NCBI RefSeq assembly: GCF_008039615.1
Contig: NZ_VDUZ01000020.1
Coordinates: 1-64,000 of the forward strand
Source of the DNA: Vineibacter terrae
GTDB taxonomy: Bacteria; Pseudomonadota; Alphaproteobacteria; Reyranellales; Reyranellaceae
Reading direction: 5' to 3'
Length of the DNA: 64,000 nt
Part shown: piece by piece, positions 1 to 64,000 of the stretch
Layout: each line of letters begins with the position of its first letter
How positions within the stretch are numbered: the first letter of the stretch is position 1
The notes under the pieces: model-generated
What the model was told of the DNA's origin: nothing
Database searches by the model: none
Seen by the model: only the letters and a program-made list of their open reading frames with translations
Position numbers and translations under genes: made by a program

Positions 1-47
1 GCGCGTCCACGCGCGCATTCATGAGCGCGCGTGGACGCGCGCGGTCC
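1..47. repeat. GGTCCG-family palindrome, cut by window edge
   Basis: Two 16-base arms (1-16 and 25-40) are perfect inverted complements around an 8-base spacer, and the right arm continues into GGTCCGAAA. The same right half recurs at 28549-28581 and in a larger palindrome at 50119-50217, with a degenerate relative at 57036-57178. It lies just past the stop of the leftward gene ending at 56. It may end transcription or be a non-autonomous mobile palindrome. Confidence 0.75.
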
Positions 48-55
48 GAAAACCA

Positions 56-1057
56 TCACAGCGGGTATCCCACCGGGTGGCCGTCCTCGATGCGCTCGAT
101 GTACTCGGTCATGCCGTAGCCGACGGCGCCGTCCCAGGTGAAGCGCGTGAAGCCTTCGGCGATGCGCGACACCAGGGTCTCGTCATCGACGCGGCGCCGG
201 TTGCGCAGCGGCGCCACGGTGATGATCTCGCCCTCGATCTGCGCCGCGCGCCGCGCCGTGCGCACGCCCAGCCTGATGCGGGCCGGATCCTGCCGCGCCG
301 ACCAGTCGGTGACCACGTCGAGGTCGACGATGTCCTCGTAGCGTCCGTCGACCAGCAGCACGCCGACGCGGCGCGCATGGCCGCTGCGGTCAGCGATCTT
401 CAGCAGCATCAGGGCGCGGCCGTCGTCGAAGTTGGCGATGAACAGGCGGTAATAGTGGATCACCTGCCAGTAGCGCGGCCCCCAGGAATGATCGCGCCAG
501 CCGGCGCCGTCGATGGTCCACGACTGCTCGCCCACCGTGATCACGCCCTTCGCGCGGGTATGCTGGTTGAAGTGGCCGCGCGAGAAGTCGCGGCCGTACA
601 TGGTGGGCACGTCGGCCGAGGTCGGCTCGCCGCCATGCATGGGCGCATGGCCGGTGTGCTCCCAGCGCACCGAGCCCGACACCTTCTTCGCGCGCGCGAA
701 CATCGCCTCGGGCGTGCGCAGCAGCTCGGGATCGTCGAGCAGCATCAGCTCGCCGTCATAGCGCATGTCGACGCGGCGGAACGGCTCGACGACGTCATAG
801 CGCAGGCCACCGGCGTCGAAGCGGTCGTTCTTCGCGATGGCGGGGCGCAGGAACTGGCAGGCGACGCGGCCGTCGGGCAAATAGAGGCATACCGACAGCT
901 CGGCGTAGCCTTCGTTGACACGGTTGCCCAGGCGCATCCAGCCGCCGACGCGCTGCGCCGGATCGAAGGCGTTGGTGTAGACGCTTTCGTTGAAGTTCAC
1001 CGAGGCATCGGGCTGATGCGGATGCTCGTCCTTGGGCTCGAGGCGGAACGCGTCCAC
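56..1057 (-). CDS. DUF7064/DUF7065-like (CrtC-type fold) protein
   Basis: This 333-residue protein probably belongs to the DUF7064/7065 group, distantly related to hydroxyneurosporene-synthase/AttH-type lipocalin-like proteins. I recognise it from overall pattern only. Visible hallmarks are a Trp/Arg/Asp/His cluster (WRDHSWGPRYW) near the middle and many aromatic beta-strand stretches; there is no signal peptide. The GTG start at 1057 was chosen because a GGAGG site lies 6 bases upstream. A longer in-frame extension runs into the intergenic repeat and has no homology-like character. No substrate can be assigned. It stands alone on this strand, followed by a GC-rich palindrome. Confidence is good that it is a gene, low for function. 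Confidence 0.75.
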   Translation of the reverse strand: MDAFRLEPKDEHPHQPDASVNFNESVYTNAFDPAQRVGGWMRLGNRVNEGYAELSVCLYLPDGRVACQFLRPAIAKNDRFDAGGLRYDVVEPFRRVDMRYDGELMLLDDPELLRTPEAMFARAKKVSGSVRWEHTGHAPMHGGEPTSADVPTMYGRDFSRGHFNQHTRAKGVITVGEQSWTIDGAGWRDHSWGPRYWQVIHYYRLFIANFDDGRALMLLKIADRSGHARRVGVLLVDGRYEDIVDLDVVTDWSARQDPARIRLGVRTARRAAQIEGEIITVAPLRNRRRVDDETLVSRIAEGFTRFTWDGAVGYGMTEYIERIEDGHPVGYPL

Positions 1058-1418
1058 AGGAATCCTCCGGGCGATTGTTGTGACGATCTGTTGCGCCGAA
1101 CGTAGCAGGCATTCTTCGCCGCCACGAGAGCGTGTTCCCTTTTCCCGTTCGCCACAGCGCTTCATGGTGAGCTTGTCGAACCATGAGGCGCGGCGCACTG
1201 ACCGCTGTACGACGCCTTCATGGTTCGACAGGCTCACCATGAAGGCTTTTGGCGCCGAGCCCGCCGTTTCCCCGGACAACCTTGCGCGGGGAGAAGGGAA
1301 TACGAAATGTTCGCAGTGCGGCATGACCGCATGACGGAAGACGGGTCCCCTGATCCCTAGGCATGTCGGCCCATCTGGGCCATCGTAGGGGCAGCTGTTC
1401 TCCTCGCAGGACCATGCC
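1058..1418. other. Intergenic region between divergent genes
   Basis: About 360 bases separating two divergently transcribed genes. It contains the 5' leader of the leftward gene, a TTCATGGTGAGC-family palindrome at 1161-1243, and the leader of the acyl-CoA dehydrogenase. No further gene or RNA is visible. Confidence 0.6.
1161..1243. repeat. TTCATGGTGAGC-family inverted repeat (copy 1 of 4)
   Basis: Each half is itself a palindrome (TTCATGGT...ACCATGAA), and the two halves are inverted relative to each other around a short variable centre. Further copies lie at 27350-27454, 32372-32452 and 34938-35016, all intergenic. The structure suggests a hairpin-forming, non-autonomous repeat. Confidence 0.85.
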
Positions 1419-2543
1419 ATGAACTTTGATTTCTCTGACGACCAGAAGATGCTCAAGGAGCAGGTGCGCAAGTTCCTTGCCGACAAGTGCCCGATGAAGG
1501 TGGTGCGCCGCGTGCTCGACGGCGACGAGACGCACGCCGCCGAGGTGTGGGCCGGCATGGCGGAGCTGGGCCTGATGGGCACCGCGATTCCCGAGGCCTA
1601 TGGCGGCACCGGGCTGGGCCCGCTGGAGCTGTGCGTGATCGCCGAGGAGCTGGGCCGCGCCTGCGCGCCGGTGCCGTTCTCCTCGTCGGTCTATCTCGTC
1701 ACCGAGGCGATCAAGCGCTGGGGCAGCGAGGCGCAGAAGAAGGCGTGGCTGCCCAGGCTCGCCGACGGCTCGGCCATCGGCACGCTGGCGACGTCGGAAG
1801 GGCCGCAGGCGCCGACGCCGAAATCGGTGCGCGTGAGCTTCGCCGACGGCAAGCTCAACGGCATCAAGGTTCCGGTGGCGGATGGCGAAGCCGCGACGGT
1901 CGCCGTCGTGCTGGTGAACAGCGGCGGCACCGGCGCGCGGTCGCTGTCGCTGGCCCTGGTGGATCTCACCAACGGCGGCGTGGCGCGCACGCGCGTGGCC
2001 ACCGTCGATCCGGCGCGCAAGCATGCGCAGATCACGTTCAGCGACGCCAAGGCCGAGCTGCTGGGCGGCAAGGGCAAGGGCGTGCAGCTGCTGAACGAGC
2101 TCTATGACGGCGCGGCGGTGCTGTTCGCCTTCGAGCAGATCGGCGGCGCCGAGGCGGCGATGTGGATGGGCCGCGACTACGCCCTGCAGCGCCAGGCGTT
2201 CGGCCGCGTCATCGGCTCCTACCAGGCGATCAAGCACAAGCTGGCCGATGTCTACGTCAAGACCGAGCTGGCGCGCTCCAACGCCTACTATGGCGCGATG
2301 ATGTACGCCGAGGGCGGCGCCGACCTGCCGATCGCCGCCGCCGCGGCGCGCGTGGCGGCCACCGACGCCTACGACTTCGCCGCCCAGGAGAACATCCAGA
2401 CCCATGGCGGGATCGGCTTCACGTGGGAGGCCGACACGCAGTTCCACTACCGCCGCTCGCGGCTGCTGGCGCTGGCCATCGGCGGCCCGACGGCGTGGAA
2501 GGAGAAGCTGGTGACCCGGCTGGAGCGCAAGAACGCGGCTTAG
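1419..2543 (+). CDS. Acyl-CoA dehydrogenase (short form)
   Basis: A 374-residue flavoprotein of the acyl-CoA dehydrogenase family, expected to oxidise an acyl-CoA thioester at the alpha-beta bond with FAD, in the cytoplasm. The N-terminal helical domain (about 1-110), central beta domain and C-terminal helical bundle are in the usual order. The C-terminal HGGIGFTWE motif (about residue 330) is typical. It is followed after 120 bases by a second dehydrogenase on the same strand. Such tandem pairs often form heteromeric enzymes acting on branched, cyclic or steroid-like acyl-CoAs. That pairing is inference; the natural substrate is unknown. The start follows an AGGA stretch. Confidence 0.93.
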   Translation: MNFDFSDDQKMLKEQVRKFLADKCPMKVVRRVLDGDETHAAEVWAGMAELGLMGTAIPEAYGGTGLGPLELCVIAEELGRACAPVPFSSSVYLVTEAIKRWGSEAQKKAWLPRLADGSAIGTLATSEGPQAPTPKSVRVSFADGKLNGIKVPVADGEAATVAVVLVNSGGTGARSLSLALVDLTNGGVARTRVATVDPARKHAQITFSDAKAELLGGKGKGVQLLNELYDGAAVLFAFEQIGGAEAAMWMGRDYALQRQAFGRVIGSYQAIKHKLADVYVKTELARSNAYYGAMMYAEGGADLPIAAAAARVAATDAYDFAAQENIQTHGGIGFTWEADTQFHYRRSRLLALAIGGPTAWKEKLVTRLERKNAA

Positions 2544-2550
2544 CAACCCG

Positions 2551-2635
2551 TCATCCCGAGCGTAGCGAGGGATCTCCCGGGAAAGGCGCACCGTGCGCCA
2601 TTTGAAGGAGATCCCTCGCTTCGCTCGGGATGACA
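2551..2635. repeat. TCATCCCGAGCG-family inverted repeat (copy 1 of 5)
   Basis: Arms of about 25 bases (TCATCCCGAGCG-AGCGAGGGATCTCC and its complement) flank a variable centre of about 30 bases. Other copies: 29430-29514, 41064-41148, 52541-52624, 55673-55757. This one lies between the two acyl-CoA dehydrogenase genes, so it would be transcribed within the operon and could form a long hairpin in the mRNA. Confidence 0.9.
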
Positions 2636-2663
2636 GTTTGATCGTTCGGCAAAGGATACACCC

Positions 2664-3887
2664 ATGGACTTCAACGATACCCCGGAAGAAGCCGCGTTCC
2701 GCCAGCAGGTGCGGACCTGGCTCGACGCCAACGCCACGCGCAAGAGCGACGACAAGACCTCGATCCGCGCCCGTGTCGATGACCCGGAGCTGCTGAAGAA
2801 GGCCAAGGTCTGGCAGGACAAGAAGGCGCAGGCCGGCTACGCCCGCATCACCTGGCCCAAGGAATATGGCGGCCTGGGCGGCACGCCGATCCAGCAGGTG
2901 ATCTACAGCCAGGAGGAGGCGAACTACCTGGTGCCGCTGGGCTTCTTCGACATCGGGCTGGGCATGTGCATTCCCACCCTGATGGCCTATTGCGGGCCGG
3001 AGGTGCTGGGCCGCTATGTGAAGCCGGCGCTGCATGGCGAGGAGGTATGGTGCCAGCTGTTTTCGGAGCCGGCGGCCGGCTCCGACGTCGCCGGCATCCG
3101 CACCCGCGCCGAGCGCGACGGCGACGGCTGGGTGATCAACGGCCAGAAGGTGTGGACCTCGGGGGCGCATTACAGCGACTACGGCATCATCATCACCCGC
3201 ACCGACCCCGGCGTGCCCAAGCACCAGGGGCTCACCATGTTCTACATCGACATGAAGAGCCCCGGGGTCGAGGCGCGGCCGATCAAGCAGATCTCCGGCG
3301 CCGCCAACTTCAACGAGGTGTTCTTCACCAATGTGCGCGTGCCCGACAGCCAGCGCGTCGGCGAGGTCGGCCAGGGCTGGAAAGTGGCGCTGACCACGCT
3401 GATGAACGAGCGCCTGGCGGTGGGCACGCCGGCCGGCGGCGTCGACGTCGACGAGCTGCTGGAGCTGGCGCGCGACACCGAGCTGGAGGACGGGCCGGCG
3501 ATCCGCAACGCCTCGGTGCGCGGCAAGATCGCCGAATGGTACGTGCAGTCGCAGGGCCTGAAGTACACCAAGTTCCGCACGCTCACGTCGCTGTCCAAGG
3601 GCCAGCAGCCGGGGCCTGAATCGTCGATCGCCAAGATCGTGGCGGCGCCCAAGATGCAGGACCTGGGCGCTTTCGCGATGGAGCTGATGGGCCAGGCCGG
3701 CATCATGACCAGGGACGTGCCCGGCGCCGGCGCCTTCCAGCAGCAATGGATGTTCGGCGCCGGCTTCCGCATCGCCGGCGGCACTGACGAGATCCTGCGC
3801 AACATCGTGGCCGAGCGCGTGCTGGGCCTGCCGCAGGACATCCGCGTCGATAAGGACGTGGCCTTCAACGAGCTCGGGAAGAAGTAG
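2664..3887 (+). CDS. Acyl-CoA dehydrogenase (long form)
   Basis: A 407-residue acyl-CoA dehydrogenase, full length for the family. The central FAD-contacting segment (FSEPAAGSDVA, about residues 133-143, and VINGQKVWTSGA, about 158-169) and the C-terminal GGTDEILRNIVAERVLGLP signature are intact. It probably works in the cytoplasm on acyl-CoA oxidation alongside the upstream shorter dehydrogenase, with electrons passing to an ETF not present here. The start at 2664 follows AAAGGA. The substrate is not deducible; FadE26/27-like pairs acting on sterol side chains have the same two-gene layout, but that is analogy only. Confidence 0.94.
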   Translation: MDFNDTPEEAAFRQQVRTWLDANATRKSDDKTSIRARVDDPELLKKAKVWQDKKAQAGYARITWPKEYGGLGGTPIQQVIYSQEEANYLVPLGFFDIGLGMCIPTLMAYCGPEVLGRYVKPALHGEEVWCQLFSEPAAGSDVAGIRTRAERDGDGWVINGQKVWTSGAHYSDYGIIITRTDPGVPKHQGLTMFYIDMKSPGVEARPIKQISGAANFNEVFFTNVRVPDSQRVGEVGQGWKVALTTLMNERLAVGTPAGGVDVDELLELARDTELEDGPAIRNASVRGKIAEWYVQSQGLKYTKFRTLTSLSKGQQPGPESSIAKIVAAPKMQDLGAFAMELMGQAGIMTRDVPGAGAFQQQWMFGAGFRIAGGTDEILRNIVAERVLGLPQDIRVDKDVAFNELGKK

Positions 3888-3898
3888 GCGCGAGGAGC

Positions 3899-4081
3899 CC
3901 TCTCCGCCCGCGTCGCGGGGGGAGAGGGAGGGACCCATGCAGAAGGCATGGGAGGGTGAGGTGGGTCGCAGGACGAATGCGGGCCCATCACCCTGAGCCT
4001 GACCTGCTTCGACACCCACCTCACCCTCCCGCGCTTACGCGCGGGCCCCGCCCTCTCCCCCCGTGGCGCGGGCGGAGAGGG
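3899..4081. repeat. CCCTCTCC nested inverted repeat
   Basis: Outer arms rich in CCCTCTCCGCCCG (3899-3930) and its complement (4051-4081) enclose a CCCATGC-GCATGGG mini-palindrome near 3932-3955 and a TCACCCTCCC arm pair. The right arm overlaps the 3' end of the next leftward gene and encodes its last residues. A related mini-palindrome occurs at 6363-6382. Confidence 0.8.
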
Positions 4082-4550
4082 ATTGCTCCAGCAATCCCAG
4101 CGCCGCGGCGGCGAACGCGCGCATGTTGGCGACGCGGTCGGGGCTGCCGGTCTCGAGCGTGATCGCCTTCTCGACCGGACCCGTGATCGCGATGCAGGCA
4201 TGGCCGGCGGCGTCGCCGTAGCGGTTGCCTGACGGGCCGCTGGCGCCGGTCTCGGCCAGGCCCCAGGTGGCGCCCAGGCGCGTGCGGATGGTGCGCGCCA
4301 TCAAGAGCGCATAGGGCTCGGTCGAGGCGCGCAGGCCCTGGCGCGCCTCGGGCGGGATCGCCAGCAGCACGTCGCCGCCGGTGCGGGTGTAGACCACGGC
4401 GCCGCTGACGAAATACGCCGACGCGCCCGGCACGGCCAGTAGCGCCGCCGACAGCAGGCCGCCGATGGAAGACTCGCAGACCGCGATCGTCTCGCCGCGC
4501 GCCTTCAGCAGCGCGCCGATGCGTTCGGCCTGGGGGAGGAGGGTTTGCAT
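4035..4550 (-). CDS. CinA C-terminal-type amidohydrolase (nicotinamide-nucleotide amidase family)
   Basis: A stand-alone CinA-C/PncC domain of 171 residues. The family deamidates nicotinamide mononucleotide to nicotinic acid mononucleotide in pyridine-nucleotide recycling. Recognisable motifs are TIAVCESSIGGLLSAAL (about residues 20-36), SGAVVY (about 46-51) and the GLAETGASGPSG segment (about 95-106); together they are diagnostic. The last dozen residues (Gly/Ala/Arg-rich) are encoded by the arm of the intergenic repeat at 3899-4081, so the original C-terminus was probably altered by repeat insertion. It starts at ATG 4550, just after another repeat. Family assignment is strong; activity is untested. 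Confidence 0.9.
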   Translation of the reverse strand: MQTLLPQAERIGALLKARGETIAVCESSIGGLLSAALLAVPGASAYFVSGAVVYTRTGGDVLLAIPPEARQGLRASTEPYALLMARTIRTRLGATWGLAETGASGPSGNRYGDAAGHACIAITGPVEKAITLETGSPDRVANMRAFAAAALGLLEQSLSARATGGEGGARA

Positions 4551-4568
4551 TACTAGGACTCCTTCTTC

Positions 4569-4705
4569 TTCCCTCCCCAGCTTCGCTGGGGAGGTGCCCC
4601 GAAGGGGCGGAGGGGAGGCGACGAGGTCCAAGTCATCGGCACCACGAGCGCTCCCCCTCCGGCCTTCGGCCACCTCCCCCACGCTGCGCGTGGGGGAGGG
4701 ATGAG
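4569..4705. repeat. CTCCCC/GGGGAG inverted repeat cluster
   Basis: Two hairpins, CTCCCCAGC-TTC-GCTGGGGAG (about 4576-4596) and CCTCCCCCACGC-TGC-GCGTGGGGGAGG (about 4673-4699), enclose CCCCTTCGGGG-type stems. The same composite, in variant form, occurs at 9039-9170. It sits between two leftward genes and would be in their shared transcript. Confidence 0.8.
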
Positions 4706-4710
4706 TAAGC

Positions 4711-5070
4711 TCATGCCGCGTCGCGCAGGGCGTCGAGGTTGAGCTCGAGCCAGGCGCCCATCCAGATGGCGCGGTCGCGGTGGTCGACCAGCGCGTCGCC
4801 GGTGTTGGGATGCGTGAACACCACCAGTTCGCCGCGGTTGAGCGCCAGCCAGGCGACGATCTCGCTGAAGCGGTCCGGCTTGAACGCGACCTGGTAGCTC
4901 CAGCGCGGGTGCGGGCCCACCGGCCGCTCGTGGAAGCGGCCCATCTCCATGGCGCCGTCGAAGCGCTGCATGATCGCCTCGCGCAGCGACCAGGCCGCGT
5001 CGCGGCTGGCGGCGTCGAAGTAGACATGCGCATGCCAGCTCTCGATGACGGACGTGTCGGTGTGCTTCAT
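4711..5070 (-). CDS. DOPA 4,5-dioxygenase family protein
   Basis: A 119-residue protein of the small DOPA 4,5-dioxygenase family, which includes fungal and cyanobacterial extradiol ring-cleaving enzymes. Hallmarks are HAHVYFD at residues 13-19 (metal-binding His residues), GRFHERPVGPHPRWSYQV (about 44-61) and VVFTHPNTGDALVDHRD (about 82-98). Length matches bacterial members. It would be a cytoplasmic, Fe-dependent enzyme acting on a catechol-like substrate; many bacterial members have unknown physiological substrates. Its ATG comes one base after the stop of a small upstream reading frame (5072-5248), suggesting translational coupling from the promoter at 5326-5354. Confidence 0.9.
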   Translation of the reverse strand: MKHTDTSVIESWHAHVYFDAASRDAAWSLREAIMQRFDGAMEMGRFHERPVGPHPRWSYQVAFKPDRFSEIVAWLALNRGELVVFTHPNTGDALVDHRDRAIWMGAWLELNLDALRDAA

Positions 5071-5071
5071 G

Positions 5072-5248
5072 TCATTTCCTCATTTTCCGCATTTGCGCCT
5101 GCCGCATCCTCGTGTCATGCCGCGCAACCGCCTGCGCCGTTTCAGTTATTGGTGCCATCGCCGATTCTCGTGAGATCGCAGGGACTTGCCCAGGGCCTTT
5201 ATTGCCGGTGCGGTGTTGCGCAGTTTGCGCGGTTTCGATGGTGGGCAT
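5072..5248 (-). CDS. Small leader protein upstream of the DOPA-dioxygenase gene
   Basis: A 58-residue reading frame that I do not recognise. It has a GGAGG site 5 bases before its ATG, lies downstream of a promoter-like element at 5326-5354, and stops one base before the ATG of the dioxygenase-like gene. It is rich in Gln, Thr, Ala and Arg and ends in a basic run (RMRQAQMRKMRK). There is no membrane segment or motif. It could be a genuine small protein or a leader that couples translation. Evidence is positional only. Confidence 0.4.
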   Translation of the reverse strand: MPTIETAQTAQHRTGNKGPGQVPAISRESAMAPITETAQAVARHDTRMRQAQMRKMRK

Positions 5249-5325
5249 GCGGGCCTCCGCGGTGCTGGAAGCAGCAGCGCCGGCGCGCCGCACAAGCGAT
5301 GGCGGCAGGCCGGCATGTTCGCATG

Positions 5326-5354
5326 AGTATATTAAATTCTCATCCAAAGAACAA
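5326..5354 (-). promoter_or_regulatory. Putative sigma70-type promoter
   Basis: Reading leftward, TTGTTC (5349-5354) and TATACT (5326-5331) are separated by exactly 17 bases in a locally AT-rich patch within otherwise GC-rich DNA. The -10 box matches the consensus at five of six bases, the -35 box at three. It would drive the small frame at 5072-5248 and the dioxygenase-like gene. Confidence 0.4.
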
Positions 5355-5516
5355 GGAAAATGATGTCTCATCGGGCTCGGATGCCGCTTCAGGCATCGTG
5401 ATGCGATTTCCCTGAGGAACGTGGGCCATTGGTGGCGCGGCCAATGCCGTGTGCTAGCGTGGTGGTTGTGTTCAACAGCCCGCCGGATCCGGCGCCGCTA
5501 TCGGTGGAGGAAGGTC

Positions 5517-6050
5517 ATGGGTGTGAGCATCGAGGACATCCGCAGTGGCCTGAAGGCCATGCAAAACAATACCAAGTACAAGAACAAGAAGACCCAGATG
5601 GACACGACCAATTTCGGGAAGCTGGTCGGCGATCTGAACACCTGGCTCGAGACCAACGGCAAGGACACGGCGGGGACGAGCAACGAGAAGAAGGACGTCG
5701 CCCGGGTGATCCACTACGAATTCAAGCAGAGCTTCATCCCCTGGCCCGAGGGCAAGATCGGCGAGTTCATGACCGCCACATTCCAGCCGCTGGTCGTCAC
5801 CGCACCGACCGGACCGCAGTACACCAACCTCGCGACAGTCTATACCAACAAGGAGGCGCCTGACGTGCGCGCCGACGTGGTGCGCGTGCTGCGCGTCCAG
5901 GACAAGACGCATTCGACCCACGGCGCGAACTTCTCGTCCAACCAGACACTGCGCCAGATCATCGACAACGTGATCGCCAAGGTGCAGGGACAGGCCGAGG
6001 TCCAGCGCGTGCAGGGCCTGCTGCGGCAGCACTATCCCGGCTACCTCTGA
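5517..6050 (+). CDS. Hypothetical protein, 177 residues
   Basis: I do not recognise this protein. It is soluble, with no signal peptide or membrane span, and begins MGVSIEDIRSGLKAMQ. It contains a Lys/Asn/Thr-rich segment (about residues 17-30) and ends with a hydrophilic helix-prone region (RQIIDNVIAKVQGQAEVQRV). A GAGGAAGG site just upstream supports the ATG at 5517. Codon use is less GC3-extreme in the first third, which may hint at acquired DNA. It is isolated between repeats with no operon partner. Confidence 0.6.
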   Translation: MGVSIEDIRSGLKAMQNNTKYKNKKTQMDTTNFGKLVGDLNTWLETNGKDTAGTSNEKKDVARVIHYEFKQSFIPWPEGKIGEFMTATFQPLVVTAPTGPQYTNLATVYTNKEAPDVRADVVRVLRVQDKTHSTHGANFSSNQTLRQIIDNVIAKVQGQAEVQRVQGLLRQHYPGYL

Positions 6051-6495
6051 CGACCTGAGCTGGGCCACAGCGCCGGGTTGCTGCCTCCTCTCCCCACGAG
6101 CGGCAGGGCATTCGCATATGGCGTCGGGCCGCGGAATCTCAACGATGCCCTCTACCTTCCCCCGCTTGCGGGGGAAGGTGCCCGAAGGGCGGATGGGGGG
6201 CGTTGCAACGACGCGGATGCTCGATGGGATGCACCATTTGCGTTGAAGCATCCCCCATCCGGCGCTTCGCGCCACCTTCCCCCGCGAGCGGGGGAAGGTA
6301 GTCGAAGACCGACGGCTCCCATCCATATGCGAATGCCCTGCCGCGAGCGGGGAGAGGAAGGGGCCCATGCCGAAGGCATGGGAAGGTGAGGGGGCGGAAC
6401 GATCAAGCCATGCGGCACGAGCGGGGACTGATCGCGCGTACCCCTCCCTCTCCCCGCTGCCGCGGGGCGAGGGGTGAACGGCAACAGGCGCCGCC
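6051..6495. repeat. Nested inverted-repeat array
   Basis: No gene. Outer arms (about 6087-6121 and 6323-6357, near-perfect complements ending in GGCATTCGCATATGG) enclose inner arms ACCTTCCCCCGC...GCGGGGGAAGGT (about 6152-6180 and 6277-6300). A CCCATGC-GCATGGG stem lies at 6363-6382 and a CCTCTCCCC hairpin near 6444-6474. The region separates convergent genes, so these structures may serve as bidirectional terminators. Confidence 0.8.
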
Positions 6496-7800
6496 TCAGC
6501 GGGCGGCGCCTGCGGGTTGCGCGGTTGGTTCGGTCGCGGCGCGCGAGGCCAGCACGAGGCAGGCGGCGGCGATGGCCATCACCACGCCGATCACGACCAG
6601 CGGGATGCCGTAGGCGCCGGTGAGGTCGTGCAGCACGCCCACCGCCTGCGGCCCGACATAGCCCGAGATGTTGCCGATCGAGTTGATGATGGCGATGCCG
6701 CCAGCGACGGCGGCCGGCCCCAGCCACTCGGTGGGCAGGTTCCAGAAGCAGGGCAGCGCGGCGGCGATGCCGAACGCGGCCAGGCAGAAGCTGGCGATCG
6801 CGGCCACCGGATTGACGGCGAGCGTGAGGCCGGCGCCGACCAGCCCGATCGCGGCCAGCAGGCACGGCCCCGCGGCATGCCAGACGCGCTCGCCGGTGCG
6901 GTCCGAGCTGCGCGACAGCAGGATCATGCCGATGACGCCGAACACGCCGGGGATGGCGGTGAGGTAGGCGACGGTGAGGTCGCCGTAGCCCATGGTCTTC
7001 ATCATCAGCGGCATGAAGAAGCTGGTGCCGTAGACGCCGAACGCGATCAGGGCATAGCCCAGGATCAGCAGCAGCATGGCGGGCATGACGATGGCCTTGC
7101 CCAGGCCCAGCTTCCGGCTCTTGAGCTGGGCGTTGTCGCTCTCGAGCCGGGAGCGCAGCCAGTCCTGCTGGCCGCGGCTGAGCCACGCCGCGTCCTGCGG
7201 CCGGTCGCGGATCACCAGCGGGCAGGCCAGCGCCAGCAGGCAGGCGGGAATGCCTTCGATCAGGAACATCCACTGCCAGCCCGAGAGCCCGTGCCAGCCG
7301 TGCAGGCGCAGCAGGTTGCCGGAGATCGGGCCGCCGATCACGTTGGCGGCGGCGCCGAAGGCATAGAAGACGCCCATCGCCTTGCTGCGATGGCCGGTGG
7401 GGAACCAGCGCGTCATGAACCAGGCGACGCCGGGGAAGAAGCCCGCTTCGGCGATGCCCAGCAGGAAGCGCATGATCACGAAGCTGGTGGCGTCGGTGAC
7501 GAAGGCGGTGCCGGCCGAGCAGGCGCCCCAGACGAACATGATGATGGTGAGCCAGCGCCGCGCGCCCAGGCGCGTGAGGATGGCGTTGGCCGGGAACTGG
7601 AACAGCACGTAGCTCCAGAAGAAGGCGCCGGCCGCCAGGCCGTAGGTCGTCGCCGACAGGCCGAGCTCCTGGTTCATGGTCAGCGCCGCGATCGAGACGT
7701 TGAAGCGGTCGAGCGCGTTGATCAGGTAGCCGAGGCTGAGAAAGGGCAGCAAGCGCCACGCGATCTTGCGCATGACATTGTCTTCGACGTCCGCTGTCAT
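6496..7800 (-). CDS. MFS transporter, anion:cation symporter (ACS) type
   Basis: A 434-residue inner-membrane permease with about 12 hydrophobic segments. The N-terminal RFNVSIAALTMNQELGLSAT stretch, the loop after TM2-3 and GIAEAGFFPGVAWFMTRWFP (about residues 116-135) match the ACS family, which imports organic anions such as hexuronates, tartrate or phthalate by proton symport. The substrate cannot be read from the sequence. It is divergent from nothing nearby: the WYL regulator is on the same strand upstream, separated by the (CAT)n array, and could regulate it. The start is at ATG 7800 after a GGGAACGCC-like leader. Confidence 0.92.
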   Translation of the reverse strand: MTADVEDNVMRKIAWRLLPFLSLGYLINALDRFNVSIAALTMNQELGLSATTYGLAAGAFFWSYVLFQFPANAILTRLGARRWLTIIMFVWGACSAGTAFVTDATSFVIMRFLLGIAEAGFFPGVAWFMTRWFPTGHRSKAMGVFYAFGAAANVIGGPISGNLLRLHGWHGLSGWQWMFLIEGIPACLLALACPLVIRDRPQDAAWLSRGQQDWLRSRLESDNAQLKSRKLGLGKAIVMPAMLLLILGYALIAFGVYGTSFFMPLMMKTMGYGDLTVAYLTAIPGVFGVIGMILLSRSSDRTGERVWHAAGPCLLAAIGLVGAGLTLAVNPVAAIASFCLAAFGIAAALPCFWNLPTEWLGPAAVAGGIAIINSIGNISGYVGPQAVGVLHDLTGAYGIPLVVIGVVMAIAAACLVLASRAATEPTAQPAGAAR

Positions 7801-7942
7801 TGGCGTTCCCTCCTGATGCCGCTACGGTCGAACAGCTTTCAGGAACAATGACCCCGCGGCGCGGTGGCGGTGAAGCAGGCGCCAGAGGGATGGTGGCTTG
7901 TCGAAAACGCAGGGGCGGTCAGGAAGCTGACAAAGCGTGTTG

Positions 7943-9024
<1,082 letters not shown>

Positions 9025-9038
9025 GTGGTTCCCCCAAC

Positions 9039-9170
9039 AACCCTCCCCCAACAAAGTTGGGGGAGGTGGCCGAAGGGCGGAGGGGGACGCCACGTGGTGC
9101 TGATTACCGAGACCACGTCGCCTCCCCTCCGCCCCTTCGGGGCACCTCCCCAACTTCGTTGGGGAGGAAT
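9039..9170. repeat. CCTCCCC/GGGGAGG inverted repeat cluster
   Basis: Variant copy of the composite at 4569-4705: CTCCCCCAAC-AAA-GTTGGGGGAG, then CCCCTCCGCCCCTTCGGGG and a CCTCCCCAAC-TTC-GTTGGGGAGG hairpin. It lies in the leader of the WYL regulator, between divergent genes. Confidence 0.85.
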
Positions 9171-9300
9171 TTCTTTCGCTGAACCTACACCATCACGCGC
9201 AAACAGGTAGCCGGAACTGCAACCCCCTGATGGCAAGTTCGCTGCGTGCGGATGAGGGCCGCACGTCATGCGCCGTGGGGACGGCGACAAGGGGGCATCC

Positions 9301-9723
9301 ATGCAAGCAAGCAAATGGGCACGGCTGGGCCTGTGCCTGGTCCAGGCCGGCTGCGCCAGCTCGCCGTCATCGATCGACGCGCGCTACGTCAGCCCGGCCA
9401 CCTACCAGAGCTGGACATGCGCCCAGCTGGGCGAGGAGCACAAGCGCCTGAGCGCCGAGGTACAGCGCGTGTCGGGCCTGCAGCGCGAGAACGCCAACGC
9501 CGACGCGGCGTTCATGACGGTCGGCCTGATCCTGCTGTGGCCGGCGCTGTTCGGGCTGGCCGCCACCAAGGACCGCAAGGAGGAGCTGGGGCGGCTGAAG
9601 GGCGAATATGAGGCGGTCGACCAGTCGATGAAGATGAGGCAGTGCGTGGCCCTTCCACCACCGCCATCGGCTCCGGTGGAAGTGTCAACCCCCGTGACGC
9701 CGAGCAATGCCGGGGCGCAGTAG
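9301..9723 (+). CDS. Putative lipoprotein with a coiled region and one membrane span
   Basis: A 140-residue protein of unknown function. The ATG at 9301 follows AAGGGGG. A short hydrophobic N-terminus ends in QAGC (Cys18), a plausible but imperfect lipobox because Gln replaces the usual Leu at -3. Next comes a Glu/Lys/Arg-rich helix (LGEEHKRLSAEVQRVSGLQR, about 41-60), a hydrophobic stretch (AAFMTVGLILLWPALFGLAA), another charged helix and a Pro-rich tail. The layout resembles small envelope proteins of the glycine-zipper/YgdI type, though no zipper is obvious. A 27-codon hydrophobic frame follows after 16 bases. Confidence 0.6.
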   Translation: MQASKWARLGLCLVQAGCASSPSSIDARYVSPATYQSWTCAQLGEEHKRLSAEVQRVSGLQRENANADAAFMTVGLILLWPALFGLAATKDRKEELGRLKGEYEAVDQSMKMRQCVALPPPPSAPVEVSTPVTPSNAGAQ

Positions 9724-9739
9724 GGTAGGATGCGCCGCG

Positions 9740-9823
9740 ATGGGTCGTTTGTGGATTCTGCTCTTCGCGCTGCTGGAAATCGGGCTTTGTGTCGTCGCCC
9801 TGATCATCCTTGCGATGATCTGA
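9740..9823 (+). CDS. 27-residue hydrophobic small protein
   Basis: A very short frame, MGRLWILLFALLEIGLCVVA then LIILAMI, that would form a single membrane helix. It sits 16 bases after the putative lipoprotein gene, with only a weak GTAGGA upstream site. Positively charged Arg3 precedes the helix, consistent with a small inner-membrane protein. No family recognised; evidence is hydrophobicity and position. Confidence 0.35.
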   Translation: MGRLWILLFALLEIGLCVVALIILAMI

Positions 9824-9908
9824 CAGGATGAAGAAGGTTGTGGGGTGGAATGAGTGCATGCCTATGCTACAATAAGGCTGCGGCCAGCAGCGGCCACAGG
9901 TGTTGAGT

Positions 9909-12353
9909 ATGTCCAACCCGTTCTTCGACCAGCCGATCCTCAACTCACCGTACGCCTACCCGTCCCGGCACTGGGAACTGGACGAGTCCGGCCAGCCGAC
10001 GCAGAAGATCATCGAGAACCGGCGCGGGGCGAAATTCGTCACGCCAATCCCCAAGCCGAAGAAGCGCAAATCAGCCGCGGCGCAGGAGGGCTTCGTCTTC
10101 AACGAAGGCAAGGGCCTGTCGACCGCCGAACAGCAGTACGACCCGACGTCGATCATCAACGAGGTCCGCTTCCAGGTGGACGCGTGGCGCGCGCTGCCCA
10201 ACGCAGCCCATTGGCAGGTCACGCCCGAGACGGCGCGTCTGCTGCAGCACTGGCGGCATCACCCGTTCAGCGGCGTGCGCCCCTTCTTCTGCCAGATCGA
10301 AGCCGTGGAGACCGTGATCTGGCTGACCGAGGTCGCACCGCGCTCGCCGGCTGGTCGGCGCCATCTCGATCGCCTCGCCGCCGCCAGCAAGGACGCCAAC
10401 CCGGAGCTGATGCGGCTGGCGCTGAAGCTGGCGACGGGCGCGGGCAAGACCACCGTGATGGCCATGCTGATCGCCTGGCAGACGGTGAACGCCGCGCGGC
10501 ATCCGGGGAGCCGGCAGTTCACGCGCGGCTTTCTGATCTGCGCCCCCGGCCTGACGATCAAGGACCGCCTGCGCGTCCTGCTGCCCAACGACCCTGACAG
10601 CTACTATGCCAGCCGCGAGCTTGTCCCCAACGACATGCTCGACGACGTGAAGCGCGCCAAGATCGTCATCACCAACTACCATGCCTTCAAGCTGCGCGAG
10701 CGCATCGAGCTGTCGAAGGGCGGGCGCCAGCTCTTGCGGGGGCGGACCGGGGAGGACCTGAAGACGCAGGAGACGGAAGGCCAGATGCTCCAGCGCGTCA
10801 TGCCCGACCTGATGGGCATGAAGAACGTGCTCGCCATCAACGACGAGGCACACCACTGCTACCGGCAGAAGCCGAAGGAGGCCGACGACGCCGAGCTGAA
10901 AGGCGAGGAGAAGAGCGAGGCGGAGAAGAACAACGAGGCAGCCCGCCTGTGGATCTCGGGCCTGGAGGCCGTGAACCGCAAGATCGGTCTCAGCCGGGTC
11001 GTCGACCTGTCGGCCACGCCCTTCTTCCTACGCGGCTCCGGCTATGCCGAGGGCACGCTGTTCCCCTGGACGATGAGCGACTTCTCGCTGATGGACGCCA
11101 TCGAGTGCGGCATCGTCAAGCTGCCGCGCGTGCCGGTGGCCGACAACATCCCCGGCGCCGAGATGCCGATGTTCCGGAATCTCTGGGACCATATCGGCAA
11201 GCACATGCCGAGGAAGGGTCGCGGCAAATCCGACAATCTCAATCCCCTGGACCTGCCCACGCCGCTGCAGACCGCCCTGGAAGCGCTGTACGGGCATTAC
11301 GAGAAGACCTGGCAGCTCTGGCGGGATGCCGGCATCGGGGTGCCGCCCTGCTTCATCATCGTCTGCCAGAACACGGCGATCTCGAAGCTGGTCTACGATT
11401 TCATCTCCGGATTCCACCGCATCAACGAAGACGGCACGACGACGCTGCAGAACGGCCGGTTCGCGCTGTTCCGCAATTTCGACGACGTGACCGGCAATCC
11501 GCTGCCGCGGCCCAACACGCTGCTGATCGACAGCGAGCAGCTCGAGGCCGGCGACGCGCTCGACGACAATTTCCGGCGCATGGCCGCCGACGAGATCGAC
11601 CGCTTCCGGCGCGAGATCGTCGAACGCACGGGAGATCGCGCGGCGGGCGAGACCATCACCGACCAGGAGCTGCTGCGCGAGGTGATGAACACCGTCGGCA
11701 AGCCGGGGCAGCTGGGCGCCGGCATCCGCTGTGTCGTCTCTGTCTCCATGCTCACCGAAGGCTGGGACGCCAACACCGTCACCCACGTGCTGGGCGTGCG
11801 CGCCTTCGGCACCCAGCTGCTGTGCGAGCAGGTGATCGGCCGCGCCCTACGGCGCCAGTCCTATGAGCTCAACGCCGAGGAACGCTTCAACGTCGAGTAC
11901 GCCGACATCCTGGGCATCCCGTTCGACTTCACCGCCAAGCCGGTGGTCGCGCCGCCGCAAGCGCCACGCGAAACCGTCCATGTGGCGGCCGTCCGTCCCG
12001 ACCGTGATGCGCTGGAGATCCGCTTCCCGCGAGTCGAGGGCTATCGTGTCGAATTGCCTACGGAACGCATCACGGCCGATTTCAACGAGGATTCGATCCT
12101 GGAGCTGACGCCCGACCTTGTCGGCGCCACGGAGACGCAGAATTCGGGCATCATCGGCGAGGTGGTGAACCTGAACCTCGTCCACACCGGCGACGTCCGG
12201 CCCTCGCAGGTGCTCTACGAGCTCACCTCGCATCTGGTGCTGCACAAGTGGCGCGACCCGGGTGAAGGGCCGAAGCTGCACCTGTTCGGACAGCTCAAGC
12301 GCGTTGCCAAGCAATGGCTGGACGGCTACCTCGTCTGCAAGGGCGGCACCTAA
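9909..12353 (+). CDS. res: Type III-like restriction enzyme, helicase part (frameshifted Res)
   Basis: The N-terminal 814 residues of a BPTD_3080-type restriction endonuclease (large SF2 helicase-nuclease). Walker A ATGAGKT is at 175-181 and the DEAH box at 312-315; helicase motif VI appears as EQVIGRALRR near 641-650. The protein powers DNA translocation for cleavage of unmodified DNA in partnership with the downstream Mod. It stops at TAA 12351-12353 inside a conserved CKGGT(Y)PAQL-like junction. Deleting one A there restores the frame and continues straight into the nuclease domain. ATG 9909, preceded by AGG, is preferred over GTG 9900. First gene of the defence operon. The frameshift may be a mutation, a phase switch or a sequencing error. 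Confidence 0.85.
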   Translation: MSNPFFDQPILNSPYAYPSRHWELDESGQPTQKIIENRRGAKFVTPIPKPKKRKSAAAQEGFVFNEGKGLSTAEQQYDPTSIINEVRFQVDAWRALPNAAHWQVTPETARLLQHWRHHPFSGVRPFFCQIEAVETVIWLTEVAPRSPAGRRHLDRLAAASKDANPELMRLALKLATGAGKTTVMAMLIAWQTVNAARHPGSRQFTRGFLICAPGLTIKDRLRVLLPNDPDSYYASRELVPNDMLDDVKRAKIVITNYHAFKLRERIELSKGGRQLLRGRTGEDLKTQETEGQMLQRVMPDLMGMKNVLAINDEAHHCYRQKPKEADDAELKGEEKSEAEKNNEAARLWISGLEAVNRKIGLSRVVDLSATPFFLRGSGYAEGTLFPWTMSDFSLMDAIECGIVKLPRVPVADNIPGAEMPMFRNLWDHIGKHMPRKGRGKSDNLNPLDLPTPLQTALEALYGHYEKTWQLWRDAGIGVPPCFIIVCQNTAISKLVYDFISGFHRINEDGTTTLQNGRFALFRNFDDVTGNPLPRPNTLLIDSEQLEAGDALDDNFRRMAADEIDRFRREIVERTGDRAAGETITDQELLREVMNTVGKPGQLGAGIRCVVSVSMLTEGWDANTVTHVLGVRAFGTQLLCEQVIGRALRRQSYELNAEERFNVEYADILGIPFDFTAKPVVAPPQAPRETVHVAAVRPDRDALEIRFPRVEGYRVELPTERITADFNEDSILELTPDLVGATETQNSGIIGEVVNLNLVHTGDVRPSQVLYELTSHLVLHKWRDPGEGPKLHLFGQLKRVAKQWLDGYLVCKGGT

Positions 12354-12987
12354 TCCCGCCCAGCTGAAGTACAAGAAGCTTGCCGACCTGGCGTGCGACC
12401 GCATCACGGCCGCGATCACCCGCCAGTTCCTCGGCGAGCACCCTATCAAGGCGCTGCTCGATCCCTACAATTCGACCGGCTCCACGAAGCATGTCCGGTT
12501 CAGCACGTCGAAGACAGAGCGCTGGGACACAATGGGACCGCCGCCGAAAAACCATGTGAACTGGGTGATCCTCGACAGCGACTGGGAGGCGGAGTTCTGC
12601 CGCGTCGCGGAGAGTCACCCCAGGGTGATCGCCTACACCAAGAACCACAATCTCGGCTTCGAGGTGCCCTATCGCTACGGGACCGAGATGCGGAAGTACC
12701 GCCCCGATTTCATCGTTCTGGTCGATGACGGACGTGGCTCCGACGACCGGCTGAACCTTGTCGTGGAGATCAAGGGGTATCGCGGCGACGATGCGAAGGC
12801 GAAGAAGGATACGATGGACACCTACTGGGTGCCCGGCGTGAACCATCTTGGCACCTACGGCCGCTGGGCCTTCGCCGAGCTCACCGAGGTCTACAGCATC
12901 GAGGCCGATTTCAAGGCCCAGGTCGAAGGCGCTTTCGGCAGGATGATCGACGCCGCGACCGCACGGCCGGCGAACGGGAACGGATAG
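12354..12987 (+). pseudogene. res: Res C-terminal nuclease fragment, out of frame by one base
   Basis: About 210 codons that continue the Res protein in the +1 frame (PAQLKYKKLADLACDRI onwards). It carries a PD-(D/E)xK-type nuclease core: YRPDFIVLVDDG followed by LVVEIKGYRGD. It lacks a credible start or ribosome site of its own, so without frameshifting the nuclease would be missing and the restriction enzyme inactive. The stop at 12987 is two bases before the mod ATG, so the operon layout is intact. Annotated as pseudogene because expression would need frame restoration. Confidence 0.8.
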
Positions 12988-12989
12988 AC

Positions 12990-15776
12990 ATGGCGAAAAA
13001 GCCCGCAGCATCACGGACGGTCGAAACCCTCCGGCACGACGACGCCAGGCGGAAGAACATCCCCACGGCCGAGTACCAGTCGGTGATCCAGAAGGAGCAG
13101 GAATCGCCGCGCACGGTGCGGTATCCGCGTAACACCGACCTCGACCCGCAGCTCGTCTGGCGCGGCAAGGACCAGCAGGATTGGAGCGACCTCGTCGTTC
13201 ACGCCCCGCCGCTCTACATCCAGGAGAAGGTCCATCCCAAGGCTCTGATCGACGATCTGCTGCGCACCACGAGGGAACGCGCGCACGAGGCCGGCGCAAT
13301 CGCTCCGGACCTGTTCGCCGATTTCAACGGCATCCCCAAGAACGCCGACAAGACCGAGTTCTACCAGCACGACCAGAACTGGTCGAACCGCATGATCCTG
13401 GGCGATTCACTGCAGGTGATGGCCAGTCTCGCCGAGCGCGAGGGCCTGCGCGGCAAGGTGCAGTGCATCTATTTCGATCCGCCCTATGGGATCAAGTTCA
13501 ACAGCAATTTTCAGTGGTCGACGACTGGCCGAGACGTCAAAGACGGTAACGCCGGCCATATTACGCGCGAGCCAGAGCAGGTTAATGCGTTTCGCGATAC
13601 CTGGCGCGACGGCATCCATAGCTATCTGACGTATCTGCGTGATCGCCTTACCGTTGCCCGAGATTTGCTAACTGATTCAGGTTCGATCTTCGTACAGATT
13701 GGAGATGAAAACGTTCACCGCGTCCGGGCGATGATGGACGAAGTGTTTGGTGAGGACAATTTCTGCCGCCAAATAATTTTCTACAAGACTACGGGAAAGG
13801 CGAGCCAGATTCTCGACAACACATACGATGTCCTGCTCTGGTTCGCGAAAAATCGAGATGTCGCCAAGTATCGCCCCACCTATGAAACTCGAACCCCCGC
13901 TGAAGACTCAAATTTGCGATTCATTGCTTTACCTGACGGTTTGTCTCGACAGCTTTCACCAGCGGAAATCTCAGGTAGCCAGCCTCTTCCGAAAGGGGGC
14001 CGAGTCTATCGGCCCAATCCAATAACGAATCAGCGACCAGCGCAGGGAGCAGACTTGAGGGTCTTCGACTTCCAGGGTGTGTCGTACATGCCTGGCGGCG
14101 GGACGTTTCGGACTGACTATATTGGCCTCACAAGAGCAGCGGCGGCTAGTCGTCTCCTGGGCATTGGTAGGACTCTTACGTTCATTCGTTATCTCGATGA
14201 CTTTCCTTGCAAACCACGCAACGACGTATGGAGTGACACAAGGCAGAGCGGCTTTGGTGACGCAAAGATCTACGTGGTACAAACTGCGACAAGAGTCATC
14301 GAGCGTTGCATTCTCATGACTACCGATCCCGGCGACCTAGTGCTCGACCCAACGTGTGGTTCCGGCACCACCGCCAACGTCAGCGAGCAATGGGGCCGGC
14401 GGTGGATCACGGTCGATACGTCGCGCGTGGCGTTGGCATTAGCCCGCGCGCGTGTCATGGGTGCGCGCTATCCCTTCTACATGTTGGCTGATTCCCGAGA
14501 CGGCCAGATCAAGGAAGCTGAAGTCACCCGCACGGCGCCGAGTTCCCTGCCTGTGCGCGGGGATATCCGCCAGGGCTTCGTCTATGAGCGCGTGCCGCAC
14601 ATTACGCTGAAGTCGATCGCCAACAACGCTGAGATCGATGTCATCTGGGAGAAGTGGCAGCAGACGCTGGAGCCGCTGCGCGAGAAGCTGAATGCCGCGC
14701 TTGGTCAGCAGTTGCGTGAATGGGAGATCCCGCGCGAGGCGGACAAGGCGTGGCCGCAAGGTGCGAAGGCGCTGCACACCGAATGGTGGCAGGCGCGCAT
14801 CGCGCGGCAGAAGGAGATCGACGCGTCCATCGCCGCCAAGGCCGAGTTCGAGTATCTCTACGACAAGCCCTACGAGGATCGGCGGAAGGTGCGGGTCGCC
14901 GGTCCGTTCACCGTGGAGAGCCTCAGCCCACACCGCGTGCTGGGCGTCGACGAGGACGACGAGCTGATCGACGGCATGCGGGAGCCCGGCACCGAGTACG
15001 GCGCCAAGCAGACCTTCCCGCAGATGATCCTCGACAACCTGAAGACCGCGGGCGTGCAGCAGGCGCACAAGGCGGACCGCATCACGTTCACCGCGCTGTC
15101 GCTCTGGCCCGGCGACGGCCTGGTCTGCGCCGAGGGCCGCTACATGGAGGGCGAGGCGGAGAAGCGCGCTGCTATCTTCATCGGCCCCGAGTTTGGCACC
15201 GTACAGCGCGCCGACCTGGTGAAGGCGGCGCGTGAGGCCGGCGATGCCGGGTTCGATGTGCTGATCGCCTGCGCCTTCAACTACGAGGCGCACACGACGG
15301 AGTTCAACAAGCTGGGCCGATTGCCGGTGCTCAAGGCGCGCATGAACGCCGACCTGCACATGGCCGAGGACCTGAAGAACACCGGCAAGGGCAACCTGTT
15401 CGTGATCTTCGGCGAGCCGGACATCGACATCCTGCCCGAGAAGGATGGCCGCGTGCGGGTGAAGGTGAATGGCGTCGACGTGTTCAAGCCGCAGACGGGC
15501 GAGGTCGTCAGCGACGGCGCCGACGGCATCGCCTGCTGGTTCATCGACACCGACTACAACGAGGAAAGCTTCTTCGTCCGCCACGCCTATTTCCTGGGCG
15601 CCAATGACCCCTACGGCGCGCTCAAGACGACGCTCAAGGCCGAGATCGACCCGGAGGCCTGGGCCACGCTGAACAGCGACACCTCCCGCCCGTTCGACAG
15701 GCCGAAGAACGGGCGCATCGCCGTCAAGGTGATCAACCACCTCGGCGACGAGGTGATGAAGGTATTCAGGGTATAA
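12990..15776 (+). CDS. mod: Type III-like site-specific DNA methyltransferase
   Basis: A 928-residue beta-class amino-methyltransferase (N6-adenine or N4-cytosine). The catalytic DPPY is at 163-166 and the AdoMet-binding motif DPTCGSGTT at 453-461; motif IV before motif I is the order typical of type III Mod proteins. The segment between them includes the target-recognition region. After residue 500 a long C-terminal part contains a helicase/Res-docking-like region. It follows res by two bases. The DNA from about 13480 to 14500 is visibly richer in A/T than the flanks, coinciding with the recognition region, as expected if specificity was swapped by recombination. Methylation presumably protects host DNA and sets the specificity for Res. 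Confidence 0.93.
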   Translation: MAKKPAASRTVETLRHDDARRKNIPTAEYQSVIQKEQESPRTVRYPRNTDLDPQLVWRGKDQQDWSDLVVHAPPLYIQEKVHPKALIDDLLRTTRERAHEAGAIAPDLFADFNGIPKNADKTEFYQHDQNWSNRMILGDSLQVMASLAEREGLRGKVQCIYFDPPYGIKFNSNFQWSTTGRDVKDGNAGHITREPEQVNAFRDTWRDGIHSYLTYLRDRLTVARDLLTDSGSIFVQIGDENVHRVRAMMDEVFGEDNFCRQIIFYKTTGKASQILDNTYDVLLWFAKNRDVAKYRPTYETRTPAEDSNLRFIALPDGLSRQLSPAEISGSQPLPKGGRVYRPNPITNQRPAQGADLRVFDFQGVSYMPGGGTFRTDYIGLTRAAAASRLLGIGRTLTFIRYLDDFPCKPRNDVWSDTRQSGFGDAKIYVVQTATRVIERCILMTTDPGDLVLDPTCGSGTTANVSEQWGRRWITVDTSRVALALARARVMGARYPFYMLADSRDGQIKEAEVTRTAPSSLPVRGDIRQGFVYERVPHITLKSIANNAEIDVIWEKWQQTLEPLREKLNAALGQQLREWEIPREADKAWPQGAKALHTEWWQARIARQKEIDASIAAKAEFEYLYDKPYEDRRKVRVAGPFTVESLSPHRVLGVDEDDELIDGMREPGTEYGAKQTFPQMILDNLKTAGVQQAHKADRITFTALSLWPGDGLVCAEGRYMEGEAEKRAAIFIGPEFGTVQRADLVKAAREAGDAGFDVLIACAFNYEAHTTEFNKLGRLPVLKARMNADLHMAEDLKNTGKGNLFVIFGEPDIDILPEKDGRVRVKVNGVDVFKPQTGEVVSDGADGIACWFIDTDYNEESFFVRHAYFLGANDPYGALKTTLKAEIDPEAWATLNSDTSRPFDRPKNGRIAVKVINHLGDEVMKVFRV

Positions 15777-15794
15777 GAAATTAACGATGCACAC

Positions 15795-17135
15795 ATGACA
15801 CTCTCGCCGACAGTACTCTTCAGGCTTCCGCGGCACGCGATCGCGTCGCTTATTGTTGATCGGTTGAGCAAGTCCATATCGACAAGGATTATCACCGGCT
15901 TTGCGACGGAGGGTGGCTTGGCTGCAATCGCAGAGCCAATTGAAGATCGCCCCTCAACTCTCACGACACTGGTAGTCGGCGCGGCAACTTATGGCGCCTT
16001 TGGCGTGATGGACGACTTGGTCAACGCGGGTGTCCCGAACAATCGCCTCTACGTTCACCTTGGACATACTTCAGAGACCAGGGGCAAGAGGAACCCTTTT
16101 GCCCGTTACCGTCCGATGTTGCACAGCAAAATATATTACATGGAGCTCCCTGATTCGAGTGCTTGTGCGTTGATCGGCTCTCACAACCTCACGGCCTATG
16201 CGATGGGTGGACTGAATGGTGAGGCGAGCATCATGCTCGAAGGTCCAATGAACGCCCCGGAGTTCGACAAGGTGCGCTCGCACATTGAGGCTGCGCGGAG
16301 AGAGGCTGCTACCTATTCACCTGGAATGAAGGATGCCTATGCTTGGTGGATGCGCGAGTTCCTTGAAGGGCTACGGGCCGAGGTTGGCATCCCCCAGGAT
16401 TGGACTACGATCCGAACCATTCTACTCTTCGTAGCCGCGGCCAAGAATGATCGTCCGAAGGAGGGTGATCATCTTTATTTCGAGATTCCGGCAGGTATCG
16501 AACAGATCGAGACGCTCAAGACCGAAACTCATTTGTTCCTGTTTGAGACCTTGCCAGCGGATCCGTGGCAGGCATTGACGGGTGCACTGAAGGCAGACGC
16601 CACTTACTTGTGCAGGACACTTGGAGCAGAGAACAAGCAGGGGAATCGGGAACTCGATGCAGACTGGCGCGTCGACGGAGCGCCGAGACCCACTCTTCAG
16701 CGCGTTCCGGGTGGAATCCTTCGTCCCGATACTCCGGAAGGTATGCAGCAAGTGAGAGCCGAGGTGGGAGCACGCAGCGTGGAGGCGTTCGAATATCAAT
16801 TTGAACGCGAGAGAGTGGGGTGGGATCCGGAATTCTCCGCAGAGGAGACACTTCGTATTCCGGGAGCCGATGAAACACAGGATTCGGTCTCGGCGGGACT
16901 ACTCGAGCTTCCTGGCAAGTCCCGCAGTGAGGTCGTGCTGAAAGAGATGCGCGGCGGCGACAGGGCACCGCGAGCATGGAGGTTGGTCAAGGGGTTGGTC
17001 CATCGAGGCGGTTCAGCGCGGGAAAAAGATGAAGTGGCGCTCAGCCTTGCCGCTCCAGACTCGGGATCATTTGTGCTCGTGTCCCTGCGGAGGAGGCGCC
17101 GGGACAAGTCGGGCAAGAGCAATAAGGCGCGCTGA
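15795..17135 (+). CDS. Phospholipase-D-family nuclease-like protein
   Basis: A 446-residue protein with one HxK-type PLD motif: LHSKIYYMELPDS (about residues 110-122) followed by LIGSHNLTAYAMGG (about 126-139). Single-motif members such as Nuc and BfiI dimerise to build the active site and cut DNA. The remaining 300 residues are unassigned. It lies 18 bases after mod, and its TGA overlaps the next ATG by one base, so it is part of the restriction operon. The gene has lower G/C than its neighbours. A PLD protein beside a methyltransferase recalls DrmC of DISARM, but the DISARM helicase genes are absent. Likely role: accessory nuclease in defence (inference). Confidence 0.8.
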   Translation: MTLSPTVLFRLPRHAIASLIVDRLSKSISTRIITGFATEGGLAAIAEPIEDRPSTLTTLVVGAATYGAFGVMDDLVNAGVPNNRLYVHLGHTSETRGKRNPFARYRPMLHSKIYYMELPDSSACALIGSHNLTAYAMGGLNGEASIMLEGPMNAPEFDKVRSHIEAARREAATYSPGMKDAYAWWMREFLEGLRAEVGIPQDWTTIRTILLFVAAAKNDRPKEGDHLYFEIPAGIEQIETLKTETHLFLFETLPADPWQALTGALKADATYLCRTLGAENKQGNRELDADWRVDGAPRPTLQRVPGGILRPDTPEGMQQVRAEVGARSVEAFEYQFERERVGWDPEFSAEETLRIPGADETQDSVSAGLLELPGKSRSEVVLKEMRGGDRAPRAWRLVKGLVHRGGSAREKDEVALSLAAPDSGSFVLVSLRRRRRDKSGKSNKAR

Positions 17136-19228
17136 TGGAGTTCCGCATCGCCGATACCTTCACCGACAGCCTGGCGCGCCTGACCGGCGAGGAGCAGAAG
17201 GCCGTCAAAACGACGGCGTTCGACCTGCAGGTGAATCCCGCCAGCCCCGGCCTGCGTTTCCACAGGCTCGACAAGGCGAAGGACAGGAACTTCTGGTCGG
17301 TCCGGGTCGGCAGCGACATCAGGCTGATCGTGCACCGCAGCGAGGGCAGCCTCCTGCTCTGCTATGTCGATCATCACGACAAGGCGTATACCTGGGCCGA
17401 GCGCCGCAAGCTGGAGACGCATCCGCGCACGGGCGCCGCGCAGATGGTCGAGATCCGCGAGACGGTGCAGGAGGTCGTTGTTCCGGTCTATGTGTCGGGG
17501 GACTCTCCCGGCACATCGAAACCGGCGGCCATCTCGAAGCCGATCTTCGCGGGTCGCTCCGACGACGAGCTGCTGGGCTATGGCGTCCCCGCCGAATGGC
17601 TGGCCGACGTCAAGGCCGCCACTGAGGACACGCTCCTGGTCCTTGCGGACCACCTGCCCGCCGAAGCGGCCGAAGCGCTGCTCGAGTTGGCGACCGGCGG
17701 TAGGCCGCGCGCGCCGCAGCTGGTCGTCGCGGCGGCAAGTCCCTTCGAGCACCCGGACGCACAGCGCCGCTTCCGTGTCATGAAGAACGTGGAGGAGCTG
17801 GAGCGCGCGCTTGACTTCCCCTGGGACAAGTGGACGGTCTTCCTTCACCCCGACCAGCGTCAGCTCGTCGAGCGCGATTTCGCTGGCGCGGCCCGCGTCT
17901 GCGGTTCGGCCGGCACGGGAAAGACGATTGTGGCCTTGCACAGGGCCGTCTGGCTTGCGCGCAGGCATACCGACGCCCGCGTGCTGCTGACGACTTTCTC
18001 AGACACGCTGGCAAACGCGCTGCGGCACAAGCTGAAGCGGCTGCTCGGCAACGAGCCACGCCTAGCGGAACGCATCGACGTCCATTCGCTGAGCGCCATC
18101 GGATTGCGGCTCTACAAGGCGCATGTCGGCGCGGTGATGCTGGCCAGCCCCGAGGTGATCCGGGAGCTGGTGCAGGAGGCGGCGCGCGCGGTGGCGGGAC
18201 ACAAGTTCAGCGCTCAGTTCCTGATCACGGAGTGGGAGCAGGTGGTGGACGCCCGGCAGCTGGGAACCTGGGATGCCTATCGCGATGTCGCGCGGCTGGG
18301 CCGCAAGACGCGGCTGGCGGAGGCGCAGCGCCGATTGCTGTGGTCGATCTTCGAGCGGATGCGCGAGGGACTGAAGGCTCGCCAGCTGGTCACGCAGGCC
18401 GAAATGTTCACCAACCTCGCGATCGCGCTCGCCGGGGCGAAAAAGGTGGTGTTCGACTTCGCCATCGTGGACGAGGCGCAGGACGTCGGCATCGCGCATC
18501 TGCGTTTCCTGGCAGCGCTGGGCGGCGGCCGGTCCAACGCCCTCTTCTTTGCGGGTGACCTCGGGCAGCGCATCTTCCAGCAGCCGTTCTCCTGGAAGGG
18601 GCTGGGCGTCGACATCAGGGGGCGTTCGCGCACCTTGCGCGTCAACTACCGCACCTCGCACCAGATTCGCACGCATGCCGACCGACTGCTGGGTCCTGAC
18701 ATGACCGATGTGGACGGCAATACCGAGGACCGCAGCGACACGGTATCGGTGTTCAATGGCCCGATGCCGACGGTTCGCACGCTGGCGAGCGAAGACGCGG
18801 AAGCCGAGGCTGTCGGCGCGTGGATGGCCGAGCAGGCAAAGGCCGGCGTGTTGCCGCACGAGTTCGGTGTGTTCGTCCGCTCCGCGGCGGAGCTGGACCG
18901 CGCCCAAGCCGCGGTCAAGGCGGCGGCCATGGCTTTCCGGGTTCTTGACGAGGAGGTCGAGACCACGAGCGGTCACGTGTCGATCGGCACCATGCATCTG
19001 GCCAAGGGGCTGGAGTTCCGCGCCGTGGTGGTGATGGCATGCGACGACGAGGTCATTCCCCTGCAGGAGCGCGTCGAGACCGTCGGCGACGACGCCGACC
19101 TGAAGGAGGTCTACGACACGGAGCGTCACCTTCTCTACGTCGCGTGCACGCGGGCGCGGGATCATCTGCTGGTGACGGGCGTGGAGCCGGCGTCGGAGTT
19201 TTTGGGGGATCTGGTCGAGAGCCGGTGA
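17135..19228 (+). CDS. RelE-like domain fused to UvrD/Rep-type SF1 helicase
   Basis: A 697-residue fusion. Residues 1-92 look like a RelE/ParE-type fold (LRFHRLDKAKDRNFWSVRVG, DIRLIVHR, LLLCYVDHHDKAYTWAERR). After a linker, an SF1 helicase follows, with Walker A GSAGTGKT at 257-264, an IVDEAQD Walker B near 445, the LRVNYRTS motif and a C-terminal LYVACTRARDHLLV motif VI. It has full length for UvrD-like helicases of defence loci. The RelE-like part could act as an RNase or a ribosome- or DNA-binding module; catalytic residues cannot be judged by eye. The ATG overlaps the previous stop (TGATG), indicating translational coupling. Confidence 0.88.
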   Translation: MEFRIADTFTDSLARLTGEEQKAVKTTAFDLQVNPASPGLRFHRLDKAKDRNFWSVRVGSDIRLIVHRSEGSLLLCYVDHHDKAYTWAERRKLETHPRTGAAQMVEIRETVQEVVVPVYVSGDSPGTSKPAAISKPIFAGRSDDELLGYGVPAEWLADVKAATEDTLLVLADHLPAEAAEALLELATGGRPRAPQLVVAAASPFEHPDAQRRFRVMKNVEELERALDFPWDKWTVFLHPDQRQLVERDFAGAARVCGSAGTGKTIVALHRAVWLARRHTDARVLLTTFSDTLANALRHKLKRLLGNEPRLAERIDVHSLSAIGLRLYKAHVGAVMLASPEVIRELVQEAARAVAGHKFSAQFLITEWEQVVDARQLGTWDAYRDVARLGRKTRLAEAQRRLLWSIFERMREGLKARQLVTQAEMFTNLAIALAGAKKVVFDFAIVDEAQDVGIAHLRFLAALGGGRSNALFFAGDLGQRIFQQPFSWKGLGVDIRGRSRTLRVNYRTSHQIRTHADRLLGPDMTDVDGNTEDRSDTVSVFNGPMPTVRTLASEDAEAEAVGAWMAEQAKAGVLPHEFGVFVRSAAELDRAQAAVKAAAMAFRVLDEEVETTSGHVSIGTMHLAKGLEFRAVVVMACDDEVIPLQERVETVGDDADLKEVYDTERHLLYVACTRARDHLLVTGVEPASEFLGDLVESR

Positions 19229-19301
19229 TGATGCGCGAATCGGGAAGCACATCGTTGAACGGCGTGACGCGCTACTTGTAACTGCCAAGTTGGGGGACCG
19301 C

Positions 19302-21557
19302 ATGAGCCAGACGGTATTCACAAAGGTGGATTTCACCCTGGGGGCGTTGATGGATTCCATCCAGCTGGGGTCGGTCGGCCTGCCGGACATCCAGCGCCCG
19401 TTCGTCTGGAAGAACGCTAAGGTTCGCAACCTCTTCGACTCCATGTACCGCGGTTTTCCGGTGGGCTACCTGCTCTTCTGGGAGAACGCCAACGTGGACG
19501 GCAGCAAGACCATCGGGACGGACGGCAAGCAGAAAGTCCCGCAGATGCTCATCGTCGACGGGCAGCAGCGGCTGACGTCGCTCTATGCGGTCATCAAGGG
19601 CGTGCCGGTGGTTCGCGAGAACTACGATTCGGAGCTGATCGAGATCGCCTTCAACCCGCTGCTGGAGCGGTTCGAAGTTTCGGACGCAGCGATCAGGAAG
19701 GACAAGTCGTTCATTTCGAACATATCGATCCTGTGGTCCAAGAACGTCGACCTTTTCGAGTTGGTCGACGAGTATCTCGACGGGCTCAAGACGGTTCGGG
19801 ACATCACTCCGGAGGAGCGGACCCGCATCCGCAAGGCGTTCACGAAGCTGCAGAACCTGCTGAACTTCCCCTTCACGACCCTGGCGCTGTCGGCGGGAAT
19901 CGACGAGGAGCAGGTCTCTGAAGTCTTCGTGCGCATCAACAGCGAAGGCAAGACGCTCAACCAGGCGGACTTCATTCTGACCCTGATGTCGGTGTTCTGG
20001 GACGAGGGGCGGGCGCAGCTCGAGGATTTCTGCCGCCAGGCCCGGAAACCCGGCATGGGGCCATCCCCGTTCAACCACTTCATCCAACCTGACCCGGACC
20101 AATTGCTGCGGGTATGCGTCGGTCTGGGGTTCCGCAGGGCGCGGCTGCAGTACGTCTACTCGATCCTGCGCGGCAAGGACCTGGATAGCGGGCAGTTCAG
20201 CGCCGAGCGCCGCGAGCGGCAGTTCGAGGTCCTGAAGCAGGCGCAGAGCCGGGTCCTGAACCTGACGTACTGGCACGATTTTCTGAAGGCCATCCTCCTG
20301 GCCGGCTTCCGTTCGGACAGGATGATCAGCTCGAAGAACAACCTCCTGTTCGCCTACATTCTCTATCTGCTGGGGCGGACGGAGTATGGTGTCGCCGAGC
20401 CAAAGCTGCGGCAGCTGATCGCCCAGTGGTTCTTCATGACGGCGCTCACGGGCCGATACAGCAGCTCCCCGGAATCCAAGATGGAGTTCGATCTGGCGCG
20501 TTTGCGGGTGGTCAACGACGCAGATGTGTTCGTTTCGGTTCTGGAGGATATCTGTGGCGCCACGCTGACCAACGACTACTGGTCCATCACGCTGCCCAGC
20601 GACCTGGCGACGGCTGCGGCCAACAGCCCTTCGATGTTCGCCTATTTTGCGGCCCTCAACTTGCACGACGCGCGGGTGCTCTTCTCCAGGCTGAAGGTGG
20701 CCGAGCTGATGGACCCGGCAACCAGATCGAACCGATCGGCTCTGGAGCGGCACCACCTCTTCCCGAAAGCACACCTGAGGTCCCTGGGTATCGTCGATCT
20801 GCGCGATGTGAATCAGATCGCCAATTTCACGATGATCGAATGGGGGGACGATAGCGATATCAGCGACGCGGCACCGTCAGCTTATCTTCCGGTGCTGCGT
20901 GAACGGGTCAACGGCAAGGACCTGGCGCGGCTGTACTACTGGCACGCTTTGCCGGAGAGCTGGGAGGCCATGACCTATCACGACTTTCTCCGCAAGCGGC
21001 GGGAGCTGATGGCAGGCGTGATCCGGGATGCCTACAAGCGGCTGGCCGGCGAGTTGCCCACCGAGGCCGGGAAGGTGGCGGTCCCGCCGGTAGAAAGCTT
21101 CGTCAAGGATGGGGAGGGCGTGACCATCGAATTCAAATCCACGCTGCGGACGAACCTGCATACCGGGGACAAGGATCCGAAGATGGAGCTCGCCGTCCTG
21201 AAGACGATTGCCGCCTTCCTGAATACCCAGGGAGGGACGCTCGTGGTGGGCGTCGCGGACGATGGAAATCCGGTCGGGATTGATGCGGACAAGTTCCCGA
21301 ACGAAGACAGGATGAACCTGCACCTCACGAACCTGGTCAAGGAGAGGATCGGCTCGCCGTCAATGCTGTACGTGCATCCGCGGTTTGATGACTACCAGGA
21401 CACGCGGGTTATGGTGGTCGAATGCCTTCCGGGCAGGGTGCCGGTGTTCGTCAGGGACGGAAGCGTGGAAAGATTCTACATCCGAACCGGCGCAGCGACG
21501 TCTGAGCTCTCGCCCAGCCAAACGCAGAACTTCGTGGCGCAGCGGTTTGCGGCTTGA
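19302..21557 (+). CDS. GmrSD (DUF262/HNH) protein fused to a Schlafen AlbA_2 domain
   Basis: A 751-residue three-part protein. DUF262 at the N-terminus has DIQRPFVW (29-36) and VDGQQRLTSL (85-94), the nucleotide-handling motif of GmrS. VFVRINSEGKTLNQADF follows near 205-221. An HNH/DUF1524-like site ERHHLFPKAH (His484, His485) with DVNQIANFTMI follows. From about 600 onward an AlbA_2 (Schlafen-type) domain appears: EGVTIEFKSTLR (Glu610) and LNTQGGTLVVGVADDG. GmrSD enzymes cut modified (glucosylated-hmC) phage DNA, so the protein would complement the methyl-sensitive operon upstream. ATG 19302 has GGGGGA upstream. It is 73 bases after the helicase gene, probably co-transcribed. Confidence 0.88.
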   Translation: MSQTVFTKVDFTLGALMDSIQLGSVGLPDIQRPFVWKNAKVRNLFDSMYRGFPVGYLLFWENANVDGSKTIGTDGKQKVPQMLIVDGQQRLTSLYAVIKGVPVVRENYDSELIEIAFNPLLERFEVSDAAIRKDKSFISNISILWSKNVDLFELVDEYLDGLKTVRDITPEERTRIRKAFTKLQNLLNFPFTTLALSAGIDEEQVSEVFVRINSEGKTLNQADFILTLMSVFWDEGRAQLEDFCRQARKPGMGPSPFNHFIQPDPDQLLRVCVGLGFRRARLQYVYSILRGKDLDSGQFSAERRERQFEVLKQAQSRVLNLTYWHDFLKAILLAGFRSDRMISSKNNLLFAYILYLLGRTEYGVAEPKLRQLIAQWFFMTALTGRYSSSPESKMEFDLARLRVVNDADVFVSVLEDICGATLTNDYWSITLPSDLATAAANSPSMFAYFAALNLHDARVLFSRLKVAELMDPATRSNRSALERHHLFPKAHLRSLGIVDLRDVNQIANFTMIEWGDDSDISDAAPSAYLPVLRERVNGKDLARLYYWHALPESWEAMTYHDFLRKRRELMAGVIRDAYKRLAGELPTEAGKVAVPPVESFVKDGEGVTIEFKSTLRTNLHTGDKDPKMELAVLKTIAAFLNTQGGTLVVGVADDGNPVGIDADKFPNEDRMNLHLTNLVKERIGSPSMLYVHPRFDDYQDTRVMVVECLPGRVPVFVRDGSVERFYIRTGAATSELSPSQTQNFVAQRFAA

Positions 21558-21566
21558 GGTGTCTCG

Positions 21567-21607
21567 AATTTGATCAAATTTAGGACGGTTTATGGTAATC
21601 ACATAAA
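21567..21607. promoter_or_regulatory. AT-rich palindromes upstream of the ATPase gene
   Basis: The 89-base gap holds a perfect 14-base palindrome AATTTGATCAAATT (21567-21580) and an inverted repeat TTTATG-N7-CATAAA (21589-21607) in strikingly AT-rich DNA. These look like operator or promoter elements for the ATPase gene starting at 21647, implying separate control from the operon upstream. Confidence 0.45.
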
Positions 21608-21646
21608 CTGCTCTAAATTCAATAAAGTCCTCTAAGATCGATCAAA

Positions 21647-22831
21647 ATGGACCCACGGGAAAATCCCTACGCCCCAGGCGCCGGCTCACCGCCGCCAGAA
21701 CTTGCTGGACGCGATGACGTCCTGGAACAGGCATCCATCGCCGTCGACCGCATCGGAAAGGGTTTGCATGCACGGAGCCTGATTCTCGTCGGCCTGCGCG
21801 GAGTCGGGAAAACGGTGCTGCTGAACCGGATGCGGCAGGACGCCGAAGCCAAGAAAGCCGTGTGCACGCGCATCGAGGCGCCCGAGGACCGCTCGCTGCC
21901 GGCCATGCTGGCGCCGGCGTTGCGGGCAGCGCTGGTCAGGCTCGACCGCCTGGAGGCCGCAGCGGCCGCCGGGAACCGGCTGCTGGGCGTGCTTGCGGGC
22001 TTTCTCAAGGCGGCGAAGATCAAGTACGGCGACGTCGAAGTTGGCCTCGACCTTGATATCGAGAAGGGGGTCGCCGATACCGGCGACCTGCAAACCGACC
22101 TTGCGGATCTTCTCGAGACGATCGGGATGGCCGCCAAGGCAGGCCGCACGTCATTCGTGCTGTTTATCGACGAGCTGCAGTACGTACGGGAGCCGGAACT
22201 GGCGGCCCTGATTCATGCGCTTCATCGCTGCGCGCAGTCGCAGCTTCCTGTCGCTCTGTTCGGTGCCGGCCTGCCGCAGCTGCGCGGCCGCATGGGCGAG
22301 GCGAAATCCTACGCGGAACGGCTGTTCGAGTTTCCGCAAGTGGGCGCGCTGGACGACCCCGCGGCACGCCGTGCCTTGAACGTGCCGGCCAACGCGCGCG
22401 GCGTGTTCTACGAAGAGGCAGCGCTGGCGGATATCCTGCGGCAGACCCATGGATATCCGTATTTTCTCCAGGAGTGGGGCAAGCACGCGTGGACCGCTGC
22501 GGCAAGGACGCCGATCACGCTGGCTGATGCACGAACGGCGACCAGCACGGCCCTGGCAGAACTCGACGCCAGCTTCTTCCGGGTGCGCTTCGATCGACTG
22601 ACGCCTGCCGAGAAGCGCTATTTGCGTGCCATGGCTGAACTCGGCGCCGGACCGCACCGCTCGGGCGACATCGCTGACATGTTGGGGAAGAAAGTGACGA
22701 CTCTTGGCCCGACACGCGCCGCCCTGATCAACAAGGGCATGATCTACAGCCCGGCGCACGGCGACACGGCGTTCAGCGTCCCCCTGTTCGATGGTTTCAT
22801 GCGCCGTGTCATGCCGGTGTTCGGCCGGTAG
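21647..22831 (+). CDS. AAA-family ATPase, Orc1/STAND-like ATP-binding protein
   Basis: A 394-residue ATPase. Walker A GLRGVGKT is at 49-56 and Walker B FVLFIDELQ near 167-175. The Sensor-1-like region VALFGAGLPQLRG follows, then a C-terminal winged-helix-like part (AEKRYLRAMAELG, SGDIADMLGKKVTTLGP). The layout resembles archaeal-type ATPases and the AAA proteins often found singly in genomic islands. The N-terminus MDPRENPYAPGAGSPPPELAGR is a family-like leader. It sits at the end of the defence operon behind its own AT-rich region. The function could be a DNA-binding switch or a defence sensor; neither is proven. Confidence 0.8.
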   Translation: MDPRENPYAPGAGSPPPELAGRDDVLEQASIAVDRIGKGLHARSLILVGLRGVGKTVLLNRMRQDAEAKKAVCTRIEAPEDRSLPAMLAPALRAALVRLDRLEAAAAAGNRLLGVLAGFLKAAKIKYGDVEVGLDLDIEKGVADTGDLQTDLADLLETIGMAAKAGRTSFVLFIDELQYVREPELAALIHALHRCAQSQLPVALFGAGLPQLRGRMGEAKSYAERLFEFPQVGALDDPAARRALNVPANARGVFYEEAALADILRQTHGYPYFLQEWGKHAWTAAARTPITLADARTATSTALAELDASFFRVRFDRLTPAEKRYLRAMAELGAGPHRSGDIADMLGKKVTTLGPTRAALINKGMIYSPAHGDTAFSVPLFDGFMRRVMPVFGR

Positions 22832-22961
22832 AGGCAGACGGGGAAGACGATCGACGTAGGTGTCGACGGCCGTGATGTGCCTGCGATTGCCGGATGCGGA
22901 TGGTGCGTCTTCTCGCAGGAGAACCCTCACTGCGGCCAGGAAGAGACCAGGTGGTCGCGCC

Positions 22962-23366
22962 CTACGGTGTGACCAGGCCGATCGTCGGGAAGTAGCTTTG
23001 ATACCGTCGAGCGTCGCGGGTCAGCAACGGGAAGCCGGCAGCGGTCGCATGGGCGCCGATGAAGACATCCGGCAGCACGCCGGTGCGGGTGCCGCCGTCG
23101 GCCCGATAGCGCTGGAACACCTTGCCGGCGAGGAAGAGGGCCGGGCGCGGCATCGGCGCCATGGCGATGCCGGCTTCGCCGAGCAGAGCGTCGAGGCTTT
23201 CGATCGTTGCGAAACGCACCGACAGCTCGGCGTAGACCACATCGTTGATGGCCAGCGTGCCCCTGATGGCCGCCGCATCCAGCTGCCTCACCGACCAGTC
23301 GGCCCATTCGGGATCGTCGGTGGCAAGGTCCAGCAGGACATTCGTGTCGACGAGCGTCACGCTCAT
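22962..23366 (-). CDS. vapC: VapC-type PIN-domain toxin
   Basis: A 134-residue PIN-domain ribonuclease with all four acidic positions recognisable: LVDTNVLLDLA (Asp near 7), VVYAELSVRF (Glu near 45), LPDVFIGAHA (Asp near 99) and LTRDARRY (Asp near 117). VapC toxins cleave RNA (tRNA or rRNA) and are normally held by a cognate antitoxin encoded just upstream. Here no complete antitoxin gene is visible before it; only about 27 codons of an open frame end three bases before the ATG. A GTG at 23369 is an alternative start. It is convergent with the ATPase gene and divergent from MazEF. Confidence 0.85.
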   Translation of the reverse strand: MSVTLVDTNVLLDLATDDPEWADWSVRQLDAAAIRGTLAINDVVYAELSVRFATIESLDALLGEAGIAMAPMPRPALFLAGKVFQRYRADGGTRTGVLPDVFIGAHATAAGFPLLTRDARRYQSYFPTIGLVTP

Positions 23367-23501
23367 CACTCACCGCGGGTCAGCGCCATGATCCTGTTCT
23401 GCCTCCTCCCGCAGGGCCGATCTGCCTCGGCTGGCCGGATCATTGCATGGAAGCGCGTAGCGCGTTACAGTTGCGCGGTTGCGGTTCGCAGGGAGGCTGA
23501 G

Positions 23502-23723
23502 GTGCCCGCACCGGCGGAACGCATGAGGGCGATGCGCCAGCGACGGCGAGAACAGGGGCTGCGCGAATTGCGGCTTGTGGTCCCCGATCCGCGTTTGCGG
23601 TCTGTCCGGCGGCGCCTGGCCGCCCAGGTCGCGCGTCTCACCAGAGACAGTGAAGATGATGCGCTGACCTGGATCGAAGCAGTTTCCGAGCTCGATAGCC
23701 CGGGAAATGATGAGACGCGGTGA
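23502..23723 (+). CDS. mazE: MazE-family antitoxin
   Basis: A 73-residue antitoxin, overlooked if only ATG starts are considered: the GTG at 23502 follows GGGAGG by five bases. The sequence MRAMRQRRREQGLRELRLVV with VPDPRLRSVRRRLAAQV matches the short antitoxin-MazE family found ahead of MazF in alphaproteobacteria. The C-terminal acidic half (DSEDDALTWIEAVSELD) would neutralise the toxin. Its 3' end overlaps the mazF start by 17 bases, so the pair is translationally coupled and probably autoregulated. Confidence 0.8.
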   Translation: MPAPAERMRAMRQRRREQGLRELRLVVPDPRLRSVRRRLAAQVARLTRDSEDDALTWIEAVSELDSPGNDETR

Positions 23724-24039
23724 CGTCGTCACCGTCGCGGCGGCGGGCGACTTCGGCAGGCCTCGACCAGCGGTGATCGTTCAGACCGATGCGTTTCCCG
23801 AAACGCATGCTTCGGTTGTGATTTGCCGGATGACATCCGAGGTCGTCGACGCTGTGGACTTTCGCGTCACGATCGATCCTAGCGACACCAACGGGCTGCG
23901 GGTGCGTTCCCAAGTGATGGCCGACAAGCCCGTCACGGTCCGCCGCGGCCGAATCGGGCGTGTCATCGGGCATCTGGAGGCCGCGGACATCGGACGGCTC
24001 AACATCGCGCTCGCCTTCGTCATGGGCCTTGCCGACTGA
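23707..24039 (+). CDS. mazF: MazF/PemK-family mRNA interferase toxin
   Basis: A 110-residue toxin with the PemK/MazF beta-barrel pattern: RRGDVVTVAAAGDFGRPRPA at the N-terminus, VIVQTDAF, then VRSQVMADKPVTVRRGRIGR and a C-terminal helix. MazF cleaves mRNA at short sequences. ATG occurs at both 23707 and 23710, and both overlap the antitoxin gene. It closes the defence island. The next 200 bases carry no gene. Confidence 0.92.
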   Translation: MMRRGDVVTVAAAGDFGRPRPAVIVQTDAFPETHASVVICRMTSEVVDAVDFRVTIDPSDTNGLRVRSQVMADKPVTVRRGRIGRVIGHLEAADIGRLNIALAFVMGLAD

Positions 24040-24242
24040 CATTGCGAGGGCGAGGCAATGGTGCGCCGCCTTCATCGAAAGCGGCGTCAGGTAGCGGGTA
24101 GCGCATGCGGTGTTCGGGGAGAAGCCTGAGGACAGGCCCTCTCCACTCGGAGTCAGAGACCGCGTAGGCTCTCTCCGGCCTTGGCCATCCTTCGACGTCG
24201 CTGAAGACGGGCCTCGCCCGACTGCGTGGGGAGGACGCGGTC

Positions 24243-24758
24243 TCAACCTTTCACCAGCGCGAACGACGACAGGAAGCGCTCCATGTCGGGCGTGGGCTCG
24301 CCGCCTTGCGGCTGATGGTAGAGCAGCTGGTAGAGCGTGTTGCCTTTCATCACGACCAGCAGGTTCACGACCTGGCCGCTGTTCTCCAGCACGATGCGGC
24401 GCGCCGGGGCGCCGTCGACCTTCAGCCGCTTCTCGCTGCTCAGCTTGCCGCCCTTGGTGGCGCCGTCGCGGGCGTTGTCCAGCGCCTGCTCCGGGTCGGC
24501 GGGCAGGGCGCCGGCCTGGTAGACGGCGTGGCTGGCCAGCAGGCCGCGCTGGCCCTGCGCCAGGCGCGCGAAGGAGAACTTCACCGTCCCGGCCGGTGTC
24601 TGCTGCTCGCGCTCCGTCACCGCCGGCTTGCCCGGCATCTCGACGCGATAGCCGGCGCCCGCCGGCTTGTACTCCTGCCATTGCTGGGCCGCCGCGCTGC
24701 CGGCCCAGGTCGCCAGGGCGACGGTCAGCCCGACGGCGAAGCAGACGATGCGGGACAT
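24243..24758 (-). CDS. Exported protein of unknown function, paralogue A
   Basis: A 171-residue secreted protein. ATG 24758 is preceded by AGGAGA; the first 23 residues (MSRIVCFAVGLTVALATWAG ending AAAQQ) form a clear signal peptide cleaved near AAA-QQ. The mature part (YRVEMPGKPAVTERE, LLASHAVYQAG, RRIVLENSGQVVNLLVVMKG, RFLSSFALVKG) is a beta-rich domain with periplasmic character. The next leftward gene shares the pattern MERFLSSFA/VRRLMSSFAPVGG and a similar length, so the two are diverged paralogues. No enzyme motif is seen. Confidence 0.75.
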   Translation of the reverse strand: MSRIVCFAVGLTVALATWAGSAAAQQWQEYKPAGAGYRVEMPGKPAVTEREQQTPAGTVKFSFARLAQGQRGLLASHAVYQAGALPADPEQALDNARDGATKGGKLSSEKRLKVDGAPARRIVLENSGQVVNLLVVMKGNTLYQLLYHQPQGGEPTPDMERFLSSFALVKG

Positions 24759-24953
24759 GACGGTTCTCCTTCTTGATGCGCCGACAGCGCGGATCGCGAG
24801 CACAGACAGCGAGGGGGCGTCGTTATTCCAATCCTGAAGGTGAGACGGGCTCACGACGGTTCCGCATGGACCGCGCGCCTCCCGGCGCGCTCATGGGCTT
24901 GCCGGCGGAAGAGCGCGGCAGGAGCTGCGCGGTCCGGCTCGGACTGTCGGGTG

Positions 24954-25466
24954 TCACCCTCCGACCGGCGCGAAGGACGACATCAGGCGGCGCACGCCGG
25001 CCGACGCGCCGGTGCCCTTCGGACCGATGCAGAGCAGCTGGTTCAGCACGCTGCCGCGCCAGGCGAACAGCGCGCTGACGACGCGGCCGTCCTTGTCGAG
25101 CACGATGCCGCCTGCCGGTGCGTCCGCGGCGGCCAGGCGCCGCTCGTCGCGCAGGATGCCGTCATCCGGCAGCGTGCCGCCGTAGCCGTTGCCGAGCGCC
25201 GCCAGCAGGGCGGGAAGGGCCACCTCCGTGGTGATCGCCACGAAGGTGGTGTCGTCCAGCGTCACGCGCCCGGCGTCGTAGCGGACCATGCCGAGAGGCG
25301 TCGGCGCTTCCGGCGCGGCCGGCTCGGGGCTGCCGCGCGTCTCGAGGCGAGAGTCCGACTCGGTCGGCCAATGCGCCATCCATTTCTGGGCCCAGGCCGC
25401 GGCGATGCCGAGATTCATGCCCAGCGACAGCAGCATCACGGCCCTGGCGATCCCCATGCGCTTCAC
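24954..25466 (-). CDS. Exported protein of unknown function, paralogue B
   Basis: A 170-residue protein related to the gene at 24243-24758. The GTG at 25466 was chosen because AAGGAG lies 7 bases upstream; an in-frame ATG follows three codons later. A hydrophobic leader (ARAVMLLSLGMNLGIAAAWA) targets it for export or anchors it. Shared features with the paralogue are the MVRYD/VKFSF strand, DGRVVSALFAWRGSVLNQLL versus QVVNLLVVMKGNTLYQLLYH, and the SSFA-x-V C-terminus. It is probably periplasmic; function unknown. Confidence 0.65.
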   Translation of the reverse strand: MKRMGIARAVMLLSLGMNLGIAAAWAQKWMAHWPTESDSRLETRGSPEPAAPEAPTPLGMVRYDAGRVTLDDTTFVAITTEVALPALLAALGNGYGGTLPDDGILRDERRLAAADAPAGGIVLDKDGRVVSALFAWRGSVLNQLLCIGPKGTGASAGVRRLMSSFAPVGG

Positions 25467-25900
25467 AGCCAGTCTCCTTGCGGCGTATCGATCTCTTTGC
25501 TGCCCCATCGCACCACGCCCGCACCGGGTGCATCGGGCGGCGCACAATGACGGCATGCGGGTCCGGCGCCCAATTTCATCTTCTGATCGTTTCGATAAGG
25601 AATTCTTTGCCGGCATCTCGCTCACGCGCGCGTGCCGTCGGCGGCGCGGCGCGTTCGCGCGACGATGCCGCGTATCAGCGGCCCCGCCGGCCTGGCGCGC
25701 GGCACATCGCGATGCGCGTGCGTGCGCGCATCGCGTGCCGGCTCGCTTCTTCGTGAGCCGCCGCGCGCCGTTCTCTCAAGCGCTTGTGATGCCTGGAAAT
25801 CGGCGTCGCTGTTTCGTGATCACCCTTCGCGTTGACGCTCTTGACAGTGAGCGACCACTCATGTACATGGCGGCCGTGCACTTAACTCCGGGAGGCGTCC
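25467..25900. other. Intergenic region, no gene seen
   Basis: About 430 bases between divergent genes. Short frames here lack ribosome sites and family-like character. One lower-GC patch (about 25575-25605) and a GGGAGGC ribosome site just before 25901 are the only signals noted. Confidence 0.5.
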
Positions 25901-26173
25901 ATGAGCTTCGCTTCCGAGTTGCGCCTGGTGCCCGAGTCATCCCACGGTTCGATCGCGTCGCCGCCGTCATTGCCGCCGCACCCGAGCGCGGCAGCCGCAG
26001 CGCATCCCGACGCCACTGCCTGGATCTGCGCCCTCGTCGCCGGCGTCATTGCGGGCGGGGTCTCGACCGCGATCGCACCCGCCCTTGCAGGTATCGGCAA
26101 CATGATCGCGGCTCTCGGGGTCGCGTGCCTGGTGTCGATGGCCATCGCCGGACGCGAAGCGTCCGGCGGCTGA
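25901..26173 (+). CDS. Small membrane protein, 90 residues
   Basis: A small protein with a strong GGGAGG site six bases before its ATG. The N-terminal third is polar and Pro/Ser-rich (PESSHGSIASPPSLPPHPS), followed by two hydrophobic segments (ICALVAGVIAGGVSTAIAPA and MIAALGVACLVSMAIAG). It would be a two-span inner-membrane protein. No family recognised. A hairpin at 26201-26225 lies just past its stop. Confidence 0.55.
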   Translation: MSFASELRLVPESSHGSIASPPSLPPHPSAAAAAHPDATAWICALVAGVIAGGVSTAIAPALAGIGNMIAALGVACLVSMAIAGREASGG

Positions 26174-26200
26174 TGCGAGGCTTTCCCTGGGCCCTCACCT

Positions 26201-26225
26201 GCCCATCGTGCGGCGCACGATGGGC
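26201..26225 (+). terminator. Stem-loop between convergent genes
   Basis: An 11-bp perfect stem (GCCCATCGTGC/GCACGATGGGC) with a GGC loop, followed by TTCTTCC on the plus strand. It sits 28 bases after the stop of the small membrane protein gene and could end transcription from both sides. Confidence 0.55.
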
Positions 26226-26263
26226 TTCTTCCTCGCCCGCAGGCGGGAAGGGAGAACCAAGAC

Positions 26264-27073
26264 CTAGATCCGCCGCGCGACGGTGCCGGCGGTGATGCCG
26301 CCGTCGATCACCAGCTCGGCGCCGGTCATGTAGCTCGATGCGTCCGACGCCAGGAACAGCACGCCGTTGGCGATGTCGTAGGGCGTGCCGGCGCGGCCCA
26401 GCGGGGCGCCCGTCCTGGCCAGCTCGTGCGGGTCGGGCGGGGCGTTGCGGCCGGTGGCCTGGGCGTTGACCGGGATCTTGCCCCAGATCGGCGTGTCGAT
26501 GATGCCGGGATGCACCGAGTTCACGCGGATGCCGTCGCCGGCCCCGGCGCATTCCATCGCGATCGACTTCGCGAACAGGCGCACGGCGCCCTTGGTGGCG
26601 GAATAGCCGGCCAGGGTCGGCGAGCCGCGCAGGCCGGCCACCGACGAGATCATGACGATCGAGCCGCCGTTGCCGGCGCGGCGCATCGCCGGGATGCAAT
26701 GCTTCACCGACAGGAAGACGCCGTCGATGTTGATCGCGGTCTGGCGCCGCCAGTCGGCCATGGTCATGTCGACGATGGTGCGGGCCGAGACGCCGATGCC
26801 GGCATTGGCCACCATGATGTCGAGCCGGCCATACTTGGCCTCGGTCTCGGCGATGATCTCGGGCCAGCGCGCCTCGTCGGTGACGTCCTGGTGCAGGAAG
26901 AGGGCCTCGCCGCCGGCCGCCCTGATGCGCGCCACCAGGTCGCGGCCGCCCGCATCGTCGATGTCGGTGGCCACCACCCTGGCGCCCTCGCGCGCCAGGG
27001 TCTCGGCGCAGGCGGCGCCGATGCCGGAGGCGCCGCCGGTGACGATGGCCACGCGGTTGTCGAGCTGTCCCAT
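26264..27073 (-). CDS. SDR-family NAD(P)-dependent oxidoreductase
   Basis: A 269-residue short-chain dehydrogenase/reductase of the classical type. Residues 8-20 hold the cofactor motif VTGGASGIGAACA; NAG appears as VANAGIG near 91-97. The catalytic region is MISSVAGLRGSPTLAGYSAT, giving Ser and Tyr-x-x-x-Lys (YSATK near 158-162). The C-terminal AELVIDGGITAG is typical of FabG-like dehydrogenases. It oxidises or reduces an alcohol/ketone; the substrate is not predictable. Its start lies 35 bases from a polypurine minisatellite, so the array occupies its upstream region. The leader has GGGAGAG. Confidence 0.93.
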   Translation of the reverse strand: MGQLDNRVAIVTGGASGIGAACAETLAREGARVVATDIDDAGGRDLVARIRAAGGEALFLHQDVTDEARWPEIIAETEAKYGRLDIMVANAGIGVSARTIVDMTMADWRRQTAINIDGVFLSVKHCIPAMRRAGNGGSIVMISSVAGLRGSPTLAGYSATKGAVRLFAKSIAMECAGAGDGIRVNSVHPGIIDTPIWGKIPVNAQATGRNAPPDPHELARTGAPLGRAGTPYDIANGVLFLASDASSYMTGAELVIDGGITAGTVARRI

Positions 27074-27107
27074 ATGCTTCTCTCCCTAGAGAAATGATGA
27101 AGAAGAA

Positions 27108-27199
27108 AAAGAGGAAGAAGAGGAAGAAGAGGAAGAAGAGGAAGAAGAGGAAGAAGAGGAAGAAGAGGAAGAAGAGGAAGAAGAGGAAGAAGAGGAAGA
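27108..27199. repeat. 9-base polypurine minisatellite (about 10 copies)
   Basis: About ten uninterrupted copies of the 9-mer GAGGAAGAA, all purine on the plus strand. It abuts the leader of the SDR gene and merges at its end with the CACAGAGG composite repeat. A perfect polypurine-polypyrimidine tract of this length can form triplex DNA and is prone to slippage. Confidence 0.95.
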
Positions 27200-27515
27200 T
27201 TCACCACAGAGGCACAGAGGACACAGAGGAACACAGAGGATGGCGAGGGCGCACGCCGGTCGTGCGCAACGACTGTTCTCTGTGTCTCTCTGTGTCCTCT
27301 GTACTACTGACTTCAAGAATCTTCGCGAGCCGCGGTGATTTTTGTAGCCTTCATGGTGAGCACAGGTGAATGCGAAGCATTCACCGAGTCGAACCATGAA
27401 GGCGTCGCACGGGCAGTGGTGCGCCGCTTCATGGTTCGACAAGCTCACCATGAAGCGCTTTCCCCGCATTTGGTTGCGGCCAACGGCTGCGCTGTGCCTC
27501 TGTGGTGAATCTTCT
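27197..27515. repeat. CACAGAGG composite element (copy 1 of 2)
   Basis: Outer arms AAGATTCACCACAGAGGCAC (from 27197) and its complement (to about 27515) flank an inner TTCATGGTGAGC palindrome (27350-27454). The segment next to one outer arm (GGCCAACGGCTGCGC region) also occurs in the element at 32296-32526, in the opposite orientation. The left half of the inner palindrome carries an extra small hairpin (GTGAATGC-GAA-GCATTCAC). There is no transposase, so it is a MITE-like element or composite. Confidence 0.8.
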
Positions 27516-27530
27516 TCTTCTTCCACGGCC

Positions 27531-28394
27531 TTAGCCCACTCCGAGGAACTCTTTCGTCCACCGCGCATAGTCCGCGTCGCGGGTGACGCGCTTCATCAGG
27601 TCTGATGACGCGATGTTGGCCAGCTTCGCCGGCGGCGTGCCGGCGCGCAGCGCCTTGAGCGTGTCGTGCACGGCCTGCACCGCGGCCATGATCGGCTGGT
27701 GGCCCTGCAGGCTGATGCGCACATCGTGGGCGGCGAGCCAGTCGAGGTCGGTGAGCTCGGGGCCGACGCCGCCCAGGATCAGCGGGATCCTGATCGCGCC
27801 GGAGATGGCCTCGACCTGCGCCCGGGTGCGGGCCCCGACCAGGAACATGGCATCGACGCCGGCGGCCTCGTAGGCGCGGGCGCGCGCGATGGTGTCCTCG
27901 ACCGAGGTGACGGCCAGCGCGCTGGTGCGGCCGACGACGACGAGGTGCGGGTCCTGGCGGCCGGCCAGCGCCGCCTTCATCTTGCCGATGCCCTCGTCGA
28001 TCGGCACCAGCGCCGGCTTGTCCTCGCCATAGGGGCGCGGCAGCACGGTGTCCTCGATGGTCAGCGCCGCGACGCCCGCGGTCTCAAGCTCCTCGACCGT
28101 GCGCTTGACGTTGAGCGCGTTGCCGTAGCCGTGGTCGGCGTCGACCAGCAGCGGCAGCTTGCCGGCGCGGTTGATGCGATAGGCCTGGTCGGCGAATTCC
28201 GACAGGGTGAGCACGATCAGGTCGGGGGCGCCCAGCACCGCCAGCGACGCCACCGAGCCCGCGAACATGCCGACCTCGAAGCCGAGATCCTCGGCGATGC
28301 GCGCCGACAGCGGATCGAACACCGAGCCGGGATGCACGCAGCGCGCGCCCGCCAGGACGGCGCGGAAGCGCTTGCGGCGGTCGGTCCAGTCCAT
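27531..28394 (-). CDS. Isocitrate lyase/PEP mutase superfamily protein (oxaloacetate decarboxylase-like)
   Basis: A 287-residue TIM-barrel enzyme. PLLVDADHGYGNALN (about 84-98) and LTIEDTVLPRPYG (about 116-128) are the Mg-binding and loop motifs of the family. Together with the length and the N-terminus (RAVLAGARCVHPGSVFDPLS) they match the oxaloacetate-decarboxylase-like subgroup that splits oxaloacetate or related 2-oxo acids. The isocitrate-lyase KKCGH motif is absent, as expected for this subgroup. The start at ATG 28394 follows a GGGAGAC site. Single gene, preceded on this strand by repeats. Confidence 0.88.
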   Translation of the reverse strand: MDWTDRRKRFRAVLAGARCVHPGSVFDPLSARIAEDLGFEVGMFAGSVASLAVLGAPDLIVLTLSEFADQAYRINRAGKLPLLVDADHGYGNALNVKRTVEELETAGVAALTIEDTVLPRPYGEDKPALVPIDEGIGKMKAALAGRQDPHLVVVGRTSALAVTSVEDTIARARAYEAAGVDAMFLVGARTRAQVEAISGAIRIPLILGGVGPELTDLDWLAAHDVRISLQGHQPIMAAVQAVHDTLKALRAGTPPAKLANIASSDLMKRVTRDADYARWTKEFLGVG

Positions 28395-28548
28395 GGGCGG
28401 GTCTCCCTCTTGTGCGCGGACGCGGAGCTTAGGCCAGGATGCGCCTGACATGCACCTGCGCTTCGTCATGCTGCCATGCGGAAGGTGTGGCGTGACGCCG
28501 GCGGGCACGGTCGTCTATCGTTCAGGCCGTATCGGCGCGCCGCGCCGG

Positions 28549-28581
28549 ATCATGAGCGCGCGTGGACGCGCGCGGTCCGAA
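28549..28581. repeat. GGTCCG-family repeat, half copy
   Basis: The right half of the palindrome found at 1-47 (ATGAGCGCGCGTGGACGCGC followed by GCGGTCCGAAA). It lies 27 bases before the start of the alpha/beta hydrolase gene, close enough to affect its leader. Confidence 0.75.
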
Positions 28582-28607
28582 AGATTCAGCAGAGAGGGAC
28601 TGCCCCG

Positions 28608-29420
28608 ATGCCCAAGCTCGACCGTGATGGCGTTCAGATCCACTACGAGGTGCATGGTGCCGGGCCGGCGGTGCTGCTGAGCCACGGCTACAGCGCCACC
28701 TGCCGCATGTGGGACGGCCAGATCGCGGCGCTGAAGGACCGCTGGCGCGTCATCGTCTGGGATATGCGCGGGCACGGCGAGTCGGACTACCCGGCCGACC
28801 CGGCGGCCTATTCCGAGGCGCTGACGGTCGCTGACATGGCGGCGATCCTGCAGGCCTGTGGCGAGGACAAGGCGGTGATCGCGGGCCTGTCGCTGGGCGG
28901 CTACATGTCGCTCGCCTTCCATGCCACGCATCCCGGGATGACCCGGGCGCTGATGCTGTTCGACACCGGCCCGGGCTTCAAGAGCGACACCGCGCGCCAG
29001 GGCTGGAACGAGACGGCGCACAAGCGCGCCCGCGACCTCGAGGCGCGCGGCCTGTCGGCGCTGGGCAGCAGCGACGAGGTGCGGCTGGGCAAGCACCGCT
29101 CGGCCGACGGGCTGGCCGGCGCGGCGCGCGGCATGCTGGCCCAGGCCGACGACCGCGTGATCCGCTCGCTGGAGACCATCGACGTGCGGGCGCTGGTGCT
29201 GGTGGGATCGGAGGACAAGCCCTTCCTCGCCGCCACCGACTACATGGCCAAGAAGATCCCGATGTCGACCAAGGCCGTGATCGAGGGCGCCGGCCATGCC
29301 GCCAACCTGCACAAGCCCAACGCCTTCAACGCCGCGGTGATGGACTTCCTGGAGACGCTGCCGGCGGTGGGCGGCGAGAAGCCGGTCGAGGCCCGCTGGC
29401 GCGCCGAAACGGATCAGTGA
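28608..29420 (+). CDS. Alpha/beta-fold hydrolase
   Basis: A 270-residue serine hydrolase. The nucleophile elbow GLSLGG is near residues 93-98 (Ser), the oxyanion region is LSHGYSATC (about 24-32), the acid is likely in LVGSEDKPF (about 200-208), and the catalytic His is in EGAGHAANLHKP (about 226-237). Size and sequence resemble 3-oxoadipate enol-lactonase or arylesterase-like hydrolases of aromatic catabolism. No signal peptide, so cytoplasmic. The ATG at 28608 has GAGAGGG upstream. The substrate is not deducible. Confidence 0.9.
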   Translation: MPKLDRDGVQIHYEVHGAGPAVLLSHGYSATCRMWDGQIAALKDRWRVIVWDMRGHGESDYPADPAAYSEALTVADMAAILQACGEDKAVIAGLSLGGYMSLAFHATHPGMTRALMLFDTGPGFKSDTARQGWNETAHKRARDLEARGLSALGSSDEVRLGKHRSADGLAGAARGMLAQADDRVIRSLETIDVRALVLVGSEDKPFLAATDYMAKKIPMSTKAVIEGAGHAANLHKPNAFNAAVMDFLETLPAVGGEKPVEARWRAETDQ

Positions 29421-29429
29421 CGCCCACTG

Positions 29430-29514
29430 TCATCCCGAGCGCAGCGAGGGATCTCCTGCGGCAAGACGCACGATGCGCCATTCGCGGGAGATCCCTCGCT
29501 GCGCTCGGGATGAC
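29430..29514. repeat. TCATCCCGAGCG-family inverted repeat (copy 2)
   Basis: Same arms as 2551-2635 with a different central segment. It starts 10 bases after the hydrolase stop and could act as a terminator hairpin. Confidence 0.9.
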
Positions 29515-29676
29515 GGGGCAGGTATGACAGGCTGGGAATGACGCGCATGACTGTGTTGCGCCGGGGCGGCTGATCGGCGCGGCGCGGCGGCGCTACCGTC
29601 GGTGCGACGGGCGGACATCGGCGCGCGCTGAATGATGCCGGCGCGCCTGTCAGAGGAAACCTGACGGGAGCGGCCG

Positions 29677-31101
29677 ATGTTCGAGGTCCTGGACCGGCAG
29701 ACGCATCTCAGCGCCAACCAGAAGAAGATCGTGGTCGCCGCCATCATCGGCGGGGCGCTGGAGTTCTTCGACTACTTCCTGATCGGCTTCGTGCTCGCCT
29801 TCATCATCGGGCCGTGGCAGCTCACCTACGGCCAGTCGGCGGTGATCCTGCTGTCGTCGGGCATCGGCGCCATGCTGGGCGCCGCGATCTGGGGCTGGGT
29901 GGCCGACAAGATCGGCCGGCGCAAGGTGTTCATCGCCACGGTGCTGAACTTCTCGCTGGCCACCGGCCTGCTCTACTTCACGCCGGACAACGGCTGGGTC
30001 TACCTGACGGTGATGCGCTTCTTCGTCGGCTTCGGCGTCGGCGGGCTGTACTGCGTCGACCTGCCCCTGGTGCAGGAGTTCGTGCCCTCGTCCAAGCGCG
30101 GCTTCGTGAGCGGGCTGGTCACGGTGTTCATCCCCATCGGCGTCGGCATCGGCGCCCTGATGGCGGGCTACCTGACACCGCGGATCGGCTGGCAGGGGCT
30201 GTTCGCGATCGGCGTGCTGCCGGCGTTCCTGACCCTGCTGGTGCGCATCTGGGTGCCCGAATCGCCGCGCTGGCTGGCGCGCATGGGCCGCTACGAGGAG
30301 GCGCGCGCATCGCTGGCCTGGGCGCTGCAGGTCGAGCCGCGAACCCTGCCGCTGCCCACCGCCCGGGATGCCGGCGAGCGCCAGACCTCGTGGCTCGAGC
30401 TGTTCCAGCACCCGCGCAGCCTGGTCGTGTCGTGGCTGGGCAATCTCGGGGCCCAGACCGGGGTCTATGGCGTCACGCTGTGGGCGCCGACGCTGTTCGT
30501 GGCGCTGCTGAAGATCCCGCCCACCGAGGCGGCGAAGATGGTGTTCGCCATCACCGTCGGCGGCATGATCGGCCGCATCTGCTTCTCGTACTTCTCCGAG
30601 CGGCTGGGCCGGCGGGTGTCGGGCGGCCTGCTGGGCTTCGGCGCCGCGGCGATGCTGGTGCTGGCCGGCGTCTTCCACGATGCGTTCCTGGCCGGCATCT
30701 CGGTCTACTGGCTGCTGCTGATCGTGGCCGCCTTCTTCGCCGACGGCGGCTTCGCGGTCGTGGGGCCCTACGCCGCCGAGGTGTGGCCGGCGCATCTGCG
30801 CACGTCGGGAATGGGCTCGGCCTACGGCTTCGGCGGCATCGGCAAGATCATCGGGCCGCTGGGCCTGGCGCTGATCATCGGCGCCTCGGACGTCTTGAAG
30901 CCGGGCGCGCCGGTCGCCAACATCGTGCCGGCGTTCATCTATCTGGGGAGCTGGTTCGCGATGGCCGGCGCGGTCTATCTTTTCCTCGGGATCGAGACCA
31001 AGGGCCGCTCGATCGAGGACATCGACCGCTCGCTGACCGCGCCGACACCGCTGCGTGCCGGGGTGGGCGAGGGGGTAGAAGCAGGGAGGATCCAGCGGTG
31101 A
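29677..31101 (+). CDS. MFS transporter, sugar-porter/SV2-like
   Basis: A 474-residue inner-membrane permease with about 12 hydrophobic helices. Marker motifs are GWVADKIGRRKVF (about 73-85), PESPRWLARMGRYEEA (about 194-209) and SERLGRRVSGG in the second half; these fit the sugar-porter/aromatic-acid-transporter branch of the MFS. It probably imports an organic acid by proton symport. Its stop overlaps the start of the next gene by four bases (GTGA), so permease and flavin enzyme form an operon. The permease would supply the substrate that the flavin enzyme oxidises (inference). Confidence 0.92.
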   Translation: MFEVLDRQTHLSANQKKIVVAAIIGGALEFFDYFLIGFVLAFIIGPWQLTYGQSAVILLSSGIGAMLGAAIWGWVADKIGRRKVFIATVLNFSLATGLLYFTPDNGWVYLTVMRFFVGFGVGGLYCVDLPLVQEFVPSSKRGFVSGLVTVFIPIGVGIGALMAGYLTPRIGWQGLFAIGVLPAFLTLLVRIWVPESPRWLARMGRYEEARASLAWALQVEPRTLPLPTARDAGERQTSWLELFQHPRSLVVSWLGNLGAQTGVYGVTLWAPTLFVALLKIPPTEAAKMVFAITVGGMIGRICFSYFSERLGRRVSGGLLGFGAAAMLVLAGVFHDAFLAGISVYWLLLIVAAFFADGGFAVVGPYAAEVWPAHLRTSGMGSAYGFGGIGKIIGPLGLALIIGASDVLKPGAPVANIVPAFIYLGSWFAMAGAVYLFLGIETKGRSIEDIDRSLTAPTPLRAGVGEGVEAGRIQR

Positions 31102-32291
31102 CTCTCGACAGCCTGGAGCGGGCCGATACCGGGATCGACTACGTGGCGCGGGCCGAGGCGCTGGCGCCCAAGATCGAGGCCCTGGCCGACGACATCGAGC
31201 GCTTCCGGCGGCTGCCGCCGGCGCTGCTGGCCGACCTGCATGCCGCGGGGATGTTCCGCCTGCTGCTGCCCCGGTCGCAGAAGGGCGCCGAGCTCGACCC
31301 GCAGACCTACTTCCGGGTCATCGAGACCATCGCCAAGGCCGATGCCAGCGTCGCCTGGTGCCTGGGCCAGGCGGCCGGCTGCGCCATGCACGCGGCCTAT
31401 CTCGATCCGCCGGTGGCGTGGAAGATGTTCGGCAGCGATCCGCAGGCGGTGCTGGCCTGGGGACCGGGGCCGAAGGTCAAGGCGGTCGCGGTCGAGGGCG
31501 GCTACCGTGTCACCGGCACCTGGAGCTTCGCCAGCGGCTGCCGGCACGCCACATGGCTGGGCGCGCATTGCCCGGTCTACGAAGCGGACGGCACGCGCCG
31601 GCGCGACCCCGACGGGCAGCCGATCGAGCGCACCATGCTGGTGCCGGCCGGCGAGGTCGCCTGGACCGACATCTGGAACGTGATCGGCCTGCGCGGCACG
31701 GCCAGCGACGCCTTCAGCCTCGACGATCATTTCGTGCGCCACGACCACTCGGTGACGCGCGATTTCGAGCGCGAGTGCCGCGAGGACGGGCCGCTGTTCC
31801 GGCTGTCGGCGATGGCGATGTACGAGCTCGCCTTCTCCGGCGTGGCGCTGGGCATCGCCCGCGCCGTGCTCGACGCCTTCATCGACATGGCGCGCAACAA
31901 GGTGCCGCGCGGCATGAGGAGCCCGATCCGTGACAACGCCGTGGTGCAGTCCAACATGGCGCAGGCCGAGGTGCGGGTGCGCGCGGCACGGCTCTACCTG
32001 CTGCATGCCTACGACGAGATCTGGCAGGCGCTGCGCGCCGGCGGCAGGTTCACGATCGACCAGCGCATCACCGTGCGCATGGCCTCGACGCACGCCATCC
32101 ACCAGGCGCGCGACGCGGTCGACTTCGCCTACAACGCCGCCGGCGCCTCGGCGATCTTCGACAGCCACCCGATGGAACGCCGCTTCCGCGACATCCACAC
32201 CGTGACGCAGCAGCTGCAGGGCCGGCTGTCGCATTTCGAGACCGTCGGCGCCTACATCCTGGGCGGCGATCCGGACCTGACGTTCGTTTGA
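31098..32291 (+). CDS. Acyl-CoA dehydrogenase-fold flavin monooxygenase-like protein
   Basis: A 397-residue protein of the acyl-CoA-dehydrogenase fold, closest in pattern to the oxygenase components of two-component flavin hydroxylases (HsaA/HpaB-like). Features: N-terminal helices with the DIERFRRLPPALLADLHAAG stretch, the VTGTWSFASGCRHATWLGAH segment (about 138-157) where dehydrogenases bind FAD, and the C-terminal MERRFRDIHTVTQQLQ motif. The catalytic Glu of acyl-CoA dehydrogenases is not obvious, favouring a hydroxylase. The GTG start at 31098, with GGAGGA upstream, overlaps the MFS stop. A flavin reductase partner is not seen nearby. Confidence 0.85.
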   Translation: MTLDSLERADTGIDYVARAEALAPKIEALADDIERFRRLPPALLADLHAAGMFRLLLPRSQKGAELDPQTYFRVIETIAKADASVAWCLGQAAGCAMHAAYLDPPVAWKMFGSDPQAVLAWGPGPKVKAVAVEGGYRVTGTWSFASGCRHATWLGAHCPVYEADGTRRRDPDGQPIERTMLVPAGEVAWTDIWNVIGLRGTASDAFSLDDHFVRHDHSVTRDFERECREDGPLFRLSAMAMYELAFSGVALGIARAVLDAFIDMARNKVPRGMRSPIRDNAVVQSNMAQAEVRVRAARLYLLHAYDEIWQALRAGGRFTIDQRITVRMASTHAIHQARDAVDFAYNAAGASAIFDSHPMERRFRDIHTVTQQLQGRLSHFETVGAYILGGDPDLTFV

Positions 32292-32295
32292 GAAG

Positions 32296-32526
<231 letters not shown>

Positions 32527-32552
32527 CGCTGGACGAACACGGAGGCACGACC

Positions 32553-32966
32553 ATGGGACTCGGCATTTTGCAGCACTACACCATCGAGCCGGCCGACCTC
32601 GAGGCGACCAAGGACTTCTATGTCGACGTGCTGGGGCTTGATGTGGGCGAGCGGCCGCCGCTTGGCTTCCCCGGCTACTGGCTGTACTCGGGCGGCGTCG
32701 CCACCGTGCACCTGCTGGGACCGCGCGCGCCGCGCGCCGGCATCACCGTGCGGCCGCCCGGGATGAAGCTGGAGCATACCGGCCGGCTGGACCACATCGC
32801 GTTCGCCGCCACCGGGCTGGCCGGCGTGCGCGCGCGCATCAGGCAGCACGACGTGCCGTTCCGCGAGCAGGTGCTGCCGCGGCTGGGCGCCACCCAGCTC
32901 TTCCTGCACGACCCCGACGGCGTCGGCGTCGAGATCAACTTCCCGCCCGAGGAAACCGGGACGTGA
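32553..32966 (+). CDS. VOC-superfamily (glyoxalase/dioxygenase-like) protein
   Basis: A 137-residue vicinal-oxygen-chelate protein with two beta-alpha-beta-beta-beta units. Metal ligands are plausible at His8 (LQHYTIEP), His76 or nearby (LDHIAFAATG) and Glu in VGVEINFPPE near the C-terminus. Such proteins include glyoxalase I, methylmalonyl-CoA epimerase and extradiol dioxygenases, so the reaction is open. The ATG at 32553 follows GGAGG by 7 bases. The next gene starts four bases after its stop, so they are an operon. Confidence 0.88.
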   Translation: MGLGILQHYTIEPADLEATKDFYVDVLGLDVGERPPLGFPGYWLYSGGVATVHLLGPRAPRAGITVRPPGMKLEHTGRLDHIAFAATGLAGVRARIRQHDVPFREQVLPRLGATQLFLHDPDGVGVEINFPPEETGT

Positions 32967-32970
32967 TGCC

Positions 32971-34932
32971 ATGGGCTGGCCCCGTGCGGTCCTTGCCGGC
33001 ATGCTGGGCGCGTCGCTCGCTGTCGCGCCGGCGGCGGCCGTGATCACCGAGATCGAGATCCTGCGCAGCGAGCCGCTGGCCGGCGGCGCGGCGTTCGGCG
33101 ATGCCGGCGGCTATGTGCGGCTGGTCGGCATCGCCCGCGGCGAGGTCGACCCGCGGGACCCGGCCAATCGCGGCATCGCCAATATCGACAAGGCGCCGCG
33201 CAATGCCCGCGGCAATGTCGCGTACCAGACCGACATCTTCATCCTGCGCCCGGCCGATCCGGCCAAGGGCAACGGCCGCATCCTCTACGAGGTCAACAAC
33301 CGCGGCCGCAAGATGCTGTTCGGCACGCTGATGGACGGCGCCGCCGGCAACAACAACCCCGACACGCCGGCCGAGCTGGGCGACGCGCTGCCGCTGCGGC
33401 TGGGCTTCACGCTGGTGTGGTCGGGCTGGGACCCGGACGCACCGCGCGCCAATGGCGGGCTGGCGCTCGACGCGCCCGTGGCCGCCGAGGGCGGGCAGCC
33501 GATCGTCGCCGTGATCCGCGACGAGCTGGTGTCGGGCACGCGCGGCGCGCCGGTCGACACGTTGCGCCTGTCGCACCAGGCCGCGAGCCTGGACCCGGCG
33601 CAGGCGCAGCTCACGGTGCGGCAGCGCCAGGCCGAGCCGCGGCAGGCGGTGCCGCCGGCGGGCTGGGCGTTCGTCGACGCGCGTTCCATCCGGCTGCTGC
33701 CGGCGGGCAGCACGCCGGCGCCGGGTGCGCTCTACGAGCTGCGCTACAGGGCGACCAACGCCAAGGTGATGGGGCTGGGGTTCGCCGCCACGCGCGATGT
33801 CGTGAGCTTCCTGCGCCATGACCCGGCGGCGCTGGCGCTCACCGGGCGGCAGATGACGCATGCGCTGGCGATCGGGATCTCGCAGTCCGGCCGCTACCTG
33901 CGCGACCACATTTCCCAGGGCTTCAACAGGGACGAGCAGGGGCGGCGCGTGTTCGACGGTGTGCTGTCGCATATCGCCGGCATCGGCCGCGTGTTCTTCA
34001 ACGCGCCCTTCGCGCAGCCCTTCCGCACCAGCACGCAGCACGAGGACCACGACTACCCCGAGAACGCCTTCCCGTTCTCGGCCGCGACGCTGACCGACCC
34101 GATCACCGAGACCACGGGCGCGCTGCTGCGCGATGACGGCTTCGACCCGCTGCTGATCGAGACCAACACCTCGACCGAGTACTGGCAGAAGGGCGCCTCG
34201 CTGCTGCACACGGATCCGATGGGGACGCGCGACGTGGCGCTGCCCGCCACCGCGCGTGTCTACCTGATCGCCGGCACGCAGCATGGCGGGCGCGCCGGCC
34301 TGGCCAGCGATCGCGGGCCGGCCGTCAACCCGCGCAACCCGCACAACCCGATGCCGGCGCTGCGCGCGCTGCTGGTGGCGCTCGACGCGTGGGTGGTGAC
34401 GGGCCGCCTGCCGCCGCCCAGCCGCATGCCCACGATCGCCGAGGGCACGCTGGTGGCGGCCGGGGCGGCGGGCTTCCCTGACATCCCCGGCGTTGCCGTG
34501 GCGCGCGCCGCCAACACGGTGAGCCCGCCGGGCGACTGGGTCGATCCGCAGCCGGCTGCGGACGCCTATCGCGTGCTGGTGCCCAAGGTCGATTCAGACG
34601 GCAACGAGGTTGGCGGCATCCGCCTGCCCGACATCGCCGTGCCGCTGGGCACCTATACCGGCTGGAACCTGTACAAGGCGCCCTATCCCGAGGGCGAGCT
34701 GGCCGACCGCGACGGCAGCTTCATCGCCTTCGCCGCGACGAAGGCCGAGCGCGACAGGAGCGGCGATCCGCGGCCGGCGATCGCCGAGCGCTACCGCGAC
34801 CGGGCCGCCTATGTGGCGCGGGTGGAGCAGGTCGCGGCGACGCTGGTGCGCGACCGCCTGCTGCTGGAAGAGGACGCCGCCGCCTACATCGCACGCGCCA
34901 AGGCGGAGGTGCGGGTGGCGCCAGGGCCGTAG
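32971..34932 (+). CDS. Large alpha/beta-hydrolase-domain protein, exported
   Basis: A 653-residue protein with a signal peptide (MGWPRAVLAGMLGASLAVAP, cleavage near AAA-VI). It belongs to the alpha/beta hydrolase domain family of large secreted proteins (PF20091-like). Typical stretches are LYEVNNRGRKMLF (about 108-120), GFTLVWSGWDPDAP (about 145-158), the nucleophile region GISQSGRYLRDHI (Ser near 309) and the C-terminal VDSDGNEVGGIRLPDIAVPL. Periplasmic; the substrate is unknown, possibly an ester or lactone. Operon partner of the VOC gene. The sequence ends in a repeat-rich gap. Confidence 0.85.
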   Translation: MGWPRAVLAGMLGASLAVAPAAAVITEIEILRSEPLAGGAAFGDAGGYVRLVGIARGEVDPRDPANRGIANIDKAPRNARGNVAYQTDIFILRPADPAKGNGRILYEVNNRGRKMLFGTLMDGAAGNNNPDTPAELGDALPLRLGFTLVWSGWDPDAPRANGGLALDAPVAAEGGQPIVAVIRDELVSGTRGAPVDTLRLSHQAASLDPAQAQLTVRQRQAEPRQAVPPAGWAFVDARSIRLLPAGSTPAPGALYELRYRATNAKVMGLGFAATRDVVSFLRHDPAALALTGRQMTHALAIGISQSGRYLRDHISQGFNRDEQGRRVFDGVLSHIAGIGRVFFNAPFAQPFRTSTQHEDHDYPENAFPFSAATLTDPITETTGALLRDDGFDPLLIETNTSTEYWQKGASLLHTDPMGTRDVALPATARVYLIAGTQHGGRAGLASDRGPAVNPRNPHNPMPALRALLVALDAWVVTGRLPPPSRMPTIAEGTLVAAGAAGFPDIPGVAVARAANTVSPPGDWVDPQPAADAYRVLVPKVDSDGNEVGGIRLPDIAVPLGTYTGWNLYKAPYPEGELADRDGSFIAFAATKAERDRSGDPRPAIAERYRDRAAYVARVEQVAATLVRDRLLLEEDAAAYIARAKAEVRVAPGP

Positions 34933-34937
34933 TCCGC

Positions 34938-35016
34938 TTCATGGTGAGCTTGTCGAACCATGAAGCTGTCGCACCACCGCGGTGAGGCCTTCATGGTTCG
35001 ACAAGCTCACCATGAA
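34938..35016. repeat. TTCATGGTGAGC-family inverted repeat (copy 4 of 4)
   Basis: Same double-palindrome as at 1161-1243, lying between convergent genes, 6 bases after the hydrolase stop. Likely a bidirectional terminator. Confidence 0.88.
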
Positions 35017-35033
35017 GGTTCCTTACAGCGGCA

Positions 35034-35882
35034 CTACGCCGGCGTCTGCGGGCCCACCGTGATGCGGCGCATGTGGCGGCGCTCGCCGTTGTAGTCGTTG
35101 ACGGCGCTGTGCTGGGTGCAGCGGTTGTCCCACACCGTCATGGTGCCGGGCTCCCAGCGCACGCGGCAGGTGAACTCGGGCCGCGTCTGGTGGTGCTGCA
35201 GCCACTCGATCAGCGGCCGGCTTTCGTCCTCGGTCATGCCCTCGAAGCGGACGGTGTGGGCGCGGCTGGCATAGAGCGACTTGCGGCCGGTATCGGGACA
35301 GGTGCGCACGATCGGGTGCACGGCCTCGTAGGAGTCGGCGTCGTCGGTGCCCTGGATCTTCATGCCGCCGATCTTCTTGTGGTGCGCGGCGCGGCCGCCG
35401 GAGTGCTTCAGGCCGGCGCTGTTGACGCCCTTGAGGCGGCCCAGCATGTCCTTCATCGCGTCGGAGAGCGCGTCGTAGGCGGCCGCGGTGTTGCAGTACA
35501 GCGTGTCGCCGCCCTTGGCCGGCGTCTCGATCGCGTAGAGCAGGGTGGCCAGCGGCGGCTGCGCCAGGTAGGTGGTGTCGGAGTGCCAGCCGCCACCGAA
35601 ATTGCGCGTCTCCTGCGGCTCCTTGATCACCTCGAAGATGAAGGGGTAGCCGTCCATGCCCTGCACGAAGGGATAGTGGTTGGGCTCGCCGAAGCGGCGG
35701 CCCACGCTCATGATGTCGTCAGGCGAAAGCTGCTGGTCGCGGATGGCCACGACCTGGAACTCGAGGAACGCCTGGTGCACTTCCGACCAGGTCTGGTTGT
35801 CCATGCGCCGCAGGTCGACGCCCCTGATCTCGGCACCGAGCGCGCCGGCCAGCGGCCGCACCTCGATCCTGTCGTAGCTCAT
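35034..35882 (-). CDS. TauD/TfdA-family Fe(II)/2-oxoglutarate dioxygenase
   Basis: A 282-residue dioxygenase. The metal triad is visible: H-x-D in GGWHSDTTYLAQPP (about 96-109) and the distal His in TQHSAVNDYNGERRHMRRI (about 255-273), whose final Arg binds 2-oxoglutarate. The family hydroxylates taurine, 2,4-D, alkyl sulfates or related compounds, releasing sulfite or cleaving ethers. The substrate is not predictable. ATG 35882 is divergent from the reductase-like gene at 35973, with 90 bases between them holding both promoters. Confidence 0.93.
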   Translation of the reverse strand: MSYDRIEVRPLAGALGAEIRGVDLRRMDNQTWSEVHQAFLEFQVVAIRDQQLSPDDIMSVGRRFGEPNHYPFVQGMDGYPFIFEVIKEPQETRNFGGGWHSDTTYLAQPPLATLLYAIETPAKGGDTLYCNTAAAYDALSDAMKDMLGRLKGVNSAGLKHSGGRAAHHKKIGGMKIQGTDDADSYEAVHPIVRTCPDTGRKSLYASRAHTVRFEGMTEDESRPLIEWLQHHQTRPEFTCRVRWEPGTMTVWDNRCTQHSAVNDYNGERRHMRRITVGPQTPA

Positions 35883-35972
35883 CTGCCGTCTCCGCGTTTC
35901 TCTCGCGCCCGCTTCCTGTCTATGGTTGGCCGATTCGCAAGCAGACGGAACAGCCGGAGGCGGGAGGAAGCC

Positions 35973-37031
35973 ATGCGGAAACGGATTGCGGTGGTCGGCG
36001 CCGGCGCGCTGGGCGGCTATGTCGGCGGCTACCTCGCCCATAACGGGCTCGACGTCACGCTGATCGACATGTGGCCGCAGAACATCGAGACCATCCGCGC
36101 CCGCGGCCTGGAGCTCGACGGCGTCACGCCCGAGGAGCGCTTCACCGTCACCAAGGCGCGCACCATGCACCTGACCGAGGTGCAGGACCTCAGCAAGCAG
36201 AAGCCGATCGATATCGCCTTCGTGGCGGTGAAGTCCTACGACACCGAGTGGGCGACCATGCTGATCCGGCCGTACCTGGCGCCTGACGGCTATGTCGTGT
36301 CGCTGCAGAACTGCCTCAACGAGGAGCGCATCGCGGGCGTGGTGGGCTGGGGCAAGACGGTGGGCACCATCGCCTCGCTGATCTCGGTCGACATGCACGA
36401 GGCCGCCCGCATCCGCCGCACCATCGCCAAGGGCGGCGACAAGCACACCGTGTTCCGCGTCGGCGAGGTGCATGGCCGCATCACCAGGCGCATCGAGGAA
36501 TTGCGCGAGATGTTCGCGCTGATCGACAGCGCCAAGACCACGTCGAACCTGTGGGGCGAGCGCTGGTCCAAGCTGTGCCAGAACGGCATGCGCAACGGCG
36601 TCTCGGCCGCGACCGGGCTCTCCAGCGGCGACTGCGACCGCAACGATGCGATCCGCCGCTTCTCGATCAAGCTCGGCGGCGAGGCAGTGCGCGTCGGCCA
36701 GGCGTTGGGCTACCAGATCGAGAAGATCAGCAAGTTCGATCCCGAGCGGCTGGCGCTGGCGGCCGAGGGCGACAAGGCGGCGCTGGACGAGATCGAGAAG
36801 CTGATGCAGCCGGGCTCGAATGTGAACCCGCGCGCCGACATCCAGCGCCCGTCGATGGCGCAGGACATCATCAAGGGCCGCCGCACCGAGATCGAGTTCA
36901 TGAACGGCTACATCGCCGAGCGCGGGCAGCACATCGGCGTGGCGGCGCCCTCGCACGTGACGCTCACCGACGTGGTCAAGCGCGTCGAGCGCGGCGAGGT
37001 CAAGCCCGGCCCGGCGACCCTGGGCGGGTGA
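35973..37031 (+). CDS. Ketopantoate reductase family (PanE/ApbA-like) dehydrogenase
   Basis: A 352-residue NAD(P)-dependent dehydrogenase. RIAVVGAGALGGYVGGYLA (about 4-22) is the Rossmann motif; VAVKSYDT (about 82-89) and LCQNGMRNGVSAATGLS (about 203-219) match PanE-type proteins that reduce 2-dehydropantoate or similar 2-oxo acids. It is longer than E. coli PanE (about 303) because of an insertion around residues 265-300 (ALAAEGDKAALDEIEKL). ATG 35973 was chosen from the GGGAGGAAG site. Specificity is uncertain and likely not pantothenate synthesis, since the neighbours are catabolic. Confidence 0.88.
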   Translation: MRKRIAVVGAGALGGYVGGYLAHNGLDVTLIDMWPQNIETIRARGLELDGVTPEERFTVTKARTMHLTEVQDLSKQKPIDIAFVAVKSYDTEWATMLIRPYLAPDGYVVSLQNCLNEERIAGVVGWGKTVGTIASLISVDMHEAARIRRTIAKGGDKHTVFRVGEVHGRITRRIEELREMFALIDSAKTTSNLWGERWSKLCQNGMRNGVSAATGLSSGDCDRNDAIRRFSIKLGGEAVRVGQALGYQIEKISKFDPERLALAAEGDKAALDEIEKLMQPGSNVNPRADIQRPSMAQDIIKGRRTEIEFMNGYIAERGQHIGVAAPSHVTLTDVVKRVERGEVKPGPATLGG

Positions 37032-37195
37032 TTTCCCTTCTCCCGCTGGCGGGAGAAGGTGGCCGCTGCGAAGCGGCGGCCGGATGAGGGGCCAAGGACG
37101 AGGTCCCCATCGGCAGACCTCGACCTTGGGCCCTCACCCTCCCATGGCGCTGCGCGCCACGGGCCCCTCCCTCTCCCGCCTGCGGGAGAGGGCTT
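37032..37195. repeat. CTTCTCCCGC/GCGGGAGA nested inverted repeat
   Basis: CTTCTCCCGC-TGG-CGGGAGAAG (about 37037-37060), a central GAGGTC...GACCTC pairing and a distal CCTCTCCCGCC-TGC-GGGAGAGG hairpin (about 37171-37191). Located between convergent genes; may terminate both. Confidence 0.8.
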
Positions 37196-37198
37196 CAA

Positions 37199-38878
37199 TC
37201 ACGTTCCGCCTTGCACGACGACGTCGAGCAGGATCGGGCCTGACGCGTCGGCGAGGGCGGCCTTCAGCGCGGCGTCGAACTGCGCGGCAGTCTCGACGCG
37301 GTGCGCGGTCACGCCATAGGCGCGGGCCAGGCCGGCGACGTCGATCGGCGGGTCGCGGAAATCCATGCCGATGGGCGTGTCGTTGCCGTGGAAGGCCTTC
37401 AGCCGCTGCTTGAGGATGCGGTAGCCGCCGTTGTTGGCGATCACGAAGATCACCGGCAGCTTGTAGTGCGCCGCGCTCCACAGCGCCTGCACGCAGTACA
37501 TCATGCTGCCATCGCCGATCACGGCCGCGACGCGGCGCTGCTTCTGCGCCATCTGCACGCCGACCGCGGCCGCGATGCCCCAGCCGATGCCGCCGCTGAC
37601 ATTGCCGAAATAGCTGTAGCGGTCGCGGAACGGCCAGAAGGCGATGAGGCTGCGCGCCGAGGTGAGGCCCTCGTCGACGATGATGGCGTCGTCGGGCAGG
37701 CCGTCGCTGAGCCGCAGCATCAGCCAGTCGGGGTCGATGGGCTGCGATCCGCCGCGCGCCCGCGCCGCCTCGGCCTTCTTGGCGCGCTGCGCCGACCAGT
37801 TGCGGTCGGCCAGCTCGGCCAGCGTCGCCTTGGCGGCGGTGGCGCGGGCCTGGCCGCCCAGGCGCTCGAGCAGCGGGTTCAGCGCCGCCAGGGTCTCCTT
37901 CACGTCGGCGCGCAGGGCGATCTCGGCCGGGAAGTTCTTGCCCATCTCCCAGTCGCGCTGGCCGATCTGGATGACGCGCGTATGCGGCGGCAGCGGCTCG
38001 ACCTCGCTGTAGACCGACATCTGCAGCAGCTCGGCGCCGACGCTGATCAGCAGGTCGTAGGGCTCCAGCACGCGCCGCACCTGCGCCTGGTCGCGGCTGA
38101 GGGCGCCCAGGAAGGCAGGATGCGCCGACAGGAAGTGCGCGCCGGTCTGCACCGACTGCTGGTAGACCGGGGCGCCCAGGATTTCGGCCAGCCGCGCCGC
38201 CTCGGCCAGCGCATCGGACGTCACGATCTCGGTGCCGGCCATGATCAGCGGGCGCCTGGCCGCCAGCATGCGCCTGGCGCAGGCTTCGAGCGCGGCGTCG
38301 GACGGGCGCGTGCGGGTGTCGACGCGGGTCGGCGCGCCGAGGTCGAGCGCCGCCTCGTTGTTGAGGATGTCGCCGGGCAGCGAGATGAACACCGGGCCGG
38401 TGGGCGGCGTCAGCGCCACCTTGGCGGCACGGCGCAGGATGCGCGGCAGGTCCTCGATGCGGTTGACCTCGGTGGCCCATTTCACGACCGGCTGCGCGAT
38501 CGGCACCAGCGGCGCGTAGAGCAGCGGCTCGGTGAGCCCGTGGCCCTGCTCCTGCTGGCCGGCGGTCACGATCATCGGCGTGCCCGACATCTGCGCCGTG
38601 TAGATCGAGCCGATGGCGTTGCCCAGGCCGGGCGCGACATGGACGTTGCACGACACCAGCTGGCCGGAGGCGCGCGCGAAGCCGTCGGCCATGGCGATCA
38701 CCACCGCCTCCTGCAGGCCCAGCACGTAGCCGATGTCGCGCTGCTCGGTGAGCGCATGCATGATCGGCAGCTCGGTCGTGCCGGGGTTGCCGAACATGCG
38801 CGTGACACCCTCGTCCTTCATCAGGGACAGGAAGGCGCTGCGGCCGGTGATGGTGTTGGAAGTCCTCGCGTCAGGCAC
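37199..38878 (-). CDS. ThDP-dependent decarboxylase, benzoylformate-decarboxylase-like
   Basis: A 559-residue thiamine-diphosphate enzyme with the three usual domains. LQEAVVIAMADGFARASG (about 54-71) holds the activating Glu; the ThDP/Mg motif GDGSMMYCVQALW continues to VIFVIANNGGYRILKQ (about 445-480). Length and motif spacing match benzoylformate decarboxylase/acetolactate-synthase-like enzymes. The GTG start at 38878 follows GGAGG by 7 bases. The gene next upstream on this strand encodes an FMN alpha-hydroxyacid dehydrogenase. Together these reactions would convert mandelate-like hydroxyacids through an oxoacid to an aldehyde. The pairing is suggestive; the actual substrate is unproven. 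Confidence 0.88.
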   Translation of the reverse strand: MPDARTSNTITGRSAFLSLMKDEGVTRMFGNPGTTELPIMHALTEQRDIGYVLGLQEAVVIAMADGFARASGQLVSCNVHVAPGLGNAIGSIYTAQMSGTPMIVTAGQQEQGHGLTEPLLYAPLVPIAQPVVKWATEVNRIEDLPRILRRAAKVALTPPTGPVFISLPGDILNNEAALDLGAPTRVDTRTRPSDAALEACARRMLAARRPLIMAGTEIVTSDALAEAARLAEILGAPVYQQSVQTGAHFLSAHPAFLGALSRDQAQVRRVLEPYDLLISVGAELLQMSVYSEVEPLPPHTRVIQIGQRDWEMGKNFPAEIALRADVKETLAALNPLLERLGGQARATAAKATLAELADRNWSAQRAKKAEAARARGGSQPIDPDWLMLRLSDGLPDDAIIVDEGLTSARSLIAFWPFRDRYSYFGNVSGGIGWGIAAAVGVQMAQKQRRVAAVIGDGSMMYCVQALWSAAHYKLPVIFVIANNGGYRILKQRLKAFHGNDTPIGMDFRDPPIDVAGLARAYGVTAHRVETAAQFDAALKAALADASGPILLDVVVQGGT

Positions 38879-38900
38879 TGGTGTTCCTCCGTTCTAGACC

Positions 38901-38927
38901 CTCTCCGCCCGCTGCGCGGGCGGAGAG
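38901..38927 (-). terminator. Stem-loop between the dehydrogenase and decarboxylase genes
   Basis: A perfect 12-bp stem CTCTCCGCCCGC/GCGGGCGGAGAG around a TGC loop, in the 57-base gap between two leftward genes. There is no T-tract, so it may stabilise or attenuate mRNA rather than terminate. Confidence 0.45.
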
Positions 38928-38935
38928 GAGATCCA

Positions 38936-40018
38936 TCAATATCCCTCGCCCAGCAGCGGGAAGGCGCTGTGGACGTGCGGCGGCGCGACCGGGGCGGCGG
39001 CGTGCAGGTAGGATTTGTCGATTTCGGCCAGGCGCGTGACGCCGAGCAGGCCCAGGCAGCTGCGGATCTCGTCCTCCAGCAGTTCCAGCACGCGCACGAT
39101 GCCTGCTTCGCCGGCGGCGGCCAGGCCGTAGCAGAACAGGCGGCCGATGCCGACGGCGTCGGCGCCCAGCGCGATCGCCTTCACCACGTCGGTGCCGCGG
39201 CTGAAGCCGCCGTCGACCACGACGCGAGCGCGGCCCTTCACCGCCGCCAGCACCTCGGGCAGCACCTCCATGATGCCGCGGCCATGGTCGAGCTGGCGGC
39301 CGCCATGATTGGACACATAGATCACGTCGACGCCGTGCTGGCAGGCGATCTCGGCGTCTTCTGCGGTGGCGATGCCCTTGAGCATCAGCGGGATGCGGTG
39401 CGTCTTCTTGAAGTGCTCGATGTTCTTCCAGCTGAGCGCCGCCTGGTGGTTGGTGCCGCTGAGGTTCTGCCGCCACGGCTTCACGAAGCGGCGCGCGATG
39501 TCGCGCTCGCGGCGGCTGTAGACGGCGGTGTCGACGGTGATGCAGAAGGCGTCGTAGCCGGAATCCACCGCGCGCTTCACGCGCTCGTCGATCCAGGCGT
39601 CGTCGCCGCGCACGTAGAGCTGGAAGATCTTGAAGCCGCCGGCCGCCTTGCCCACCGACTCGATCTCCAAGGTCGTCACCGAGCTCAGCAGCATGGGTAC
39701 GCCGAAGCGCTCGGCGCCGCGGGCCACGGTGGCGCCGGCGCCGGGGTCGAAGGATTCGAGCGAGCCGATGGGCGCCAGCATCACCGGCAGGCGCAGCGTC
39801 TTGCCCAGGAAGGTGGTCGCGGCGTCGAAGGTCGAGACGTCGCGCAGCACCCGGGGGCGGAAGGCAAGCGAGTCCAGGCTCTGGCGGTTGCGCTTCATCG
39901 TGGTCTCGGTCTCGGCGGCGCCGACCAGGTAGTCCCAGATGCGCGGCGGCAGCCTGCCGCGCGCCGCCTTGACGAACTCGTGCAGGTTCTGGAACTCCTC
40001 ATCGAGGCCACTACTCAT
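38936..40018 (-). CDS. FMN-dependent alpha-hydroxyacid dehydrogenase (LldD/MdlB-like)
   Basis: A 360-residue TIM-barrel flavoenzyme of the lactate/glycolate/mandelate oxidase family. YVSNHGGRQLDHGRG (about 232-246) contains the catalytic His and Arg; VVVDGGFSRGTDVVKAIALG (about 267-286) binds the FMN phosphate; LAPIGSLESFDPGAG is the substrate-side loop. It oxidises an (S)-2-hydroxyacid to the 2-oxoacid. The following gene on the strand is a benzoylformate-decarboxylase-like enzyme, supporting a two-step pathway. ATG 40018 follows GAAGGGAAG. No membrane-anchor insertion is evident. Confidence 0.92.
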   Translation of the reverse strand: MSSGLDEEFQNLHEFVKAARGRLPPRIWDYLVGAAETETTMKRNRQSLDSLAFRPRVLRDVSTFDAATTFLGKTLRLPVMLAPIGSLESFDPGAGATVARGAERFGVPMLLSSVTTLEIESVGKAAGGFKIFQLYVRGDDAWIDERVKRAVDSGYDAFCITVDTAVYSRRERDIARRFVKPWRQNLSGTNHQAALSWKNIEHFKKTHRIPLMLKGIATAEDAEIACQHGVDVIYVSNHGGRQLDHGRGIMEVLPEVLAAVKGRARVVVDGGFSRGTDVVKAIALGADAVGIGRLFCYGLAAAGEAGIVRVLELLEDEIRSCLGLLGVTRLAEIDKSYLHAAAPVAPPHVHSAFPLLGEGY

Positions 40019-40124
40019 CGTGATCTTCCCTTCCTGACCGGCGACCGGCGGACCTTACCATGATGGCGGGCGCGCGGAATCCTGATATGGAAGGGCGTTC
40101 AGCGACCATCGACGAGCGGCAGGC

Positions 40125-41006
40125 ATGACAGCGACGACCCCGGGCCCCACCTCGCGCATCTATTTCTCGCAGCGCCTGCGGCTGCACTATGTCGACTGGG
40201 GCAACCCCGAGGCGCCGCCGCTGCTGCTGGTGCATGGCGGCCGCGACCATTGCCGCAACTGGGACTGGGTGGCGGCCGACCTGCGTCGCGACTGGCATGT
40301 CATCGCCCCCGACCTGCGCGGCCATGGCGACAGCCAGTGGTCGCCGGACGGCAACTACTCGATGGCCGGCTACATCTACGATCTGGCCCAGCTCATCCAC
40401 CAGCAGGGGCTGGCGCCGGTCACCATCGTGGCCCATTCGCTGGGCGGAAACATTTCGCTGCGCTATGCCGGCATCTATCCCGAGCAGGTGCGCAAGCTGG
40501 TCGCCATCGAGGGGCTGGGCCCGTCGCCCAAGATGCAGGCCGAGCGCGCAAAGAAGACGATCGACAGCCGCATGCGCCAATGGATCGACGAGCAGCGCGG
40601 GCTGTCGGGCCGCCTGCCGCGGCGCTACGCCTCGATCGAGGATGCCTTCAAGCGCATGCAGGAGGAGAACAAGCACCTGTCGCCCGAGCAGGCGCGCCAC
40701 CTCACCCAGCACGGCGTGAACCAGAACGAGGACGGCACCTACAGCTGGAAGTTCGACAATTATGTGCGCGCCTGGGCGCCCTACGACATGACCAACGAGG
40801 ATGTCGAGCAGCTGTGGTCGCGCATCTCGTGCCCGACCCTGCTGATCTACGGCAAGGAGAGCTGGGCGTCGAACCCGCTCGATGACGGCCGCATCCGGCA
40901 CTTCGCCAAGGCCGGCGCCAAGGTCGTGTCGTTCGAGGGCGCCGGCCATTGGGTGCACCACGACCGGCTCGACGGCTTCCTCGCGGAGCTGCGCGGGTTC
41001 ATCTGA
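40125..41006 (+). CDS. Alpha/beta hydrolase
   Basis: A 293-residue serine hydrolase with VHGGRDHCRNWDWV (about 30-43) as the oxyanion region, the nucleophile elbow AHSLGGN (about 104-110), acid in LIYGKESWAS (about 242-251) and His in EGAGHWVHHD (about 272-281). The pattern is that of haloalkane-dehalogenase/epoxide-hydrolase-like cytoplasmic hydrolases. It is divergent from the hydroxyacid dehydrogenase gene, with 106 bases between. The substrate cannot be inferred. Confidence 0.9.
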   Translation: MTATTPGPTSRIYFSQRLRLHYVDWGNPEAPPLLLVHGGRDHCRNWDWVAADLRRDWHVIAPDLRGHGDSQWSPDGNYSMAGYIYDLAQLIHQQGLAPVTIVAHSLGGNISLRYAGIYPEQVRKLVAIEGLGPSPKMQAERAKKTIDSRMRQWIDEQRGLSGRLPRRYASIEDAFKRMQEENKHLSPEQARHLTQHGVNQNEDGTYSWKFDNYVRAWAPYDMTNEDVEQLWSRISCPTLLIYGKESWASNPLDDGRIRHFAKAGAKVVSFEGAGHWVHHDRLDGFLAELRGFI

Positions 41007-41063
41007 GGGATCGCAGGCGCCGCGATGCACCCGCGCCGCGCCCGCGACGGCGTCGTACACCTG

Positions 41064-41148
41064 TCATCCCGAGCGCAGCGAGGGATCTCCTGCGGCAGGG
41101 CGCACGGTGCGCCATTCGCGGGAGATCCCTCGCTGCGCTCGGGATGAC
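41064..41148. repeat. TCATCCCGAGCG-family inverted repeat (copy 3)
   Basis: Same arms as 2551-2635. It separates convergent genes at 41006 and 41181 and is a plausible bidirectional terminator. Confidence 0.9.
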
Positions 41149-41180
41149 AGTCATGCCTTGCCGTTCGCCGGTAGCCGGTA

Positions 41181-42968
41181 CTAAGCCGCCTCGACGGCCT
41201 TCCAGTTCGCCGCCCGCGGGGTGCTCGGCGCCGGCAGCGCGGCCGGCCGTCGGCGGCTCACGAGATGGGCCTCGATGATGCCCGCCAGGTGCTCGCGGGC
41301 CCAGCGCATGGTCAGGGTGTGGTCGGCGCCGTCGATCATCTCGACTGCGACCCTGTCGAGGCCGGCGATACGATTGCCGTCGCGGTGCAGGTTGTGCACC
41401 TCGAGCTCGACCAGGCCGGGGTCGCCCTCGCAGTAGACGAGCAGCGTGTCGGTGCCCAGCTGCGAGAGCAGCCGGAACGAGCGCGCCACCTCGCCTTCGA
41501 CGCCGAACAGCGTGTGCGTCGTGCGGCCGAAGCGGGCGCGCACCAGGTCGGTCATGCGCCGCGCCATGCCCCAGACGATGCTCCATTCCCGCCGGCGGCC
41601 CTTGAGCAGGCGCAGCAGGATGTCGGGCCGGCGCAGGGCACCGGTGACCTCGTTGCCCAGGTCGCGGACCTGCGTGCGGGCGGTGCGCGTCGCGACGGTG
41701 AGCGATTCGCCCTCGCGCCAGATGAAGCGCTGCAGGTTGATCATCACCTGGCTGATGACGCGGGTGTCCTGCACGGCCGTGTAGAACGACACGTACGCCC
41801 CCGAGCACAGCCCGATCAGCACGCATTCGCGGTGGCCCTGCGCCTCGAGGCAATCCATCGCGGCGCGCACGTCGCCGCAGGCGGCCTTGTCGTACAGCTT
41901 GTTCTCGGGCCGGCCTTGCCAGGCCGGGCTGTCGCCCAGGCCGGCGATGTCGATGCGCATCGAGGTGATGCCGTGCGCCGCCAGCCGCCGGCTCAGGGTC
42001 ACGGCCATGCGGTTGGCGCCGATATGGCGGTGGTGGCCGGTGTTGATGAAGATCACCGCCGGCGCCGCCCGGTCGGCGACCTCCGGCCGCGGCTCGCAGC
42101 AGATGCCGAACAGGCGTGCCTCATCCCCGAAGAAGGTCGGCGTCTCGGCCCCCTCCAGCAGCTCCAGGCGCACGATCGGCCGCGGCTCGTGCGCCACCGC
42201 GGCCGCCGGCGCGCCGCAGCGCAGCCATGCCGTGAGGGTGGCGAAGGCCGCTTCGGGCGTGCGCTGGCCGTAATGCACCTCGCAGATGAACTCCTCGAAG
42301 CCGTCGAACGGCCCGGCCTCGACCTCGGCGCCCTGCTCGCGCAGATGCTGCGCCAGGCGCTTCTCGAACGGCCCGTCCGCCGGCGTCAGCAGCAGCACCC
42401 GCTGCGCCGGCCGGCCGTCGAGCTGGCGCAGGTCGACCCGCTTGAGGGCCTCGACCGTCTCGGCCGTCAGCACGAACCCGCCGGCCTCGATATCGTCCGG
42501 CGATTGGGGGGCCGGCGCGTTCTCGGGCATGGGCGAGAAGGCCGCCAGCGCCTTCATCTCGCGGGTGTAGCCGCGGCCCGAGATCGTCGGCGCCAGCAGC
42601 GCCAGCATGTCGATGTCGCCCAGCTCCTTGGCGGCCAGGGTCGCGATCGCACCGCCCAGGCGCAGGCCGACCAGCGCCACCTCGCTCACGCCGACCTGCT
42701 CGCGCATCCAGCGCACGGCGGCGTGCACGCTGTCGATCCAGGCGCGCAGCCGCTGCGGCTCCTCGTCGTGGCCGGCGGAGTCGCCCGTGCCGCGATAGTC
42801 GAAGCGCAGCGTCGGCATGCCGGCCGCCGCCAGCCGTTCGGCCAAAGCGCCCCACTGGCGGTGCACGCACAGCTCCTCGTAGCCATGCGCGGCGCACAGC
42901 ACCACCCCGCGGTTCCCCGCCGCGGGGTGCAGCCAGCCGAAGCAGCCGCCAAACACGATCGGCGTCAT
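41181..42968 (-). CDS. Tandem alpha/beta hydrolase protein, exopolysaccharide-type
   Basis: A 595-residue protein made of two alpha/beta hydrolase-like halves. The first (about 1-240) has VLCAAHGYEELCVHRQW and an elbow-like GLRLGGA (about 93-99), where Arg replaces the usual Ser side and the nucleophile is unclear. The second (about 280-575) has FINTGHHRHIGANR, DIAGLGDSPAWQGR, an elbow GLCSGAY (Ser near 398) and a terminal His in GADHTLTM. This double form resembles hydrolases linked to polysaccharide export or acyl-transfer clusters. It overlaps the GH2 stop by four bases (ATGA), so the two are co-translated. Confidence 0.78.
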   Translation of the reverse strand: MTPIVFGGCFGWLHPAAGNRGVVLCAAHGYEELCVHRQWGALAERLAAAGMPTLRFDYRGTGDSAGHDEEPQRLRAWIDSVHAAVRWMREQVGVSEVALVGLRLGGAIATLAAKELGDIDMLALLAPTISGRGYTREMKALAAFSPMPENAPAPQSPDDIEAGGFVLTAETVEALKRVDLRQLDGRPAQRVLLLTPADGPFEKRLAQHLREQGAEVEAGPFDGFEEFICEVHYGQRTPEAAFATLTAWLRCGAPAAAVAHEPRPIVRLELLEGAETPTFFGDEARLFGICCEPRPEVADRAAPAVIFINTGHHRHIGANRMAVTLSRRLAAHGITSMRIDIAGLGDSPAWQGRPENKLYDKAACGDVRAAMDCLEAQGHRECVLIGLCSGAYVSFYTAVQDTRVISQVMINLQRFIWREGESLTVATRTARTQVRDLGNEVTGALRRPDILLRLLKGRRREWSIVWGMARRMTDLVRARFGRTTHTLFGVEGEVARSFRLLSQLGTDTLLVYCEGDPGLVELEVHNLHRDGNRIAGLDRVAVEMIDGADHTLTMRWAREHLAGIIEAHLVSRRRPAALPAPSTPRAANWKAVEAA

Positions 42969-45460
42969 GACGATCTCCTGATCCGCACGGGAGACAGGCC
43001 GTTCAAGGCTTGGACGTCGCCGTCGGGAACGGCACCCGACGACGCCTGGCGCGCGACCAGCCGCACCACCCGCTCGATCCCCGGAGCGAGGTGGAACCAC
43101 TCGTCGTCGGCGCGAAACTGCTCATCCTCGACATGCACGGACTGGGCGCAGCGCTGGGCGCGCAGCCGCAGGTCCCAGCCGCCGTCGCCGCGCGCCTCGA
43201 GCGTGGCCGACAGACCAAGCTCGAAGCGGGCGCTGCCGCGACCCTGCGGGAAGTGGAAGGCCTCGGCGAGGCGCACGCCGTGGTCATCGACCAGCGCCGC
43301 CACCGTCACGTCGTGCGACGGCGGCCCGAAGCGATAGGCATAGGTGATGTCGAGGAAGCTGTCGGCCAGCGCCGCGGCGGCGATCTCCTGCGCCGACCGC
43401 GGCGCCAGGTCGAGCCGGCGTTCGGCCTTCAGCACCGGCACCGCGCCGTCGCGCAGGCAGACGATCGACAGCGTCGCCGACAGCGTGGCCGCGGTCTCGT
43501 TCAGCACGTGCACGGCAAGCCCGTTGACGCCCTCGTCGATGAGGCTCACCTGGACCGGCCGGAAGGCGCGCCGCAGGGCATGCCAGGCTGCCTTGGGCAC
43601 CCCCAGGGCGTCGATCACGCCCCAGCCGGCGCCCGGCCACAGATCCTGCAGCATCCACACCAGGCCGCCGGCGCAGCTCGACCGGCCGCGGCGCCACTCG
43701 GCGAAGACCGTTTCCATCACCTCGCCGGTGACGGCCCGCGACAGGCGCAGATAGCGGTCGGGGTCGCCGTAGCGCAGCGCCAGCGGATCGACGCCGTAGA
43801 GCAGGCGCAGATAGTGGTCGCGCACGTCCTCGAAGTCCCACGGCGCGCCGGCATCGCGCGGCACGCGCGCCTTCCATTTAGGATGGGTGGGCGGCGCCTC
43901 GCCGGCGTCCAGCACATGCGCCACCGTGGCCGCTTCCGGCACGTTGGCGAACGCCAGGCATTCGGAGGTGAAGCGCACCTCGGCCCGGCGCGCATCCTCG
44001 AGCGGCCGCAGGTAGGCGCCGACGCCGTAGTAGTGCGACACGCCGCTGTTGGCCGTGAAAGGCAGCGGCCCGCCGGTCGGCGAGTTCGCGACATAGGGCA
44101 CGTCGGGACGCGCCGCGTGCGCCGCTGCCGGCAGGATCTCGTCGAACAGCTTGCCGCTCCAGGCGGAGCGCGGCAGGCCCAGCATGGCGGCCTGCTGCGC
44201 CACCTCGCTGCCGCCGCACAGCACGGCCAGGGACGGGCTGGCCTGCGTGCGGTCCAGCAGCTGGTCGGCCTCGCGCGCGACGCTGTCGGCAAACGCCCGA
44301 TCGTTGGCCGGATAGTCGAGGTTGGCGAACATGAAATCCTGCCACACGAGCAGGCCCAGCTCGTCGCACAAGCCGAAGAAGTCGTCGCTTTCGTAGACCA
44401 TGGTGCCGCCGACCCGCACCATGTTCATGCCGGCATCGCGCATGCGCTGCAGCCACGGCCGGTAGGCCTCGCGCGTGCCGGGCAGCGACACGAGGTCGGC
44501 GCTGCTCCAGCAGGCGCCGCGGCAGAAGACGCGCACGCCGTTGACCACCAGCGCGAAGCCCTGGCCGTCCGGACCGTGGTCGACCGCGATGGTGCGGAAG
44601 CCGACCTGGCCCAGGTCGATCGCGACATCGCCCACCGATGCGCGCACGGCGTGCCTGGCCGGCGTGCCATGGGTATGCGGCCACCAGAGCGCGACATCGT
44701 CCAGGCGCGCCTCGGCGTGCAGGGTGTTCGCGTCGCGCCAGGCCAGCGGCACGCGCACGTCGCCGACCGTGACGAACGATGCCGGCTGGCGTGCCGCGCC
44801 CGGCCCGTCGACGCTCAGCGTCACGCCCAGGACGCCGGTGGTGCCGTCCACCCCGGTGCGCAGGTCGGCGCGCGCGACACGCAGGGGGCCATCGGCAGCC
44901 ACCAGCTCGACCGGCCGCCAGGGGCCGACGGCATGCACCGGTGGACACCAGCCGGCCATGTGGCCCAGCAGGGTGGTGCGGGCGAAGCGCAGGGTGCCGG
45001 GCTCGATCAGGCGGGGACGCCAGCGGGCACGGCCCTTCTTCTTCGCCAGCGCCGGGTGCAGGGCCCGGAAGGACAGGCACAGCTCGTTGTCGCCGCGCAG
45101 CCGGGCCGCGACGTCATGGGCATGGAACATGTTGTCGGAGCACAGGAGCTGCTCGCCGTTGAGCCAGACCTCGGCCAGGGTCGCCAGTCCATGCAGTCGC
45201 AGCGTGTGCGCGCCTTCGGCGCTGAAGCGGGTGCGATACCAGAAATCGCGGTCATGCAGAGGCTGTGGCGCGGCAAACGTCCACTGGCCGGCGTTGCGCA
45301 GGGCCTGCGCCGCGGTGCCCGGCACCGGAGCAGGGATCCAGGCACCAGCCTGCGGCAGGTCTGCCGGCGCCGACACCGCGCCAGGCGCGGTCGCGGTCAG
45401 CTCCCAGCCGCTGTCGAGCGCAGCGACCCGCTGCCCCGTGACGGAAAGAATCCGCGCCAT
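42965..45460 (-). CDS. Glycoside hydrolase family 2, beta-mannosidase-like
   Basis: An 831-residue protein with the GH2 layout: N-terminal jelly roll (about 1-170), immunoglobulin-like domain, TIM barrel (about 290-560) and C-terminal beta domains. The expected acid/base lies in LAVLCGGSEVAQQ (Glu419) and the nucleophile candidate in VRFTSECLAF (Glu500). The usual Asn before the acid/base (NNE or GNE) is Ser here, so activity or specificity may differ. There is no signal peptide, so the protein appears cytoplasmic, perhaps acting on a lipid-linked or recycled glycan. ATG 45460; its stop overlaps the hydrolase start. Confidence 0.85.
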   Translation of the reverse strand: MARILSVTGQRVAALDSGWELTATAPGAVSAPADLPQAGAWIPAPVPGTAAQALRNAGQWTFAAPQPLHDRDFWYRTRFSAEGAHTLRLHGLATLAEVWLNGEQLLCSDNMFHAHDVAARLRGDNELCLSFRALHPALAKKKGRARWRPRLIEPGTLRFARTTLLGHMAGWCPPVHAVGPWRPVELVAADGPLRVARADLRTGVDGTTGVLGVTLSVDGPGAARQPASFVTVGDVRVPLAWRDANTLHAEARLDDVALWWPHTHGTPARHAVRASVGDVAIDLGQVGFRTIAVDHGPDGQGFALVVNGVRVFCRGACWSSADLVSLPGTREAYRPWLQRMRDAGMNMVRVGGTMVYESDDFFGLCDELGLLVWQDFMFANLDYPANDRAFADSVAREADQLLDRTQASPSLAVLCGGSEVAQQAAMLGLPRSAWSGKLFDEILPAAAHAARPDVPYVANSPTGGPLPFTANSGVSHYYGVGAYLRPLEDARRAEVRFTSECLAFANVPEAATVAHVLDAGEAPPTHPKWKARVPRDAGAPWDFEDVRDHYLRLLYGVDPLALRYGDPDRYLRLSRAVTGEVMETVFAEWRRGRSSCAGGLVWMLQDLWPGAGWGVIDALGVPKAAWHALRRAFRPVQVSLIDEGVNGLAVHVLNETAATLSATLSIVCLRDGAVPVLKAERRLDLAPRSAQEIAAAALADSFLDITYAYRFGPPSHDVTVAALVDDHGVRLAEAFHFPQGRGSARFELGLSATLEARGDGGWDLRLRAQRCAQSVHVEDEQFRADDEWFHLAPGIERVVRLVARQASSGAVPDGDVQALNGLSPVRIRRSS

Positions 45461-46191
45461 GGCGCGGCCTCAGCATGCTCCGGTGTCGGCAGTGCCCCGG
45501 ACCGCCGCTACCGTCAACTGAACAGGCTTTCCACGCACCTTACCTCACCTTCCCGGACGGAATCCTGAGTTTCGATGGTCGGGACAAGCATATCGACCTC
45601 ACACCGCGGCACCGACAGGCACTCAGCGGTTGGACAGTGACCGACTGTGCTTGAAATCCCTCATGCGCGGCCAAGGCGGACAGGCCCCTCCGCGCTCGAA
45701 ACGGACAGCTATTCCTTCCCGGTTGACCCCGTTAGACACGTGCCGCATTCGGGGCACAGGCCTTGTTCACGTTCAGCGGATACAGAAGGCACCATCCCCA
45801 TAGAGCCTCCTTACCCGTTGTTTCTGAACGCAAATCATTTCCTACGTTAAGCGTGAAAAAGAGTCAAAATTTGGCCGTTCACTACATATTGAGAATTTTA
45901 TATGCGCAGGCATAGTGATCTGATCGGCCCTAGGGCACTGATTTTCCGAATGAATGCTCGCAATCGGGCAACTCCAAGATCCGACGGCCGTCAGGCTAGC
46001 CCTAGAGCGATCAATCGCTCCATGCATACGGCAGCACCGCCTTCGCGGTTTAAGAAGGCCGCGTAAAACGGCTTGGAAAAAAAGGAAGTAGCGCCGCCGG
46101 CCCGACCAGACTGGAGTCTGCGCTCAGCAGCAGCCGCTGGCAGGCTCGGGCGTCGGTTCTGCGTCAGTATGACGCAGTCATGGATGCCTGC
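45461..46191. other. Intergenic region, no gene; possible leftward promoter
   Basis: About 730 bases of visibly lower G/C, the longest gene-free stretch. Short frames lack ribosome sites. A leftward TTGACT (45862-45867) and TAGGAA (45839-45844) with a 17-base spacer could be a promoter for the GH2 operon about 380 bases away. The AT-rich part (45830-45910) and a GGAAAAAAAGG patch near 46075 are the only other signals. The region may be a relic of inserted DNA. Confidence 0.45.
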
Positions 46192-48339
46192 TCAGTCGCG
46201 AATCGTTTCCTCGATCGCCTTGGCCAGCAGCTTGCCCATGCAGCGCTGGCCGAAATCGTTGAGGTGCAGGCCGTCGGAGATCATGAACTGGGCGTAGGGC
46301 ATGTGCTCGCCGGTCACCCAGTCGCGCATGATCTGGAAGCGCTTGAAGACGCCGACGCCCTGGTCGCGCGCGATCGTTTCCATGGCGCCGATGTAGTCGT
46401 CCTCGTTCGACAGCGCGATCACCGCCGGGACGTATTGCGGCGTCATCAGCACCACGTCGGCGCCGGCCTTCTTGACGCGCTCCACGCCGGCGGAGAGCTT
46501 GAGCTTGAAGACATCCAGCGGCATGCCCTTCAGCGCGGCATTGGTGCCGGCCTGCCAGATCACGAGATCGGGGTCGCGCGCGATGACGTCCCGATCCAGG
46601 CGCTCGAGCATCTCGGTGACGTCCTGTCCGCCGATGCCCTTGTTGAAGATCGCGAACTTCAGGCGCACGTCGACGAACTGGCGTGCCAGCGAGATCTCCA
46701 TTTGCCGCGGATAGGTGTTGACCTCCGCCGTCGCGCCATGGCCCTGGGTCGACGAGGAGCCCAGCGCCACGATCACCACCTTCTTGCGCTCCCGGATCGC
46801 TAGCTTCACCCGAGGCAGGGTGGTGCCGAGCACCAGGTTCTCGCGGGCGGCGGGGCATTTCTCCGGGCCGGCCAGGGCAGGACCCGGCGCCGCCAGCGCC
46901 AGAAGCAGGGCGGCAAGCCCCAGCGTCAGGGCCAAGGTCAGGACACCGCGGCGGCGGCCGGCGGCAGCCGGGAGATCCATCACATCGCTCTGGGCCGGCT
47001 CGGCAGGGCGGAGATTGGGCACATCGGTCTCTGGCGCAACGGTCTCTGGTGCAGCGCCTTCGGACGCCGGAGCGGATGAAGGGCGGCGGATTGTGTCGGA
47101 ACGCTTGACGCTACTCTTGGCGCTGCTCTTGTCACTGCTCTTGTACCAATGTGCAAAATACGCTGCTCCCACCATGATGGCGAGTCCGGCGATGCTGACG
47201 GCCATGTCGAGCGCCTTGGGCCAGGATACAACGTCCGCATAGGTGGCCACGACCACGTAGCCGACGAAGGACAGGAACGTCCCGAGGCAGAAGATGGCCA
47301 GGGAGAATTCGCCGCAGCGCCGCAGCGGCAATGCGTACCAGCGCTGCAGGAAGGGTGAATCGGCCGGAGTCAGGCGCGCCACGAGATAGGCCACCGCCAG
47401 GAAATGGATCAGCCGCAGCGGATCGACGCTGGTCTTGTCGATCGGATAGATCAGGCGCCCGATCGCGTCGGGCAGCAGGGCCTCCAGCGGCGGATAGTAC
47501 CAGCCCAGGGTCACGAAGGCGGCCGCCGCGAGATAGGCGATGGCCAGCCCGTCGAGCAGGTGCCGCGCCGGGTGCAGCCGCTCGATGATATGGCCCGTGC
47601 TGGCGAGGGTGGCGCCAGCATAGAACACGAGCTGCCACGCGAAGGGATTGAAGAACCAGGTGTTGCCCTCGGGATGGCCCGGCAGGTTCCAGTCCATCAC
47701 CCGGGCCAGGACATAGACCGCGAGCGACGCCGACAGCGCCGCCCAGGGCCGCCGCACGACCAGCGGCAGCATCAGCGGGAAGCTCGACAGCAGCACGATG
47801 TAGAGAGGCAGGACATCGAGGTTGAGGGGCCGGAACTTCAGCAGCGCCGCCTGCACCAGGGTCTCGTAAGGCGTCTGCCCCAGCCCGGTGAGGTTCATGT
47901 GCTCCAGGAACGTGTCACCCTTGCTGTGCGAGACCGCCGTCCAGGCGACGGACGCCGTCAGCACCACGAACAGCATCATGTGCGCGACATAGAGCTGCCA
48001 GACGCGGCCAAGGATCCGGGCGGCGGCGCGCACCCAGCCGCCCTGGCGCATGATCCCGGAATAGGCGATCACCGCGGTGTAGCCGGAGATGAAGACGAAG
48101 ATCTCGGTGGCGTCGCTGAAGCCGTAGTTGCGGACGGTCAGCCAGCTCACGATGTTGTCGGGGATGTGGTCGAGGAAGATGAACCACAGCGCCAGCCCGC
48201 GGAAGAAATCCAGCCGCAGGTCGCGCGTGTGGCGCACGCCGCCCGCCGTCGCCGCGTCGACCCGCGTCAGCCCCGCGAGGAATTCACGGATCCACGTCAA
48301 CCCGCCCTCATACGTATCGAGCCTCGATCGTCGCAGCAT
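46192..48339 (-). CDS. OpgC-domain membrane protein fused to an SGNH hydrolase
   Basis: A 715-residue fusion. Residues about 40-400 form an OpgC-type membrane acyltransferase: RDLRLDFFRGLALWFIFLDH, then IFVFISGYTAVIAYSGIM and about ten hydrophobic helices. A Ser/Lys/Pro-rich linker (about 405-470) and an eleventh helix (TLALTLGLAALLLALAAPGP) lead to a periplasmic GDSL/SGNH-like domain: VIVALGSSSTQGHGA (Ser near 530), GIGGQDVTEM, WQAGTNAAL and a C-terminal DGLHLND (His near 695). OpgC succinylates periplasmic glucans; the SGNH part could transfer or remove acyl groups. The start at 48339 is the longest; a shorter start is possible. Confidence 0.85.
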   Translation of the reverse strand: MLRRSRLDTYEGGLTWIREFLAGLTRVDAATAGGVRHTRDLRLDFFRGLALWFIFLDHIPDNIVSWLTVRNYGFSDATEIFVFISGYTAVIAYSGIMRQGGWVRAAARILGRVWQLYVAHMMLFVVLTASVAWTAVSHSKGDTFLEHMNLTGLGQTPYETLVQAALLKFRPLNLDVLPLYIVLLSSFPLMLPLVVRRPWAALSASLAVYVLARVMDWNLPGHPEGNTWFFNPFAWQLVFYAGATLASTGHIIERLHPARHLLDGLAIAYLAAAAFVTLGWYYPPLEALLPDAIGRLIYPIDKTSVDPLRLIHFLAVAYLVARLTPADSPFLQRWYALPLRRCGEFSLAIFCLGTFLSFVGYVVVATYADVVSWPKALDMAVSIAGLAIMVGAAYFAHWYKSSDKSSAKSSVKRSDTIRRPSSAPASEGAAPETVAPETDVPNLRPAEPAQSDVMDLPAAAGRRRGVLTLALTLGLAALLLALAAPGPALAGPEKCPAARENLVLGTTLPRVKLAIRERKKVVIVALGSSSTQGHGATAEVNTYPRQMEISLARQFVDVRLKFAIFNKGIGGQDVTEMLERLDRDVIARDPDLVIWQAGTNAALKGMPLDVFKLKLSAGVERVKKAGADVVLMTPQYVPAVIALSNEDDYIGAMETIARDQGVGVFKRFQIMRDWVTGEHMPYAQFMISDGLHLNDFGQRCMGKLLAKAIEETIRD

Positions 48340-48642
48340 ACGTCACGCTCGCCTGACGCGGCTACACGATGTGGCGACCTTCACCGCTCCTGCACAAGCG
48401 GTCGCGATCGCCGGCAGCCAGCCCATCGATCTGCCTGTTCACCGATGTGGTGATGCCGGGCGGCATCGGTGTTCCGGTTGGCCGCGCGGGCGACGGATGC
48501 TGCGCGGAAAATGCAGGCCAGCACCGCCGCGACCGGTGGGCGCAGTCGTTGTGCGCGCGTACCGTGAGGGCTACGCTTCGGCGCAAATGTAGCGTGCGCG
48601 ATGCCTCTCCTGACCCCTGCCATCGGCAAATTGGAGGCGAGC
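48340..48642. other. Intergenic region between divergent genes
   Basis: About 300 bases with no gene, containing leaders of both neighbours and the GGAGG site for the amidohydrolase start at 48643. No repeat of the dispersed families and no RNA recognised. Confidence 0.5.
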
Positions 48643-50109
48643 ATGAGCCCTCGTCGCAGTGCCATCGAAATCCGCGCCGGCCTTGATCATCCCATCATCG
48701 ATGCCGACGGCCACTGGGTCGAATACACCCCGGTCTTCGCCGAGAGAATGCGCCAGGTTGGCGGCGACAAGGCGGCGGACGGCTTCCTGGCGACGCAGCG
48801 GCGGATTTCCGATGCGCTCAGCGTCTCCATCGTCGAGCGAAAGCGGCGCGGCGTGGCAATGGAGGGATATTGGACCCGCCAGTCCACCAACACGCGTGAT
48901 CGTGCCACGGCGATGATGCCGCGCATGCTGCACGAGCGGCTCGACGAGATCGGCATCGATTTCGGCGTCATCTATCCGACCGCCGGCCTTGGCATCCCGC
49001 GCATCGCCGACGATGAGACCAGGCGCGCCGTGGTCCGGGCCTTCAACATCGTCACCGCCGAGTATTTCGAGAAGCTCGGCGACCGGCTGACCGCGGCGGC
49101 GATCATCCCGATGCATACGCCCGACGAGGCCATCGACGAGATCGACTACGCGACGAATCAGCTCGGCGCCAAGGTCGGCATGTTCGGCGGCGCCTTTGCC
49201 CGCCAGCTCCCGGCAGCCCAGGGCATCGATCCGGCGCTCGCGCGCTTCACCGTGACCTATGAGATGCTGGGTCTCGACAGCGATCACGACTATGATGCCG
49301 TTTGGCAGAAATGCCGCGAGCACGGCATTGCGCCGACCTTTCACGCGGGCGGCCGCGGCTTCGGCCTGCGCAACTCGCCCAGCAACTTCACGTTCAATCA
49401 TATCGGCCATTTTGCCTCCGCGGGGCATGCGCTGGCCAAGGCGCTGTTCCTCGGCGGCGTCACGCGGCGCTTCCCCGATCTGCGCTTTGCGTTTCTCGAA
49501 GGCGGCGTCGGCTGGGGCTGCCAGCTCTTCGCCGATCTGATCGAGCATTGGGAGCGGCGTGGCCGCGAAGGCCTCGCCTATATGGATCCCGCGAAGCTCG
49601 ATCGCGTTCTGCTCAAGAGCCTCGTCGATCAGCACGGCTACGAAGACATGGCCGCCGAGCTGGCGCGGCGCGATGGCTGGCCCAGCCGCGAGGAAGACGA
49701 GCTCACCGGCGGCGTTCCCGTGCTGGACGACTACGCCGCTTGCGGCATCACCCGCAAGGAAGACTGGATCGAGCTCTATGCCAGGCCGTACTACTTCGGT
49801 TGCGAGGCCGACGACAGGATGAACGCGAATGCGTTTGGACCGGCCAATCCGTTCGGCGCCCGTCTCAACGCGATCTTCAGTTCGGATATCGGGCATTTCG
49901 ACGTGCCGGATATGCTCAATCCTGTGCCGCAAGCCTATGAGATGGTCGAAGACGGGCTCTTCAGCCGGGACGATTTCCGCGACTTCACGTTCGCCAATGC
50001 CGTGCGATTGTGGGGCACGCAGAACCCGCGCTTCTTCGAGGGCACGGTCGTGGCCGCCGCGGCGGCAGCGGTGCTCAGCGTCGCCCCGGCCCGCGCCGCG
50101 GCGGAGTAG
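48643..50109 (+). CDS. Amidohydrolase family (amidohydrolase-2, ACMSD-like) protein
   Basis: A 488-residue TIM-barrel metal hydrolase. IIDADGHWVEYTPVF (about 18-32) provides the first metal ligands; GIAPTFHAGGRGFGL (about 225-239), FAFLEGGVGWGC (about 284-295) and SSDIGHFDVPD (about 411-421) supply His and Asp. The family includes ACMSD and many decarboxylases or hydrolases of aromatic and cyclic substrates. ATG 48643 is preferred over the upstream ATG at 48601 because GGAGG lies six bases before it. The C-terminus ends in an Ala-rich tail (AAAAAAVLSVAPARAAAE). Cytoplasmic. Confidence 0.88.
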   Translation: MSPRRSAIEIRAGLDHPIIDADGHWVEYTPVFAERMRQVGGDKAADGFLATQRRISDALSVSIVERKRRGVAMEGYWTRQSTNTRDRATAMMPRMLHERLDEIGIDFGVIYPTAGLGIPRIADDETRRAVVRAFNIVTAEYFEKLGDRLTAAAIIPMHTPDEAIDEIDYATNQLGAKVGMFGGAFARQLPAAQGIDPALARFTVTYEMLGLDSDHDYDAVWQKCREHGIAPTFHAGGRGFGLRNSPSNFTFNHIGHFASAGHALAKALFLGGVTRRFPDLRFAFLEGGVGWGCQLFADLIEHWERRGREGLAYMDPAKLDRVLLKSLVDQHGYEDMAAELARRDGWPSREEDELTGGVPVLDDYAACGITRKEDWIELYARPYYFGCEADDRMNANAFGPANPFGARLNAIFSSDIGHFDVPDMLNPVPQAYEMVEDGLFSRDDFRDFTFANAVRLWGTQNPRFFEGTVVAAAAAAVLSVAPARAAAE

Positions 50110-50118
50110 CTTGGCTTT

Positions 50119-50217
50119 GGACCGCGCGCGTCCACGCGCGCACGCGCGCGCAGCGAAGCGGAGAGCGAAAGGTTGTCGACGCTAAAGCGTCGATGCGCGC
50201 GTGGACGCGCGCGGTCC
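50119..50217. repeat. GGTCCG-family long palindrome
   Basis: Perfect 23-base inverted arms at 50119-50141 and 50195-50217 (GGACCGCGCGCGTCCACGCG...), extended by one further base pair. The 53-base centre contains GTCGACGCT-AAAGCGTCG. It lies between convergent genes, 10 bases from each stop. Full copy of the family seen at 1-47. Confidence 0.92.
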
Positions 50218-50227
50218 GAAAATCTTG

Positions 50228-51085
50228 TCACCCCTGCACGATCAGAACGACGGCCACCGTTGCGACCAGCAGGCCGGCAAGCTGCGCCGGCCGCAGGCGC
50301 TCGTGCAGCAGCACCCGGGCCAGCACCACGGTGCTGGCCGGGTAGAGCGACGTCAGCGTCGCCACGACCGCCAGCGGCGCCGCCCGGCTCGACAGCAGGT
50401 AGAGCGCGTTGGCGGCGCTGTCGAGCAGGCCCGACAGCATCGCCCAGGCCCACAGTGTGGTGGCCGGCAGCGTCGCACGCCCGATGTGCGCGAGCATACC
50501 CAGCGCCACGATCGCGAAGAGGGCTGTCGACGAAGCTCGCGCCGCCACCAGTGGCCACAGGCCTGAATCGCTGTGGGTCTGCTTCATCGTGACGTAGAAG
50601 ACGCCGATCCCCAGCCCCGCCGCCAGCGCCAGGCCGAGCGCGCGCCGCGCCGAGCCGGAAGCGACGCCGGCGCGGTCCGCCTCGCGGCTGATCAGCGCCA
50701 CGGCGATCGCAGCCAATGCGATCCCGAGCGTCGGCATCCAGCCGGGCCAGTCGCCACCGGCATAGGCGAACAGCACCGGCAGCGACAGCGCCGACAGGGC
50801 CGTGACCGGCGCCGCCACGCTCATGCGGCCGGTGGCCAGCGCCTGGTAGAGCAGCGTGATGCCCACCATCGTCGAGACGCCGCTGGCGGCGCCCCACAGC
50901 ATGTCGGCGGTGCGCATGCCGGGCGCCGGCAGCAGCAGCGCCAGCAGCAGCAACGCGGCCAGGCCGGCGACCTGGCCGATCCCGACCACGAAAAGAACGG
51001 AGATGCGCCGCGCCGCCAAGCCGCCGACGAAGTCGCCGGCACCGTAAACGGCGGCGGCGAGCAACGCGAGCAGCACGCCGAGCAT
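50228..51085 (-). CDS. EamA-family (DMT superfamily) transporter
   Basis: A 285-residue inner-membrane protein with about ten hydrophobic helices in two EamA repeats: first half from MLGVLLALLAAAVYGAGDFV, second ending with STVVLARVLLHERLRPAQLA-GLL (about 252-274), the typical last-helices pattern with the conserved Glu-Arg. DMT exporters move metabolites or amino acids; the substrate is unknown. It ends 10 bases from the long palindrome. Confidence 0.9.
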   Translation of the reverse strand: MLGVLLALLAAAVYGAGDFVGGLAARRISVLFVVGIGQVAGLAALLLLALLLPAPGMRTADMLWGAASGVSTMVGITLLYQALATGRMSVAAPVTALSALSLPVLFAYAGGDWPGWMPTLGIALAAIAVALISREADRAGVASGSARRALGLALAAGLGIGVFYVTMKQTHSDSGLWPLVAARASSTALFAIVALGMLAHIGRATLPATTLWAWAMLSGLLDSAANALYLLSSRAAPLAVVATLTSLYPASTVVLARVLLHERLRPAQLAGLLVATVAVVLIVQG

Positions 51086-51252
51086 GAGGCACCGTACAGA
51101 CCCTGCCGGTTGCGCGCTACCGCGCGCGCTCGCGACCGCGCCTGGCGCCGGCGATCACGTATGTGATGAATCCGGGGCGCTGCTCGTAGCGCCGTGCGCG
51201 ATGCACTATCGTCGAGTCGATGGCGACTTGGCCAGTGACACGGGAGACATTC

Positions 51253-52530
51253 ATGTCCGCGCATCCGGCTCGAACATCTGAGCATCTTGCGACTCTGTGT
51301 GCTGCCGACGGGGAGTTCCGTCTCGCCGCCCGCTTCTGGAACGGCGGCATGCGGCTGCGCATGGGCGGGACGCTGCTCGGCATGACGCTTGCCAACGGCA
51401 TGCCGCGCGCTGCCGATCCCGACCAGGACGCGGCAGGCGTGATCGGCCTCGCCGCGCCGCAGCAGACGTGGGACGCGCTGCTGGCGGCTACACCGCCGCG
51501 CTTCGGCAATGACATCGCACCCCTGGTCATGGCGGGCCAGATGGCGCTAGAGGGCGACCCGGTCGTGTATGCGCAATACTACCCGGCGGTGATGCGCGCC
51601 ATTGAGCTGCTGCGGCCCCCGGCGCCGTCGCAAGCGATGCCGCCGCCGGCTGCTGCCGGCCGCTTCGACAGTCCGGTCGGGCGTTACATCCACCTGCAGC
51701 TCGACGGCATGGACCACCGCGTCTACTTCGAGGAGGCAGGCGCCGGCATCCCGCTCCTGCTGCAGCATACGGCCGGCTGTCACGGCTCGCAGTGGCGCCA
51801 CCTGTTCGAGCGGCCCGAGGTCACCGATCACTTCCGGCTCATCGCCTACGACCTGCCGTTCCACGGCAAGTCGCTGCCGCCCGTCGGCCCCAAATGGTGG
51901 GCAACCGAGTACCGCCTGACAGCCGCGTTTCTGCGCGCCGTGCCGGTCACGCTGGCGTCGGCTCTCAAGCTCGATCGTCCCGTCTTCATGGGGTGCTCGG
52001 TCGGCGGCCTTCTGGCGCTGGACCTGGCGCGGCATCACCCCGACGTGTTCCGCGCCGTGATCGCGGTGGAAGGCGCCTTGAAGGTCGACGCCGACGTCGA
52101 GGCGCTCAGCGCGCTGTGGCATCCGCAGGTCAGCAACGAGTACAAGGCGCGCATGATGGACTCGCTGATGAGTCCGACGTCGCCCGAGGCCTACCGCAAG
52201 GAAACCAGCCACGTCTATGCGGCCGGGTGGCCGCCGGCCTTCCTCGGGGATCTGCACTACTACCTGGTCGACTATGACCTGCGTGCCGAGGCGGCGAGCA
52301 TCGATACCGGCCGGACCGCCGTGCACATCCTCAACGGCGAATACGACTGGAGCGGCTCGATGGAGCATGGCCAGGCCGCGCATGCGGCGATCGCTGGATC
52401 GACATGGACGGGGATGCAAGGCGTCGGACATTTCCCGATGTCGGAGAACCCCGACGCCTTCGTGCGCCATCTGTTGCCCATCCTCGAAGCCATCAAGGCG
52501 CGCCCAGTACCGGCTATCGGTGGAAGGTGA
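51253..52530 (+). CDS. SCP2-like domain fused to alpha/beta hydrolase
   Basis: A 425-residue protein. Residues about 5-120 (EFRLAARFWNGGMRLRMGG, PLVMAGQMALEGDPVVYAQY) look like an SCP2/sterol-carrier-type lipid-binding fold. From about 145 an alpha/beta hydrolase follows: LLLQHTAGCHGSQWRHLFE, YDLPFHGKSLPP, nucleophile elbow MGCSVGGLL (Ser near 248), acid in ILNGEYDWSG and His in GVGHFPMSENP (about 396-406). This suggests a hydrolase for a hydrophobic ester or thioester. ATG 51253 follows GGGAGA. No signal peptide. Confidence 0.85.
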   Translation: MSAHPARTSEHLATLCAADGEFRLAARFWNGGMRLRMGGTLLGMTLANGMPRAADPDQDAAGVIGLAAPQQTWDALLAATPPRFGNDIAPLVMAGQMALEGDPVVYAQYYPAVMRAIELLRPPAPSQAMPPPAAAGRFDSPVGRYIHLQLDGMDHRVYFEEAGAGIPLLLQHTAGCHGSQWRHLFERPEVTDHFRLIAYDLPFHGKSLPPVGPKWWATEYRLTAAFLRAVPVTLASALKLDRPVFMGCSVGGLLALDLARHHPDVFRAVIAVEGALKVDADVEALSALWHPQVSNEYKARMMDSLMSPTSPEAYRKETSHVYAAGWPPAFLGDLHYYLVDYDLRAEAASIDTGRTAVHILNGEYDWSGSMEHGQAAHAAIAGSTWTGMQGVGHFPMSENPDAFVRHLLPILEAIKARPVPAIGGR

Positions 52531-52540
52531 GTCGCGACTG

Positions 52541-52624
52541 TCATCCCGAGCGTAGCGAGGGATCTCCTGCGAGTGGCGCACTGTGCTTCCCACGCGGGAG
52601 ATCCCTCGCTGCGCTCGGGATGAC
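52541..52624. repeat. TCATCCCGAGCG-family inverted repeat (copy 4)
   Basis: Same arms as 2551-2635, located 10 bases after the hydrolase stop; probably the terminator of that gene. Confidence 0.9.
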
Positions 52625-52976
52625 GGATGTATCAGCGACCTGCGGTTCCCCGCGCTAGCATCAGCTATCGGTAGAACGTGTCTGTGCATCGACCGGCTCG
52701 GGTCGGGCGACCTGCGGTTCGGCGAGCGGGAGCGGGCGCGACGGCGGCCGTGATGTCCCGTCGGCGCGTGCCGTGCGCGTCCATGCGCAGCGGATTCCGG
52801 CGGTCAGCCCTGCGCGCGGGTTGCTTGACCTCGACGGCGATGGTCAGATCATGGTGGATTGAAGATCCGGGGCTGCCCGGCTGCGCCGCGGGCGACGTGC
52901 GGGCGGGGCCTCGTCGCAGATCGCCGACGGCGGGCGCGCCGCGGCGGAGGGATTGAAGGCAAGCCAGGAGGTGCTC
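52625..52976. other. Leader region of the selenoprotein-gene unit, no gene seen
   Basis: About 350 bases with a short Arg-rich frame that lacks a ribosome site and family character. The AGGAGG site (52965-52970) for the following gene is at its end. Confidence 0.5.
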
Positions 52977-53495
52977 ATGCGCATCGTCAATCCGACATTC
53001 GGCGTGTCCGCAGCGGGCGGCGAGGCCGTCGCCGTCAAGCCGGTCGACTGGCGCACCGATGCGGTCGCCATGTTCTCGAACTCCAAGCCCAATGCGCGCG
53101 AGCTGCTGGAAGGCATCCGCGCCCGGCTGGCCGATATCCGCAGCGTCGACAATATCGAGTTCGTGCATAAGAACAGCGCCAGCCAGCCGGCGCCGGCCGA
53201 GCTGATCGACGCGGTCGCCGGCAAGTACAAGGGTGCCCTCCTGGCGATAGCCGATTGAGGGTCCTGCTCATCGTGGAGTTTCCACGACTTCGTTGAATTG
53301 CAGAAGCGCGGCGTGGCGGCCTACGTGATCGCCACCGAGACATTCCGTCCGCTGGTGCTGGCCCAGGCCAAGGCCCGCAAGATCGAGCCGCGTCTGATCG
53401 TGGTGAAGCACCCGATCGGCGGGCTGAACGCACAGGAGCTGGCCGAGCGCATCGCCACCGCGACGGCCGGTCTGACCGAAGCCACAAGCCTGTGA
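52977..53495 (+). CDS. Predicted selenoprotein, UGSC family (in-frame TGA = Sec94)
   Basis: A 172-residue protein read through one TGA codon. The 93 codons before it (MRIVNPTFGVSAAGGEAVAV onwards) and the 78 after it are in one frame. TGA at 53256-53258 occupies the U of U-G-S-C (then GSCSSWSFHDFVEL), the defining motif of the UGSC selenoprotein/Cys-homologue family. A perfect hairpin at 53271-53287 fits bacterial SECIS geometry. The downstream part (RGVAAYVIATETFRPLV, RLIVVKHPIGGLNAQEL) is conserved-looking and free of other stops, arguing against a decayed gene. Start: AGGAGG then ATG. It would be a redox-active protein needing SelB/SelC, which must be elsewhere. First gene of a three-gene unit. 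Alternative: a nonsense mutation of a Cys homologue. Confidence 0.85.
53271..53287 (+). promoter_or_regulatory. Bacterial SECIS-like stem-loop
   Basis: Seven-base perfect stem TCGTGGA/TCCACGA with apical loop GTT (53278-53280), whose first base is G. The loop begins 20 nt after the last base of the TGA, inside the 16-37 nt window known for bacterial SECIS elements. It lies within the coding frame, as expected for bacteria. Confidence 0.75.
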
Positions 53496-53531
53496 GCGCC
53501 TTCGCCGTGACATCGGTGGCACGACACACTG

Positions 53532-53560
53532 TCGAATGAGCCATGCCTTGGCTCATTCGA
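53532..53560 (+). terminator. 12-bp stem-loop after the selenoprotein gene
   Basis: Perfect stem TCGAATGAGCCA/TGGCTCATTCGA with loop TGCCT, 36 bases past the stop. No T-run follows, so it may be a partial terminator, an mRNA-stability element or a regulatory structure ahead of the next gene. Confidence 0.5.
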
Positions 53561-53597
53561 AGACGCATCCACAGCGATGAATCCGCGGAACCTTGAC

Positions 53598-54638
53598 ATG
53601 ACCGATACGCCCGAGACCGAGCTGCTCGACATTCCCGACGGCGATGGCGAAGCCTGGAACGAGTATGCGCTGAAGCAGGGCTGGGGCGACGGCATGCCGC
53701 TGGCCGTCCCGACCGAGGCTGCGGTCGAGAAGTTCGTCGCGGTCTGCCGCGGCGACAACCAGCCGTTCGCGCCGATATCGCCACGCCAGGTGGTGCCGAC
53801 GCTCAAGAGCCTGGCCGCCAACGCGGTGATGGCGGGCTGCAAGCCGGAATACCTTCCGGTCGTGCTGGCCGCGCTGCGCGCCGTGCTGACGCCCGACTAC
53901 AACCTGCACGGCACGCTGGCGACCACCCATCCCTGCGCGCCGATGCTGCTGGTGAGCGGCCCGATCCGCAAGGCGCTGGACATCAACTGCTCCAGCAACT
54001 GCTTCGGGCAGGGCTGGCGCGCCAACGCCACGATCGGCCGCGCCCTGCAGCTGATCCTGCTCAATGTCGGCGGCGCGCGGCCGGGCGAGATGGACCGCGC
54101 CACGCACGGCTCGCCGGCGAAGTACGCCTATTGCTTCGGCGAGAACGAGGAGGAGAGCCCGTGGACTCCGTACCATGTGCGCCGCGGCTTCGCGACGGGC
54201 GACAGCGTGGTGACGGCGATGGCGGGCGAGGCGCCGCACAACATCAACGACCACGGCAGCACGTCGGGCGACGGCATCATGACCACGATCGAGAACACGA
54301 TCGCGCAGTCGGGCGCCAACACGATCTACGGCAAGGGGCCCTATGTCGTGGTGCTGGGCCCCGAACATGCCGGCACGCTGCATCGCGACGGCTGGACCAT
54401 CGAGAGCATGCGCGACCGCCTGTTCGAGCAGGCGCGCGTGCACGTCTCGCGCGTGTCGAAGGAGAACCAGCAGAGCTACGCCGAAGCCGGTCACGTGCCG
54501 GTGAACGACCACTACAAGATCGCGCCGACCCCCGACGACATCCACATCCTGGTCGCGGGCGGTCCCGGCAAGCATTCGGCCTGGATCCCGTCCTTCGGCG
54601 GCACGGCGGTGCCATCGGTGCGGGTCGCCGGCGGTTGA
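53598..54638 (+). CDS. Uncharacterised protein, UGSC-unit paralogue 1
   Basis: A 346-residue protein that I cannot assign to a characterised family. Features shared with the next gene: GWGDGMPLAVPT (about 28-39), LPVVLAALRAVLTPDYNLHG (about 82-101), NCSSNCFGQGWRANATIGRA (about 129-148), NVGGARPGEMD, YCFGENEE and C-terminal DDIHILVAGGPGKHSAW. The extra Cys residues in THPCAP and NCSSNC could form a redox or metal site. No signal peptide or membrane span. The start at 53598 aligns with the paralogue's MTDE start; ATG 53577 is an alternative without a better ribosome site. Its position suggests it works with the selenoprotein. Confidence 0.8.
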   Translation: MTDTPETELLDIPDGDGEAWNEYALKQGWGDGMPLAVPTEAAVEKFVAVCRGDNQPFAPISPRQVVPTLKSLAANAVMAGCKPEYLPVVLAALRAVLTPDYNLHGTLATTHPCAPMLLVSGPIRKALDINCSSNCFGQGWRANATIGRALQLILLNVGGARPGEMDRATHGSPAKYAYCFGENEEESPWTPYHVRRGFATGDSVVTAMAGEAPHNINDHGSTSGDGIMTTIENTIAQSGANTIYGKGPYVVVLGPEHAGTLHRDGWTIESMRDRLFEQARVHVSRVSKENQQSYAEAGHVPVNDHYKIAPTPDDIHILVAGGPGKHSAWIPSFGGTAVPSVRVAGG

Positions 54639-54674
54639 GGAGATCTTCCCGCCACGCCTGACGGAGCCAGCGAC

Positions 54675-55631
54675 GTGACCGACGAACTGCCGCTGTTCGA
54701 GGAGTCGGCGCCGTGGGACGCGGCGCAGGCGGCGCTGGAGGAGCAGGGCCTGGGCGATGGCCTGCCGCTGGTGATCCCCACGCGCCGCCGGCTCGAGGCC
54801 ATGCTGGCCGGTATCGACGAGCCTGAGCGAAGCCTCGGGCAGATGCCGCCGCTATTCGGCGAGCTCACCCCGGCGGCCGTGGCCTACAGCTGCGTGCTGG
54901 CCGGCGCGCGGCCGGCCGAGCTGCCGGTGGTGCTGGCCGCTGCCGCGGCGTGCCTCGAGCCGGACTTCAACCTGCTGGGCGTCCTCACCACCACCGGCAC
55001 GACCGCCGTTGCCGTCCTCGTGCACGGACCGATCGCGCGCCGGCTCGGCATCAATGCCGGCACGAACTGCCTCGGACCGGGCAACCGCGCCAATGCCGCG
55101 ATCGGCCGTGCCTTGGCGCTGATGCTGCGCAATGTCGGCGGTGCCCGGCCGGAGATCGGCGACATGGCCACGATGGGCCAGCCAGGCAAGTACACGTTCT
55201 GCTTTGCCGAGAACGACGATGCGATCGTGCCGGCGCTGCCGGTGCGCCGCGGCTTCGCGGCCGACGGCGACGCGGTGACTGTGCTGGGCGTGTCGGGGAC
55301 GGCGGAAGTGCTGCCCTCCGGCGACGGCGCCTCACCCGAGGCGATCCTGCAGCCGGTGGCGACGGCAATGCACGCCGCGATCACCGTATCGGGCGCGGCA
55401 CGCAAGCCGACGCGCGGCGAGCAGGTGCTGCTGCTGCCGCCCGAACTGGCGCGGCTGATCACCCGCCACGGCTGGGACCTGGCGGCGATGCAGCGCTACC
55501 TGTTCGCCGCGCACCCGGTGGCGCGTGCGCCTGAGGACATCCATGTGATCGTCACCGGCGGTCCGGGCATCAAGATGACCTACCTGCCGCTATGGGCCGG
55601 CGGCACGCGCACGACGACACGCCTCGTGTGA
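54675..55631 (+). CDS. Uncharacterised protein, UGSC-unit paralogue 2
   Basis: A 318-residue paralogue of the preceding gene, starting at GTG 54675 (ACGGAG upstream). Equivalent motifs: GLGDGLPLVIPT (about 25-36), LPVVLAAAAACLEPDFNLLG, GTNCLGPGNRANAAIGRALA (about 125-144), NVGGARPEIGD, FCFAENDD and DIHVIVTGGPGIKMTYLPLW. It keeps the central NC and FCF cysteines but not the first THPCAP Cys. The two proteins may form a heteromer or act sequentially. The function is unknown. Confidence 0.8.
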   Translation: MTDELPLFEESAPWDAAQAALEEQGLGDGLPLVIPTRRRLEAMLAGIDEPERSLGQMPPLFGELTPAAVAYSCVLAGARPAELPVVLAAAAACLEPDFNLLGVLTTTGTTAVAVLVHGPIARRLGINAGTNCLGPGNRANAAIGRALALMLRNVGGARPEIGDMATMGQPGKYTFCFAENDDAIVPALPVRRGFAADGDAVTVLGVSGTAEVLPSGDGASPEAILQPVATAMHAAITVSGAARKPTRGEQVLLLPPELARLITRHGWDLAAMQRYLFAAHPVARAPEDIHVIVTGGPGIKMTYLPLWAGGTRTTTRLV

Positions 55632-55672
55632 TCGCGCGTTTGGCTCGTAGAGTGGCATCCCGAAAGTGTGTG

Positions 55673-55800
55673 TCATCCCGAGCGCAGCGAGGGATCTCCC
55701 GCGAATGGCACACCGTGCGCCTTGCCGCAGGAGATCCCTCGCTGCGCTCGGGATGACAGCCATATGATTGCCCTCGCTGCGCTTGAGATGACAGCCATAT
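55673..55800. repeat. TCATCCCGAGCG-family repeat (copy 5) with a degenerate tail
   Basis: Full copy at 55673-55757 followed by a partial, decayed half (CCCTCGCTGCGCTTGAGATG) to about 55800, with CATATGA on both sides of the partial half. This looks like repeat insertion beside or into an older copy. Confidence 0.85.
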
Positions 55801-55867
55801 GATCGCCATGCCGGCGCGCGGGATGACAATCGTCCGCGCGGCGCCATGGCATGCTCGCCGGAGGCTC

Positions 55868-56326
55868 ATGACGCACAGCGCTCTCACGCTTGAACCGGTG
55901 ACGCCGGATGACGGTGAGGCGCTGCTGGTGATGGCGCACGCCTTTCACGCCGAGGATGGCCATCGCCTGAGCGATGCCGGCGTCGACGCGGTGCGCGCGG
56001 TTTGCCGTGGTGATCCGATGGCCGCCGGGTTCTTCCTGCGCTTCGGCACCGTGCGCGTTGGCTACGCCGTGCTGACATTCGGCTTCAGCATCGAGCACGG
56101 CGGCCGTGATGGCTTCATCGACGATCTCTACGTGCTGCCGCAGGCACGCGGCCAGGGGCTGGGTACCGCGGCCATGGCGCTGCTCGAGGCTGTCGCCGCC
56201 GTGCACGGCGTGCAGGCTCTGCACCTCGAAGTCGAAGGTGGCAACGCGCGGGCCGAAGCGCTCTATCGCCGACGCGGCTACCGCGCCACGGCGCGCAAGC
56301 TGATGAGCAAGCGGCTGGCGCGATAG
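55868..56326 (+). CDS. GNAT-family N-acetyltransferase
   Basis: A 152-residue acetyltransferase. The acetyl-CoA motif A is DDLYVLPQARGQGLGTAAM (about 82-100, with the R/Q-x-x-G-x-G/A turn RGQGLG), and motif B is LHLEVEGGNARAEALYRRRGY (about 115-135). It transfers acetyl from acetyl-CoA to an amine; substrate unknown. ATG 55868 follows GGAGG by four bases; longer starts run into the repeat and lack a ribosome site. Convergent with the PadR-type gene. Confidence 0.9.
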   Translation: MTHSALTLEPVTPDDGEALLVMAHAFHAEDGHRLSDAGVDAVRAVCRGDPMAAGFFLRFGTVRVGYAVLTFGFSIEHGGRDGFIDDLYVLPQARGQGLGTAAMALLEAVAAVHGVQALHLEVEGGNARAEALYRRRGYRATARKLMSKRLAR

Positions 56327-56336
56327 CGAACGGCGG

Positions 56337-56975
56337 CTACTGCCCCCTGATCTCGTCTGCGGCGCGGCGCAGGATGGCGGCGATGCGACGCTGTTCATCA
56401 GCGGGAGCGTTGCGCTTCTCGCGCAACAGCGCGCGCAGGTCGTGGCGGGCGCTGCGCAGCTCGCTGGTGGTGCCGCGCGGATCCTCCTCGACATCGTCGC
56501 CGGCGAAGGCCCGGCGCACCCGCTCCATGCGGCTGCCGATATGCGCCAGCTGGCCGAGCAGGGCATCGACCAGGCCGCGATTGTCGTCAAGATAGGCGCG
56601 ACCGCCGTCGGTGATGCTGTAGCGCTTGCGCGTGCCGTCGGCTTTGGCCGTGACGTGGCCGACCTCCTCCAGGTAGGTCAGCGCCGGGTACACCATGCCG
56701 GGGCTGGGGCTGTAGAAGCCGGCCGAGCGTTCCTCCAGCGCCTTGATGAGCTCGTAGCCGTGCCGCGGCTGGTCGGCCAGCAGGCTCAAGAGCAGCAGCT
56801 GCAGGTCGCCCGAGCCCAGCTTGCGGCCCGTACGGAAATTGCGGCCGCCCAGGCCGCCGTCGTCGCCGAAGCCGGCGGCGAACATGCGAAAGCCGCGGCC
56901 GTGCCGGTGCCGGCCGACGAAGCCGCGCCACCGTTCGTGGAAATCGCCATAGGCGGGGTCGCAATGACGGTGCAT
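56337..56975 (-). CDS. PadR-family regulator, YqjI-like
   Basis: A 212-residue regulator. The N-terminal 55 residues are rich in His, Gly and Arg (HRHCDPAYGDFHERWRGFVG), like the metal-binding extension of E. coli YqjI, a nickel-responsive repressor. The PadR winged helix follows: DLQLLLLSLLADQPRHGYEL (about 58-77), GFYSPSPGMVYPALTYLEEV and GTRKRYSITDGGRAYL. A C-terminal coiled part (about 140-212) would dimerise. ATG 56975 gives a leader of about 25 bases from the promoter at 57007-57034; ATG 56999 would place translation almost at the transcript start. Possible role: metal- or stress-sensing repressor, probably autoregulated. Confidence 0.87.
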   Translation of the reverse strand: MHRHCDPAYGDFHERWRGFVGRHRHGRGFRMFAAGFGDDGGLGGRNFRTGRKLGSGDLQLLLLSLLADQPRHGYELIKALEERSAGFYSPSPGMVYPALTYLEEVGHVTAKADGTRKRYSITDGGRAYLDDNRGLVDALLGQLAHIGSRMERVRRAFAGDDVEEDPRGTTSELRSARHDLRALLREKRNAPADEQRRIAAILRRAADEIRGQ

Positions 56976-57006
56976 GATCGTGATTCTTTCGTAGAACATA
57001 AGTCTT

Positions 57007-57034
57007 AAGATATATCATTCGATGGGTCTGTCAA
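57007..57034 (-). promoter_or_regulatory. Putative sigma70-type promoter/operator for the PadR gene
   Basis: Reading leftward, a consensus TTGACA (57029-57034) and TATCTT (57007-57012) are separated by 16 bases in an AT-rich patch. The overlapping CTTAAG and ATATAT palindromes (about 57004-57016) could be the regulator's own operator. Confidence 0.55.
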
Positions 57035-57035
57035 G

Positions 57036-57178
57036 AAGCGCGCGTGCGAAGCGCGCATCGGCGCGGGTCGCGCCGATGCGGGGCTTGGTGGGTTCGAGAC
57101 TGCCGGGGTTCGCGCTGCGCGTGAATGCGGGCGAGGACGCCCGCGGTCCGAAAGGGGCGGGGACGCCCGCGCTCCGAG
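57036..57178. repeat. GGTCCG-family, diverged copies
   Basis: Two related motifs, GCGGGCGAGGACGCCCGCGG with TCCGAAAG (about 57128-57155) and GCGGGGACGCCCGCGCTCCGA (about 57158-57178), plus CGCGCATCGGCGCGG and GGCGCGGGTCGCGCCGAT hairpins. They resemble the family at 1-47 with C in place of G at the core. Located between two leftward genes. Confidence 0.65.
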
Positions 57179-57179
57179 C

Positions 57180-58235
57180 TCAGGTCTTCACGACGCGCAG
57201 ATGATGATGGTCGCGCCGCGCCAGCGCGCCGTAGACATGCAGGTAGTCCTCGGCCATGCGCCGGGCCGTGAAGCGCCGCTCGAACTGGCGCCTGATGCCG
57301 GTGCGCGACAGCGTGGGCAGGCGCTGCACGGCGGCGACGGCGCCGACCTCGTCCTCGACCACGAAGCCGGTGACGCCATCGTCGATGATCTCCGGCACCG
57401 AGCCGCGGTTGAATGCGATCACCGGCGCGCCACAGGCCATCGCCTCGATCATCACCAGGCCGAATGGCTCGGGCCAGTCGATCGGCACCAGCAGCGCGAT
57501 GGCGCCACTGAGGAACTCCGATTTCTGCGCATCGCTGATCTCGCCGATGAAGTCGACATGCGGTTGCGACAACAGCGGCTCGATATCCTTTTTGAAGTAC
57601 GCGGCGTCGGCCTTGTCGACCTTGGCCGCGATCTTGATGGGCAGGCCGCAAAGTTGCGCGATGCGGATCGCGCGGTCGACGCACTTCTCCGGCGCGATGC
57701 GTCCGAGGAAAGCCAGGTATGCCGGCTTGGCTGGCTGCGGGGTGAGCAGTCGATCCGGCAGTCCATGAAGGACGGTCTTGATCCAGCCTGCCTGCGGCAG
57801 CGGCCGCCGTTGCGCATCCGAAATCGAGATCACCGGCACCGACGAGAAGGCGCCGAACACCGGCTGCTGTTCCGGCAGGTCGAGGCGGCCATGCAATGTC
57901 GTCACGAAAGGCGTGCGCTGGCGAGTGAACAGCGAGAAGGGAAAGTAGTCGAGATGAAAGTGCAGCAGATCGAATTCATGCGCGCGCTGCCGCACTCTTT
58001 CGAGCAGCAGCATGTGCAGCGACATGGGGTCACGCACGCTGGGATCGAGCCGCAGAGCGCGCGGCCAGACGGCATCGAGCTCCGCCGTTGTCTCAGAATC
58101 GCCACTGGCAAAAAGGGTGACCTCGTGGCCCATCGCCACCAGTTCTTCGGTGAGGAAGGAAACGACACGTTCGGTTCCGCCGTAAAGCTTCGGAGGGATG
58201 GCTTCAGTGAGCGGAGCGATCTGAGCAATGCGCAT
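57180..58235 (-). CDS. Glycosyltransferase family 4
   Basis: A 351-residue GT-B-fold glycosyltransferase. The N-terminal half binds the acceptor (IPPKLYGGTERVVSFLTEEL, about 12-31; DLLHFHLDYFPF, about 88-99). The C-terminal half has the donor-binding signature YLAFLGRIAPEKCVDRAIRI (about 172-191) and WPEPFGLVMIEAMACGAPVI (about 252-271), with the E-x7-E pattern of GT4 enzymes. It would use a nucleotide sugar in the cytoplasm for a surface or soluble glycoconjugate. ATG 58235 is preferred because it begins the family-typical MRIAQIAPL. Divergent from the ABC exporter gene. Confidence 0.92.
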   Translation of the reverse strand: MRIAQIAPLTEAIPPKLYGGTERVVSFLTEELVAMGHEVTLFASGDSETTAELDAVWPRALRLDPSVRDPMSLHMLLLERVRQRAHEFDLLHFHLDYFPFSLFTRQRTPFVTTLHGRLDLPEQQPVFGAFSSVPVISISDAQRRPLPQAGWIKTVLHGLPDRLLTPQPAKPAYLAFLGRIAPEKCVDRAIRIAQLCGLPIKIAAKVDKADAAYFKKDIEPLLSQPHVDFIGEISDAQKSEFLSGAIALLVPIDWPEPFGLVMIEAMACGAPVIAFNRGSVPEIIDDGVTGFVVEDEVGAVAAVQRLPTLSRTGIRRQFERRFTARRMAEDYLHVYGALARRDHHHLRVVKT

Positions 58236-58418
58236 GTCCTCGCACCTTTCGGAAAAAGGTTCAGTGTTGTGACTGACTGTCGCGCTGACTATCGTGATTG
58301 ATGGGCGCCGAAGCAGCGCCATGTGCGTTAGTACCGGTGATCAACTGCCGGCCCGCGTCACTGTTCCCAAGCATACACAAAACGAGACGCCACCGATCTA
58401 CGCAGGAGATTGAGGCAA

Positions 58419-60251
58419 ATGCAAGATCGCGGCCTTCACCAAGCCTCGCCCGTCGACAATTTGCTCGACGACGGCGCGGGCGGCCACTCAAGTTATTTGG
58501 TGCGCTACGCGCATCGACCGTTGTTGTTCATCCTGCGCTACGTAAGGCATCGCGCGCCGTCTCACTCGATTGTCATTACTTCCGTTCTCGCTGCAGTGGG
58601 CTGCGCCATTGCTTCGCAATACGCCATCAAGAACCTGATCGACGTGCTGTCGACGCCCGATCCCGGCGATCTCGTATGGGCGGCGTTCATTATCCTGACG
58701 GGGCTGATCGCCGCCGACAATCTGCTGTGGCGTGTCGGCGGCTGGGCGGCCAGTCACGCATTTGTCACGGTGACCGGCGACCTGCGGCGTGATCTCTTCC
58801 GGCATCTCACGGGACATGCGCCGGGATATTTCGCCGACCGCCTGCCCGGCATGCTGGCCAGCCGCATCACCGCCACGGCCAATGCCGTCTACACCACCGA
58901 GACCATGTTCACCTGGAACGTGATGCCACCGGCTGTCGCGGTGATGGGCGCGATCGCGCTGCTGAGCGCCGTCAATGCGCCGCTGGCGGGCGTTCTCGTG
59001 ATCATCGCCGCCTTCATCGTGGCCGTGATGTTCAAGCTGGCCGACCGCGGCCAGCCACTGCACCACGCCTTTGCCAGCAAGGCAGCGCTGGTCGACGGCG
59101 AGCTCGTCGACGTGATCGGCAATATCGGCGTCGTGCGCGCGTTCGGTGCAACCATGCGCGAGCGGCAGCGTTTCTCCACGACGGTCGACAACGAGATGGA
59201 CGCGCGGCGACGCAGCCTGCGCTACCTGGAGAAGCTGCGCCTGCTGCACGCCGCGCTGACGGCGACATTGACCGCCGGCGTGCTGGGGTGGGCGCTCAAG
59301 CTGTGGCAGCAGGGCACCATCACCACCGGCGACGTGGTGCTGGTCTGCTCACTGGGCTTCACGATCCTCCACGCCTCGCGTGACCTTGCCGTGGCGCTGG
59401 TCGAGGTCACGCAGCATATGGCGCGCCTGGGCGAGGCGCTATCCACGCTGCTGCTGCCGCATGAGATGCGCGAGCATCCGCGCGCCACGCCGCTGGCGGT
59501 CCGCGGCGGGCGCGTCGAGTTCGACGGCATCGACTTCGCCTATCCCGGCAGCCGTCCCGTGCTGCGCGATTTCTGCCTGCGCGTGGCGCCAGGCCAGCGC
59601 ATCGGGCTGGTCGGACGCTCGGGCTCGGGCAAGTCGACGGTGCTGGCGCTGCTGCAGCGCTTCTACGATGTGCAGGGCGGCTGCGTGCGCATCGACGGCC
59701 AGGACGTGGCGCAGCTGGCGCAGCAGAGCCTGGGCGAGGCGATCGCCGTGGTGCCGCAGGACATCTCGCTGTTCCATCGCTCGATCCTCGAGAACATCCG
59801 CTACGGCCGACCCGAGGCCAGCGAGGTTGAGGTGATGGCTGCCGCCGAGGCGGCAGGCTGCCGCGGCTTCATCGGCGCGATGCCGCAAGGCTTCGCGACC
59901 GTTGCCGGCGATCGCGGCATCAAGCTGTCCGGTGGCCAGCGGCAGCGCATCGCGATCGCGCGCGCCTTCCTCAAGGACTCGCCGATCCTGCTGCTCGACG
60001 AGGCGACCTCGGCGCTGGACAGCGAATCGGAGCAGGCGATCCACGATGCGTTGGCGCGCCTGATGCGCAACCGCACGGTGATCGCCATCGCGCACCGCCT
60101 GTCGACCTTGCGCGACTTCGATCGCATCGTGGTGATGGATGCCGGGCGGATCGTGCAGGACGGTTCGCCGGCGGAGCTTGCGCGCCGGGCCGGACCGTTC
60201 CGCGACCTGCTGATGCGCCAGACCGCGCAGGCCGAGCGCGCCGCTGCATAG
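58419..60251 (+). CDS. ABC exporter, fused permease and ATPase
   Basis: A 610-residue half-transporter of the MsbA/LmrA type. About six hydrophobic helices (residues about 40-320) precede the ATPase: Walker A VGRSGSGKST (about 401-410), signature LSGGQRQRIAIARAFL (about 504-519), Walker B ILLLDEATSALDSE (about 525-538) and the H-loop AHRLSTL. It would homodimerise in the inner membrane and export a lipid, peptide or drug-like substrate. The start at ATG 58419 follows GAGG. The divergent GT4 gene could glycosylate a substrate that this exports, but that is speculation. Confidence 0.93.
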   Translation: MQDRGLHQASPVDNLLDDGAGGHSSYLVRYAHRPLLFILRYVRHRAPSHSIVITSVLAAVGCAIASQYAIKNLIDVLSTPDPGDLVWAAFIILTGLIAADNLLWRVGGWAASHAFVTVTGDLRRDLFRHLTGHAPGYFADRLPGMLASRITATANAVYTTETMFTWNVMPPAVAVMGAIALLSAVNAPLAGVLVIIAAFIVAVMFKLADRGQPLHHAFASKAALVDGELVDVIGNIGVVRAFGATMRERQRFSTTVDNEMDARRRSLRYLEKLRLLHAALTATLTAGVLGWALKLWQQGTITTGDVVLVCSLGFTILHASRDLAVALVEVTQHMARLGEALSTLLLPHEMREHPRATPLAVRGGRVEFDGIDFAYPGSRPVLRDFCLRVAPGQRIGLVGRSGSGKSTVLALLQRFYDVQGGCVRIDGQDVAQLAQQSLGEAIAVVPQDISLFHRSILENIRYGRPEASEVEVMAAAEAAGCRGFIGAMPQGFATVAGDRGIKLSGGQRQRIAIARAFLKDSPILLLDEATSALDSESEQAIHDALARLMRNRTVIAIAHRLSTLRDFDRIVVMDAGRIVQDGSPAELARRAGPFRDLLMRQTAQAERAAA

Positions 60252-60258
60252 CGCCGCA

Positions 60259-60280
60259 GCGCGCCACTGGAGTGGCGCGC
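60259..60280 (+). terminator. GC-rich stem-loop after the ABC exporter gene
   Basis: Nine-base perfect stem GCGCGCCAC/GTGGCGCGC around a TGGA loop, starting 8 bases after the stop. There is no T-tract; likely a terminator or stabiliser of this high-GC type. Confidence 0.5.
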
Positions 60281-60330
60281 GCCCAGCGGTCTATCCTGTC
60301 GGGAGTTGAACTTTCCCGACGGAGTCTTTC

Positions 60331-61032
60331 ATGGCAAGGCAACCGCTGATCCTCGTGCCCGGTCTGTTGTGCGATGAGGATCTGTGGCGCGATCAGCTTC
60401 CGACGCTGGCACCCGTCGCCGACGCCGTTGTCACGATGGAGCAGACGCGGCATCCGACGATAGGCGCGATCGCCGCCGCGATCCTCGCCACGGCGCCACC
60501 GCGCTTCGCGCTGGCCGGCCTGTCGATGGGCGGCATGATCGCGCTGGAGGTCATGCGCCAGGCGCCGGCGCGCGTGACGCGGCTGGCGCTGCTCGACACC
60601 AGCGCGCGCGGCGTCCACGACGAGGAGCTGGCCATACGCGCCGGCCGCATGGCGATGGTGCGCGCCGGCCACGTCGATATCGTGCTGGGCCTGCAGCTGG
60701 CGCGCTTCGTGCCGATGACGCGGCTGGGCGACAGTGCGCTGATCGACCGGGCGCTGAAGATGATGCGGCGCGTCGGCGCCGCCACCTATCTGCGGCAGGA
60801 GCAGGCGGTCATGACCCGCGCCGACAGCCGACCGTCGCTGGCGGCGATCCACTGTCCGACTTTAGTACTGTGCGGCCGGCTGGACGCCGCGACGCCGCTG
60901 ATGCTGTCGCAGGAGATCGCCGTCGCCATACCCGGCGCCCGCCTCGACGTGCTCGAGGATTGCGGCCACCTCTCGACGATGGAGAAGCCCGAGGCCGTCA
61001 ACCGCGCCCTGACGGAGTGGCTTGCGATGTAG
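60331..61032 (+). CDS. Alpha/beta hydrolase (esterase-like)
   Basis: A 233-residue serine hydrolase: LVPGLLCDEDLWRDQLPTL (about 8-26) as the oxyanion region, nucleophile elbow GLSMGGM (Ser near 72), acid in VLCGRLDAATP (about 182-192) and His in EDCGHLSTMEKP (about 210-221). It is of the small BioH/arylesterase-like form. The ATG at 60331 follows a GGAG site by 8 bases. The next gene starts 20 bases after its stop, so they are probably co-transcribed. Confidence 0.9.
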   Translation: MARQPLILVPGLLCDEDLWRDQLPTLAPVADAVVTMEQTRHPTIGAIAAAILATAPPRFALAGLSMGGMIALEVMRQAPARVTRLALLDTSARGVHDEELAIRAGRMAMVRAGHVDIVLGLQLARFVPMTRLGDSALIDRALKMMRRVGAATYLRQEQAVMTRADSRPSLAAIHCPTLVLCGRLDAATPLMLSQEIAVAIPGARLDVLEDCGHLSTMEKPEAVNRALTEWLAM

Positions 61033-61051
61033 AGAACGACGAGGGGGAGCC

Positions 61052-62584
61052 ATGGAAGTGAAGGTGACGACGCCGGATACGATCGCCGGCGACGTGGTGG
61101 AACTGCACCCGGGTGATGTTCTTGAGCTGGGGGCCGGCATCTATCGGAAGGCCGTGACCTTCGCGCAGGTCCGCGGCGTGCCGGGCCGGCCTGTCCGGAT
61201 CCGCGCGCAGCCGGGCGCTGTCTTCGACGCTGGGCTTGCGATGCCCGACCGGTTGCAGGTGGGTCCGACGGACGCGGGCTTTGAGGTCATCGAACGGACC
61301 CGTGCCGCGGTGCGTGTGCTGGATCCGGCGACGGAATTTCCCGGCGTGTACAAGCTGTCCGACCAAGGCCAGCTGCGCTTCGTCGGTTGCCAGCATGTGA
61401 TCGTCGAGGGCCTGCTCTTCCGCAACTGCTCGCCGACGGCGATCGCGTTGCTGGAGTGTCACCATATGGAGTTCCGCGGCATCGGCATCGAAGGCGGCGC
61501 TTATGGCTTCCAGGCCCGCGGCACCGGCACCGCGCAGCTCCGTATCGAGGGCTGCACCTGGACCCAGGATACGACGAGGAAGCTGCTCTGGGAGAGCCTT
61601 GCCTGGGCGGATGTGCACGGCAACTGGGGCGAGAGTGCCGGCAATGGCTGGCGGTGCTTCGACGGTTCGTTCTTCAATGCCAACGAGATCGCCGGCGGCG
61701 TCGAGATCGTCGGCTGCACGATCCAGCATGCCTTCAACGGCGTGCATCTGTTCAACCGCGGCGGCCGCCCGGACTTGTCGGTGGGCGTGCGCGTGCATGA
61801 TTGCACCTTCAGCCACATCAAGGACAACCCCATCGAGGCGGAGGACGCGGTGTGGAACTGGTGGATCCACGACAACGTCTTCCACAACTGCCACAAATGG
61901 CTGTCGCTGGAGCTCAAGAAGGTGGGTTGGGTCTACATCTTCCGCAACTGCGCCTGGGCCGACAGCCGGCCGGGTCCGAAGGGTGATGCCAACGCCAGCG
62001 GCGCTGTCTTCAAGTTCTTCAAGAAGGACGACAAGCCCGAGATGTCGGAGGCGCCGATCTATGTCTTCAACAACAGCTGGGCGCTGCGCAGCACCATCGT
62101 CCAGGAAGGCTTCGTGCGCGGCCTGCACCACGTCAACAACGCGATCCGCTTCTACGGCCCGTCGGACGGCAAGCCGGCGCCGATCTACTGGCCCTGGACG
62201 CCGTTCTTCGGGCGCCGTGATGTCGCCGAGCCCGACACGCCGCTGCCGCCGGCCGACTTCACGCGCTGCTGGGATGTCTTCGACATCCGTTTCGTGGGCG
62301 ATGTCATCAACCATCCGCACTATCCGCGAGGCCTGCGCGCGATGGGCTATGCGGTCAGGGCAGGCGCCGGCGCGGACCCGATGTTCGTGGCGCCGACAAC
62401 AGGTGACCTCAGCCTGGATCGGGGCAGTCCGTGCATCGCCAAGGCCAGGAAGCTGCGCCTCAGGATGAGGGCGGGTGCCGACGTCACATTGCCCGCCGGC
62501 ATCAATGTCGGCTGGGACCAGGGCAGCAAGAAGCCGTTCGATGGCTTGAAGGCCCGGGCGCCAAGCGTCCCGCCGCTGGCGTAG
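61052..62584 (+). CDS. Right-handed beta-helix protein
   Basis: A 510-residue protein with repeated short strands typical of the parallel beta-helix (pectate-lyase/NosD-like) fold. Examples are VIVEGLLFRNCSPTAIALLE, LRIEGCTWTQDT, VEIVGCTIQHAFNGVHLFNR, VRVHDCTFSHIKDNPIEAED and WIHDNVFHNCHKWLSLEL. It has no signal peptide and ends in a Lys/Pro-rich tail. Catalytic residues are not identified; such proteins bind or cleave polysaccharides. ATG 61052 has GAGGGGGAG upstream. Low Lys/Glu content in the repeats is compatible with an intracellular or non-classically exported protein. Confidence 0.8.
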   Translation: MEVKVTTPDTIAGDVVELHPGDVLELGAGIYRKAVTFAQVRGVPGRPVRIRAQPGAVFDAGLAMPDRLQVGPTDAGFEVIERTRAAVRVLDPATEFPGVYKLSDQGQLRFVGCQHVIVEGLLFRNCSPTAIALLECHHMEFRGIGIEGGAYGFQARGTGTAQLRIEGCTWTQDTTRKLLWESLAWADVHGNWGESAGNGWRCFDGSFFNANEIAGGVEIVGCTIQHAFNGVHLFNRGGRPDLSVGVRVHDCTFSHIKDNPIEAEDAVWNWWIHDNVFHNCHKWLSLELKKVGWVYIFRNCAWADSRPGPKGDANASGAVFKFFKKDDKPEMSEAPIYVFNNSWALRSTIVQEGFVRGLHHVNNAIRFYGPSDGKPAPIYWPWTPFFGRRDVAEPDTPLPPADFTRCWDVFDIRFVGDVINHPHYPRGLRAMGYAVRAGAGADPMFVAPTTGDLSLDRGSPCIAKARKLRLRMRAGADVTLPAGINVGWDQGSKKPFDGLKARAPSVPPLA

Positions 62585-62661
62585 CGTGTCGCCTCGCCAC
62601 GGCGCCGGTGGCAAGGCACGTGGACGTCGCCGGCGGGCTGCCGACCGTGCAGCGCAGAGGA

Positions 62662-63429
62662 TCAACCCGGAGGCAGGCGCCAGCGCAGGGCGCGGCGCTC
62701 CACGGCCGACAGCAGCAGGGCGCTGGCAAACCCGACCAGGCCCAGCAGGATGACACCGGCGAACAGGTCGGGGGCGCGGAAGGCGCGGGCCGAGAGCAGG
62801 ATCCAGAGGCCCAGCCCCTCGCGGCTGGCCAGCATCTCGCCCACCACGGCCAGGATCAGCGCCACGGTCAGGCCCAGCCGCAGGCCGGCGAAGATGTCGG
62901 GCAGGGCGTTGGGCAGCGCGATCTTGCCGATCACCTCCCAGCGCGACAGACCCAGCGCGCGGCTGACCTCGTAGAGCCGCGGCTCGACGGCGGCGAAGCC
63001 GTGCACGGTGGCCAGCAGCATCGGCCACAGCGCGCCGAAGCCGATCACCGCCAGCACCATGCCTTCGGACAGGCCGAGGAAGGCGATCGCCACCGGCACG
63101 ATCGCCGACGCCGGCAGCGGCCGCAGGAACTCCAGCGTGGGACCCAGCCAGGCGCGGGCCGCCGGCGAGATGCCGATCAGCGCGCCCACGCCGATGCCCA
63201 GCAGCGACGCCAGCAGCCAGCCCCAGACCATGCGCCCGACCGTGCCCAGCAGCTTGTCGAGCAGCTCGCCGCTGGCGATGCCGCGCTCCAGCGCCGCCCA
63301 GGCCTTGTCGGGGCCGGGCAGGAACACCGGCGACACCAGCCGGGCATCGGCCGCCAGCTGCCAGATCGCCACCAGGCACAGGCCGACCAGGATGCTGGCC
63401 GCGAACCACAGGATGCGGCTTGCGCTCAT
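62662..63429 (-). CDS. ABC transporter permease, NitT/TauT type
   Basis: A 255-residue inner-membrane permease with about six helices. The binding-protein-dependent transport signature EVSRALGLSRWEVIGKIALP (about 157-176), which docks the ATPase, is intact. It pairs with the next permease gene, overlapping by four bases (ATGA), as in nitrate, taurine or sulfonate importers that use two permease copies. The ATP-binding and substrate-binding subunits are not in the window and should lie beyond 64000. The substrate is unknown. Confidence 0.92.
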   Translation of the reverse strand: MSASRILWFAASILVGLCLVAIWQLAADARLVSPVFLPGPDKAWAALERGIASGELLDKLLGTVGRMVWGWLLASLLGIGVGALIGISPAARAWLGPTLEFLRPLPASAIVPVAIAFLGLSEGMVLAVIGFGALWPMLLATVHGFAAVEPRLYEVSRALGLSRWEVIGKIALPNALPDIFAGLRLGLTVALILAVVGEMLASREGLGLWILLSARAFRAPDLFAGVILLGLVGFASALLLSAVERRALRWRLPPG

Positions 63430-64000
63430 GGCCTGGCCTCGACCATCGCGGCAGGCCCGAACAGGCGCGCCTGCGCCCACAGCAGCAGCGCGTTCAGGCC
63501 CCAGCCCACCAGGCCGACCCACAGCAGCAGGGCGAACATCAGCGCCGGCCGCAGCGACTGCTGCGCGTCCATCAGTGCGTAGCCCAGCCCCAGGGTGTTG
63601 CCGGTGATCTCGACCGTGACGGCCACGATCAGGGCGATGCCGACGGCCAGCCGGAAGGCCACGAACAGCCGCGGCAGCGCCGCGGGCAGCACGATCTTGG
63701 CGACGCGCCGGCCCAGCCCGAAGCCGAGCGCGCGGCTGACCTCCAGCAGGCGCGGCTCGATGCCGGCGATGGCTGTCTGCGTCAGGATCAGGATCGGCCA
63801 GAACGTGGCGAACGCCACGATCGCGATCTCCATGCGATAGCCGAAGCCGAAGATCAGCAGCACGATCGGGATCAGCGCCACCGACGGGATCGGCCGGAAC
63901 GCCTCGATCGAGAACTCGGCCAGGCGGCCGGCGGTGCGGAACAGCCCCAGCAGGATGCCGAGCGCCAGCCCCAGGCTGGTGCCGATCGCGAGGCCGGCGC
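63426..64000 (-). CDS. ABC transporter permease, NitT/TauT type (partial, start beyond window)
   Basis: At least 190 residues of a second permease subunit; the frame is still open at the window edge. It carries EVSRALGFGLGRRVAKIVLP, equivalent to the EAA motif, and the FRPIPSVALIPIVLLIFGFG membrane stretch. Its stop overlaps the next gene's ATG. Together they would form the heterodimeric membrane channel of an importer. Confidence 0.92.
   Translation of the reverse strand, partial: AGLAIGTSLGLALGILLGLFRTAGRLAEFSIEAFRPIPSVALIPIVLLIFGFGYRMEIAIVAFATFWPILILTQTAIAGIEPRLLEVSRALGFGLGRRVAKIVLPAALPRLFVAFRLAVGIALIVAVTVEITGNTLGLGYALMDAQQSLRPALMFALLLWVGLVGWGLNALLLWAQARLFGPAAMVEARP

Follow-up and report, generated by a model that had tools for sequence, protein, structure and literature searches.

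A UGSC-family selenoprotein gene of Vineibacter terrae and its adjoining partner family point to a possible, little-explored selenium enzyme akin to the glycine and proline reductases

The window analysed here, a stretch of 64,000 nucleotides from Vineibacter terrae, carries at 52977-53495 a selenoprotein gene that is a further member of the already known UGSC family, with two genes of an unnamed partner family downstream of it. Taken overall, the observations are probably best explained by a two-component selenoenzyme that is related to the reductase proteins GrdB and PrdB and uses a thioredoxin-type reductant; it would be a relative of the glycine and proline reductases that has so far received little study. 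The selenoprotein had been predicted from the letters alone in a first-pass annotation; the unnamed partner family directly downstream and the relation to GrdB/PrdB were not part of it. The features of the locus are as follows.

51220..52530, + strand: alpha/beta-hydrolase gene, upstream of the UGSC gene (context)
52966..52971, + strand: Shine-Dalgarno sequence AGGAGG, 5 nt 5' of the ATG (from the sequence)
52977..53495, + strand: UGSC-family selenoprotein gene, 172 aa, Sec94, U-G-S-C motif with Cys97
53256..53258, + strand: in-frame TGA, codon 94 of the UGSC gene, read as selenocysteine (Sec94)
53271..53287, + strand: bSECIS hairpin, 7-bp stem 53271-53277/53281-53287 (codons 99-104), loop GTT 53278-53280
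53577..54638, + strand: partner A, 353 aa, in no Pfam or NCBIfam family (AF2 pLDDT 92.9)
54675..55631, + strand: partner B, 318 aa, a paralogue of A (37% identical)

Mechanical ORF calling ends the UGSC gene at the TGA and returns a 101-aa ORF from an upstream TTG. Translation of 52977-53495 gave 172 residues and a terminal TGA stop, the sole internal TGA being codon 94, after which the frame runs on through GSC and a 78-codon tail without stops, just as the first-pass annotation had described it. Its assignment of the protein to the UGSC family, with Sec at the motif and Cys in some homologues, was likewise borne out: with Sec94 read as Cys the protein matched PF24696 (UGSC) at 112.7 bits against a cut-off of 25 (residues 3-164 on 2-164 of 172), the motif reads U94-G-S-C97, and three Cys forms were found. 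Positions 94, 95 and 97 were invariant in 69 aligned UGSC sequences, TGA being written as C. The score against NF041046 (UGSC_fam) was 104.4 bits, below the curated cut-off of 125, and the protein is filed under the Pfam family PF24696 alone, since the naming rule of NF041046 does not extend to it. The paralogues C68 and C41 of the same genome scored 95.9 and 41.8 bits against that cut-off; with all three scores below it, annotation may therefore leave such selenoproteins unnamed or truncated. The window protein resembles the PF24696/NF041046 family in its near whole-length profile match, in having U-G-S-C at the active position, in being a small single domain and in the occurrence of Cys forms elsewhere in the family, whereas it differs in falling under the naming cut-off and in having two partner copies at its locus. 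UGSC genes are rare across the phylum at large (7 of 397 genomes). In the available portion of the Global Ocean Sampling (GOS) paper the family stands fifth by sequence count in the table of selenoprotein families (PMC2398784), and the available portion of a 2026 review places it among the bioinformatically found families whose functions are largely uncharacterised (PMC13188914).

The first-pass annotation had named the absence of selB/selC, a variable TGA position among homologues and a read error turning TGC or TGT into TGA as grounds against selenocysteine, and none of the three withstood the comparison. The genome (8.76 Mb) contains all four of selA (575 bits), selB (431 bits), selD (269 bits) and selC, the tRNA-Sec (75.3 bits, anticodon tca; ARAGORN: tRNA-SeC tca), all above their cut-offs, with selA, selB and tRNA-Sec on one contig within 5 kb. 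It has four UGSC genes, each with one in-frame TGA. A search of 146 related genomes found a UGSC homologue in 77, with the in-frame TGA in every match among those listed; the 30 loci it delivered, locus L029 being the window's own gene, made up a 30-gene alignment in which the window gene and all 29 orthologues have TGA at the site. The site is invariable among these close relatives, and a read error is excluded because TGA recurs in the 29 orthologues and in every match listed from the search. At position 94 the relatives have Sec (TGA) and three distant homologues have Cys. Median pN/pS against the window gene was similar before (0.36) and after (0.31) the TGA in 29 comparisons; purifying selection acts on either side of it.

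Among 127 UGSC gene copies the codon at the site was TGA in 121, TAG in three, TGC in two and TGT in one. This count scored solely these four codons before G[SGA]C, includes some genes twice (the same genomes reached by two routes; 108 distinct 48-mers) and leaves out 19 of 146 motif candidates that had no UGSC profile match. The TAG codons belong to Blastococcus (L118:4732) and Geodermatophilus (L120:4738 and L121:4747). UAG-decoded UGSC selenoproteins of the Geodermatophilaceae were reportedly described by Mukai et al. in 2016. These proteins are homologous to the window protein and have the same hairpin and the same Sec position, but their codon is TAG where that of the window gene is TGA; their decoding by UAG is already published, according to the available portion of the source (PMC5330540). 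Cys occupies the site in two haloarchaea (L166, L175) and a Binatia MAG (L165). One further locus (L168), outside the 127-copy count, has two UGSC-like genes that depart from the exact motif (GHUGSS, GDCGTS).

A hairpin with 7 bp and the loop GTT had been placed 19-20 nt downstream of the TGA in the first-pass annotation. Stem and loop were found as described; the distance is correct for the apical loop (19 nt) but not for the start of the stem, which lies 12 nt from the TGA. The bSECIS model, as given in the available portion of the review, has a loop of 3-9 nt with G in the first two positions, a stem of 4-16 bp, a UGA-to-loop distance of 16-37 nt and an MFE <= -7.5 (PMC13188914). With its 3-nt loop GTT, 7 bp, 19 nt and -9.0 kcal/mol the window hairpin agrees with this model, including the distance and the G at the loop start on which the first prediction had relied. 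In the 30 aligned genes, synonymous codon identity (9-codon stretches) peaked at 0.967 over the hairpin, at codons 98-106, and held at 0.79-0.94 from there to about codon 121; elsewhere it was mostly 0.4-0.7, with a second rise, to as much as 0.84, around codons 56-72. In a set of 105 distinct Sec sequences, standard pairs filled 698 of the 735 stem-pair cells, against 628 +/- 4.7 in 1000 shuffles that ignore kinship, none of which reached 698, and at most 361 of 735 when the stem partners were slid by 1-3. Fewer than six of the seven pairs formed in this register in seven of the 105, and five of these seven are U-G-S-C-x-P-A-V genes (C41 type) with a different stem. Stem pair 21-27 was G-C in 73 and C-G in 30 of the 105, a double-sided change. 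Its two bases are, in the window gene, the third positions of codon 100 (W) and codon 102 (F); the paralogues C4 and C68, where the pair is C-G, have C and M, or C and L, as residues 100 and 102. Because the switching pair joins the third bases of these two codons, the hairpin appears to couple residues 100 and 102.

Folding energy was rejected as SECIS evidence: its z was 0.16 for a 60-mer and -0.85 for a 45-mer, and when the 24-nt core was recoded at random with synonymous codons 5000 times, 16% of the versions folded equally well. The three Cys homologues also fold hairpins (-9.7 to -11.0 kcal/mol, 5- or 7-nt loops). Loop position 23 was G in 99 and position 24 was T in 100 of the 105 Sec sequences, where the Cys homologues have GC, GC and CG; it is GT at the loop that separates the Sec hairpins from those of the Cys homologues. 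Rfam at its gathering threshold gave no match in the window, a null that says little, as to our knowledge it holds no general bSECIS family. With the sel machinery present in the genome and the TGA kept in every one of the 29 orthologues, decoding of the UGA at 53256 as selenocysteine, via the hairpin and the genome's own SelA/B/C/D machinery, is almost certain, and we regard Sec94, as first predicted, as established by comparison, not by chemistry. That the TGA instead simply acts as a stop, or arose by sequencing error or as a lesion in a pseudogene, with a tail open by chance, is vanishingly improbable: Cys members do exist, a single base change makes TGC or TGT into TGA, and the hairpin's folding energy is unexceptional, but such an event would hardly leave TGA in all 29 orthologues and in each of the genome's four UGSC genes, purifying selection before and after it, TAG in the Geodermatophilaceae and a complete sel machinery.

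Partners A and B had no Pfam or NCBIfam match at E 0.001, and when 82 members of the partner family were scanned singly against both collections at E 0.1 just scattered weak matches appeared, each in one or two members. Each of the genome's three further UGSC genes is adjoined by homologues of the partner, and all six partner genes detected in the genome lie inside its four UGSC loci. In loci chosen for UGSC, which included 20 orthologue and 20 paralogue loci hand-picked from the 146-genome search, a partner gene was present in 44 of 44, on the same strand and within a few hundred bases. In the reverse selection, which took the best 80 of 583 loci found in named records by the partner, a UGSC match lay within 1500 b on the same strand in 74 of 80, with a median gap of 127 b. 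Six loci depart from this. In two of them the partner gene begins within 150 b of the edge of its contig; in one the UGSC gene is 2024 b distant; and in the other three the available sequence, which in one case ends 0.2 kb past the partner, contains no UGSC gene. At the level of genomes, the partner occurred in 77 of 77 with UGSC and in 5 of 69 others (Fisher p 5.8e-36, kinship ignored); UGSC was sought by single-sequence search at 1e-10 and the partner by profile search at 1e-20, so that with this unequal sensitivity UGSC may be under-counted. The linkage of UGSC and partner is near-obligate. Partner genes without UGSC were seen at L117, L124 and L173, beside ORFs that by eye are PanE-like, polysaccharide deacetylase-like and amidohydrolase-like; because these have no UGSC gene in the available sequence, the partner may sometimes work alone.

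Three arrangements were distinguished: class I, to which the window belongs, is UGSC-A-B; class II is partner-UGSC; and in class III, represented by C41 of this genome, UGSC and partner are fused in one reading frame and accompanied by a second partner gene. A fusion of UGSC with a domain called 'Unknown_1' is mentioned in the available portion of the GOS paper (PMC2398784), and this may be the same domain as the partner. In the part of the UGSC literature that was covered there is no UGSC-partner pair beyond this GOS fusion and no description of the wider UGSC-partner system; Haft and Tolstoy 2025 and Haft and Gwadz 2023 may describe the partner. Among the best 80 of 583 partner records the closest is from Rhodospirillaceae bacterium SYSU D60007 (85% identity), followed by alphaproteobacterial MAGs, several of them named Reyranella. 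In the 20 plasmid records listed the partner is annotated 'hypothetical protein' in 14 and unannotated in six, and four plasmid records have it ('hypothetical protein') beside a 'UGSC family (seleno)protein'; a search for the partner in phages gave no match. From the linkage and the fusion, which are observed, we infer that UGSC is very probably the small Sec subunit of a complex with the two downstream partner proteins.

A relationship to GrdB and PrdB was indicated when 69 UGSC members were compared singly with NCBIfam at E up to 10. TIGR01917 (GrdB) was matched by 36 of them (best E 1.9e-6), TIGR01918 by 12, GrdF by 11, GrdH by six and PrdB by five, and outside the UGSC and GrdB/PrdB models no family was matched by more than two of the 69; the window protein itself matched no GrdB/PrdB model at E up to 10. 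Of ten members examined singly, five matched TIGR01917 (E 4e-4 to 0.06), and the stretches matched lay within positions 326-428 of 431. In three GrdB-like genes, taken from a Rokubacteria MAG and an Entotheonella genome, the sequence is U-G-[TS]-C-N-R-C. When the UGSC alignment was compared by hhalign with these three together with 17 PrdB-like sequences, the result was 86% probability (E 5e-6) with Sec placed on Sec, and the score of 49.7 compares with at most 18.5 in 40 column shuffles. GrdB alone gave 16% (24% trimmed) and PrdB-like sequences alone 16%, each scoring higher than every one of its shuffles (40 and 20); against the combined set, the 19 window-type rows alone gave 6% and the other 50 rows 65%. 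HMMER with the UGSC profile found no match in the GrdB/PrdB-like loci. On the TIGR01917 matches and the combined hhalign alignment, the partial alignments being weak, homology of the UGSC family to the Sec-bearing C-terminal domain of GrdB/PrdB is moderately supported, and for the window-type members alone it is weakly indicated. The PrdB-like set comprised 17 of 30 PF07355 loci in which TGA is followed by PxC in a continuing frame, 13 being left out for a mismatch of frame or strand or for want of PxC after the TGA. One of the 17 is a PrdB/GrdB-like gene of this same genome (L217:2397-2460, contig C49 near 58,900), whose frame passes TGA to read U-P-F-C-T-R; it is a predicted second kind of selenoprotein in the genome.

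UGSC and GrdB/PrdB are alike in the Sec-bearing C-terminal domain, in which U-G-[ST]-C (in GrdB) leads into a helix and an E-x-x-G-[IV] stretch, and in the thioredoxin-type reductant genes that lie near some UGSC loci. According to the available portion of the review, Trx reduces glycine reductase and PrdB is homologous to GrdB (PMC13188914). They differ in size, UGSC having 172 aa against 431 positions in TIGR01917, well short of a full-length GrdB (~430 aa); in setting, UGSC being found in alphaproteobacteria, actinobacteria and haloarchaea that are presumed aerobic; and in the second component, since the partner is unrecognisable as GrdE by sequence. PF09338, the GrdE-type pyruvoyl subunit, matched none of 82 partner members at E 0.1, and hhalign of the partner against four GrdE-like stop-to-stop frames, a weak test given their extra N-terminal residues, gave 0.4% and a score below 3 of 20 shuffles. 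The partner against GrdB gave nothing by hhalign.

A gene for a TrxR-like flavoprotein was located near UGSC in 19 of 20 class I relatives, 0 of 20 class II loci and 18 of 80 named loci, and also beside the fused C41 pair of this genome; at the window locus there was no TrxR-like match within 64 kb. CxxC was present in 10 of 10 TrxR-like ORFs inspected, and TIGR01292 was the best family for the three TrxR-like proteins compared with NCBIfam, at 179-216 bits, under its cut-off of 343. In Arthrobacter annotated trxB and trxA genes lie beside the pair, in Roseovarius trxB does, and in Variovorax trxB is near the partner and an unnamed small protein. Other neighbours were tallied by Pfam over 192 of 278 ORFs, 86 being left out by hand; TctC was found in 20 members and no single enzyme that would fix the substrate. 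TctC receptors, CoA transferases, enoyl-CoA hydratases and an amidohydrolase occur in some loci, and the neighbours together suggest catabolism of organic acids or related compounds, none of them fixing the substrate.

The AF2 model of UGSC (pLDDT 91.3) is an alternating alpha/beta domain with five strands, in which the third strand (86-92) leads to Sec94 and on to a helix at 95-110 with Cys97 in its first turn. Its top PDB matches were generic flavodoxin-, FtsZ- and TIR-like folds, a designed protein having the best VIA Z (10.7; 125 residues, 3.1 A), and no thioredoxin-fold entry stood in the 50 best rows of either list for this model. The model does not look like the thioredoxin-like fold suggested for UGSC in 2008, as stated in the available portion of the GOS paper (PMC2398784). 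This bears on the possibility that UGSC has a thioredoxin-like fold and serves many partners as a general thiol oxidoreductase, the neighbouring family being just one client. The UxxC motif would fit such a role, but the predicted five-strand fold and its flavodoxin-, FtsZ- and TIR-like matches, the resemblance to GrdB/PrdB and a partner that is near-obligate and once fused in this genome make it rather improbable.

For the AF2 model of the partner, PDB matches reached neither E 0.001 nor a VIA Z of 8, and this lack of a confident match is no proof of a new fold. No match below E 0.25 came from sequence searches of the PDB, whether with partner profiles, with the UGSC profile or with P0001. 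Foldseek gave weak matches, at best E 2.7e-3, with cyclic amide hydrolases and class I fumarase, the fumarase superposition having a VIA Z of ~4.5 over ~200 residues at 5-6 A; these, together with encapsulin and chorismate-mutase-like matches, were not used to assign function. If they were nevertheless given weight, alongside the TctC, CoA-transferase and enoyl-CoA hydratase genes in the loci, the pair need not be a reductase: the main catalysis, such as that of a lyase or isomerase, could lie with the partner, and Sec could act as nucleophile or metal ligand. The cluster site of class I fumarase requires three Cys, and the partner has just two near-invariant Cys (C88, C186), which are therefore too few for it; the TrxR-like genes, moreover, point to redox turnover. 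Besides these two Cys, the conserved residues of the partner include D38, T117, R155, D173 and E189. We consider this reading unlikely, if the least so of the alternatives.

For the preferred reading, a two-component selenoenzyme related to GrdB/PrdB, we infer a mechanism that is put forward tentatively, at somewhat less than even confidence. Partner A/B would bind and activate a small organic substrate; the selenolate of Sec94, at the helix N-terminus, would reduce this substrate or break a C-X bond in it; one turn further along, Cys97 would resolve the intermediate as a selenenylsulfide; and an NAD(P)H-TrxR-type donor, often encoded close by at loci of the window's type, would re-reduce it. 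Sec94 and the pairing come from comparison, and the complex, the direction of the chemistry and the substrate are our interpretation of them. Together, the partner, the fusion, the CxxC flavoprotein of many class I loci and the link to GrdB/PrdB replace 'function unknown' by a concrete proposal that is open to testing, Trx/TrxR-dependent reductive chemistry of UGSC and its partner. A still broader formulation, which we regard as evenly poised, is that UGSC and partner form a hitherto undescribed two-component selenoenzyme and a second branch of the glycine/proline-reductase superfamily, lacking a recognisable GrdE subunit and present in presumably aerobic bacteria and, with Cys, in haloarchaea; that its paralogues, of which there are four sets here, serve different catabolic substrates; and that the co-change of W100/F102 with C/L is forced by the SECIS hairpin.

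Two observations on copy number and gene borders were made in passing. A Chloroflexi MAG has three tandem UGSC-partner pairs at L167:2305-7690, all with TGA, and on another contig (L151:1325-6601) three UGSC genes, again all with TGA; these tandem copies represent a local amplification. In the window, palindromic repeats of the GTCATCCCGAGCG...AGCGAGGGATC type at 52538-52624 and 55671-55758, with arms that are 86-97% complementary, flank the UGSC-A-B block and are perhaps dispersed intergenic repeats.
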